33,384 nucleotides of DNA from IMG/VR virus record IMGVR_UViG_3300048062_000109, positions 1 through 33,384 of that record. The stretch is one strand, 5' to 3'. How positions within the stretch are numbered: position 1 is the stretch's first letter; each line of letters begins with the position of its first letter. Shown piece by piece: positions 1-33,384 of this stretch. This DNA comes from a virus. Below the pieces are notes generated by a model. The model did not search any database and was not told the origin of the DNA. It saw nothing but the letters and a program-made list of their open reading frames with translations. The position numbers and the translations under genes are program-made.

Positions 1-62
1 TTTTCAACTTCTTGAACCGACTTCTGCTCGATGCCATCAATGGCTCTTACCTTTAATTCCAT
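1..62 (-). CDS. Start of a protein running off the left edge (partial)
   Basis: An ATG at 62-60 opens a frame that stays open to the window edge, giving 20 residues beginning MELKVRAIDGIEQKS. It is the next late gene after the portal gene, 46 bp beyond its stop. A TAAATTTG sequence on the minus strand at 89-82 fits the Bacteroidota -7 box and would start a transcript just before this ATG, although no -33 TTTG is visible. In related phages a scaffold, protease or capsid gene often follows the portal, but too little is present to say which. Confidence 0.6.
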   Translation of the reverse strand, partial: MELKVRAIDGIEQKSVQEVE

Positions 63-108
63 ATGAGTTTAATTTAAGTTACAAATTTAATATAAAAAAT
101 TTAGACAT

Positions 109-2547
109 TTATCGAGGTGAGAACTCAGCTAAATCAAAACCATCTAAGCTATCCTCGTTTGATTCGAAGTTCATCGGAGGAAGGTTGTTCTTTCTCTGAT
201 TAATAAGCTTTGACTGTTCTGTATTCTGCTGACTAATTCTACTCGACTTAGCCTTTTCTCTTTCTTTCTCACGCTCTTGTAAAGCGCCAACCTCCATACC
301 TCGTAGCTGCATATTTATTTGGAACTCTTTATCCATAAGAATGGACTTCAGTTCTGCCTCTTGCTGCAGCTTCGTAATTTGGTTTTGAATCTCTGACTGT
401 TGAATCTGTATCTTAGCCTGAGTTTCCATTTCTATTTTCTTCATTGCTAACTGAGCAGCAATCTCTTGAGATTTTAATTGTTGTTGAGATTGCATTGCTT
501 GCTTCTGCATTTGCATCTGCTCTTCTCTGTCTTGTTTAGCTTTACGTTTAACCTTTAGTAATTGGTTAGCAAGCTTGATGTTTTTAATCTCTCTAATATC
601 AATAGCATCCTCAAGGTTAATATCACCTTTCGATAGTGCCATCTGAATATTCTGCTCAAGTTGTGCTTTCTCTTCTTCATCAGGTGCTACCTCAATAAAG
701 ATTCCGAAATCATAAATATATAAGTCCTTAATGTCGTTAAGGATACTTACATTATACTTACCAATCTTATTTGCAAAATCATCTGCGAAATCAGCATACT
801 CTAATATGTCACCAATCCTATACGTTAATGCCTCTGAAAGACTTCTAAACATATATAAGCTACCATCAAGAATGTGACGAGTTGCAGTATTAGAATTTAA
901 TGCTGCCAACTTCTGCAAACCAACTAATGAGTTAGGGTCAGGCATACTACCATCTCTCGCTTCATTTAAGCCTGTTACAGAGCGTATCATATTTAAGTAA
1001 TGGTTATAGTTGCCTATAAGCATTTGAGTCTTAGATGCGCCTGAATTAGATGTTAGTTGCTGAATAGGAACTCTTGCATTATTAAATTCACCATCCTGCG
1101 TATAAGACCTACCAATAACAGAACCTGTTTGGAAGTATAGTCTTAATGCATCTTCAGGATTGTAGGCGTTACCCGTACCAAGGTCCACCTCGTTCAAACC
1201 ATCGGCATCTATAAATACACCATCAGGTACTACCTTAGCAATAACCTGTTGTAACTTTAGGTGTGTAATCTGAATCAGGTCAGCGAATGGTATCATTCTT
1301 CTAACCAAAGATTCAATAACACCCTTATACATTCTTGGCGCTACTGCTACATAGTTTGGTAATGCGTGTTGCGATGTCGACTTTGGTCTAACCATATTCT
1401 CGGCTAACTCCCACTTTAATAAGTAGTTAGTTCCCATAACCATTACACCATCATACCATACATCAATAGTCTTTTCTATTTTCTCAAAGTTGTTTTCATC
1501 CATCATCTCTTGTGGTGGATTGAATGTATCATCTTTTTGAATAACTTTTGTTGCTCCTGTCTCCTCGTTAATCTTTTTCTTATAGACCATTTTTTTAGTG
1601 GTCTTATAATTAAAATACATTAAGGTTACAGTATCTCTATAGAATATATCGTTATCATAATACTGAGCAGTATTGTAGTAGTCATACCAACTCTGCCCAC
1701 TCTTGGCAATCTCTTCCAACTGCTCTTTGGTAAGCGTTGGGTCAATCTTAGTTAGTTCTGTGATTGGAAGTGTTTTAATCTCACCCCAATAGAAACAATC
1801 TTTAAAGTGTGGGTCTTCTGTGTAGCTATATACAACGTTGGCAGGGTCAACATACTTAACCTCTACTCCTGCTCCGGGAAGGAACTCGTGTTTAGCAGTA
1901 GAAATACCCAACACAGTTAAGTCGTAGTCAAGACGTTTTCTTAAGTCTATATACTTATTCTCTTCAAGAATAGTATTAATAGCTTCTTCTTCTGCTATTT
2001 CAATAGCAGGCTTATAGTTGAGTTGCATATATAACGACAACTCTTCATCTGACTTTGGTAACTCATCAGGCTCTATAGTAAATGGATTAGCACCTGTCTT
2101 TTTTTGAATAACCTCTAACATAGGTTTCGCAAGCATCTGACCTTCAATCATATCTTGATACTTGCTTCTCTTAGATTGAGACATAGCATCTTGAGCATAA
2201 GCCTTAACCTTAAATAATCTATCGGACATCCCATTGACCACAATGTCCACGAACTTAGGAAGAATAGGTACAGGAGTCCAATCCAAATTTAGATAAGACA
2301 AGTCACCGTTAATTGCTAATTCGTTTTTATATTTACCAACAGGTTGTTCGCCACGTGCATATAGTCTTAACCTATGGAAGTTTCTCCATTGGTCATAGAA
2401 TCTACATTGTGTCCCGTCCTTTTTGAACCACTCATATTGAATGGCTTGCCCGATTTGTAAACCGAAAGCATCTGATGCCTTTTCTGCATCAGAAACAAAT
2501 TGACTTGGAAACCCTGTCGATGTTATGTTTACCTTAACATCTTTCAT
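109..2547 (-). CDS. Portal protein
   Basis: This 812-aa protein is the likely portal, the dodecameric ring at the capsid vertex through which DNA is packaged and the tail attaches. It lies directly downstream of the large terminase and overlaps its stop by 4 bp, the usual order. Seen in the sequence: an N-terminal region with FYDQWRNFHRLRLYARGEQP and LDWTPVPILPKFVDIVVNGM (about residues 50-105), and a central segment with TGLNEARDGS and LVGLQKLAALNSNTATRHI (about 525-560) of the kind seen in portal crown/stem regions. A long Gln/Glu/Lys-rich coiled coil follows (about 640-780). The size and coiled-coil tail resemble portals of crAss-like phages; that kinship is inferred. The start at 2547 overlaps the terminase stop, which suggests translational coupling. 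Confidence 0.78.
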   Translation of the reverse strand: MKDVKVNITSTGFPSQFVSDAEKASDAFGLQIGQAIQYEWFKKDGTQCRFYDQWRNFHRLRLYARGEQPVGKYKNELAINGDLSYLNLDWTPVPILPKFVDIVVNGMSDRLFKVKAYAQDAMSQSKRSKYQDMIEGQMLAKPMLEVIQKKTGANPFTIEPDELPKSDEELSLYMQLNYKPAIEIAEEEAINTILEENKYIDLRKRLDYDLTVLGISTAKHEFLPGAGVEVKYVDPANVVYSYTEDPHFKDCFYWGEIKTLPITELTKIDPTLTKEQLEEIAKSGQSWYDYYNTAQYYDNDIFYRDTVTLMYFNYKTTKKMVYKKKINEETGATKVIQKDDTFNPPQEMMDENNFEKIEKTIDVWYDGVMVMGTNYLLKWELAENMVRPKSTSQHALPNYVAVAPRMYKGVIESLVRRMIPFADLIQITHLKLQQVIAKVVPDGVFIDADGLNEVDLGTGNAYNPEDALRLYFQTGSVIGRSYTQDGEFNNARVPIQQLTSNSGASKTQMLIGNYNHYLNMIRSVTGLNEARDGSMPDPNSLVGLQKLAALNSNTATRHILDGSLYMFRSLSEALTYRIGDILEYADFADDFANKIGKYNVSILNDIKDLYIYDFGIFIEVAPDEEEKAQLEQNIQMALSKGDINLEDAIDIREIKNIKLANQLLKVKRKAKQDREEQMQMQKQAMQSQQQLKSQEIAAQLAMKKIEMETQAKIQIQQSEIQNQITKLQQEAELKSILMDKEFQINMQLRGMEVGALQEREKEREKAKSSRISQQNTEQSKLINQRKNNLPPMNFESNEDSLDGFDLAEFSPR

Positions 2548-4790
2548 CTAATAATTTCGCTTGTTGTTCCCTTGTTATTATACCTTGCAAAGTTAATGTT
2601 TATTTTTGACTGTTTTTTCTGAGGTTGATATATGTTCTTTTGACAAGCCATTATCGCTAAGCCTGAAGATATACTTGCATCATACTTGGTTCTGTTGGTA
2701 ATATCAAACTTCGCCCAATCCTCAAGAGTTCTTGTAAAGACCATATCCCCCATCTCATCAGAGGCCCTATATGTACCCTCCATATCCACACCTACATACT
2801 TCTCAATATACGATTCAATAGCAGATGCGTGTGCCTGCTTTACATCCTCACTTGAGTTTGGTATACCCCCAAGTTCTCTTTCTGTTTTAGATAGTTTGTT
2901 CTTGTGTTTGTCCGGCCTATTCATACAATAGTTTCTATATCCTCTATTCTTAAAGTGATACAACAATCTTGGTTTGTTATTCTCAACTAAGATAGGCATA
3001 CCATAAAAAACACAAGCCATCAATACGTCCTCATAAAATATCTCTGCAGTCTGTGGTCTTGCTATGTACTCCAAAAAGAAATGATTACTTGGAGCATCAT
3101 CCATATTAAACTTAGTCAGTCCGTGAAGTGCACCGTTAGAACCACCCCCACCAACAACACCTGATATGTCGTATGAGTCACAACCAAATGCGCCTATATG
3201 TTCATTCGGAGGAAATTTACCCCCGTTCTTAACTACAGGGGCAGTTCTTACCCTCGTACTTGGTATCCAACTTAAAAAGAATCTACCACTCTTTGTTGGA
3301 GAAAACACAACCTCACTATCTTTGATTCCGTTTTTCCAATGGAAAGAACCCTGAGTAATGTGATGCTCCTTTATTAAAGAATCGTTGTAATCTATTTGTT
3401 GATATATCTTGGTTAGGTTGAATATTGATTGCTTACTCTCATCACGGAATGCGTGTGACTCAGTTCTTGGGAACTGACGATAAAATTCGTTCAAGGCATC
3501 GGCATCATTCTTTAATGAATCAACCTCTGCTTCCCAATAATCAATAGCACCTTGATTGATAATTTGGTTATCAATTCCTAACAAAGAAGTCTTAGGAGTT
3601 CTAAATACAGGCATCCCATATCTATCTATAAAGCCCTCCATATTCCATTCCATTGGAACGAAAAGTGAATACATTCCACTTTTAGTTTGACCATTTGCGT
3701 TTCGTGATAACACATTTGAATTAGTATATAGATTTTTAAAGTTATCTCCACCTTTTGCTAATGCATTAGATGTAGAACCCATCATACACTTACCTATAAT
3801 TTTACTACCCAACCTAAGACAGGTTTTTGTTACTCGCCAATTGTTTAAAATATTGTTGGGCTTTATCCACTTCCCACTCTCATCGTGTACTAATAGTAAA
3901 AGCTTCTCACCATCATATGAGTTGTCATCGGTATTCTTCCAATCTATAGTGGTGTCCAATCCTTCTATTTGCTCAGCATCTGAGTCAAACATATTTTTCT
4001 TTGTAATCTTAGATGCCGGTACACGATAAGCTAACTCTGTTTTAGGTTTATCCATACCATCCATAATAGGTTTAAAAAAGAATGGCAACCTACTATTTAT
4101 AGGAACTACTTTATCTGTAAACATCTTCTTAGCATCAGAACCTGTCTTAGATAATATACCAACCCTCGCATCTTTTGCAAGTGTTGCCGTATTTACAGAC
4201 TCTGATGAAGACATAAAAGAAAATCCCGAACGTCTAATTTTTAAGTAGACCATACCGAAACTCCTTTTATCTGCTTTACAAGCCTCCCAAAAAATATAAA
4301 GTAATCTGTTAGCCTCTCTGTAATCGGGATATCCTACATCAATAGATGTCCATTGAAGATACATATAGTGGCTACCGGTTATGTATGTAGGCTTTCCATT
4401 ATTCATAAACCAACATCCGTCCTCACGGTAATCAAACTCATTTTCAATATAATCAACCCAACGGCTTTTAAATTCCTTGGGCATATCATTCCATTGAAAT
4501 ATAGATTGAATCTTACTCAGTTCTTTGGGTAGTTCTTTTCTTTCCCAATACTGATTCTCTTTTTTAGAGTGTCTTTGAAGACACTTTTTAGGAGCAAGAG
4601 GTAAACCTATTTTTAAGTTTTGTATTTCTATAACCTCCCCTAAAGTTCCGTCTTTTGATATTACAATAAGGTCATAGGTTTCATCATACCCGTACTTCCA
4701 ACTCTTTGCTTTATTCTTGTTGGTGAGTACGGATTTAGGTACGTAATCTTGTACAATCCTATATAAACTATTTAGACCTTCTTTCTGCAA
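2544..4790 (-). CDS. terL: Terminase large subunit (ATPase-nuclease)
   Basis: This 748-aa protein is the packaging motor that drives DNA into the prohead and cuts the concatemer. Motifs seen in order: a Walker-A-like KIRRSGFS at residues 184-191, Walker B LLLLVHDE at 297-304 with the catalytic Glu, and a coupling motif region GKCMMGSTSN (about 333-342). The RNase-H-like nuclease begins at FGCDSYDISG (Asp538), with further conserved segments to about 650. The P-loop is degenerate (no GKT/GKS), as in many phage TerL proteins. FYRQFPRTESHAF near 436-448 is typical of large terminases of Bacteroidota and crAss-like phages. The gene overlaps its neighbours on both sides. One copy of the 16-bp palindrome lies inside the coding region (4569-4584). 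Confidence 0.9.
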   Translation of the reverse strand: MQKEGLNSLYRIVQDYVPKSVLTNKNKAKSWKYGYDETYDLIVISKDGTLGEVIEIQNLKIGLPLAPKKCLQRHSKKENQYWERKELPKELSKIQSIFQWNDMPKEFKSRWVDYIENEFDYREDGCWFMNNGKPTYITGSHYMYLQWTSIDVGYPDYREANRLLYIFWEACKADKRSFGMVYLKIRRSGFSFMSSSESVNTATLAKDARVGILSKTGSDAKKMFTDKVVPINSRLPFFFKPIMDGMDKPKTELAYRVPASKITKKNMFDSDAEQIEGLDTTIDWKNTDDNSYDGEKLLLLVHDESGKWIKPNNILNNWRVTKTCLRLGSKIIGKCMMGSTSNALAKGGDNFKNLYTNSNVLSRNANGQTKSGMYSLFVPMEWNMEGFIDRYGMPVFRTPKTSLLGIDNQIINQGAIDYWEAEVDSLKNDADALNEFYRQFPRTESHAFRDESKQSIFNLTKIYQQIDYNDSLIKEHHITQGSFHWKNGIKDSEVVFSPTKSGRFFLSWIPSTRVRTAPVVKNGGKFPPNEHIGAFGCDSYDISGVVGGGGSNGALHGLTKFNMDDAPSNHFFLEYIARPQTAEIFYEDVLMACVFYGMPILVENNKPRLLYHFKNRGYRNYCMNRPDKHKNKLSKTERELGGIPNSSEDVKQAHASAIESYIEKYVGVDMEGTYRASDEMGDMVFTRTLEDWAKFDITNRTKYDASISSGLAIMACQKNIYQPQKKQSKININFARYNNKGTTSEIIR
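4569..4584. repeat. 16-bp palindrome, copy 1 along the map (GTGTCTTTGAAGACAC), in a coding region
   Basis: Exact copy in the large terminase gene, read C-L-Q-R-H on the minus strand. This is a third reading frame relative to the other coding copies. Confidence 0.88.
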
Positions 4791-5100
4791 ACCCTTGTTT
4801 AGTATCTACTTTATTAGAGCCATTCTCCATAGACTCTATAGCTTCCTTCTCTGCCTCAATCCTGTTTAGGATTTCAAACGCATCAAAGATTGCTAACTTT
4901 TTTGTTGCTGCTGCATTCTTTAACCTGTCAGCAGATAGGTCGTCTTCAGGGTCGTGTTTAATAATCGCTTCCTTCGCCACCTTTATAAGCTGCTCCACCG
5001 CCCTGTGACCTGCCTCTATTATTTTTAATTTTGTTTCTTTTGAATTCACTTCTAAATCTTTTTTCTTTTTTAAAAGGAATTGGGCTACCATCGTGCTCAT
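4768..5100 (-). CDS. Unrecognised helical protein upstream of the large terminase
   Basis: A 110-aa charged, mostly helical protein encoded just before terL and overlapping it by 23 bp. I recognise no domain. A small terminase subunit is one possibility from position and size, but no helix-turn-helix is obvious, so this is only a guess. Residues 1-20 contain a Lys run (LLKKKKDLEV). Its first 143 bases overlap another open frame beginning at 5140, so the true N-terminus is uncertain: the start may be 5100 or 5091, or translation may enter from the upstream frame. Confidence 0.65.
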   Translation of the reverse strand: MSTMVAQFLLKKKKDLEVNSKETKLKIIEAGHRAVEQLIKVAKEAIIKHDPEDDLSADRLKNAAATKKLAIFDAFEILNRIEAEKEAIESMENGSNKVDTKQGFAERRSK

Positions 5101-5140
5101 TCCAACTATCTTCGAAAAACACCCACTTGTCTTTTTTCAT
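4958..5140 (-). CDS. Short overlapping frame, possibly the true N-terminus of the next gene
   Basis: A 60-aa frame starts at an ATG right after the stop of the oxygenase-like gene. Its first 30 residues (MKKDKWVFFEDSWNEHDGSP...) look like real protein, whereas the last 25 are low-complexity Gly/Arg/Lys. The downstream gene's convincing protein-like sequence begins about where this one deteriorates, across an A-rich run. Possible readings are a separate small gene, a +1 frameshifted fusion with the 4768-5100 gene, or a chance frame. Confidence 0.3.
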   Translation of the reverse strand: MKKDKWVFFEDSWNEHDGSPIPFKKEKRFRSEFKRNKIKNNRGRSQGGGAAYKGGEGSDY

Positions 5141-5143
5141 TTT

Positions 5144-5608
5144 TTAAATCTTAAAAAACATAACCTGAACTAATCTTGCATCATCACCTTCACCAAAGTT
5201 CTGTAAAGTATTTCTTGAATGCTTTACAATTGAGGGAAATATGTAAAGAGAATTGTACTTTGCTTTACAAACTAATATCTCATTATCATCATCATCGTAT
5301 AGTGTTGTTCCGTATCCACTTGGATACGTTTTATTCAAATATAATATAGCGGTGTAATCACCGTGCATATCATCTTTATGTATAAAGTTAGGTTCTTCTT
5401 GACCTAAGGGAGACATTCTCGCAAAACTCAAAACAAGCTTTGCCCCCAATAAAGACTCTATAGCTTTCACAACATCATCTCTCTCTAACTCTTGAACGTT
5501 TTTAAAAACATTATCTCCTGATTTAAAATCAGTAAAGCCTTTCTGCTTTATATCATCAACATACTTGTCAGGGTTTTCGAATACGTCAGTTAAGAATATT
5601 GTTGTCAT
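5144..5608 (-). CDS. 2-oxoglutarate/Fe(II) dioxygenase-like protein
   Basis: A 154-aa protein with the pattern of a 2OG-Fe(II) (prolyl-4-hydroxylase-like) oxygenase. An H-x-D type site lies in FIHKDDMHGDYTAILYLN (about residues 76-93), a distal histidine in PSIVKHSRN (about 125-133), and a following Arg in ARLVQVMFF is placed to bind 2-oxoglutarate. Such enzymes hydroxylate protein side chains or nucleobases; phages often carry them among late genes. The substrate cannot be told from sequence. The gene overlaps its upstream neighbour by 4 bp (ATGA type), so it is in the late operon. Confidence 0.7.
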   Translation of the reverse strand: MTTIFLTDVFENPDKYVDDIKQKGFTDFKSGDNVFKNVQELERDDVVKAIESLLGAKLVLSFARMSPLGQEEPNFIHKDDMHGDYTAILYLNKTYPSGYGTTLYDDDDNEILVCKAKYNSLYIFPSIVKHSRNTLQNFGEGDDARLVQVMFFKI

Positions 5609-6189
5609 AATTTCATTGTAATGCTATGGTCAAACATCCTATACAACTTCTCACCTTCTACCGTAAACTCATATTCACTATCAGGCCTAAAACAAACCAT
5701 ATCCCCCTTGTTTATACCTTTACTAATTAGGTATTCATTTGGATACTTAATCAAACCCATAAGAGGTTCTTCCTTAGTGTTTTTATAAATATACGAATTT
5801 TGTACGGGAATTGGTTCTACAAAACAATACCTGTCATAGGCATTCCATTGTGTACCATTATGGTACATAAAGAATTGGTCAGGTTCAATAAAGAATAAAT
5901 CATTCTTAAAGAAACTCTTACCACTCTTTCTCCTTCCTTTAATGTCGTTGTAAAACTTGAATACGTTGTGATGAACAAGTAGTGTATCACCAACTTTTAT
6001 CGGACCTTGATATCCTAACGGAAGTTCTTTTACTATAGCTTCTCGATTCGCAAATCGAAAATCCTCTTCTGATGTAGAAGTTATAACCTCTACCCCACCT
6101 ATATCTTTGGTGTTATCATAACGCTTACCCTTCTTGGGGCTTACTATAAAGTAAAATGGAGACCGCATATTGTTTTTTATGAGCCACAA
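5605..6189 (-). CDS. Unrecognised 194-aa protein with a GroES-like beta segment
   Basis: No firm family is recognised. Residues about 55-115 (IVKELPLGYQGPIKVGDTLL, then VHHNVFKFYNDIKG and NDLFFIEPDQFFMY) follow the rhythm of a GroES-type beta barrel: a VKVGDtll turn, a mobile-loop-like stretch, then a hydrophobic di-residue strand. It could therefore be a divergent co-chaperonin or a beta-rich structural protein. This is fold guesswork from pattern. The gene overlaps its neighbours at both ends (4 bp and 13 bp), which places it in the late operon next to the oxygenase-like gene. The groEL/groES pair is 10 kb away. Confidence 0.6.
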   Translation of the reverse strand: MWLIKNNMRSPFYFIVSPKKGKRYDNTKDIGGVEVITSTSEEDFRFANREAIVKELPLGYQGPIKVGDTLLVHHNVFKFYNDIKGRRKSGKSFFKNDLFFIEPDQFFMYHNGTQWNAYDRYCFVEPIPVQNSYIYKNTKEEPLMGLIKYPNEYLISKGINKGDMVCFRPDSEYEFTVEGEKLYRMFDHSITMKL

Positions 6190-6359
6190 CCTTCACATTC
6201 AAAGTAAGAATCCGTTGGTTTAACTCCGTTCAATTTCATTTCTATTGCGTGAATTTGGTCAGCAATTTCCATCTGCTCACCAAAGTCATCGGTATTTAAT
6301 TTCTCTGCTTTTAGCTGCTCTAAATGAATGAGCATCTCTTGCTTCCCTTCCTTTGTCAT
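6177..6359 (-). CDS. Small helical protein with a C-terminal CxxC
   Basis: A 60-aa protein: about 45 residues of charged, probably coiled-coil helix (EMLIHLEQLKAEKLNTDDFG) followed by a short tail ending ECEGCGS. The CxxC could bind metal or be redox active, but two cysteines alone are weak evidence. It overlaps the next gene by 13 bp and follows the upstream gene by 4 bp, so it is probably co-translated. Function unknown. Confidence 0.6.
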   Translation of the reverse strand: MTKEGKQEMLIHLEQLKAEKLNTDDFGEQMEIADQIHAIEMKLNGVKPTDSYFECEGCGS

Positions 6360-6363
6360 ATCA

Positions 6364-6591
6364 TTAGAAATTTATATTGTACTCAATAGAGATAGGCATA
6401 GTGCTTGTGAACTCTTTCCATAAAAGTATCTCTTCTCTATCGCTTTCAATCCAAATCTTTATAGAGTCTGACTCTTGGTCATATCTAATAAGATGAATCT
6501 TGTGAGTGCCATTTAAAATTTCCTGATTAACTATATAGTGCATTGCTCCCGACTTGTAATCAGGGCCTATGCTGATTTTTCTTATATCCAT
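6364..6591 (-). CDS. Unrecognised 75-aa protein
   Basis: A short protein rich in beta-prone residues (KISIGPDYKSGAMHYIVNQE at the N-terminus, PISIEYNINF at the end). No domain or signal recognised. It lies in the late operon between the jelly-roll-ended fibre gene and the CxxC gene, 12 bp from the former and 4 bp from the latter. It is supported as a gene by the tight packing and lack of a better alternative frame. Confidence 0.6.
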   Translation of the reverse strand: MDIRKISIGPDYKSGAMHYIVNQEILNGTHKIHLIRYDQESDSIKIWIESDREEILLWKEFTSTMPISIEYNINF

Positions 6592-6603
6592 TTTATTTAT
6601 ATT

Positions 6604-7758
6604 TTAAGTCAGCTTCCAAACTGAAATGGATGCTGAAGGTACTGTAGACCAAACTCCACCTGCAACTTGATGAGCATATAACCCACCTTGGTTGACACCG
6701 CTTGCATCTCTTAATATCTCAAATGTAAGAACATCTCCTGCAACAACATTGATAGGTTCAGATACTGATAGTGGTATCATAATACCTACACTATTAATGT
6801 CAACACCTCTTGTTATTCCTAACTGCGTTCCATTAAGAAGTATACGATACATCACCATAGCAACCCCACCTGAGTTGCCGTTTCTTTCTACATTACCAAA
6901 CGCTTCAAAGAAATAAGTTCCATCAACAAGGAAGTTAACTTCACCTGTTGGAAGTAGGTCAACCTCAGGGGTTTGTTGATTAGCACCAAACTCAATCTGT
7001 AGTGGCGCGTTTTGTCCTGTAGGCAATTGGTCTGCAAAAGAAGAGGCTTCTAAAACCTTAGTAAATGTTGGTTGGTTTACAACAACATTGTCTACCCATT
7101 TAACATCAACGCCTGTAGATACAAGCACTTGGCCCTGAGTCCCCGGATTGCCACCGTTATCGAGTATAGGTCCTAAGGCTACTATTTCTTTTTGAAACTC
7201 AGCAGAATTTTCAAATATTGATTTTCCTTTTACTACTAAATCAATAAGCTGAGTGTTACCTACAGATTGAACTAAATCTCCTTGAAGGTTTATGTTGCCT
7301 ATAAGATTAATGTCTTGTTTAGCCGTATTACCTGTGTCAAGAACAGATTGTAAATCAGCCGGGAATGGTGGTGGTGTCACCCACTCTACTAAATTACCAT
7401 TTGTTTGCAAGAACTGACCTGCAGTTCCATACTGACCCGTAGAATCTTTTACACCGCCCTGCAGTTCTACATAACCAACATCAAATAGAACATTGTTTGT
7501 AAAGCTTGCAGTACCTGCAAAGGAGGCGCTAACACCAACACTTAACTGTTCGGTGTCAACAACTCCTTTTAAAATAATATCTTGAGTAGCAATATTCCCT
7601 GAGTCCAATACCTCTTGTAGGGTTGGTGTCTCAACGAGACCAATGATGTCGCTAAGTAAATAATTTTTAGTTACTAAACTATCATCGGAATCACTTCCGA
7701 TTACCTTGTCTTTCAGCGTAGGTAATGCGTCAATCGAATATGTGCTAATCTTTCCCAT
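6604..7758 (-). CDS. Tail fibre/appendage protein with C-terminal jelly-roll domain
   Basis: A 384-aa structural protein. The N-terminus MGKISTYSIDALPTLKDKVI followed by GSD is closely similar to that of the 12554-13285 gene (MARISTYPIDEAISGGDKWI, GSD), so both probably use the same domain to attach to the virion. The middle repeats LQEVLDSGNIATQDIIL / LQSVLDTGNTAKQDINL, short fibre repeats. The C-terminal ~130 residues (TFFEAFGNVERNG-like strands, then ASISVWKL) have the pattern of a C1q/TNF-type trimeric jelly roll, often a receptor-binding or capping head. It is followed immediately by the coiled-coil gene (1 bp gap). Confidence 0.72.
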   Translation of the reverse strand: MGKISTYSIDALPTLKDKVIGSDSDDSLVTKNYLLSDIIGLVETPTLQEVLDSGNIATQDIILKGVVDTEQLSVGVSASFAGTASFTNNVLFDVGYVELQGGVKDSTGQYGTAGQFLQTNGNLVEWVTPPPFPADLQSVLDTGNTAKQDINLIGNINLQGDLVQSVGNTQLIDLVVKGKSIFENSAEFQKEIVALGPILDNGGNPGTQGQVLVSTGVDVKWVDNVVVNQPTFTKVLEASSFADQLPTGQNAPLQIEFGANQQTPEVDLLPTGEVNFLVDGTYFFEAFGNVERNGNSGGVAMVMYRILLNGTQLGITRGVDINSVGIMIPLSVSEPINVVAGDVLTFEILRDASGVNQGGLYAHQVAGGVWSTVPSASISVWKLT

Positions 7759-8004
7759 TTATTCTGTTTGTTCTTCAGAAGGCTTCTGTGAAATCTCGCC
7801 CGTCTGAACGTTGATTACAGAATCCTTTCCGTATTTATCGATTAATACTGCCTCTTCAGAAGCGTATTGAATCTTTAATTCCTCAATATTCTTTAGAAGA
7901 TTGTTTTGAGTGATTACCGTATCACCGAGTTGTACCTTCAAAGCGTTAAAATCGTTTACCAATTTTTGTACTTTCTCTAACTCCTGCTTTGTCAATTTTG
8001 CCAT
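7759..8004 (-). CDS. Small coiled-coil protein
   Basis: An 81-aa protein of heptad-like hydrophobic spacing (LEKVQKLVNDFNALKVQLGD, then NNLLKNIEELKIQYASEEAV), ending with acidic EEQTE. Similar small coiled coils sit between tail-fibre genes of Bacteroidota phages and may act as chaperones or linkers; this is inference. It has its own -7 box about 24 bp upstream, and its stop abuts the start of the next fibre gene. Confidence 0.68.
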   Translation of the reverse strand: MAKLTKQELEKVQKLVNDFNALKVQLGDTVITQNNLLKNIEELKIQYASEEAVLIDKYGKDSVINVQTGEISQKPSEEQTE

Positions 8005-8027
8005 TTTATTGAATTGTTTAATTTTTA

Positions 8028-8035
8028 CAAAGATA
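8028..8035 (-). promoter_or_regulatory. Bacteroidota-type -7 box (TATCTTTG)
   Basis: CAAAGATA on the plus strand is TATCTTTG on the minus strand, 23 bp before the ATG of the coiled-coil gene, in a gap otherwise free of coding. No -33 TTTG at the usual spacing was seen. It would start a transcript for the 8004-to-109 part of the late block. Confidence 0.45.
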
Positions 8036-8058
8036 ATAATTATTATCTAACCCATTAT

Positions 8059-10671
8059 TTATCTTCTTGGTTGTTGTACTAAAAGATTAAAGGAACTTCC
8101 ATCCGCTAATCTAACTACCGCAATACCTTCTCCTTCAGAAACATCTATCCTACTAATAGTAGTGTCCCTATTGAAATTTAAGGATACAGGGAATCCTCCT
8201 CCGGCAGGTCCTTCAGGTCCTTCAGGTCCTTGTGGTCCTTGTGGTCCTGTAGCCCCTGTCGCTCCTTTTGAACCCGCAGGTCCTTGTGGTCCTGTAGCTC
8301 CTGTCGCTCCTGTCGCTCCTTTTGAACCCGCAGGTCCTTGCGGTCCTGTCGCTCCATCTTTTCCATTAGCCCCCGGCAAACCCTCAGCACCGGCAGGGCC
8401 TCTTGCCCCTGTTGCACCTGCTGCGCCTGTATCTCCTTTAGGTCCTTGAGGACCTGTTCCCCCGGCAGCACCGGTATCTCCTTTAGGTCCTTGAGGGCCT
8501 ACACCTCCTGTTGCACCGGCAGCGCCTGTGTCTCCTTTAGGACCTTGCGGTCCTGTAGCGCCTGCTGCTCCTGCAGCCCCGGTTGAACCTTTAGCCCCGG
8601 TTGCCCCTCTTAAACTCGTTGTCTCGAACCTTGTTCCGTCCGTATAATCTAATACAAGATTGTACCCAACTTGCGCAGTCTTGGCAATCCCGTTACCCGT
8701 TGCACCGGCAGCACCCGCAGGGCCTCTTGCCCCTGTTGCACCTGCAGCACCTGTATCGCCTTTCGCTCCGGCAGGTCCTTGAGGACCTACTCCACCTGTA
8801 CTACCCGTACTTCCTTTCGGTCCTTGCGGTCCTTCAGGTCCTGTTGCTCCATCAGAACCATCCGCACCTGCTGCACCTGTACTTCCTTTTGCTCCGGCAG
8901 GTCCTTGCGGTCCTGTTGGTCCTGTTAATCCAATAGGTCCTTGAGAACCTGTATCACCTTTTGCTCCTGTATCACCTTTTGCTCCTGCAGGACCTCTTGC
9001 TCCGGTATCACCCTTTGCCCCCGCAGGACCTGTTAAACCTATTGGTCCTTGCGGACCTGTAGCACCTGCTGCGCCCGTTGCACCTTTTGCTCCTGCTGCT
9101 CCGGTATCACCCTTTGCTCCGGTAGCGCCTGCTGCGCCTGTCGCTCCACGAAGGCTTGTGGTTTGGAATCTTGTTCCGTCCGTGTAATCTAATACTAAGG
9201 TGTATCCGTCTTGCGCAGTCTTAGCGATTCCATTTCCTGTATCGCCCTTCGCTCCTGTACTACCCTTTGGCCCGGCAGGTCCTTGTGGCCCTGTCGCTCC
9301 GGCAGCCCCGGTTTCCCCTTGAATACCTTGAGGACCTTGAGCACCTGTAGCGCCCTTAAGTCCCTGAGGACCTTGAGGACCTACACCACCAACTGCCCCG
9401 GTATCACCCTTCGGGCCTTGTGCTCCTGTTGCACCACGTAGGCTTGTGGTTTCAAATCGAGTACCATCTGTGTAATCTAACACAAGGTTATACCCAACCT
9501 GAGCCGTCTTAGCTATGCCATTACCGGTATCTCCTTTAGCTCCCGTGCTTCCTTTAGCACCGGCAGGACCTGTCGCTCCTTGAATACCTTGAGGACCTTG
9601 AGCACCCGTGCTTCCTTTAGCACCCGTTTCCCCTTGAATACCTTGAGGACCTTTAGCACCCGTATCTCCTTTAGGCCCTTGAGGGCCAATAGAGGTTGGC
9701 ACTTCTACAGAGTTACCCCCACTAATGCTTAGTGTTGTACCTGATATGGCTAAGTCCTGTGTACTATCCTTGTCAGACCAAGATGCAGTAAGAGTACCAC
9801 CATCTTGCTGAGTAGCGGTTAATGTTTTTGTTGTTGTTCCTGTAACTGCAAGCTTTGTGATTTGGTTATTGTAAGCGCTATCCCAATTGGTGTTTGTAAC
9901 ATTTGTTAAAGCACCTAAGTTAGAAAGCCTTAAAGAGCCATTGGTATATAAATCTGAATCTACTAAATCAAACTGAGTACCACCTCTAATAATAAGAGGA
10001 TATCTATCTGCCTCTACTCCCTGCCATTCTTTAACGTGCCATACAAACCTATCGTTAAGGGTTGCATTATCTCTTAACTCAAAAACAAAATCAATTGAGT
10101 CGCTCTTTGGTTGAAACGCATAAATCCTTGCCCCATCATTATTTAAGGTCCAATCAAAACCTTTACCCGATGTTGGGAAAGTTCCTCCTAAATCTTTAAA
10201 TATTAAATCAGCCTGACTACCTAATGTTACGTTACCATTTAAAGTAAGGGCACTATTTGTTGTAGAACCTCTACCTGTAACTGTAGCTAAAGTATCAGAT
10301 TCTTTCGGTACTTGAGATAGAGTAATGTAGCCCGCACCATTAGTTAACTGATTGTTGTTGGTTATGTAGTTTGCATTAGTTGCGCCTGTATAACCAAGGT
10401 CTCCTAATGTCAATACCCTCGTTGTGTGCCCCGTAATAACACCATCAGTTAGTGTGAGTGATTTTACTACATTAGCACCTGAGGTGCTGAGGTTTGTATC
10501 TGTACCGATAGTTGTGTTACCGCTACTTGTTACGAACCCCGCTCCGTTAACGAGTTGATTATTGTTTGTAGGAATGGTAGTCGAGGTGAAGGCGTTAGCC
10601 CCCATCTCGTTACCATTTACAGTCATCGTCCCGTCAACATCAATTCCATCTTTGAATTTTATTGACGACAT
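8059..10671 (-). CDS. Collagen-like tail fibre protein
   Basis: An 870-aa fibre. Residues 1-327 are a beta-rich fibre shaft that starts [20 protein letters not shown] and carries NNNQLxNGAGyiT-type repeats. Residues about 328-830 are almost uninterrupted Gly-X-Y triplets ([13 protein letters not shown]), which fold as a collagen triple helix. The run is broken three times by a nearly identical spacer of about 33 residues (GNGIAKTAQ..., [18 protein letters not shown]) near residues 380, 477 and 657. The last 40 residues form a non-collagen cap ([20 protein letters not shown]). Collagen-like domains are common in phage fibres that reach the host surface. The DNA is internally repetitive, so repeat number is probably variable. 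Frames read on the opposite strand here are artefacts of the repeat. Confidence 0.9.
8190..9690. repeat. Internally repetitive DNA encoding Gly-X-Y triplets
   Basis: Short units such as ggtccttgaggacct and gctcctgtagcacctg recur in degenerate form across 1.5 kb on the plus strand, the complement of Gly-Pro-Gln/Gly-Ala-Thr codons. The stretch is more C-rich than its surroundings and is a likely place for slippage or recombination that changes fibre length. Confidence 0.8.
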
Positions 10672-10685
10672 ATATTTATTTTATT

Positions 10686-12536
10686 TTATCCAATCTGCTT
10701 AATCAAGACTCTTGCTCCGTTTGGTGGTAGTGGCTTAGTAGTCACAATATCAACATTATCTACATCTACCCTTACAACACCTACCATCAACGTCTCAAAT
10801 GTTTTGGTATCATAAACCTCAACCATAACGTCTTGACTTCCTAAGTTGTGATTAACTCTCCAAGGTATTGTCACACCATCACCGATTGTGGCTACAAACT
10901 CATTTCTACTTTTAATACAAACCTCAACATCATCACAGAAGTTTGTCACCTGTGATGAGGTAATCTGAATTGATGTATTAGAAATAGCCGTTACACGTCC
11001 CTTAGCATCTACAGTCACACTTGGTGTTTGCGTTGCAGAACCAAAGCTACCCGCAGTAACAACGTTAGGTAAGCTAACCGCACCGCTTGATACACTTAAT
11101 CCACCTGCAGTTGGGAAGTTTGCAATACCTTGAACTGTTGCGGTTGCAACGTCAATGTTTTTGTTTACTTCTGTCCAATCTGCTGCAGTCTTTGGAGCAT
11201 CAATATTAGCGATAACTAAATCACCAACCTCTAATGTAGGACTCCAAAATCCTGCAGGAACACCTGAGCCTGCTACAGTAACAACATAGGTCCAACCTTT
11301 CTTAACTCCCACAGAAGGAGCAGCAGTAGTTGCATCATATCCTCCTTGGAAGATAAGAGCACCTGAGCCTGCAAACGTAGTGTCTACATAGTTTTTAGTT
11401 GCAGCATCCTGAGCCGCAGTTGGGTCAGTAACGTCAGTAAGTTTATTTGAAGCAATGCTTAAGTCAGCAGTTGGTGCTCCAAACATACTAAGAGTAAGGT
11501 CCTTAATAAACGTTTTGTTTTGGTCTGCTCCTTTATCAAATAATCCAATTAAATAATCTGTCTTAGGGTCTATCGTTGCAGTTCTTGCAGGAAGTTCCGT
11601 AAGGTCAAGTACAATGTTTATTTTATCTGTTGCTGATGCTGAGGTATCAATACCTTCACCACCAACGAAAGTTAATGTGTTACCATTAGTAATGGTCTGC
11701 GCAGTACCGCTATCACCTGCTACGCTGAAAGATGTCATTGAACCCGCACTACCATTGCTTGCTGCAGTAATACGACCTTGAGCATCAACGGTGATGCTTG
11801 CAAGAGTATAGCTACCCGCAGTAACTGCGGTATTATCTAAGTCAATTACTATATCAGATATTGTTGTAGCGGTTGAAATACTTGATGATAAACCTACACC
11901 ACCTTTTATATTTACCGTGTCTTTATTAGCAATGCTATCAGCAGTTCCTGAATCAGCACCTAATGTCCAACTCTGATATCCGCCCGGAATAGAAGCCCAT
12001 ACGTTATCCCCTCTAAGGAATGTTGTATTGTTTGCAGTACCTGTTGCACTAAGGTCAGCGCCAATAGTTCCTGTAGTTGTAATAGTACCACCGGTTACGC
12101 TAACAAACGTACCGCTTGATGTACCAACAGAAGTTACTGTACCTGTGTTATCTGTAAATGGAAGAGTTGATATAGCAGTCTTTTTAACATTACTATCAGT
12201 CTCATCACTAATAATGATAAGGTCCGTATCTACAACTGCAGGTGCTGCAGGAGCGGAAAGAATAATGTTGTCACTACCTAAGTAATCAACGCTAACAGTA
12301 ACCGTACCTGATGTACCACCACCGGACAAACCTGTACCGGCAGTCACACCTGCGATGTCACCGCTTCCATCTAACTCAATCCAAGCACTACCTGAGTAAT
12401 ACTTAAATGTTTTGCTTGTTGTGTTGAAAATGATTTGCCCCGCAAATCCCGTAGGGTCGGAGGCTACCTGTTGTAAGGAGGCGTTTAATAACTGATTCTC
12501 CTCTAAGTTTAAATTGTCTAAATACCTAATTGCCAT
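10686..12536 (-). CDS. Tail fibre protein
   Basis: A 616-aa fibre rich in Gly/Ser/Thr. It has repeats of the type VTAGSYTLASITVDAQGRIT and VTAGSFGSATQTPSVTVDAK, GRVTAISN, the A-x-x-D-A-x-G-R-V/I-T beta repeat found in many phage fibres. Segments IASNKLTDVTDPTAAQDAAT and KNYVDTTFAG are also classic fibre motifs. The C-terminal ~70 residues (IPWRVNHNLGSQDVMVEVYD, ending RVLIKQIG) match the 'xHNLGxxxVxVxVYD' end domain shared with the next gene (WVVNHNLNKYCSVSVVDSAG). It lies 14 bp from the collagen-like fibre gene. Probably part of the distal tail or adsorption apparatus. Confidence 0.82.
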   Translation of the reverse strand: MAIRYLDNLNLEENQLLNASLQQVASDPTGFAGQIIFNTTSKTFKYYSGSAWIELDGSGDIAGVTAGTGLSGGGTSGTVTVSVDYLGSDNIILSAPAAPAVVDTDLIIISDETDSNVKKTAISTLPFTDNTGTVTSVGTSSGTFVSVTGGTITTTGTIGADLSATGTANNTTFLRGDNVWASIPGGYQSWTLGADSGTADSIANKDTVNIKGGVGLSSSISTATTISDIVIDLDNTAVTAGSYTLASITVDAQGRITAASNGSAGSMTSFSVAGDSGTAQTITNGNTLTFVGGEGIDTSASATDKINIVLDLTELPARTATIDPKTDYLIGLFDKGADQNKTFIKDLTLSMFGAPTADLSIASNKLTDVTDPTAAQDAATKNYVDTTFAGSGALIFQGGYDATTAAPSVGVKKGWTYVVTVAGSGVPAGFWSPTLEVGDLVIANIDAPKTAADWTEVNKNIDVATATVQGIANFPTAGGLSVSSGAVSLPNVVTAGSFGSATQTPSVTVDAKGRVTAISNTSIQITSSQVTNFCDDVEVCIKSRNEFVATIGDGVTIPWRVNHNLGSQDVMVEVYDTKTFETLMVGVVRVDVDNVDIVTTKPLPPNGARVLIKQIG

Positions 12537-12553
12537 AACTTATTTTTTTTCTT

Positions 12554-13285
12554 TTAGTTAAAATACGCCTCGCCCGAAAACGGAGCGCTAAATGTTATTG
12601 TTACTGTGTCCAAGCTATTGTAATCGATAGTGCCTAATACTTCAGTACCCGCACTATCTACAACGGATACAGAACAATATTTATTTAAGTTATGGTTCAC
12701 CACCCAAACCGCAGAAGGAGTACCTTGAACGTATACAAAATTCTTGTCAGGTATTGGTGAAGGCCCAATTGAATTTAGCTGCAACAAAGATAAGAAATAT
12801 TCTTCGTTCTTTTTAAACACGCCATTACTTGAAACGTGTGTTAAACCGATGTCGTAAAACAACGGTTCATTTATATCTTGGTTAGATGAGTTCCACTTAT
12901 ATATAGCCCAATCTGATACATTACTCGCCTTTGTAATAAGCACATAAGCACCTATCAGAGGTGAGGTGTAAAAAGTTTCTACCTGAGCCATAGCCAATGT
13001 ATACTGACTAAACTTTAAATCTGTAATACTGCTGAATGGTACTGTCTCACTCGATTGTGGATTTGTAAATGAAATTGTACCATTATCCCTTAAATCACCC
13101 GTTTGCCAATCCTGATACCTGTACATTAAAGATTGAGATTCAATCTTATTTGCCGAATTTAAAAATGCGGCAACTTTGTTTACTGTAAAATTCTTTGTGG
13201 CATTAGCAAACGCAGCATCAGAGCCAATCCACTTGTCTCCCCCTGATATTGCTTCGTCTATTGGGTATGTGCTAATTCTTGCCAT
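12554..13285 (-). CDS. Tail/fibre-associated structural protein
   Basis: A 243-aa protein whose N-terminus (MARISTYPIDEAISGGDKWI, then GSD) is paralogous to that of the 6604-7758 gene, suggesting a shared virion docking domain. Its C-terminus (VWVVNHNLNKYCSVSVVDSA, SAPFSGEAYFN) matches the end domain of the 616-aa fibre. The middle (about residues 50-180) is unrecognised. It looks like a short member of the same fibre set, perhaps an adaptor. A -7 box lies 24 bp upstream of the start. Confidence 0.72.
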   Translation of the reverse strand: MARISTYPIDEAISGGDKWIGSDAAFANATKNFTVNKVAAFLNSANKIESQSLMYRYQDWQTGDLRDNGTISFTNPQSSETVPFSSITDLKFSQYTLAMAQVETFYTSPLIGAYVLITKASNVSDWAIYKWNSSNQDINEPLFYDIGLTHVSSNGVFKKNEEYFLSLLQLNSIGPSPIPDKNFVYVQGTPSAVWVVNHNLNKYCSVSVVDSAGTEVLGTIDYNSLDTVTITFSAPFSGEAYFN

Positions 13286-13308
13286 ATATGTAACCTCGTT
13301 TTAAAATA

Positions 13309-13316
13309 CAAAGGTA
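13309..13316 (-). promoter_or_regulatory. Possible -7 box (TACCTTTG) for the tail-fibre genes
   Basis: TACCTTTG on the minus strand fits TAnnTTTG and lies in the 44-bp gap before the 243-aa structural gene. A small inverted repeat (ACTGAT/ATCAGT, 13316-13334) sits just upstream of it, on the lysis-gene side. No good -33 TTTG was seen. Confidence 0.35.
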
Positions 13317-13329
13317 CTGATTTTAATTA

Positions 13330-13722
13330 TCAGTTTTTTTCGGAGTAAGTCTTAATCATCTTCTCTCCGGTACGTCCAATAACGTATCCACCAATACCTA
13401 ATTGTAATAAGTTCCAAAACTCATTTTCAAGTGGGGGTATGGGTAATCCGAATAGTGGAGCGATAAACTTTACATATATAACTATAAATCCAAAAGCTAA
13501 CATAAGAATAGGTCTCCAACTTCTTTGTAGCCAATTACCTTTTGCTTCTGTGATTATAACATCAGTTTGCATTTTCTGCAACTCAAGCTGCTTATCTAAA
13601 AGCATTTTCTGAATTGCTGCCTTGGCAGCAATTTTTTCTTCTTTAGAAGTGAATAGATTGTCCAAGCCATCCATAATGTCTTTTACAACGCTTCCCCCGA
13701 ACCAATCTAATATCTTCTTCAT
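13330..13722 (-). CDS. Holin-like protein of the 3TM type
   Basis: A 130-aa membrane protein. An amphipathic, charged N-terminal half (KEEKIAAKAAIQKMLLDKQL) leads to NWLQRSWRPILMLAFGFIVI, then two further hydrophobic stretches (YVKFIAPLFGLPIPP and FWNLLQLGIGGYVIGRTGEK). This arrangement, with W-x-x-R-S-W-R-P before the first membrane segment, is the signature of the '3TMs holin' family found in phages and gene-transfer agents. It lies next to the amidase (4-bp overlap), which supports a role in lysis by making inner-membrane holes at the end of infection. Confidence 0.78.
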   Translation of the reverse strand: MKKILDWFGGSVVKDIMDGLDNLFTSKEEKIAAKAAIQKMLLDKQLELQKMQTDVIITEAKGNWLQRSWRPILMLAFGFIVIYVKFIAPLFGLPIPPLENEFWNLLQLGIGGYVIGRTGEKMIKTYSEKN

Positions 13723-14135
13723 ATAAACTTATATTCTTTCGTAGCATCAAAACTTGGGCAGGCTTTCGCTGCAAAATCTCTATGGCCGTGAATCTTTACA
13801 TCATCACCATAGATTGATTTTAAAGTAATCAGCAGATTAGTTAAACTCTTCTTTTGCTCTTCTGTTCTTGTATCTTTCGGTGTCTTACCATCTTCTTCTA
13901 CACCTCCGACATAGCAAATACCTATGCTATTTTTATTTTGTCCAATGGTGTGAGCACCTGACCTGATAATAGGTCTGCCGATTTCAACTCGGCCATCTAA
14001 TAGAATCACATAATGATATCCGATGTCTGACCATCCTCGACCATCTACGTGCCATCTTTTAATGGTTTCTGTACTTATATCTTGCCCCTCTCGTGTTGCT
14101 GAGCAATGAACAATAATTTTATTTATTGCCCTCAT
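13719..14135 (-). CDS. N-acetylmuramoyl-L-alanine amidase (endolysin)
   Basis: A 138-aa amidase-2 domain protein similar in size and motifs to T7 lysozyme-type amidases. It cleaves the bond between muramic acid and L-alanine in peptidoglycan. Zinc ligands are visible: His10 in IIVHCSATREG, the His in GAHTIGQNKNSIGICYVGG (about residue 68) or its neighbour, and a C-terminal pair in HGHRDFAAKACPSFD (about residues 116-130). The catalytic Tyr is in SDIGYHYVILLDGRVE. It has no signal peptide, so access to the wall depends on the adjacent holin-like proteins. Overlaps with both neighbours show a compact lysis cassette. Confidence 0.9.
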   Translation of the reverse strand: MRAINKIIVHCSATREGQDISTETIKRWHVDGRGWSDIGYHYVILLDGRVEIGRPIIRSGAHTIGQNKNSIGICYVGGVEEDGKTPKDTRTEEQKKSLTNLLITLKSIYGDDVKIHGHRDFAAKACPSFDATKEYKFI

Positions 14136-14298
14136 TATTTTTTTTTCTACGCTCCTTGTCTAACAAGTACCAACGTTGTGCAGTATATCCAATGGATAAT
14201 ACCAACAACATTATTTTTAATATCATATCAATCTGCGAGTACGACAAGGCGAATGCGCTTGCGTTTAAAAAATATATTTTTAAATCTGACATAGTCAT
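14119..14298 (-). CDS. Small single-span membrane protein, possible second holin
   Basis: Starting at the ATG at 14298, this is a 59-aa protein with one clear hydrophobic segment (IDMILKIMLLVLSIGYTA, about residues 23-40), a short moderately hydrophobic N-terminus, and a strongly basic tail (KERRKKNNEGNK). It overlaps the amidase start by 17 bp. Size, topology and position suggest a small holin, pinholin or holin regulator. I prefer this start to an upstream one because it follows the stop of the CGCGKRRK gene by 1 bp. Confidence 0.65.
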   Translation of the reverse strand: MTMSDLKIYFLNASAFALSYSQIDMILKIMLLVLSIGYTAQRWYLLDKERRKKNNEGNK

Positions 14299-14299
14299 T

Positions 14300-14464
14300 T
14301 TATTCCTTATTATGGTTATAAGGGAACAACTCGTTAAGGGTCTTACGTCTCTTCCCACAACCGCAATCTTTGCCTGTTGCTTTGCTGACAGTATCAACAA
14401 CCTTCTTAATTCCTGTTGCTGATGTTACTTTGTGAATCGTATCTCCTAACCCTTTAGATTTCAT
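14300..14464 (-). CDS. Small conserved phage protein with CGCGKRRKxLN motif
   Basis: A 54-aa protein beginning MKSKGLGDTIHKVTSATGIK and ending in CGCGKRRKTLNELFPYNHNK. I recognise this C-terminal pattern (Cys-Gly-Cys-Gly plus a basic run, then a Leu-Asn-...-Phe-Pro-Tyr end) as a recurrent small late protein of Bacteroidota phages with no known function. It ends 1 bp before the ATG of the downstream membrane protein. The paired cysteines and basic residues could bind metal or nucleic acid. Confidence 0.7.
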   Translation of the reverse strand: MKSKGLGDTIHKVTSATGIKKVVDTVSKATGKDCGCGKRRKTLNELFPYNHNKE

Positions 14465-14470
14465 ATCATT

Positions 14471-14611
14471 TTATTTTTTACAAGTGCATAGCTTATAAGG
14501 GCAGTCCGTTGTCTTAAACATAAGTTTAGACACTAACTTGTTCCAAGAGCATTGGAATTTACACCACACTCTTTGAATCCATAGCCCTGCTTTTACTAAT
14601 AGCTTTCCCAT
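14471..14611 (-). CDS. Small Cys/Lys-rich protein
   Basis: A 46-aa frame: MGKLLVKAGLWIQRVWCKFQ, then CSWNKLVSKLMFKTTDCPYK and LCTCKK. It has four cysteines and three tryptophans and is strongly basic. It is preceded 17 bp upstream by a TATCTTTG -7 box and followed 6 bp later by the next gene, which support it as real. Function unknown. Confidence 0.55.
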   Translation of the reverse strand: MGKLLVKAGLWIQRVWCKFQCSWNKLVSKLMFKTTDCPYKLCTCKK

Positions 14612-14627
14612 AATTATTTGTTTGCTA

Positions 14628-14635
14628 CAAAGATA
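14628..14635 (-). promoter_or_regulatory. Bacteroidota-type -7 box (TATCTTTG)
   Basis: CAAAGATA on the plus strand reads TATCTTTG on the minus strand, in the 49-bp gap between two minus-strand genes, 16 bp before the downstream ATG. The 15-bp string TTTGCTACAAAGATA is identical to that at 16092-16106, another promoter. It would drive the lysis genes. Confidence 0.55.
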
Positions 14636-14660
14636 GCTTTTATATATTATTAATTTTCGT

Positions 14661-14951
14661 CTAATACTTGCCTTTCTTGCTCTTAGGAGAAGAGGCCGTA
14701 CTCTTACCCGGACCGCCCCACAACTTCTTACAAGCCCAATATCTTGCGCTCAACTTGTTGGTAGCAGTTCCGCATTTGTGGCGTGCTCTAAATGATTTGC
14801 GTGCGGCAGCAGAATAGTTATGACCATAGCCCTTTGCGCCAAAGTGAATTAATTTCTCCTTGCCGTTAGCACAAGCCTTAACCATTTTTTTCTTACCCGC
14901 CCTGTCGCTTGCTTTCACGACATTGCATTTCATTTTTTTCTTATCAGCCAT
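14661..14951 (-). CDS. Small basic virus protein with HFGAKGYG / RARHxC motif
   Basis: A 96-aa, very basic protein. Its core is LIHFGAKGYGHNYSAAARKS followed by FRARHKCGTATNKLSARYWA and CKKLWGG. This core is a recurring small domain in marine phages and large DNA viruses, with conserved HFG, RARH, two Cys and a W. The function is not established. The tail (PGKSTASSPKSKKGKY) is Ser/Lys-rich. It overlaps the upstream gene by 1 bp and belongs to a run of four basic proteins that may be packaged or DNA-bound in the virion (inference from charge and late position). Confidence 0.72.
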   Translation of the reverse strand: MADKKKMKCNVVKASDRAGKKKMVKACANGKEKLIHFGAKGYGHNYSAAARKSFRARHKCGTATNKLSARYWACKKLWGGPGKSTASSPKSKKGKY

Positions 14952-15310
14952 TATGATTTCGCTTTATTATTAAAACGATTTTGTTGCTTATTAAGTCTTT
15001 TTGTTGCTCTATTAAATATTCTTGATGCTCGTTTAGTATTCTTGATAGTTCTTACACTTCCCCTTGGATTTGAAGAAGTATTCTTTGCTATCTTCAAACT
15101 TCCATCATCCTGTAACGTGTACGACTTTCTTTTTACCTTCTCTCCCTTTACTGTTTTTTTAAATATACGATTACTGCTTACAATAGTAGAGTGGCTGCTT
15201 CTTTTCACTTTGTCATTCTTCACTCTGCTTAATGAAGCAGTAGTTACTGTTGCTTTTTGTCTTGCCTTGCAATCCATTAAAGCCTGTCCTTTTAATCCTT
15301 TACAACTCAT
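14951..15310 (-). CDS. Highly basic protein of unknown function
   Basis: A 119-aa protein with roughly one third Lys/Arg and many Ser/Thr/Asn. It starts MSCKGLKGQALMDCKARQKA, with two Cys nine residues apart, and ends in RIFNRATKRLNKQQNRFNNK. No domain recognised; probably disordered or DNA-binding. It overlaps both neighbours by a single base (TAATG type), so translation is coupled within the basic-protein cluster. Confidence 0.65.
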   Translation of the reverse strand: MSCKGLKGQALMDCKARQKATVTTASLSRVKNDKVKRSSHSTIVSSNRIFKKTVKGEKVKRKSYTLQDDGSLKIAKNTSSNPRGSVRTIKNTKRASRIFNRATKRLNKQQNRFNNKAKS

Positions 15311-15669
15311 TATTTCTTTTTTCTAACTGATTTAACTTTTTTTCCACCTGCTCCTTGTTTTCCAATCCTCGCTTTTTCTGCCTGCTTTTTTCTTAGCGTG
15401 CTTTTAGACATCTCTGACTTTGTAACCGGTGTCTTTGAAGACACTCTTCTTGATGGTCTACAGTATTCGCTTTTGTTTCCTGTGCCACAAGGTTTCCCCG
15501 TTCTTGTATCTATCCACTTCTCGGCAGTCCATCTTTTTAGATTAGACCCTGCTTTAGATTTGCGAACCTTTCCTTTTGACTTACGACACTTAGCGGTAGC
15601 CTGTGCAGCACGTGCTGACCACTTACCGTAACTCTTCATTACTTTTCTATAGCAAGCATCTTTAGGCAT
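15310..15669 (-). CDS. DUF5872-like basic protein
   Basis: A 119-aa basic protein with two recognisable parts. The N-terminal part is DACYRKVMKSYGKWSARAAQ followed by ATAKCRKSKGK, a short Cys-bearing motif widespread in phages and giant viruses. The middle part is LKRWTAEKWIDTRTGKPCGT, then GNKSEYCRPSRRVSSKTP, which matches my memory of DUF5872, a domain shared with phycodnavirus-type large eukaryotic viruses and marine phages. Function unknown; the conserved Cys/Arg/Trp suggest a small metal-dependent nucleic-acid-binding fold. One copy of the 16-bp palindrome (15429-15444) falls exactly on the V-S-S-K-T codons. It ends 1 base into the next gene. Confidence 0.72.
   Translation of the reverse strand: MPKDACYRKVMKSYGKWSARAAQATAKCRKSKGKVRKSKAGSNLKRWTAEKWIDTRTGKPCGTGNKSEYCRPSRRVSSKTPVTKSEMSKSTLRKKQAEKARIGKQGAGGKKVKSVRKKK
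15429..15444. repeat. 16-bp palindrome, copy 2 along the map (GTGTCTTTGAAGACAC), in a coding region
   Basis: Exact copy in the DUF5872-like gene. Minus-strand reading gives V-S-S-K-T-P, which also happens to be a family-conserved peptide, so this copy alone could be coincidental. Confidence 0.85.
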
Positions 15670-15803
15670 TACTTTTTCTTTTTACCACAAGAAGCGTAAA
15701 CGCTATTTGAAATTTGTTTGTTCGATGGTAATCCAAACTTTTCAGGTTTGCCACCCATTGATTTATTTGCTCCTGTGAAATAAGGTTTTATTGCTTTATT
15801 CAT
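15669..15803 (-). CDS. Small protein of 44 aa
   Basis: An ATG at 15803 opens a 44-codon frame: MNKAIKPYFTGANKSMGGKP, then EKFGLPSNKQISNSVYASCG and KKKK. Its stop overlaps the next ATG (TAATG), as in the rest of the cluster, which is the main reason to accept it. Basic, no domain recognised. Confidence 0.6.
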   Translation of the reverse strand: MNKAIKPYFTGANKSMGGKPEKFGLPSNKQISNSVYASCGKKKK

Positions 15804-15814
15804 TTTTTTGTTTT

Positions 15815-16081
15815 TTATGCGTTTCCTCTTCTGTTTCTAAATCTACTGCCCGCAGTTCTGCGTTTCTTATTATAGTAGTTAATAGGAGACTTGGTGCTTC
15901 CGAGCTGAGCCATACCTTTTAATGTAGGGGTAGAGGTCTGCTCTTTTAATGAATAGTTAGTGTTGCTCCACTTTGTAACATCTGAATTCTTAAACGTGAA
16001 TTGGTCTAAGTCTATTTTGTTATCAGATATATCTCCCTTGGTATACTTCTTACTATCCTTCTTTTTACCCTTATCTGCCAT
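15815..16081 (-). CDS. Basic protein of unknown function, first of the basic cluster
   Basis: An 88-aa protein starting MADKGKKKDSKKYTKGDISD and ending RRTAGSRFRNRRGNA, with a less charged centre (FKNSDVTKWSNTNYSLKEQT). No domain recognised. It is the first gene after the face-to-face promoter pair at 16088-16106, and its mRNA would start within about 15 nt of the ATG, so it is nearly leaderless. Probably a minor virion or DNA-associated protein by location and charge. Confidence 0.62.
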   Translation of the reverse strand: MADKGKKKDSKKYTKGDISDNKIDLDQFTFKNSDVTKWSNTNYSLKEQTSTPTLKGMAQLGSTKSPINYYNKKRRTAGSRFRNRRGNA

Positions 16082-16087
16082 AATTTG

Positions 16088-16106
16088 TATCTTTGCTACA
16101 AAGATA
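16088..16106. promoter_or_regulatory. Two face-to-face -7 boxes forming a perfect inverted repeat
   Basis: TATCTTTG (16088-16095, plus strand) and its reverse complement CAAAGATA (16099-16106) are separated by CTA. Each fits TAnnTTTG. The plus-strand box reads toward the winged-helix gene (ATG 16120); the minus-strand box reads toward the basic-protein gene (ATG 16081). The two promoters would compete for polymerase, and the inverted repeat is itself a possible regulator site. Confidence 0.6.
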
Positions 16107-16119
16107 TGAATTTAATTTG

Positions 16120-16575
16120 ATGGGAAATTACAGGAAGCCTCCACCGAACGACTACTTAAAATATTGGAGGGTTATAAGATATTTTGTAAAAGCTAAGTAT
16201 GGAATCTCGACAGGAGAACTTGATATGCTCCTATTCCTTTATTCTGAAAAATACTTTAGTAAGGACAAGTTCAATGAGTTTGATGAACTACTGTCTTGGG
16301 ATGTAAACAGATTTGACAAGCTACTACGTGATGGTTGGATTACCGTCTTCCGTAAAAGGTCCGGCCACAAAAAAGCATTGTACGAAATTTCGTACAAAGG
16401 AAGACGTATGATAGGTAGTATGTATAAAAAACTAAACGGGGAAGAAATCCCCGTTAGCCCTTCTGTAAATCCTATGTTCTTAAAGAATGTATCGTATACC
16501 GATAAGGTATATCGCAATATGATATTAGAGATGAATGCGTTTATAAAACAACAACGACATCAGTCTCACGAATAA
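16120..16575 (+). CDS. Winged-helix (MarR-like) transcription regulator
   Basis: A 151-aa protein beginning MGNYRKPPPNDYLKYWRVIR. Residues about 15-105 have the order expected of a MarR-type winged helix: helix (WRVIRYFVKAKYGIS), TGELDMLLFLYSEKYFSKDK, recognition-type helix (LLSWDVNRFDKLLRDGWITV), then a wing (FRKRSGHKKALYEISYKGRR). The ATG at 16120 is chosen because the frame upstream of it crosses the promoter box. It is the only plus-strand gene in the late half and is divergent from the basic-protein genes, so it may be the late or early switch regulator acting at the inverted repeat 14 bp upstream of its ATG (inference). Its 3' end overlaps groES by 35 bp on the opposite strand. Confidence 0.75.
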   Translation: MGNYRKPPPNDYLKYWRVIRYFVKAKYGISTGELDMLLFLYSEKYFSKDKFNEFDELLSWDVNRFDKLLRDGWITVFRKRSGHKKALYEISYKGRRMIGSMYKKLNGEEIPVSPSVNPMFLKNVSYTDKVYRNMILEMNAFIKQQRHQSHE

Positions 16576-16798
16576 TGGTATAAGAGTCTGAGTTAATCAT
16601 CATCGTATATCCCGCACGACTGTCGTAGTAGATAGTATCACCTGATGCTATCACCTTAACATCTGTGCCGGCTTCAACGACTTCTGCCTTCTTATACCTA
16701 AGCTGATTAGCTTCCTCTCCTGATAAGATTAATCCTGATGCGGTTTCAATCTCTTCTTCTATTATGTTTATTAAAATATAATTACCTATTGGTTTCAT
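16541..16798 (-). CDS. groES: GroES co-chaperonin
   Basis: An 85-aa GroES-like protein: KPIGNYILINIIEEEIETAS GLILSGEE holds the mobile loop with the Ile-Leu contact to GroEL, followed by KKAEVVEAGTDVKVIASGDT, IYYDSRAGYTMM and a final DVVVVL strand. This is slightly shorter than the usual ~95 aa. It caps the phage GroEL encoded 88 bp upstream in the same operon. Having both partners suggests a self-contained folding chamber for a phage protein, perhaps capsid or fibre, rather than reliance on the host co-chaperonin. The 3' end overlaps the convergent winged-helix gene. Confidence 0.88.
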   Translation of the reverse strand: MKPIGNYILINIIEEEIETASGLILSGEEANQLRYKKAEVVEAGTDVKVIASGDTIYYDSRAGYTMMINSDSYTIIRETDVVVVL

Positions 16799-16809
16799 TT
16801 CTCTTTTGT

Positions 16810-16890
16810 TTAAAGGTCTTTCTCAATCTGTTGACTATCTAACCATCTATTTGCTAAGACTGTTAACCATTTTTTAAATCTCGTTTTCAT
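16810..16890 (-). CDS. 26-codon ORF coupled to groEL
   Basis: An ATG overlapping the groEL stop (ATGA) opens MKTRFKKWLTVLANRWLDSQ QIEKDL, ending 11 bp before the groES ATG. It is amphipathic and basic. It may be a real micro-protein between groEL and groES or simply the spacer. The 4-bp overlap and clean fit into the gap are the only support. Confidence 0.4.
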   Translation of the reverse strand: MKTRFKKWLTVLANRWLDSQQIEKDL

Positions 16891-18476
16891 TTCTCTTCGT
16901 AAGTTCTTGCCATTGTAATAATAGCGTTAGTAGATAGAATAGTTACCGCAACTGATACTGCGTTTTGTAGTGCGTTCTTCGTTACCTTCAATGGGTCAAT
17001 AACGCCCATCTTGTACATATCACCATATTCACCTGTCTTTACATTAAGACCGTAGTGGTATGGTTTCTCCCACTCATAAAAGAACTCATCCTTTCCTGCG
17101 TTGACACAAATCTGATTTGAAGGTGCACGAAGTGCACTCGATAAAATTTTAGCAACCACACATTTATCTCCTAATTTTAGTATGTTGTTAACCTCGTTGT
17201 ATAGTGCTACCCCTCCACCCGGAAGGATTCCCTCCTCAAGTGCTGAGCGTACTGCACATACTGCATCATCGATGCGGTCATACAACTCTTTCTGCTCAAG
17301 GTCTGTTTGTCCACCGGCATAGATAACACCTATCCCTCCCGTAAGGGAGGCGATTCGTGAAAGGATAAAATCCTTGTCTGCCTTCTTGTTTGTATTCTTA
17401 TGTGCTGCCCAAAGCTGACTTACTCTCTCATCAACCGCTTCACCTGTAGTGTCAGAGTCTTTAATGATAACAGTATCATCTCTGCTTACCGTTACACGTG
17501 ATGCGTAGCCGAGGTCCTCAAATGTAATGTGGCTTAGGTCGTCACCTGTCTTCTCGCTGAAGTATGTAGCACCTACACTAACTGCAATGTCCTGCATCAA
17601 CTCGTGCTGCTTGTATCCAAACGATGGCGGGTTGATGGTACATATCTTTAGGTCACGCTTCATCTTGTTTGCTGCAAGCGTGTTGTTGACGTTGTTGGAG
17701 CACGGTGCGATAATGAGTAGCTTCTTACCTTCTGTGATAATTGGTTTCAGAATATTTTCAATCTGAAGTATATTACTTATCTCAGCATCAGACACAAGTA
17801 TGTGAGTATCCTCAAGGACACACTCGTCCTTCTCGTGGTTGGTAATAAATAGGTTTGATGTGTATCCACGCTCCACCTTTATACCATTTGTAGTCTCGTA
17901 GTACGTCTCAGAGGTTTGGCTCTTGTCAACTGTAACGATACCATTCTCGCCAACGGCCTTGTACACCTTTGCGATTATATCGCCTATGGTAGTGTCATTG
18001 TTAGCTGAGATTGTAGCTACGTCCTTTAACCTACCCTTGGTTACCTTGCGTGCGCTCTTCTTTAGGTTATCACAGATGACTGTCGTTTGCTTGACTAACT
18101 CTCGTAGAACTTCCGTCTTATTCATATCAGGAGTGATGTACTCCATACCTGCTTTGACTAAAGCCTCGGTCAGGACAATGGCAGTTGTTGTACCGTCACC
18201 TGCTGAGGTAGCCGTTCTGTCTGCCGCCTCCTTCATCATACGAACCGCAAGGTTCTCGGTGGGGTCTAATAGGTCAACGGCCTTTGCAACCGTTACACCG
18301 TCCTTAGTAACTGTAATACCGTGCGTGTGGTGTGGCGATTCTATCAGCACCGTCTGCCCGGAAGGGCCGAGTGTGGACTTTACTGCCGCAGCAATGGTGC
18401 TTATTCCTTTAATTAACTTGTCACGACCCTCTTGGTCGAACCTTAAATTCTTTGGGGAGTATCCGATTTCATTCAT
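16887..18476 (-). CDS. groEL: GroEL chaperonin
   Basis: A 529-aa group I chaperonin, which folds client proteins inside an ATP-driven double ring. Seen: TLGPSGQTVLIESPHHTHG and TVTKDGVTVAKAVDL near the N-terminus, the ATP-site signature AGDGTTTAIVL (residues 92-102, with the catalytic Asp), and a full apical domain. The C-terminal part has DDAVCAVRSALEEGILPGGG and a final equatorial segment ending ARTYEEK. The Gly-Gly-Met tail of bacterial GroEL is absent and the protein is slightly short of 545 aa, consistent with a divergent phage version. It is the first gene of the late strand, with a -7 box just upstream. A 15/16 match to the phage palindrome occurs inside it (17806-17821). Confidence 0.95.
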   Translation of the reverse strand: MNEIGYSPKNLRFDQEGRDKLIKGISTIAAAVKSTLGPSGQTVLIESPHHTHGITVTKDGVTVAKAVDLLDPTENLAVRMMKEAADRTATSAGDGTTTAIVLTEALVKAGMEYITPDMNKTEVLRELVKQTTVICDNLKKSARKVTKGRLKDVATISANNDTTIGDIIAKVYKAVGENGIVTVDKSQTSETYYETTNGIKVERGYTSNLFITNHEKDECVLEDTHILVSDAEISNILQIENILKPIITEGKKLLIIAPCSNNVNNTLAANKMKRDLKICTINPPSFGYKQHELMQDIAVSVGATYFSEKTGDDLSHITFEDLGYASRVTVSRDDTVIIKDSDTTGEAVDERVSQLWAAHKNTNKKADKDFILSRIASLTGGIGVIYAGGQTDLEQKELYDRIDDAVCAVRSALEEGILPGGGVALYNEVNNILKLGDKCVVAKILSSALRAPSNQICVNAGKDEFFYEWEKPYHYGLNVKTGEYGDMYKMGVIDPLKVTKNALQNAVSVAVTILSTNAIITMARTYEEK

Positions 18477-18492
18477 ATTATTTGATTTTTTA

Positions 18493-18500
18493 CAAATATA
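18493..18500 (-). promoter_or_regulatory. -7 box (TATATTTG) upstream of groEL
   Basis: CAAATATA on the plus strand is TATATTTG on the minus strand, 17 bp before the groEL ATG, so the leader would be about 10 nt. The same TATATTTG is used by the early promoters at 19907 and 23831. A TTAG at the -33 position (17-bp spacer) is a weak partner. Confidence 0.55.
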
Positions 18501-18621
18501 CTAAAGTTTTTTGTATGCTAACGCATATATTTTGGGTAGCTTGTTGTAATTTTATACGTGAATAGATATAGTGTCTAATAATTGTACAAGAAACGTCTAA
18601 TGTCGTTTTTCTTCTCTCCTA

Positions 18622-18719
18622 TAGTAGTAGTAGTAGTAGTAGTATTATTATTTTTCTTACTGTAACTTTTGACTTTAAAATTGACATTATCGACAGTAGT
18701 ATTGATAATCAGTTAGTTA
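18622..18719 (+). repeat. Copy 1 of the duplicated (TAG)n / CGACA element
   Basis: (TAG)7 at 18622-18642 is followed by TATTATTATTTTT and, 40 bp on, by TGACATTATCGACAG and TATTGATAATCAGTTAGTTA. The last 38 bp (18682-18719) align without gaps to 29412-29449 at 29 of 38 positions, and both copies are preceded by a (TAG)n run and a T-rich tract. Probably a protein-binding element. Confidence 0.6.
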
Positions 18720-18731
18720 GCTATTAATAAA

Positions 18732-18759
18732 CGACATATAAACGACAGTAATATGACAT
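18732..18759 (+). repeat. Three CGACA-type boxes at 11-bp spacing
   Basis: CGACAT (18732), CGACAG (18743) and TGACAT (18754) begin exactly 11 bp apart, one helical turn, on one face of the DNA just upstream of the tRNA genes. Related boxes occur in the duplicated element at 18682/18691 and 29412/29421. Confidence 0.5.
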
Positions 18760-18781
18760 TGTTATAGTATAATCAGCATAA

Positions 18782-18855
18782 GCCCCCTTAGCTCAATTGG
18801 ATAGAGCAACACACTTCTAATGTGTAGGTTATAGGTTCGAGTCCTATAGGGGGTA
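18782..18855 (+). tRNA. tRNA-Arg (anticodon UCU)
   Basis: Cloverleaf read by eye: acceptor GCCCCCT/AGGGGGT (first pair G-U), D stem GCTC/GAGC, anticodon stem ACACA/TGTGT with loop CTTCTAA (anticodon TCT, reads AGA), T arm ATAGG-TTCGAGT-CCTAT, discriminator A, no encoded CCA. AGA is common in this AT-rich phage, so it probably supplements host decoding. Confidence 0.9.
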
Positions 18856-18861
18856 CTACCT

Positions 18862-18935
18862 CCTCATTTAACTCAGTTGGTTAGAGTAGCATCCTTATAC
18901 GATGACAGTCACAGGTTCAAGTCCTGTAATGAGGA
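18862..18935 (+). tRNA. tRNA-Ile (anticodon UAU)
   Basis: Acceptor CCTCATT/AATGAGG, D stem ACTC/GAGT, anticodon stem GCATC/GATGA (top pair mismatched), loop CTTATAC with anticodon TAT, T arm ACAGG-TTCAAGT-CCTGT, discriminator A. UAU reads AUA directly, whereas most bacteria read AUA with a lysidine-modified CAU tRNA, so this one is independent of TilS. Confidence 0.85.
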
Positions 18936-18937
18936 AT

Positions 18938-19023
18938 GTCGGATTGGTGAAATAGGTAGACACGACAGACTTAAAATCTGTTGGACTGAAAAGTCCGTAT
19001 CGGTTCGACTCCGATATCCGGCA
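18938..19023 (+). tRNA. tRNA-Leu (anticodon UAA)
   Basis: A class II tRNA with a long variable arm: acceptor GTCGGAT/ATCCGGC, anticodon stem ACAGA/TCTGT with loop CTTAAAA (anticodon TAA, reads UUA), variable arm GGACTGAAAAGTCC, T loop TTCGACT, discriminator A, no encoded CCA. It follows the Ile gene by 2 bp. Confidence 0.92.
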
Positions 19024-19052
19024 CAAAAAAAGAGGAACATCTCTGCTCCTCT
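19024..19052 (-). terminator. Intrinsic terminator for the two small minus-strand genes
   Basis: On the minus strand, AGAGGAGC and GTTCCTCT pair around loop AGAGAT (one A-C mismatch) and are followed by a run of seven T. It lies 30 bp downstream of the 19082-19252 stop and directly against the end of tRNA-Leu, so it stops minus-strand transcripts before they run antisense into the tRNAs. Confidence 0.7.
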
Positions 19053-19081
19053 CTTTCAAATCAAATCAACAGTATATCAAA

Positions 19082-19252
19082 TCAAAACATTTCCTTAATT
19101 CGTGTGGCGATAATATCAGCCTTGACCATTCCTCGTGCAATTGAATTAACCTTGTCAGATTGTTTCTTTACCTTCTGAACATCTATTGCTTGCTGAATTC
19201 CTGTTACCCCTTGAGGTAGTGTCTTCTTATATACTCCGCCAAATTTTTTCAT
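19082..19252 (-). CDS. Small basic protein of 56 aa
   Basis: ATG at 19252: MKKFGGVYKKTLPQGVTGIQ, then QAIDVQKVKKQSDKVNSIAR and GMVKADIIATRIKEMF. Mostly helical and basic, with no domain recognised. It starts 1 bp after the stop of the upstream small gene and ends before a good terminator, so the two form a mini-operon pointing toward the tRNAs. Confidence 0.65.
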   Translation of the reverse strand: MKKFGGVYKKTLPQGVTGIQQAIDVQKVKKQSDKVNSIARGMVKADIIATRIKEMF

Positions 19253-19253
19253 C

Positions 19254-19400
19254 TTAGTTATATTTTACGTTTATCGCTATCAAACCTAAATAGAGGATAA
19301 ATTCCCCATAGTCAAACTCCTCATCACGTTTGTACCAAGCCCAACCTAATGCAAAGCCTACAGGTACTCTGTTTTCTATTGCGATGACGTAGTCTTTCAT
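19254..19400 (-). CDS. Small protein of 48 aa, probably leaderless
   Basis: ATG at 19400: MKDYVIAIENRVPVGFALGW, then AWYKRDEEFDYGEFILYLGL and IAINVKYN. Contains aromatic and hydrophobic stretches but no clear membrane helix. A TATCTTTG -7 box ends only 4 nt before the ATG, so the transcript would start at or within the first codon. Function unknown. Confidence 0.65.
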   Translation of the reverse strand: MKDYVIAIENRVPVGFALGWAWYKRDEEFDYGEFILYLGLIAINVKYN

Positions 19401-19404
19401 CAGT

Positions 19405-19412
19405 CAAAGATA
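19405..19412 (-). promoter_or_regulatory. -7 box (TATCTTTG) giving a leaderless transcript
   Basis: CAAAGATA on the plus strand is TATCTTTG on the minus strand, with ACTG between it and the ATG of the 48-aa gene. With initiation about 7 nt downstream of the box, translation would start at the very 5' end. Confidence 0.55.
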
Positions 19413-19590
19413 CGAAAAATTTATTAGATATGTGTAGTAATCGGGTTCCCCCCCGCCACGCGCGCGCCGGCCCGCTACGGAACTCGCTTTTTTTTCGAGG
19501 GGTGGGGGTCGGCTTTCAATCGTCCCGCTCGGATTTTTTGCCGTTTTTCTGACGGCCTGTTGTGACGGCCTGCCTTACTGCACAATCCTG

Positions 19591-19637
19591 CCCCCGTGCC
19601 CCCGTTCGCCCTGCGCCCCCTGTACCCCCTGCCCCCC
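19591..19637 (-). other. G-quadruplex-capable motif 1
   Basis: The minus strand carries six G runs of lengths 6, 5, 5, 3, 5 and 5 separated by loops of 2, 4, 4, 5 and 3 nt. This is well above the minimum of four runs of three and a strong quadruplex candidate; the plus strand is the matching C-rich i-motif strand. Confidence 0.65.
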
Positions 19638-19705
19638 TTGTTGACGTGTGCACCCCTGCGCCCCACGTCCACACGATGAGAACCAAAACTATCGGTTCAA
19701 GTTTA

Positions 19706-19721
19706 GTGTCTTCAAGGACAC
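19706..19721. repeat. 16-bp palindrome, copy 3 (GTGTCTTCAAGGACAC)
   Basis: It lies between the two G-quadruplex motifs, about 190 bp upstream of the early promoter and outside any gene. One half carries the C/G variant at the degenerate position (AGGACAC). Confidence 0.9.
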
Positions 19722-19726
19722 AATGA

Positions 19727-19758
19727 CCCTGCGCCCCGTTCCCCGTTCCCCGTTTCCC
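19727..19758 (-). other. G-quadruplex-capable motif 2
   Basis: The minus strand has five G runs of 3, 4, 4, 4 and 3 separated by loops of 4, 3, 3 and 4 nt. It begins 5 bp beyond palindrome copy 3. Confidence 0.6.
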
Positions 19759-19884
19759 GATGCGAGACATACAGAGATATCGGTTAGCCCCTGCACGAAA
19801 AAATTCTGACCTAAATAAATCTACGTGAACAGACGTGCGTAATCAGTAAGCGCAACAAAGAATAGAATTAGACAAGATTTGTGC

Positions 19885-19914
19885 TTGTTATATCAAAGAA
19901 ATAGTCTATATTTG
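19885..19914 (+). promoter_or_regulatory. Early promoter
   Basis: TTG (19885-19887), a 19-bp spacer and TATATTTG (19907-19914) match the Bacteroidota -33/-7 promoter. Sequence around the -7 (TAGTCTATATTTGTAC) is nearly the same as at 23828-23840. It leads the 19997 gene with a leader of about 75 nt containing a GGGG/CCCC hairpin at 19923-19938. Confidence 0.75.
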
Positions 19915-19996
19915 TACCAACGGGGGAGATAAAGCCCCACTAAAATTAACGTAAGTAACTGAAAATCAACAAATTAACTCAAAAAAACAACAAATT

Positions 19997-20653
19997 ATGA
20001 GCAATTTACTATCAATCGAATCAGCATTCTTGAACCTACCACAGGTCAAGCAGGCAATTAACCTCAACGAAATCAAACGAGCAAAGCGCAACGTTGCCAA
20101 TGCTCAAAAGCGCAAATTCGAGCACACAATGTCAATGGCAGGTCTTGTTAAGCAGGCAGTCAATTGGTTCGATTCGTCAGAGGGCAAAGAGGTCTTTCGT
20201 GAGGAGGGCATCCAATGGTCAAAAGCGGACTTCGGTCTTAAGGTCTTCGGATGGCAAAAGTCTTACTTCTACAAGGTCATCAAGGTAGCTAACCTTGACC
20301 CACGAATCCTTGAGGCATTCAACACAACGTGTGACAGATTAGGTGAGCAGGCAAACCGCTCGTTGGCAGGTCTGTTGGAGTTCAGCAGAGACATTGACCT
20401 TGATTCATTAGAGCATTCAGAGGATGCCACAGAAGAGGAAATCAACGAAGCAGTAGAGCAGGCAATCGAAGAGGCCACAGAGCAAGCGACACAACGTGAG
20501 CGAGTAGAGACCTTAATTACATTGTCGTTCCGCAATCCGAACGGGGACAACGTTGCTTGGAGAATCGATGCCAACGGACAGGTTCACACTCGCAATACTG
20601 CGGAACAGGTTCGTGAGGTTCTTGCAATGATTAACGGAACATTTGAAGCATAA
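19997..20653 (+). CDS. First early gene; ParB-HTH-like DNA-binding candidate
   Basis: A 218-aa protein not matched to a named family. Residues about 75-128 (KADFGLKVFGWQKSYFYKVI, then KVANLDPRILEAF and ANRSLAGLLEF) follow the pattern of the ParB/KorB helix-turn-helix: a S-x-S/Y-x-V helix, then 'L-P-x-x-I-x-E', then 'R-S-L-x-x-L-L'. An acidic Glu/Ala-rich linker (about 140-172) leads to a compact C-terminal beta segment (ITLSFRNPNGDNVAWRIDAN). There is no ParB CTPase motif, so at most the DNA-reading part is shared. It is the first gene after the strong early promoter and is flanked by palindrome copies 3 and 4, making it the best candidate reader of that site (inference). Confidence 0.6.
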   Translation: MSNLLSIESAFLNLPQVKQAINLNEIKRAKRNVANAQKRKFEHTMSMAGLVKQAVNWFDSSEGKEVFREEGIQWSKADFGLKVFGWQKSYFYKVIKVANLDPRILEAFNTTCDRLGEQANRSLAGLLEFSRDIDLDSLEHSEDATEEEINEAVEQAIEEATEQATQRERVETLITLSFRNPNGDNVAWRIDANGQVHTRNTAEQVREVLAMINGTFEA

Positions 20654-20673
20654 ACAGAAATCAATAATCGGTA

Positions 20674-20689
20674 GTGTCTTTGAGGACAC
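20674..20689. repeat. 16-bp palindrome, copy 4 (GTGTCTTTGAGGACAC)
   Basis: It lies 20 bp after the stop of the first early gene and 19 bp before the amidoligase ATG. Flanks GGTA/TACC extend the pairing to 10 bp with one G-U if transcribed. Confidence 0.9.
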
Positions 20690-20708
20690 TACCACAACAC
20701 CACAGAAA

Positions 20709-21671
20709 ATGAACAACGGAATTAACTACACAGAGATTTTTGAGAACGACCAACACGTTCAGAACGGAAACTACCACAGAGGACGTGTAAACGGATACCA
20801 CTACACATCACGTGTCGGTGTGATTGACTACCGCAAAGGAGCAAAGAATACTGACATCGCTCAACTGAAATCAGTAGACCGCAGAAACCTTACAATGCTT
20901 GAGACAGGCGATGCTGAATGCAAATTCGGTATTGGGTTCGAGGTCGAGAAGAATCGTTTTTCACGTGGGGCAGTACGTAACACACCGCTCTTCGCAGGAT
21001 TCGAACGTGACTCATCTTGTGGGTACGAGGCAGTTAGCAACATCTTGCCTTTGTTACCTGCAGGCCAATGGAGAAACAAGGTATTCTCAATGATGCACGA
21101 TGCACGTAGAGTAATCGAGGACTCTTACTCGCCATCTGACTATCGTTGTGGAGGTCACGTGACCTTGTCTTGCGAGGGTATGACAGGAGAGGAATTATTC
21201 AACGCTACACGTGAGAACCTTGCAATCGTGTTCGCTTTGTTCCGCAAGCGCTTAGGCAATCGTTACTGCAATGCTAACCCACGTATGGAGACCAATTTTA
21301 GAGGTACACGCTACGTGGCAGTACAACAGAAATCCAACGTGATTGAGGTACGCCTTGTGTCACGCTTTCAATCGGTTAAGCAGATGATGAGACGTTACGA
21401 ATTGTTCTACACGATTATGGACTTCAGCATCAACAATCCAAATGGCAGTCACGCATCATTGCTCAAAAAGGTTCGTCCGATTGTCAAGTCTATGTACAAT
21501 GGCGATGAGGCCAAGACTGATGAGATTCTTGAAATCGCAAAGCATTTCAACAAGTACATCAAGACAGGCAGAATCAATCGTGGGGTCATCAACTTCGTTG
21601 ACCCTATGAGACGATTGGATGCGGAAAGCCACTACGACAGAGACCTGCTGAGAAACGGGTACAGAGCGTAA
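20709..21671 (+). CDS. Phage amidoligase (ATP-dependent COOH-NH2 ligase)
   Basis: With the ATG at 20709 this is a 320-aa protein of the amidoligase (glutamine synthetase-like fold) family, which makes amide or isopeptide bonds. Visible signatures: the strand CKFGIGFEVEK with paired Glu (residues 71-81), DSSCGYEAVSNILPL (101-115), the RCGGHVTLS motif (146-154), and a conserved RKRLGNRYC helix further on. An in-frame upstream start at 20643 exists, but it would overlap the previous gene and put palindrome copy 4 inside the reading frame. 20709 follows the site as other early genes do. Phage amidoligases are linked in the literature to glutamine amidotransferase and AIG2/gamma-glutamylcyclotransferase partners, and such a fusion is encoded 2.2 kb downstream. 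The substrate is unknown: perhaps a cell-wall or protein modification. Confidence 0.75.
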   Translation: MNNGINYTEIFENDQHVQNGNYHRGRVNGYHYTSRVGVIDYRKGAKNTDIAQLKSVDRRNLTMLETGDAECKFGIGFEVEKNRFSRGAVRNTPLFAGFERDSSCGYEAVSNILPLLPAGQWRNKVFSMMHDARRVIEDSYSPSDYRCGGHVTLSCEGMTGEELFNATRENLAIVFALFRKRLGNRYCNANPRMETNFRGTRYVAVQQKSNVIEVRLVSRFQSVKQMMRRYELFYTIMDFSINNPNGSHASLLKKVRPIVKSMYNGDEAKTDEILEIAKHFNKYIKTGRINRGVINFVDPMRRLDAESHYDRDLLRNGYRA

Positions 21672-21683
21672 GCAGAACGGGTA

Positions 21684-21699
21684 GTGTCCTCAAGGACAC
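21684..21699. repeat. 16-bp palindrome, copy 5 (GTGTCCTCAAGGACAC)
   Basis: Flanked by GTA/TAC, which makes a longer hairpin (about 21679-21704 allowing a G-U pair). It begins 12 bp after the amidoligase stop and ends directly against the hammerhead ribozyme. Both halves carry the C/G variant. Confidence 0.9.
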
Positions 21700-21704
21700 T
21701 ACTC

Positions 21705-21755
21705 CCTGTCCGCAGGTGTGTGCCTGCGCTGATGAGACCAAAAGGTCGAAACAGG
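21705..21755 (+). ncRNA. Type III hammerhead self-cleaving ribozyme
   Basis: All core elements are present in order. Stem III 5' strand CCTGT (21705-21709) is followed by C21710, making the canonical GUC cleavage triplet. Stem I is CGCAGG/CCTGCG with loop TGTGTG (21711-21728). Then come CTGATGA (21729-21735), stem II GACC/GGTC with an AAAA loop (21736-21747), GAAA (21748-21751) and the stem III 3' strand ACAGG (21751-21755). Every helix pairs perfectly and every invariant core base is present. Cleavage is predicted after 21710, between the amidoligase gene and the downstream membrane-protein gene on the sense strand. Ends in stem III define type III. Confidence 0.92.
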
Positions 21756-21784
21756 TAACATTAATTTATTTAAATCAACATTTT

Positions 21785-21997
21785 ATGAAATCAATTTTAG
21801 AAACCACAGGAAAAGTAATCGCAGTATTAACCGCTTTATTTGTCTACACCTCAGCAGGACGTTTACTATACGCCTTGTACGGGGACTTAAGCCACTCGTT
21901 TGTGTCGTACTTGTACTTCACTATCGTGTGCGGATTCATCACGTTCTTGATGTTCGCATCGGGTTCATTGTTCTACCACGAGTTATTCAAAAAGTAA
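21785..21997 (+). CDS. Small two-span membrane protein
   Basis: A 70-aa protein from the ATG at 21785 with two hydrophobic segments: VIAVLTALFVYTSAGRLLYA (about 11-30) and YLYFTIVCGFITFLMFASG (about 42-60). No family recognised. It is the first gene after the hammerhead ribozyme; its stop overlaps the next ATG by one base. Possibly a host-membrane-acting early protein (superinfection exclusion is one idea), without direct evidence. A longer upstream frame would translate the ribozyme and is rejected. Confidence 0.65.
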   Translation: MKSILETTGKVIAVLTALFVYTSAGRLLYALYGDLSHSFVSYLYFTIVCGFITFLMFASGSLFYHELFKK

Positions 21998-22158
21998 TGG
22001 AGCGCAAGAGGTATTACAAGGTGCGTTATGCGGGAAGACTTATCAAGGTCTTCCCTGCGCACTCAAAATGGGAGGCCATCGATAGGGTATACAACGAGAA
22101 CATCACTCAGTATCCTTGGATTGACCGCAGTAAACTAACCGCAGTATTAAACCGATAG
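21997..22158 (+). CDS. Small basic protein of 53 aa
   Basis: From the ATG at 21997 (TAATG overlap with the previous stop): MERKRYYKVRYAGRLIKVFP, then AHSKWEAIDRVYNENITQYP and WIDRSKLTAVLNR. A compact alpha/beta pattern (strand-strand-helix) similar to short 'YKVRYxGrxikvFpAhSkweAiDrvy' phage proteins; function unknown. The stop codon's last bases run into palindrome copy 6. Confidence 0.65.
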   Translation: MERKRYYKVRYAGRLIKVFPAHSKWEAIDRVYNENITQYPWIDRSKLTAVLNR

Positions 22159-22173
22159 TGTCCTTGAAGACAC
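22158..22173. repeat. 16-bp palindrome, copy 6 (GTGTCCTTGAAGACAC)
   Basis: It starts on the last base of the preceding stop codon (TAG) and ends 21 bp before the next ATG. As an RNA hairpin it would have a C-A mismatch on the sense strand, which argues for a DNA role. Confidence 0.9.
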
Positions 22174-22194
22174 AATCACAAATCAAAATAAAAA

Positions 22195-22602
22195 ATGGAA
22201 TTTAAAATCAAAAACGTCACACCATTCGAGGTTGAACCTCGTGACTTCACAATTGAATGGAACAAAATCGAAAGTGTCTACAAGGGTAGACTTAACGCTT
22301 GTGCTTGCGGATGTACGGGTCAGTACCTGTACACTCAGCACTACGCCAACTACAGGTCAAAGAGCGATGGCAATATGCTATTGCTTGAAGATGTCAGCGA
22401 ATCGAAGGATGCAAAGATATCTAATATCTTGACCGACAAATTTCTGAACAACAGGAACATCACGTACCTACGTAGCAATGGTCAATTCATCTTCGAGGTG
22501 GAGACAGACCGCTATATGGAGACTGATAAAAGTGGTTGGGAAGAGGAAATCATAAAAGGTTTCCGCATCTATCAAAACTTTAAGCCATTTAAAATTAAAT
22601 AA
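22195..22602 (+). CDS. Unrecognised early protein with a Cys cluster
   Basis: A 135-aa protein. An N-terminal CACGC cluster (residues about 37-41, in RLNACACGCTGQYLYTQHYA) may bind metal; the rest is mixed alpha/beta with an acidic C-terminal half. No family recognised. It follows palindrome copy 6 by 21 bp and is followed 2 bp later by the next gene. Confidence 0.65.
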   Translation: MEFKIKNVTPFEVEPRDFTIEWNKIESVYKGRLNACACGCTGQYLYTQHYANYRSKSDGNMLLLEDVSESKDAKISNILTDKFLNNRNITYLRSNGQFIFEVETDRYMETDKSGWEEEIIKGFRIYQNFKPFKIK

Positions 22603-22604
22603 CA

Positions 22605-23012
22605 ATGAAAGCAACACTTCAATTTGAAACAGGAAAGCCACGATACAATGGTGGCAAAGGTATATGGACAATGAGTCGTGAGTTTAAAGATATGAGACAT
22701 CTTGACAACTTCATTGACTACATCTGTAGAACTAAGAACTACTTGTTGGACGAGGTATGGTACACATCATACCCGTTCAATGAGGGTGACACGTACTTCA
22801 CCATCGAGGAGACGATGAATCACGCAGAGTACAACTTACTCGTGAGCAACGGAGAAAATCCTGAACGCTACGTGGTTGTTGAATCCTGTTGGGACGATGT
22901 CAGCGAGCAATTGTTTGACGAGAAACCAAACAGGTATATGACTTGGTCACGCAAGAAGGCCAACGAGTACGCAGAGAAATTAAACGAAGGACTAATTAAA
23001 ATTTATCAGTAA
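22605..23012 (+). CDS. Unrecognised early protein, 135 aa
   Basis: Soluble, aromatic-rich protein (MKATLQFETGKPRYNGGKGI, then MRHLDNFIDYICRTKNYLLD). No motif known to me. It starts 2 bp after the previous stop and its stop shares a base with the next ATG, so it is part of a coupled early operon. Its length equals the preceding gene's by coincidence; the sequences do not look related. Confidence 0.65.
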   Translation: MKATLQFETGKPRYNGGKGIWTMSREFKDMRHLDNFIDYICRTKNYLLDEVWYTSYPFNEGDTYFTIEETMNHAEYNLLVSNGENPERYVVVESCWDDVSEQLFDEKPNRYMTWSRKKANEYAEKLNEGLIKIYQ

Positions 23013-23251
23013 TGCAAATCAAAAATCAAAGTGCCTTTACTTGGTACACAACAGACATCCGCAATGCGGTAGAGTTATTATCAGAAACAGAGCAGGAAAA
23101 GTTTTATCAAATCGCAGGTGAATCTGACAGAGATTTGAGAACCTATTTTGAATGCCTGCTTGAGGACATACAGGATACAATTATCCAACACATTAACGAA
23201 CAGATTGCTGATGCAGTCGCACAAACAATACAGGAAGATGAAAAGTTTTAA
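23012..23251 (+). CDS. Unrecognised early protein, 79 aa
   Basis: Acidic, probably all-helical protein (TDIRNAVELLSETEQEKFYQ, then TYFECLLEDIQDTIIQHINE). No family recognised. The last 14 bp overlap the start of the membrane-anchored lysozyme-like gene. Confidence 0.62.
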   Translation: MQIKNQSAFTWYTTDIRNAVELLSETEQEKFYQIAGESDRDLRTYFECLLEDIQDTIIQHINEQIADAVAQTIQEDEKF

Positions 23252-23828
23252 GAGCGCACTCGTATGGTTGTTCCTTTTTACAGGCACAATCCTTTGGACA
23301 ATACTAATTGCAATGTCATTCGCTTGGCTGATGCAAGACGAACCTGATGAAGAGGTTATTGAAAGAGCAATCGAAAGGTTGGAAGAGCAACGTGTTAAAG
23401 AAGATACAACTTCAGTAGAGGTTGTGTCTTTAAAGACACAAACAGAACCAACTTGGGATGACTTTGTAAACGCAGTAATCTATGTTGAGAGCAGAGGTAG
23501 TGACGATGCATACAACATAAAAGAACAAGCCGCAGGTTGCCTACAGATACGTCCTATTATGGTACGTGAGGTGAATAGAAAGCTACGTAAGTGGAACGCT
23601 CCGTTCAGGTACACGTTGGATGATAGATGGGACAGACAAAAGTCTATCGAGATGTTTGATATTATGGCTGAGCAAATCCCTTGTTGTGAAGACCAAGAGT
23701 TTATGGAATTTGCAGAGGTGGTGGCAAGAAAGTGGAACGGAGGTGGCCGAGGTCACCTAAAAGAATCAACGCTCCCGTATTGGAACAGAATAAAAGATAA
23801 AATAAATTTGGATAGTCAAATAAATTAG
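23238..23828 (+). CDS. Membrane-anchored lysozyme-like (transglycosylase-fold) protein
   Basis: From the ATG at 23238 this is 196 aa. Residues about 6-28 form one membrane span (ALVWLFLFTGTILWTILIAM), then an acidic linker, then a lysozyme-like domain. That domain has VIYVESRGSDDAYNIKEQAA with the probable catalytic Glu (about residue 83), AGCLQIRPIMVREV in place of the SLT 'G-x-x-Q-I' motif, and a closing VVARKWNGGGRG motif. This suggests a peptidoglycan-cleaving enzyme held in the inner membrane facing the periplasm. It lies in the early block, far from the lysis cassette, so it may serve infection or modification rather than lysis. Palindrome copy 7 is within the linker (23424-23439). An alternative is an inactive lysozyme-fold protein. 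Confidence 0.7.
   Translation: MKSFKSALVWLFLFTGTILWTILIAMSFAWLMQDEPDEEVIERAIERLEEQRVKEDTTSVEVVSLKTQTEPTWDDFVNAVIYVESRGSDDAYNIKEQAAGCLQIRPIMVREVNRKLRKWNAPFRYTLDDRWDRQKSIEMFDIMAEQIPCCEDQEFMEFAEVVARKWNGGGRGHLKESTLPYWNRIKDKINLDSQIN
23424..23439. repeat. 16-bp palindrome, copy 7 (GTGTCTTTAAAGACAC), in a coding region
   Basis: A fully symmetric copy with TA centre; TT/AA flanks extend the symmetry to 20 bp. It is read as V-S-L-K-T in the lysozyme-like protein. Confidence 0.9.
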
Positions 23829-23838
23829 ACTATATTTG
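23808..23838 (+). promoter_or_regulatory. Early promoter for the amidotransferase fusion gene
   Basis: TTTG (23808-23811), 19-bp spacer, TATATTTG (23831-23838). It overlaps the end of the previous gene. Predicted initiation near 23845 puts palindrome copy 8 (23868) about 25 nt downstream, a position where a bound protein would block elongation. Confidence 0.75.
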
Positions 23839-23867
23839 TACAAGAATTAAACATTAATCAGAGGTCT

Positions 23868-23883
23868 GTGTCTTCAAAGACAC
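23868..23883. repeat. 16-bp palindrome, copy 8 (GTGTCTTCAAAGACAC)
   Basis: Between the promoter at 23808-23838 and the ATG at 23904, in the predicted leader of the amidotransferase fusion gene: a typical operator position. Confidence 0.9.
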
Positions 23884-23903
23884 TCCTCACAAATCAAATC
23901 ACT

Positions 23904-24980
23904 ATGTGTGTAATTATTATCAAACAAAAGGACAACGTAATGTCCAAAGAAATCGCTAAGACTTCAGCGAAAATTAATCCTCACGGATTAGGAATTGTGT
24001 GGCTCGATACATTCGAGACCACGTATCACAAATCAAACGAGTACAAACTTCTCTTAACAAAGAGACCATTCATTGCTCACTTTAGATATGCTACAGTAGG
24101 TAAGGTTGGATTGTCAAACACTCACCCATTTAGATGTGGTGCAAACAAAGATGAACTACTAATGCAGAACGGAACTATCAAGGGTCTTGGAACTGCAGAC
24201 GAATGTGATAGCAAGGTTCTTGCTAAGTCACTTGGTAATGTACCACGTCAGGATTGGAAGAAAGAACTTGAGCAGTACGACTCACGATTCGTGAGCATCA
24301 ATACACGAACACGTTCGTTTCAAATCTACAACAGAAACCTATACACATATCGTGATGGGATATGGTATTCAAAAGCCAACGTCCTACAAGATAACTTGGT
24401 TGCGGTGTATGGAACTCTTAAGAAGGGATTCAATAACTACTACAATTACCTTACATCATCAAAGCACGTAGGCGCAGGGAAAACTCAAGACAAGTATCCT
24501 TTGATTGTTGATGGCCTGCCATACCTACTCAAACAAAAAGGTTTGGGTTACAACGTAAAGGTTGACGTGTTTAAAGTAAGCGATGTTACATTTAAAAAGT
24601 TAGATATGCTTGAGGGTCATCCAAGATGGTACAGACGTGAACAGATTCCTGTTAAGCTAAACAACGGAAAGGTTGTGACCTGTTGGATATACTTCAACAG
24701 AGTTAAGGAGGCAGGCAACAGTCCAATACAAGAATCGTATGAGCAGTCATCACGATACGAGCATACCTTATTTGACAGAGGTATTAAAGATGAGGTTGAG
24801 GTAGAACCAATACACCAAACCTTTGACATTGGTTGGGATGACAATGACTTCCCAACTTCGGATACTCCCACGTGCATTGATTGTTACGGGGATGTAGAAT
24901 TCGATGGATTCTCAAATTATTATTGTTCCTCCTGTGGTGGTTGGTTCAAAGAGGATGAGGTTTTGAAATACCAAAACTAA
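23904..24980 (+). CDS. Class II glutamine amidotransferase / gamma-glutamylcyclotransferase / zinc-ribbon fusion
   Basis: A 358-aa, three-part protein from the ATG at 23904. Residues 1-160 are a class II (Ntn) glutamine amidotransferase: the start MCVIIIKQ places the nucleophile Cys at position 2, with HFRYAT (59-64), NTHPF (72-76) and MQNGTI (87-92). Residues 165-268 are an AIG2/GGCT fold with the VAVYGTLKKG loop (166-175) and LDMLEGHPRWYRR carrying the catalytic Glu (237). Residues about 320-347 hold two CxxC knuckles (C324/C327, C341/C344), a zinc ribbon. The first domain would free ammonia from glutamine; the second acts on gamma-glutamyl amines. With the amidoligase at 20709 it forms the partner set described for phage amidoligase systems. 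It has its own promoter, palindrome and terminator. Confidence 0.82.
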   Translation: MCVIIIKQKDNVMSKEIAKTSAKINPHGLGIVWLDTFETTYHKSNEYKLLLTKRPFIAHFRYATVGKVGLSNTHPFRCGANKDELLMQNGTIKGLGTADECDSKVLAKSLGNVPRQDWKKELEQYDSRFVSINTRTRSFQIYNRNLYTYRDGIWYSKANVLQDNLVAVYGTLKKGFNNYYNYLTSSKHVGAGKTQDKYPLIVDGLPYLLKQKGLGYNVKVDVFKVSDVTFKKLDMLEGHPRWYRREQIPVKLNNGKVVTCWIYFNRVKEAGNSPIQESYEQSSRYEHTLFDRGIKDEVEVEPIHQTFDIGWDDNDFPTSDTPTCIDCYGDVEFDGFSNYYCSSCGGWFKEDEVLKYQN

Positions 24981-24987
24981 ATCCAAT

Positions 24988-25022
24988 GCGGGGGTGTCTT
25001 CAAAGACACTCCTGCTTTTTTT
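24988..25022 (+). terminator. Intrinsic terminator built around palindrome copy 9
   Basis: GCGGGGGTGTCT pairs with AGACACTCCTGC (12 bp, two G-U) around a TCAA loop, followed by seven T. It lies 7 bp after the amidotransferase fusion gene. The inner 16 bp (24994-25009) are an exact copy of the palindrome. Confidence 0.88.
24994..25009. repeat. 16-bp palindrome, copy 9 (GTGTCTTCAAAGACAC)
   Basis: Forms the top of the terminator stem after the amidotransferase fusion gene and lies 32 bp before the next ATG, so one site could both end one transcript and control the next. Confidence 0.9.
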
Positions 25023-25041
25023 AATATCTAAATAAAATCAA

Positions 25042-25323
25042 ATGAAAAAAGTAATAGTAACTACACGGGCAGTATACCACAAGGTGGCAACTGTTGAGGT
25101 TAACGTTCCCTCTACCGTAGAAGATGAGAACGTACAGGATTGGTTGTGGGACAACGAGCATCTATTTATGGATGAACTTGACGACAACTTAGATAATGCC
25201 AAACCTGAATATGGATTCGGTGTCACGACAGACAACGGTATGGTTTGGAAAGAAGAAGAATCAGAAACCCGTTACGATGTGTACGATGAGATGGGTGACG
25301 TAAAGTATGGAGGGCATTGCTAA
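25042..25323 (+). CDS. Unrecognised acidic early protein, 93 aa
   Basis: Starts MKKVIVTTRAVYHKVATVEV, with a beta-rich N-terminus, then a helical acidic stretch (MDELDDNLDNAKPEYGFGVT). No family recognised, although short 'kkViv..r.v.y..a.veV.vp' proteins with this layout are common in phage early regions. The stop overlaps the next ATG (TAATG). Confidence 0.65.
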   Translation: MKKVIVTTRAVYHKVATVEVNVPSTVEDENVQDWLWDNEHLFMDELDDNLDNAKPEYGFGVTTDNGMVWKEEESETRYDVYDEMGDVKYGGHC

Positions 25324-25637
25324 TGGGAATTCATATAACAAAAGACAACTTCGTTTGGTTGGATGTAACTGAAGCGATGAAGCACGGACACAAGAAACGT
25401 GAGGAATATTGGTTGGCTCACGAACTCTTTGCAGTTTACGATGATGGTTCAGATTCTATGCTTGAATCACACGAAGAGATTGATGAAGCAGTAAACCTCG
25501 GTGTAAGGATTTGCATCGAGGTAGGCCATCTCCCCGCAGAGAATAGACCACGTACCATATGGAAAGACACAGACAAGGAACTAATCAACGGCTATTGGTA
25601 TGTAAAAATATCCGACCTAAAATTTGGTGGTGTCTAA
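25323..25637 (+). CDS. Unrecognised early protein, 104 aa
   Basis: From the ATG at 25323: MGIHITKDNFVWLDVTEAMK and so on. Soluble, acidic, with AHELFAVYDDGSDSMLESHE in the middle. No family recognised. Coupled to the upstream gene by a one-base overlap; 41 bp precede the DUF3846 gene. Confidence 0.63.
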   Translation: MGIHITKDNFVWLDVTEAMKHGHKKREEYWLAHELFAVYDDGSDSMLESHEEIDEAVNLGVRICIEVGHLPAENRPRTIWKDTDKELINGYWYVKISDLKFGGV

Positions 25638-25678
25638 ATTTTGTGTTATTTTCGTTTAACAAATTAAATCATTTTACA

Positions 25679-25918
25679 ATGGCAGTAGTATTAAAATCAA
25701 ATGGTTCGAGAGAACGTGATGTAAAAATCAACTCATTAAAACAAATGCAAGAACTCGTTGGCGGGTATGTTGAATTTGTTTATCTGAACGACAAGGTCTT
25801 AATAGTAAACGAAGAAGGTTTACTGTATGGACTTCCACGAAACAATCAAGCAACTGAAATCGCAGGACATCCCATCGTGGGGGATGCAATCCTTTGCGGT
25901 ATTAACGAAATAAATTAA
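25679..25918 (+). CDS. DUF3846 family protein
   Basis: From the ATG at 25679 this is 79 aa and matches the DUF3846 pattern: SLKQMQELVGGYVEFVYLND, VNEEGLLYGLPRNNQAT, then IVGDAILCGINEIN. DUF3846 proteins are common in phages and plasmids; no biochemical role is established that I know of. A longer frame opening at 25559 reads through the previous gene and is not used. Confidence 0.8.
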   Translation: MAVVLKSNGSRERDVKINSLKQMQELVGGYVEFVYLNDKVLIVNEEGLLYGLPRNNQATEIAGHPIVGDAILCGINEIN

Positions 25919-25923
25919 ATCGT

Positions 25924-26277
25924 ATGAAACATTTAATCAGAGACGAGATTCTGTACACGAAGATGTCAGACCCTCACAACGTAAAGTACATTCAACGACT
26001 ACAAAGAATGTCAGACAAGGAAGAACTAACTATCTCAGACTTCGCAGACACAGGTGTGATGATGAAGCGAGATGACTATCAAAGCATACATAGGTTTGCG
26101 GAACTCCACAAGAACTGTACTGATGTAATCAAGTACATTGGTGGACACTACGTGCAGATGCTAAGCGATGGCAACTACCTACTCAAGTACGAGAATAAGG
26201 GTAGAGGTAAGAGGTCGATGGACTTAAAAAAGATTGAAGGTTACATTTGGAAAATGATATCAAGTTATGAAGGATAG
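25924..26277 (+). CDS. Unrecognised early protein, 117 aa
   Basis: Basic helical protein: MKHLIRDEILYTKMSDPHNV, RMSDKEELTISDFADTGVMM, then KRSMDLKKIEGYIWKMISSY. No family recognised. It starts 5 bp after the DUF3846 stop and overlaps the DUF1599-like gene by 11 bp. Confidence 0.62.
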   Translation: MKHLIRDEILYTKMSDPHNVKYIQRLQRMSDKEELTISDFADTGVMMKRDDYQSIHRFAELHKNCTDVIKYIGGHYVQMLSDGNYLLKYENKGRGKRSMDLKKIEGYIWKMISSYEG

Positions 26278-26572
26278 TAAGCAAAGAATCAAGGAGGTTA
26301 CAGACAAGGTTTGTAAGATGCTCCAAGAAAAGAACGATGCCTATGGTAACTCAGCACTTGAACCAATCAATATCTTTAGCAAGGGCAACGCAAGTGATTC
26401 GCTACGTGCAAGGATAGATGACAAGTTAGCACGAATAAAGAACCGAGGAATCAACGATGAAACAGAAGACACGTTGTTTGATTTGTGCGGGTACTTGGTG
26501 CTGCTGATACTATCGGAAGAAGAAAAATCAAAGTCTAACATTGGGTGGGTGTCAAACACTACCCAACTTTAA
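26267..26572 (+). CDS. DUF1599 / nucleotide-modification-associated (Nmad1-like) protein
   Basis: A 101-aa protein with the DUF1599 pattern: MLQEKNDAYGNSALEPINIF (about 18-37), LRARIDDKLARIKNRG with the RIDDKL signature (about 47-62), and ETEDTLFDLCGYLVLLIL (about 65-82) with acidic residues like those of MazG/dUTPase-type all-alpha pyrophosphohydrolases. The family is found in phages with altered nucleotides and may clean or remodel the dNTP pool; that link is from family knowledge, not shown here. Confidence 0.75.
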   Translation: MKDSKQRIKEVTDKVCKMLQEKNDAYGNSALEPINIFSKGNASDSLRARIDDKLARIKNRGINDETEDTLFDLCGYLVLLILSEEEKSKSNIGWVSNTTQL

Positions 26573-26583
26573 ATCAAAATCAT

Positions 26584-26799
26584 ATGTCAAAATCAAAGCA
26601 GATGTTCACCGAGATGCGTGAACAAGAAATCGATGACCAATATCTTGACGATACCTATCAGGTACAGGAGTGGGAATCAAGAGAGCGAGTGTCTTCAAAG
26701 ACACAATCAGACCGCACAACTTTAATTTTAAACGACCTGTTCTCATACTTCGGAGAAATCTTTTCGGACTACGAGAGCAGAAAAAAAACAATTGAATGA
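26584..26799 (+). CDS. Small acidic protein, 71 aa
   Basis: From the ATG at 26584: MSKSKQMFTEMREQEIDDQY and so on, strongly charged with a hydrophobic patch LILNDLFSYFGEIFSDY. No domain recognised. Palindrome copy 11 lies inside (read V-S-S-K-T). Overlaps the DnaA-C-like gene by 4 bp. Confidence 0.6.
   Translation: MSKSKQMFTEMREQEIDDQYLDDTYQVQEWESRERVSSKTQSDRTTLILNDLFSYFGEIFSDYESRKKTIE
26689..26704. repeat. 16-bp palindrome, copy 10 along the map (GTGTCTTCAAAGACAC), in a coding region
   Basis: Exact copy within the 71-aa gene, about 105 bp upstream of the DnaA-C-like gene start. Confidence 0.9.
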
Positions 26800-27095
26800 A
26801 AGCAAATATTTTTAATCAGTATGTAGAGGTGGTATGTGAACTATTCAACATCGATAAAGAAAGTTTATTTACCAAGAACAAGAGGCGTGATATTGTAGAT
26901 GCAAGGCATATGCTTTATTACCTGTGCTACAAAAGACCAATGCGTGTAGTGTATATCCAAGAGTATATGACAGACAACGGATATCCAATAGCACATTCAT
27001 CAATCATCCACGGTATAAACGTGGTTGAGAATAGACTATCAAAAGATACAGACTACGTTGAGGTTGTAAAAAGACTTACGTATGAAGAGGTATAG
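26796..27095 (+). CDS. Stand-alone DnaA C-terminal (domain IV-like) DNA-binding protein
   Basis: A 99-aa protein resembling only the C-terminal DNA-binding domain of DnaA (Bac_DnaA_C): VEVVCELFNIDKESLFTKNK (helix), RRDIVDARHMLYYLCYKRPM (basic loop and helix), then YIQEYMTDNGYPIAHSSIIH GINVVENRL, the HSSIIHGI piece matching the DnaA signature helix. The ATPase domain is missing. It could bind the phage origin, recruit host replication proteins, or compete with host DnaA. It lies in the operon just upstream of the recombination and replication genes. Confidence 0.78.
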   Translation: MKANIFNQYVEVVCELFNIDKESLFTKNKRRDIVDARHMLYYLCYKRPMRVVYIQEYMTDNGYPIAHSSIIHGINVVENRLSKDTDYVEVVKRLTYEEV

Positions 27096-27489
27096 CTTAG
27101 AGGATATATGGAATCAATCTTTAGAAGATGATTATGCAGTAATCCTTGATGGTGATGGCTATAAATCAAGACTCGTTTATGGAGTTAAGATTGTACGAGA
27201 TGATGAAACAACAGAGGTTGTAATCCTAAATACAATGAGGGGAGGCAACTACTATTCCAAGATTAATCCACAAGAACTTGAAGTTTTTCACAAAAAAGGT
27301 TGGAGAAATGGAGTTTATGTTGTAGCTTTGTCTAACTATCGTACAAAACTTGATAGCATTCAAGAACGAATCAGGAATGAAGTCAACGGAAAGAATAGTA
27401 CAAAGACAATACAGTCGTACAAATCGTATCGAGAAAGAATACTTGGTCGGTACAACGAAATCAAAGAAAAGTTAAATCAATTAAATTAA
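27082..27489 (+). CDS. Unrecognised early protein, 135 aa
   Basis: MKRYSLEDIWNQSLEDDYAV, a beta-rich middle (SRLVYGVKIVRDDETTEVVI) and a helical basic C-terminus (RERILGRYNEIKEKLNQLN). No family recognised. It overlaps the DnaA-C-like gene by 14 bp and precedes the annealing-protein gene by 6 bp. Confidence 0.63.
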   Translation: MKRYSLEDIWNQSLEDDYAVILDGDGYKSRLVYGVKIVRDDETTEVVILNTMRGGNYYSKINPQELEVFHKKGWRNGVYVVALSNYRTKLDSIQERIRNEVNGKNSTKTIQSYKSYRERILGRYNEIKEKLNQLN

Positions 27490-27495
27490 ATTCAA

Positions 27496-28113
27496 ATGGC
27501 AAACACAGTCAAATCAAAATCAACTTATGCAAACCTTTCAGCAATCAATGTGCGTGAAAAGGTTGAGAGAAAAGGACAGATGGACTATCTGTCTTGGGCT
27601 AACGCTTGGCATATGCTCAAGCAAAACTATCCTGAAGCAACTCGTAATGTTTACGAAGACCCTGCAACAGGATGGAACTACTTTACCGATGGTCGTTCGG
27701 CTTGGGTAAAGGTGGGCATCACAGTAAATGGTATGGAGCATATCGACTACCTACCTGTGATGGACTACAGAAACAATGCGCTACCTGTAGACAAGGTAAC
27801 TGCTACAGATGTAAACAAAACTATCCAACGTTCAACTGCAAAAGCAATTGCAATGCACGGTCTTGGGTTGTCTCTTTGGACAGGCGAGGATGTTCCCGAA
27901 ATGGTAACCACCAAAGCACCTGTAAAGAAAGCAACATCAACTCCAACGCTTATTGAACTTAAGGTTGACGATGACAATTGGGTTAAGGTTCTTAAGTACG
28001 TGTCTGAGAACAAACAACTTGGACTCAAGAAAATCGGTGACCAACTGCAGCGCAAGTACAAGATTGGTGCGGCAGCTAAGAAAGAAATCGCTAACGTAAT
28101 TAAATCGAAGTAA
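27496..28113 (+). CDS. Single-strand annealing recombinase of the DUF1071 (Sak3) type
   Basis: A 205-aa protein with the DUF1071 pattern: INVREKVERKGQMDYLSWAN (about 18-37), WAWHMLKQNYPEA-type helix, VKVGITVNGMEHIDYLPVMD (about 75-95), and NKTIQRSTAKAIAMHGLGLS LWTGED (about 107-132). DUF1071 proteins are phage single-strand annealing proteins that pair complementary ssDNA during recombination-dependent replication. The C-terminal ~55 residues (KKIGDQLQRKYKIGAAAKKE) form a small basic helical domain after a Thr/Pro linker. It pairs with the exonuclease encoded 1 bp downstream, the classic annealase-nuclease couple. Confidence 0.83.
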   Translation: MANTVKSKSTYANLSAINVREKVERKGQMDYLSWANAWHMLKQNYPEATRNVYEDPATGWNYFTDGRSAWVKVGITVNGMEHIDYLPVMDYRNNALPVDKVTATDVNKTIQRSTAKAIAMHGLGLSLWTGEDVPEMVTTKAPVKKATSTPTLIELKVDDDNWVKVLKYVSENKQLGLKKIGDQLQRKYKIGAAAKKEIANVIKSK

Positions 28114-28114
28114 G

Positions 28115-28846
28115 ATGGATAGTGTATTAGAAAAACTTAGAGACGACTCTCAATACTACGGAGAGTTTGGAAAGCAGTATCTTTCCAATTCAGACATAGG
28201 TACATTACTAACCAATCCAAAAGAGTTTGGTGTGAGCCGAGCCGATAACCAAGCATTCGCTCAGGGTCGGCTCTTCCACCAACTTATTCTTGAGCCACAC
28301 AAGGCAGAGGATTGGGAGTTTGTGGATGTATCTTCCCGCAACACAAAAGCATACAAGGAGTTTATTGCAGAAAAGAATCTTGACTTTGCTCTACTTGAGA
28401 AAGAGAATCTACAGATTCGTAAACTTGTTGATGTGATGATGGGCAATATGGATTTCTATGATGACATCAGAAACGATGGCAACGAGTATGAAGTGCCTGC
28501 CGTTGGAGAGATTGAAGGATTAATGTGGAAGGGCAAGGCAGATATCGTACACCCTGAAATGCTTATTGACATCAAGACTACAAGTAAGATTTCTGATTTC
28601 AAATGGTCGGCACGTAAGTATAATTACGATAGCCAATGCTATATTTACCAACAACTATTTGGTAAACCCTTAGTGTTCTATGTGATTGACAAGACCAACG
28701 AGATGCTCGGAATCTTCAGACCAACTGAAGAGTTTGTTAAAGGTGGCCGGGATAAAGTCAAGCGAGCGGTTGAAGTCTACCATAAATTCTTTAGCGATGA
28801 TGCTACTGATGATATAAACTTTTATTATGTGGAAGACTATCTATAA
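28115..28846 (+). CDS. PD-(D/E)XK exonuclease (exonuclease VIII/DUF3799-like)
   Basis: A 243-aa nuclease that would resect dsDNA ends for the annealing protein. Motifs: a QYLSNSDIGTLLTNPKEF helix (about 19-37), AFAQGRLFHQLILEP with the conserved G-R-x-x-H (about 47-62), and the catalytic core WKGKADIVHPEMLIDIKTTS (about 139-158), in which D-I-K is the metal-binding D-x-K. A later YDSQCYIYQQLFG helix carries the conserved Gln/Tyr. The gene starts 1 bp after the annealase stop; its end overlaps a small ORF by 20 bp. Confidence 0.82.
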   Translation: MDSVLEKLRDDSQYYGEFGKQYLSNSDIGTLLTNPKEFGVSRADNQAFAQGRLFHQLILEPHKAEDWEFVDVSSRNTKAYKEFIAEKNLDFALLEKENLQIRKLVDVMMGNMDFYDDIRNDGNEYEVPAVGEIEGLMWKGKADIVHPEMLIDIKTTSKISDFKWSARKYNYDSQCYIYQQLFGKPLVFYVIDKTNEMLGIFRPTEEFVKGGRDKVKRAVEVYHKFFSDDATDDINFYYVEDYL

Positions 28847-28985
28847 ATTAGTGTCTTCAAAGACACCAAAGAAAAAGCGTATGATGTGGGTTACCGTTCC
28901 AATGTCCTGCAGAACACGTAAAGAGAAAGATATTATCATTCTCGACCTTATCAATACATTGGAGCAACAAATTAAAATTAATTAG
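28827..28985 (+). CDS. Small basic protein, 52 aa
   Basis: An ATG at 28827 opens MWKTIYKLVSSKTPKKKRMM, then WVTVPMSCRTRKEKDIIILD and LINTLEQQIKIN. An internal ATG at 28881 (or 28878) would give about 34 aa. It fills the gap between the nuclease and the SSB-tailed gene; the 20-bp overlap with the nuclease end favours coupling. Function unknown. The 16-bp palindrome lies inside the longer form. Confidence 0.5.
   Translation: MWKTIYKLVSSKTPKKKRMMWVTVPMSCRTRKEKDIIILDLINTLEQQIKIN
28851..28866. repeat. 16-bp palindrome, copy 11 along the map (GTGTCTTCAAAGACAC)
   Basis: It begins 4 bp after the exonuclease stop. It is intergenic if the small downstream ORF starts at its inner ATG, or coding (V-S-S-K-T) if it starts at 28827. 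Confidence 0.9.
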
Positions 28986-28989
28986 TATT

Positions 28990-29274
28990 ATGCAACAACA
29001 AGAAAAAATCTTTGCAGATGGTTTCTCATTTAAGAGAAACGAAAATGCCCCCGACTTTGTCGTGGGACGTATGTCAATTAAAGTAGAGGATGCAGTCGTA
29101 TGGATGAAGTCCAATGCTAAGAATGGTTGGGTAAACCTTGATGTAAAACTTTCAAAAAGCGGTAAGTATTACTGCGAGTTAGACACTTGGGAGGCCAAGC
29201 CACAGAACACACAGGCACAAGCACCACAACAAGAGGCGGTGCAACAGGAAGTAGAACCTGACCTGCCGTTCTAA
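28990..29274 (+). CDS. Small ssDNA-binding-type protein with SSB-like acidic tail
   Basis: A 94-aa protein. Residues 1-70 (FADGFSFKRNENAPDFVVGR, WMKSNAKNGWVNLDVKLSKS, GKYYCELDTWEAKP) match a small phage family usually found beside annealing proteins, with a beta-rich core. A Gln/Ala linker leads to the terminal EPDLPF, which copies the D/E-rich 'DIPF' tip by which SSB recruits partners. A small SSB or SSB-tip mimic is therefore likely; the fold itself is inferred. It ends before a strong terminator. Confidence 0.68.
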   Translation: MQQQEKIFADGFSFKRNENAPDFVVGRMSIKVEDAVVWMKSNAKNGWVNLDVKLSKSGKYYCELDTWEAKPQNTQAQAPQQEAVQQEVEPDLPF

Positions 29275-29293
29275 CCAACTACTATAGCAAAGG

Positions 29294-29318
29294 AAGGGGA
29301 GTCCGCTCCCCTTTTTTT
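29294..29318 (+). terminator. Intrinsic terminator after the recombination genes
   Basis: AAGGGGAG and CTCCCCTT pair perfectly (8 bp) around a TCCG loop and run into seven T. It lies 20 bp after the SSB-like gene and separates the recombination operon from the primase-helicase gene. Confidence 0.92.
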
Positions 29319-29352
29319 GGCTATAAATCCTGCCGATATTTTTTTACTCTAA

Positions 29353-29449
29353 TAGTAGTAGTAGTAATTATATATTTATTTTTTTATTTCTTCATATCAG
29401 GAAAATAAAAACGACATTAACGACAGGGTTACTGAGAATCAATAAGTTA
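29353..29449 (+). repeat. Copy 2 of the duplicated (TAG)n / CGACA element
   Basis: (TAG)4 at 29353-29364, a T-rich tract, then CGACATTAACGACAG and TACTGAGAATCAATAAGTTA. The 38 bp at 29412-29449 match 18682-18719 at 29 of 38 positions without gaps. It lies just upstream of the primase-helicase gene, where an origin or control site is plausible. No standard -33/-7 promoter was seen here. Confidence 0.6.
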
Positions 29450-29482
29450 CAGAATCAAAATCAACATTAAATCAGCACAGTA

Positions 29483-31900
29483 ATGACAGGAACAATCACC
29501 ATATTTAAAAACATTAAAGAAACAGAGACACCATTTCATAGAGAGGTTGGGGTTGTACTCAACAGAATAAAAAATGGAGCGCAAAAGGATTTAATCAAGC
29601 GCATACGCTTGGAGAAGAATAAAACTGAGCGCAACGAACTAAAGAAAATGCTACCTGCAATTTGCTTTAGTGGTAATTTCACAAAGAGAACCGACCAATC
29701 ATTGATTGACCATAGCGGTTTTATTTGTTTAGACTTTGATGACTACGAAAAGAAAAAGGAACTACTCCAAGACAAGGAGAACCTAACCAAAGACAAATAT
29801 ATTTTCTCTGTATTTATTTCACCATCAGGCAATGGATTGAAAGCATTGGTTAAGATACCTGCAGATGTAGACAATCATATAAACTATTTCAACGCACTAC
29901 AGAAACACTTTGATTCACCACACTTTGATAAGATGTGTAAGAACGTATCACGTGTGTGCTATGAATCATATGACCCACTTATCTATATCAATGAGAACTC
30001 TTCTGTGTGGGATAAGGTAGATGAACCTGAATACACAGAGGTACATTCACACAGAGACAGACCAACTATCCCAATTACAGATGAGAACAAGGTGGTTGAT
30101 ATCCTTGTGAAGTGGTGGGCAAAGAAGTACCCAATGGTTGAGGGTCAGAGAAACCAAAACTGTTTTGTTTTGGCAATGGCATTCAATGATTACGGTATCA
30201 ACAAATCATTAGCAGGATACGTACTCAATCAATATGCTACTCAAGACTTTCCTCAGTCAGAGATTACACGTACAATTGATTCAGCATATGCAAACACAAG
30301 CAACTTTGGTACGAAGTATTACGAGGACGAAGACAGAGTGAATCAAATAAAAACTAAATTACGGAGAGGTGTATCAAAAAAGGAAGTCCGCCATCAATTG
30401 GAAGAGTCGGGTCTTGATGGCGAGACAATCGAGTCTGTAATCAACAGGGTAGAAAAAGAGAACTCGGCACAAAGCTTTTGGACAAAGAGCGAGAAGGGTG
30501 TGATAAAGATTGTACATATTCTATTCAAACAATTCTTAGAAGACAATGGATTCTATAAGTATTGTCCTGAGGGTGGTAAGAACTACGTGTTTGTACGTGT
30601 AACTAATAACCTTATCGACCATACATCAGAGAAGGAGATAAAGGATTTTATTTTAAATCACCTCATTGACTTGGATGACCTTAGTATCTACAACTATTTT
30701 GCAGACAACGTAAGATATTTTAGAGAAGAGTTTCTCACGCTGCTCAATACAATTGACATTTACTTTATTGAGGATACCAAGGATACATCATACCTATACT
30801 ACAAGAACTGCGCAGTTAGGATTACCAAGGATGCGGTTGAACCTATTGATTACTTAGACCTTGGTGGATACGTTTGGAAAGACCACGTGATAGACCGTAA
30901 GTTTAACATCTGTGAGTTTGATGAGTGCGTGTATAGAAAGTTTATCTCACGTATCTGTGGTGATGATGTCAACAGAATTCAAACGATGGAGAGTACCATT
31001 GGATTCTTGATGCACGGATACAAGAACCTATCATACTGTCCTGCAGTAATCTTAAATGATGAGGTGATTAGCGATAACCCTGAGGGTGGTACAGGAAAGG
31101 GTTTGTTTATGAACGCTCTGTCTCAAATGAAAAAGCTTGTCGTTATAGATGGTAAAGCATTTGCTTTTGAGCGCTCGTTTCCATATCAAACAGTTTCAGC
31201 AGATACCCAAGTGCTATGCTTTGATGATGTTAAAAAGAACTTTGACTTTGAAAGGTTATTCTCTGTGGTTACAGAGGGTCTAACGTTAGAGAAGAAGAAC
31301 AAGGATGCAATCAAGATACCATTTGCCAAGTCTCCAAAGATTGCAATCACCACCAACTACGCAATCAAGGGTAGCGGTAATTCATTTGCAAGACGTAAGT
31401 GGGAGATTGAACTTCATCAACACTACAATAAAAACAATACACCGTTAGATGAGTTTGGTAAACACTTCTTTGCTGATTGGGATGATGATGATTGGTGCTT
31501 GTTCGATAACTATATGGTTGAATGCTTAAGAAATTATCTGACAACAGGATTAGTTAAGAGTAAGTTTGTTAACCTACAGGTTCGACAACTATCAGCAGAA
31601 ACTGCTCACGACTTTATCGAGTGGTGTGGGTTGGTGCAAGGTCACCAAAAGAATCAACTGCTACGTGAAGGACATAAACTTATGAAGCAAGACTTGTACT
31701 TGGAATTCATTAGCGAGTATCCTGACTACGGCCCGAAAGCAAAGATGACTATATCTCGTACACGATTTTATAAGTGGCTTGTTGCTTATGCATTGTTTAC
31801 TACAGGTATGCAGCCCGAAGAGGGGCGTGACCCAAGCGGAAGATGGTTGAGAATAATTCCTAAGCCACAGGTAGAACCTCAACAAACAATGGAGATATGA
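29483..31900 (+). CDS. Primase-helicase (BT4734/VirE-N primase domain plus SF3/D5-like helicase)
   Basis: An 805-aa replication protein. Residues about 1-180 are a BT4734/VirE-N type primase domain with acidic motif GFICLDFDDYE (79-89) and FISPSGNGLKALVKI (111-125). About 195-280 is a primase C-terminal helical domain (WWAKKYPMVEGQRNQNCFVL). About 455-700 is an SF3/D5-type helicase: Walker A NPEGGTGKG (532-540), Walker B VLCFDD (577-582), a sensor KIAITTNYAIKG (about 617-628), and an Arg-rich FARRKWEIEL. It would prime and unwind phage DNA, and its start follows the duplicated CGACA element. It overlaps the next gene by 4 bp. One protein doing both jobs is common in phages of this host group. 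Confidence 0.88.
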   Translation: MTGTITIFKNIKETETPFHREVGVVLNRIKNGAQKDLIKRIRLEKNKTERNELKKMLPAICFSGNFTKRTDQSLIDHSGFICLDFDDYEKKKELLQDKENLTKDKYIFSVFISPSGNGLKALVKIPADVDNHINYFNALQKHFDSPHFDKMCKNVSRVCYESYDPLIYINENSSVWDKVDEPEYTEVHSHRDRPTIPITDENKVVDILVKWWAKKYPMVEGQRNQNCFVLAMAFNDYGINKSLAGYVLNQYATQDFPQSEITRTIDSAYANTSNFGTKYYEDEDRVNQIKTKLRRGVSKKEVRHQLEESGLDGETIESVINRVEKENSAQSFWTKSEKGVIKIVHILFKQFLEDNGFYKYCPEGGKNYVFVRVTNNLIDHTSEKEIKDFILNHLIDLDDLSIYNYFADNVRYFREEFLTLLNTIDIYFIEDTKDTSYLYYKNCAVRITKDAVEPIDYLDLGGYVWKDHVIDRKFNICEFDECVYRKFISRICGDDVNRIQTMESTIGFLMHGYKNLSYCPAVILNDEVISDNPEGGTGKGLFMNALSQMKKLVVIDGKAFAFERSFPYQTVSADTQVLCFDDVKKNFDFERLFSVVTEGLTLEKKNKDAIKIPFAKSPKIAITTNYAIKGSGNSFARRKWEIELHQHYNKNNTPLDEFGKHFFADWDDDDWCLFDNYMVECLRNYLTTGLVKSKFVNLQVRQLSAETAHDFIEWCGLVQGHQKNQLLREGHKLMKQDLYLEFISEYPDYGPKAKMTISRTRFYKWLVAYALFTTGMQPEEGRDPSGRWLRIIPKPQVEPQQTMEI

Positions 31901-32133
31901 TGGATTACTTGGACGAAGACCACATACTTGATGTTGCTATGAGAAATTCATATGACATCATTGTAAATAAATTGGATGCGGGCGAGATACTCATGACAGA
32001 CTTTGGGTTTCTCGTCCACAATCCTGCTAAGCCGTTAAAGAAAGAGGAGGTAACAAATATGATTTATTACTTCCAATCAATAGAAGAGTATGAGAAATGT
32101 ATAGAACTAAAAAAAATAATGGAATCAAAGTAA
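31897..32133 (+). CDS. Small acidic protein, 78 aa
   Basis: MMDYLDEDHILDVAMRNSYD, then IIVNKLDAGEILMTDFGFLV and so on; predicted helical, acidic at the N-terminus. It overlaps both the primase-helicase end (4 bp) and the helicase start (1 bp), so it is probably co-translated with them and may be a helicase partner. No family recognised. Confidence 0.65.
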   Translation: MMDYLDEDHILDVAMRNSYDIIVNKLDAGEILMTDFGFLVHNPAKPLKKEEVTNMIYYFQSIEEYEKCIELKKIMESK

Positions 32134-33384
32134 TGCCACGTATACCGGGATACAGTAACGAGATGATGTACAAACAAGCATTGTTATTGCAGGGTATATT
32201 AAACAAGAAGAAAGAAATAACACAGGGACGAGGTCGTAACGCTAAGAAGATTAGAATAGATAGATACGATGTTTACCCTGAGATAAAAGAAATGGCAAAC
32301 AAATCTGTTGCCTACTACAAAAAACAAATGGAAGAAAAGCAATCTAAAATAACACTAAGAGATTATCAGAAAAAGATAGCCACCGATTCTTGTATACATT
32401 TATTTACCAATGGGTTTGTATATCTCGCTATGGAAGTAAGAACAGGAAAGACATTAACAAGTCTAAGTGCAGCGAACCTTATGACCGTGGACCACGTTTT
32501 GTTTGTTACAAAAAAGAAAGCTATATCAAGTATCGAGGGTGACTATGAACTACTTGCCCCTGACTTTGAGTTAGACGTAATCAACTACGAATCACTACAC
32601 AAGGTTGAAGACACAGGTAAGTATCAGCTTATAATACTTGACGAGGCACACAGTATGGGTGCGTTTCCAAAACCAAGTAAACGTGCAAAGCAAGTAAAGG
32701 AAATCATATCAAAGCATCAGCCATATGTAATACTATTATCAGGTACACCAACTCCTGAATCATACAGTCAGATGTATCATCAAGTGTATGGCATAAAGAA
32801 AAATCCATTCACCTCATACAAAAACTTCTACAGATTCTGTGATGACTACGTGAATGTTAGAGAGAGAAGGATAAATGGTTTGATGATTAAGGATTACTCC
32901 AACGGAATGGATACCATCTTAGATGCAATGAAGCAGCACACCATATCATACTCACAGAAGGAGGCGGGGTTTAAGGTTGACACAAGAGAACACGTGCTTG
33001 AGGTAGAACTTCAACCGATTATCTATACCCTTACCGCTAAACTAAAAAAGAACTTAGTGGTAGAGGGAAAGGATGAGGTTATATTAGCTGATACTCCTGT
33101 GAAACTTATGATGAAACTTCATCAACTATATTCAGGCACAATAAAGTTTGAGTCAGGAAACTCTACTGTTCTTGACACAAGCAAGGCAGAATTTATTAAG
33201 GAAAAATTTAAAGGAAAGAAGATAGGAATCTTCTACAAATTCAAAGAAGAACTCAATGCATTACGTCAAGTATTTGGAGCAGAAAACTTGACAACAGAAC
33301 TTAGTGTCTTTGAAGACACAAGTCAGAGTATAGCCTTACAAATCGTGAGCGGACGTGAAGGTATATCCTTACGAAAAGCAGATG
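32133..33384 (+). CDS. SF2 (DEAD/SNF2-like) helicase, runs off the right edge
   Basis: The frame opens at ATG 32133 (TAATG overlap) and is open for 417 codons to the window end. It starts MPRIPGYSNEMMYKQALLLQ. Visible motifs: the Q-like LRDYQKKIATDSC (75-87), Walker A AMEVRTGKT (99-107), DEAH at 170-173 (IILDEAHSMG), motif III LLSGTPTPES (201-210), then the second RecA lobe begins (KKIGIFYKFKEEL, IVSGREGISL). The layout is that of phage SNF2-like/UvsW-type helicases that remodel forks or recombination intermediates. The C-terminus with motifs V/VI lies outside the window. The last palindrome copy falls inside at 33304-33319. Confidence 0.88.
   Translation, partial: MPRIPGYSNEMMYKQALLLQGILNKKKEITQGRGRNAKKIRIDRYDVYPEIKEMANKSVAYYKKQMEEKQSKITLRDYQKKIATDSCIHLFTNGFVYLAMEVRTGKTLTSLSAANLMTVDHVLFVTKKKAISSIEGDYELLAPDFELDVINYESLHKVEDTGKYQLIILDEAHSMGAFPKPSKRAKQVKEIISKHQPYVILLSGTPTPESYSQMYHQVYGIKKNPFTSYKNFYRFCDDYVNVRERRINGLMIKDYSNGMDTILDAMKQHTISYSQKEAGFKVDTREHVLEVELQPIIYTLTAKLKKNLVVEGKDEVILADTPVKLMMKLHQLYSGTIKFESGNSTVLDTSKAEFIKEKFKGKKIGIFYKFKEELNALRQVFGAENLTTELSVFEDTSQSIALQIVSGREGISLRKAD
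33304..33319. repeat. 16-bp palindrome, copy 12 along the map (GTGTCTTTGAAGACAC), in a coding region
   Basis: Exact copy inside the SF2 helicase gene, read S-V-F-E-D-T. This is a different reading frame from the V-S-S-K-T copies. Confidence 0.9.

Follow-up and report, generated by a model that had tools for sequence, protein, structure and literature searches.

The question raised by this locus is what a putative self-cleaving RNA, with a hairpin directly in front of it, does between two early genes of a phage. The window, i.e. the whole stretch of DNA analysed (33,384 nucleotides), is a piece of 33.4 kb from an uncultured tailed phage with early genes on the plus strand and late genes on the minus strand. 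Its replication protein is related to those of phages of Flavobacterium and other Bacteroidota, and its nearest named relative is MW202828, a podovirus-like genome with no annotated host. Mechanically called ORFs were used throughout, and all features of the locus given below are on the plus strand. As the sequence-only reading had it, the ribozyme is placed between two co-directional early genes. The upstream one (20700–21671) has 28 relatives of 48–93% identity and ends with a TAA stop codon (21669–21671) located 7 nt before the hairpin. Its name, amidoligase, given in the same reading, is suggested by the motifs EVEKN and CGGHVT only, as Pfam and PHROGs searches lend it no support. The downstream gene (21785–21997, start codon at 21785) encodes a 70-aa hydrophobic protein, for which family searches in Pfam and PHROGs gave no match, and is preceded by an A+T-rich leader (21756–21784) similar to the leaders in relatives.

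A complete type III hammerhead is found at positions 21705–21755. Every core base is present, the fold is exact, and the coordinates given in the sequence-only reading proved right when checked against the sequence. The comparison with the Rfam hammerhead III model, proposed together with them, aligned Hammerhead_3 (RF00008) over its full length with 44.7 bits (E = 8.3e-7, whole-window search); the curated cut-off of 48.5 bits, which is a library rule and not a structural criterion, is not reached. Stem III is open, its 5' strand (21705–21709) being paired with 21751–21755, and stems I and II are closed by loops, which makes the ribozyme type III by both Rfam alignment and fold. The cleavage triplet GUC (21708–21710) is of the NUH type, and the sequence and Rfam alignment predict the cut after C21710. 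It is followed by stem I with the loop UGUG(UG) (21711–21728), which would form the 5' end of the predicted downstream product, by the core segment CUGAUGA (21729–21735) and by stem II, GACC-AAAA-GGUC (21736–21747). The last segment (21748–21755) comprises the core GAAA (21748–21751) and the 3' strand of stem III (CAGG), with the last A of GAAA paired with U21709. The invariant core CUGANGA...GAAA is thus intact, and Rfam alignment and fold agree on the stems; covariation among homologues, given below, holds the three helices. The window contains one hammerhead copy.

Directly 5' of the ribozyme stands an 11-bp hairpin with a UCAA loop (GGGTAGTGTCC-TCAA-GGACACTACTC, 21679–21704), which is supported by the fold, by its palindrome family and by flush-hairpin statistics. 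Stem III begins on the very next base, as had been noticed from the sequence. RNAfold of 21679–21757 returns exactly this hairpin and the three-way hammerhead, stem III following the hairpin without any unpaired base, at -38.3 kcal/mol (z = -4.9; none of 200 shuffles folded as well). When the context is longer (21650–21790 and 21672–21764), a competing structure has the lowest energy, which makes co-transcriptional folding relevant. The RNA between the two early genes very probably cuts itself. An intrinsic terminator was considered for the same hairpin and rejected: the hairpin is followed by CCUGUCCGCA with no U-run on the plus strand, and the terminator scan lists none here. In the fold of 21672–21710, GCAG after the stop codon (21672–21675) can pair with CUGU of stem III (21706–21709), which would allow the 3' end of the upstream product to be closed by its own sequence after the cut; this pairing is present only in the window and in L002.

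The inner 16 bases of the hairpin (21684–21699) are the lineage palindrome GTGTCCTCAAGGACAC, and 5 further pairs lengthen it outward. The palindrome AGTGTCYTCAARGACACT has 14 matches within 3 mismatches in the window against 0.02 expected, two sites being matched on both strands. With at most 1 mismatch, GTGTCN6GACAC is found at 14 sites in the window and at 0 in the reversed sequence, and it repeats through the window and nearly all relatives. The coupling of ribozyme and palindrome claimed in the sequence-only reading stands as far as the flush, extended hairpin built on the palindrome is concerned; it does not hold for the palindrome as such, which was rejected as the conserved partner. Most copies (219 of 279 distinct ones) have no hammerhead beside them, MW202828 has its own palindrome in 14 copies but lacks a hammerhead, and in L004, L013, L014, L017 and L011 unrelated hairpins replace the palindrome at the orthologous site with the ribozyme retained. 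The hairpins at this site may be unrelated or compensated (e.g. GGGAGCAGAGATGCTCCC vs. GGGAGTAGAGATACTCCC). At least 3 extra outward pairs are formed by 53 of 60 ribozyme-flanking palindromes vs. 28 of 219 other copies (Fisher P = 1e-28, inflated by relatedness). Other phages have other hairpins, e.g. GGGGCUUCGGCCCC, or repeats of their own (L158, L113, L178), and in L097 three type I hammerheads have one repeated palindrome as their stem III, while a type III has it as its flush hairpin. In phages with a repeated palindrome the flush hairpin is often built around that palindrome.

The ribozyme is kept behind the same gene in most of the 28 relatives, i.e. the records obtained by a search with the upstream protein, and the order in most of them is stop codon, hairpin, hammerhead, about 25 A+T-rich bases and ATG. 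Rfam matches at E ≤ 0.01 are present in 22 of the 28 records (up to 3 per record), none of them over the Rfam cut-off; with scores lying just under it, routine annotation misses this lineage. Core changes occur in some relatives, namely U for the core base A9 in L010 and U.U in place of the G10.1-C11.1 pair in L011, L012, L023, L004 and L013; the changes in L010, L011 and L012 may weaken activity. The U.U variant recurs elsewhere (L105, L017, L018, L024, L027, L011 and others) and goes together with GUA or AUA triplets (25 of 31 non-G-C/G-U cases vs. 26 of 192 others).

In L003, L015, L016, L024 and L025 the gap after the upstream gene holds no hammerhead and contains other structured sequence instead. 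L003 (10969) and L015 (10984) share an element, a hairpin with the loop UCAGAAACGG followed by ATTTGGTGGTAGAAAC, which has no match in Rfam. tRNA-like minihelices, consisting of an acceptor stem and a T arm with inserts of 11–18 nt, were found at L022 9893–9934, L144 7681, L166 2446 and L025 15531, and also in the post-gene gaps of L016, L024 and L025, several with a hairpin just upstream; they occupy the hammerhead position of relatives or other gaps. These minihelices are possibly RNase P or RNase Z processing sites standing in for the ribozyme. A hairpin is present in 6 of 12 such non-canonical cases, some of which are probably true tRNAs or chance; with so small a count the tRNA-like replacement with its own flush hairpin is only a lead.

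In a broader search, the pattern CTGATGAGNNNNAAANNNCGAAAC, which fixes just core bases, a single stem pair and a portion of a loop, is found in at least 119 stretches of IMG/VR. A stricter type III pattern is found in 59 stretches of bacterial genome contigs, mostly named Patescibacteria, these contigs being metagenome bins in which phage DNA is possible. A regex-plus-pairing scan of 2.07 Mb of fetched loci revealed 359 hammerheads (288 type III and 71 type I), or 223 and 55 distinct ones after collapse at 80% identity, in a sample that is non-random and small for type I; the same scan of reversed or complemented sequence of equal size gave 0. Covariation was assessed on 64 distinct diverse homologues picked by unpaired conserved letters only. 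The pairs of stem I are formed in 62–63 of them and the three inner pairs of stem II in all 64, where independence predicts 40–70% for most pairs; inner stem III is paired in 62–64 of 64, and as many as 44 double-sided changes occur per pair. All three stem II pairs left free by the pattern are formed in 120 of 121 pattern matches (5% by chance). Conservation is strong in loop I (UGNGUR) and loop II (NAAA), in part because the search pattern required both.

The genomic placement of the hammerheads is also distinctive. Only 9% of them lie inside an ORF of at least 80 aa, compared with 55% for random same-strand positions, and 46% vs. 6% have a start and a stop codon near on both sides. In loci with at least 4 hammerheads every copy is on one strand. 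Topology, placement and covariation all agree with mRNA processing.

Several further occurrences were noted. L133 (2276–9477) and L139 (1780–9973) carry 10 and 8 hammerheads, respectively, most of them type I, in one-strand arrays that extend over about 7–8 kb of phage DNA. Patescibacteria contigs (L179–L237, e.g. L193, L222 and L184) concentrate type III hammerheads with the same loops and often with flush hairpins. Rfam matches were obtained in 14 of 287 sampled genomes of one Patescibacteria phylum vs. none among 200 from the phylum to which L207 (Henriciella) belongs, and one genome, G033, has 7 hammerheads over several contigs. The cultured Flavobacterium phage elemoE (L239, MT497078) carries an unannotated type III hammerhead on the minus strand (28912–28968), which closely precedes a start codon and scores 36.3 bits (E = 2.4e-6) when 401 bases are searched. 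In the INPHARED phage collection, neither near (megablast) nor short distant searches at the DNA level gave a homologue of the hairpin and ribozyme of the window.

What is conserved beside the ribozyme is an RNA hairpin of any sequence directly 5' of the type III hammerhead. A hairpin was counted if it had at least 6 bp and ended 0–7 nt before stem III, a rule which includes some chance hairpins, and no search pattern included the hairpin. By this rule it is present in 20 of 21 distinct lineage cases, in 89 of 119 distinct IMG/VR cases and in 50 of 83 distinct cases from bacterial contigs, and the same test 45 nt further upstream gives 29%, 18% and 19%, respectively. An independent test against dinucleotide shuffles yields 86, 74 and 64% for the three sets vs. 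about 20%; relatedness within phage groups inflates the P values. The position profile of the hairpins has its peak adjoining stem III and is down to the background level at distances of more than about 8 nt, and at random points in 504 co-directional gaps without a hammerhead a hairpin is found in 19%. The hairpin is specific to one side of one topology: it occurs on the 5' side of 157 of 223 type III hammerheads (70%) and on the 3' side of 67 (30%), while for type I the numbers are 8 of 55 (15%) and 14 of 55 (25%). About 30% of type III hammerheads have no hairpin under the rule. Phage hammerheads and their clustering were already known; a report of the hairpin rule did not turn up in our literature search.

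The difference between the two topologies suggests an explanation. The open stem III of type III does not survive cleavage, which would make the upstream product end single-stranded, and an added hairpin is needed; in type I the closed stem III remains on the upstream product and no added hairpin is needed. In both cases the upstream cleavage product would carry a hairpin close to its 3' end. We therefore consider it probable that hairpin and type III hammerhead constitute a two-part RNA-processing module, which would cut the early mRNA and shield the 3' end of its upstream part. The hammerhead would cut the polycistronic early mRNA after C21710 during transcription, and the hairpin 5' of stem III would then be located 6 nt from the 3' end that the cut leaves on the upstream message. 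There it could protect this message against 3' exonucleases as a terminator hairpin or a REP element does, and we infer that expression of the genes would be affected. The downstream message would begin with a 5'-OH and the stem I hairpin. The repeated palindrome of the phage may have been reused as ready-made hairpin material.

That the arrangement is kept in relatives and in many unrelated phages suggests that it trims long messages into separate ones with protected cut ends. More tentatively, and with rather less confidence than doubt, the pair may be a general "cut-and-cap" 3'-end-forming module, which would replace terminators in many phages and in Patescibacteria mobile or chromosomal elements and in which one hairpin could be exchanged for another and, at some sites, one processing signal as well (tRNA-like minihelices for the ribozyme).

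The main alternative is that the hairpin is a folding aid: it would keep the upstream coding sequence from interfering with the ribozyme, or stabilize the active fold by stacking on stem III, and whatever it does for the 3' end would be incidental. The zero-nucleotide junction of hairpin and stem III in the window, the shortness of stem III (3–5 bp) and the existence of competing folds with upstream sequence all fit this explanation. However, it predicts hairpins beside type I hammerheads as well, and these are not seen in the same kinds of phage (the above 8 and 14 of 55). Gaps of several nucleotides between hairpin and stem III are common, which speaks against a strict need for stacking. We regard a mere folding aid as unlikely.

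It is improbable that the module mainly serves the downstream gene, by stripping off the upstream leader and giving a 5'-OH stem-capped message. Stem I is indeed at the 5' end of the predicted downstream product, with the start codon about 30 nt past the ribozyme, and in the cultured Flavobacterium phage the type III hammerhead stands directly before the start codon without a clear hairpin. Nevertheless, the 5'-side hairpin is left unexplained, and a 5' hairpin on the downstream product, present in type III (stem I), is absent in type I, which makes it less likely to be the shared purpose.

Quite improbable is also that a phage protein, e.g. a regulator, binds the palindrome as a DNA site, which would stand beside the ribozyme as a by-product. 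Many copies are located in genes or have no extra pairing, some are in coding sequence, and 24 of the 219 copies away from ribozymes contain C.A mismatches at inner positions; for such copies this reading may be true. It does not explain the ribozyme-flanking copies, which are selectively lengthened as hairpins and which relatives swap for hairpins not belonging to the repeat. Finally, that the hammerhead is a decayed or inactive passenger, as the core changes in a few relatives might suggest, is very improbable, given that every core base is intact in the window and covariation is strong over 64 diverse homologues.

Protection of the upstream 3' end by the hairpin, with the ribozyme providing the cut, thus appears to be the preferred reading. 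The role of hammerheads in bacteria and phages has been called an open question (PMC6155905), and their enrichment near phage genes was noted with the reason not known (PMC10085705). The hairpin accompanies type III and not type I, which links the ribozyme to protection of the upstream 3' end and makes its role accessible to a simple test.

The sequence-only reading, which mentioned that hammerheads are known in some phages, was right in this but understated the earlier work. Perreault et al. described in 2011 hammerhead clusters that flank prophage genes on one strand, with tested examples that cleave, and proposed that long transcripts are processed by them into single-gene messages (PMC3088659). 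The similarity to our loci consists in several one-strand hammerheads flanking genes, found in relatives (up to 3 per lineage record) and in L133 (10) but not in the window, and in the proposed transcript processing. The difference is that other phage lineages are concerned there and that the portions of that paper available to us do not report the 5' hairpin rule, the word "terminator" being absent from them and "hairpin" appearing in two unrelated uses. A literature search on the 5' hairpin rule, on hammerhead processing of phage mRNA and on hammerheads of Patescibacteria, with subscription papers mostly outside its scope, yielded nothing relevant beyond PMC3088659 and reviews. Theta (HDV-like) ribozymes, which adjoin phage tRNAs, are likewise self-cleaving RNAs for phage RNA processing, but they belong to another ribozyme class and have tRNA ends as their target (PMC10879173).

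With the type III hammerheads of the satellite RNAs sTRSV and sLTSV the ribozyme of the window shares the core, the three helices, the GUC triplet, the open stem III and the loops on stems I and II. In contrast to them, it is intergenic in a DNA phage and not part of a circular RNA, its loop II has 4 nt, and a 5' hairpin is flush with stem III. Messages with a 3'-terminal hairpin are also known from intrinsic terminators and from REP-type 3' stabilizing hairpins. Our locus resembles them in the position of the hairpin; it differs in having no U-run and in a 3' end that would arise by predicted self-cleavage rather than by termination. If this is true, these phages form the 3' ends of their mRNAs without terminators or host nucleases.
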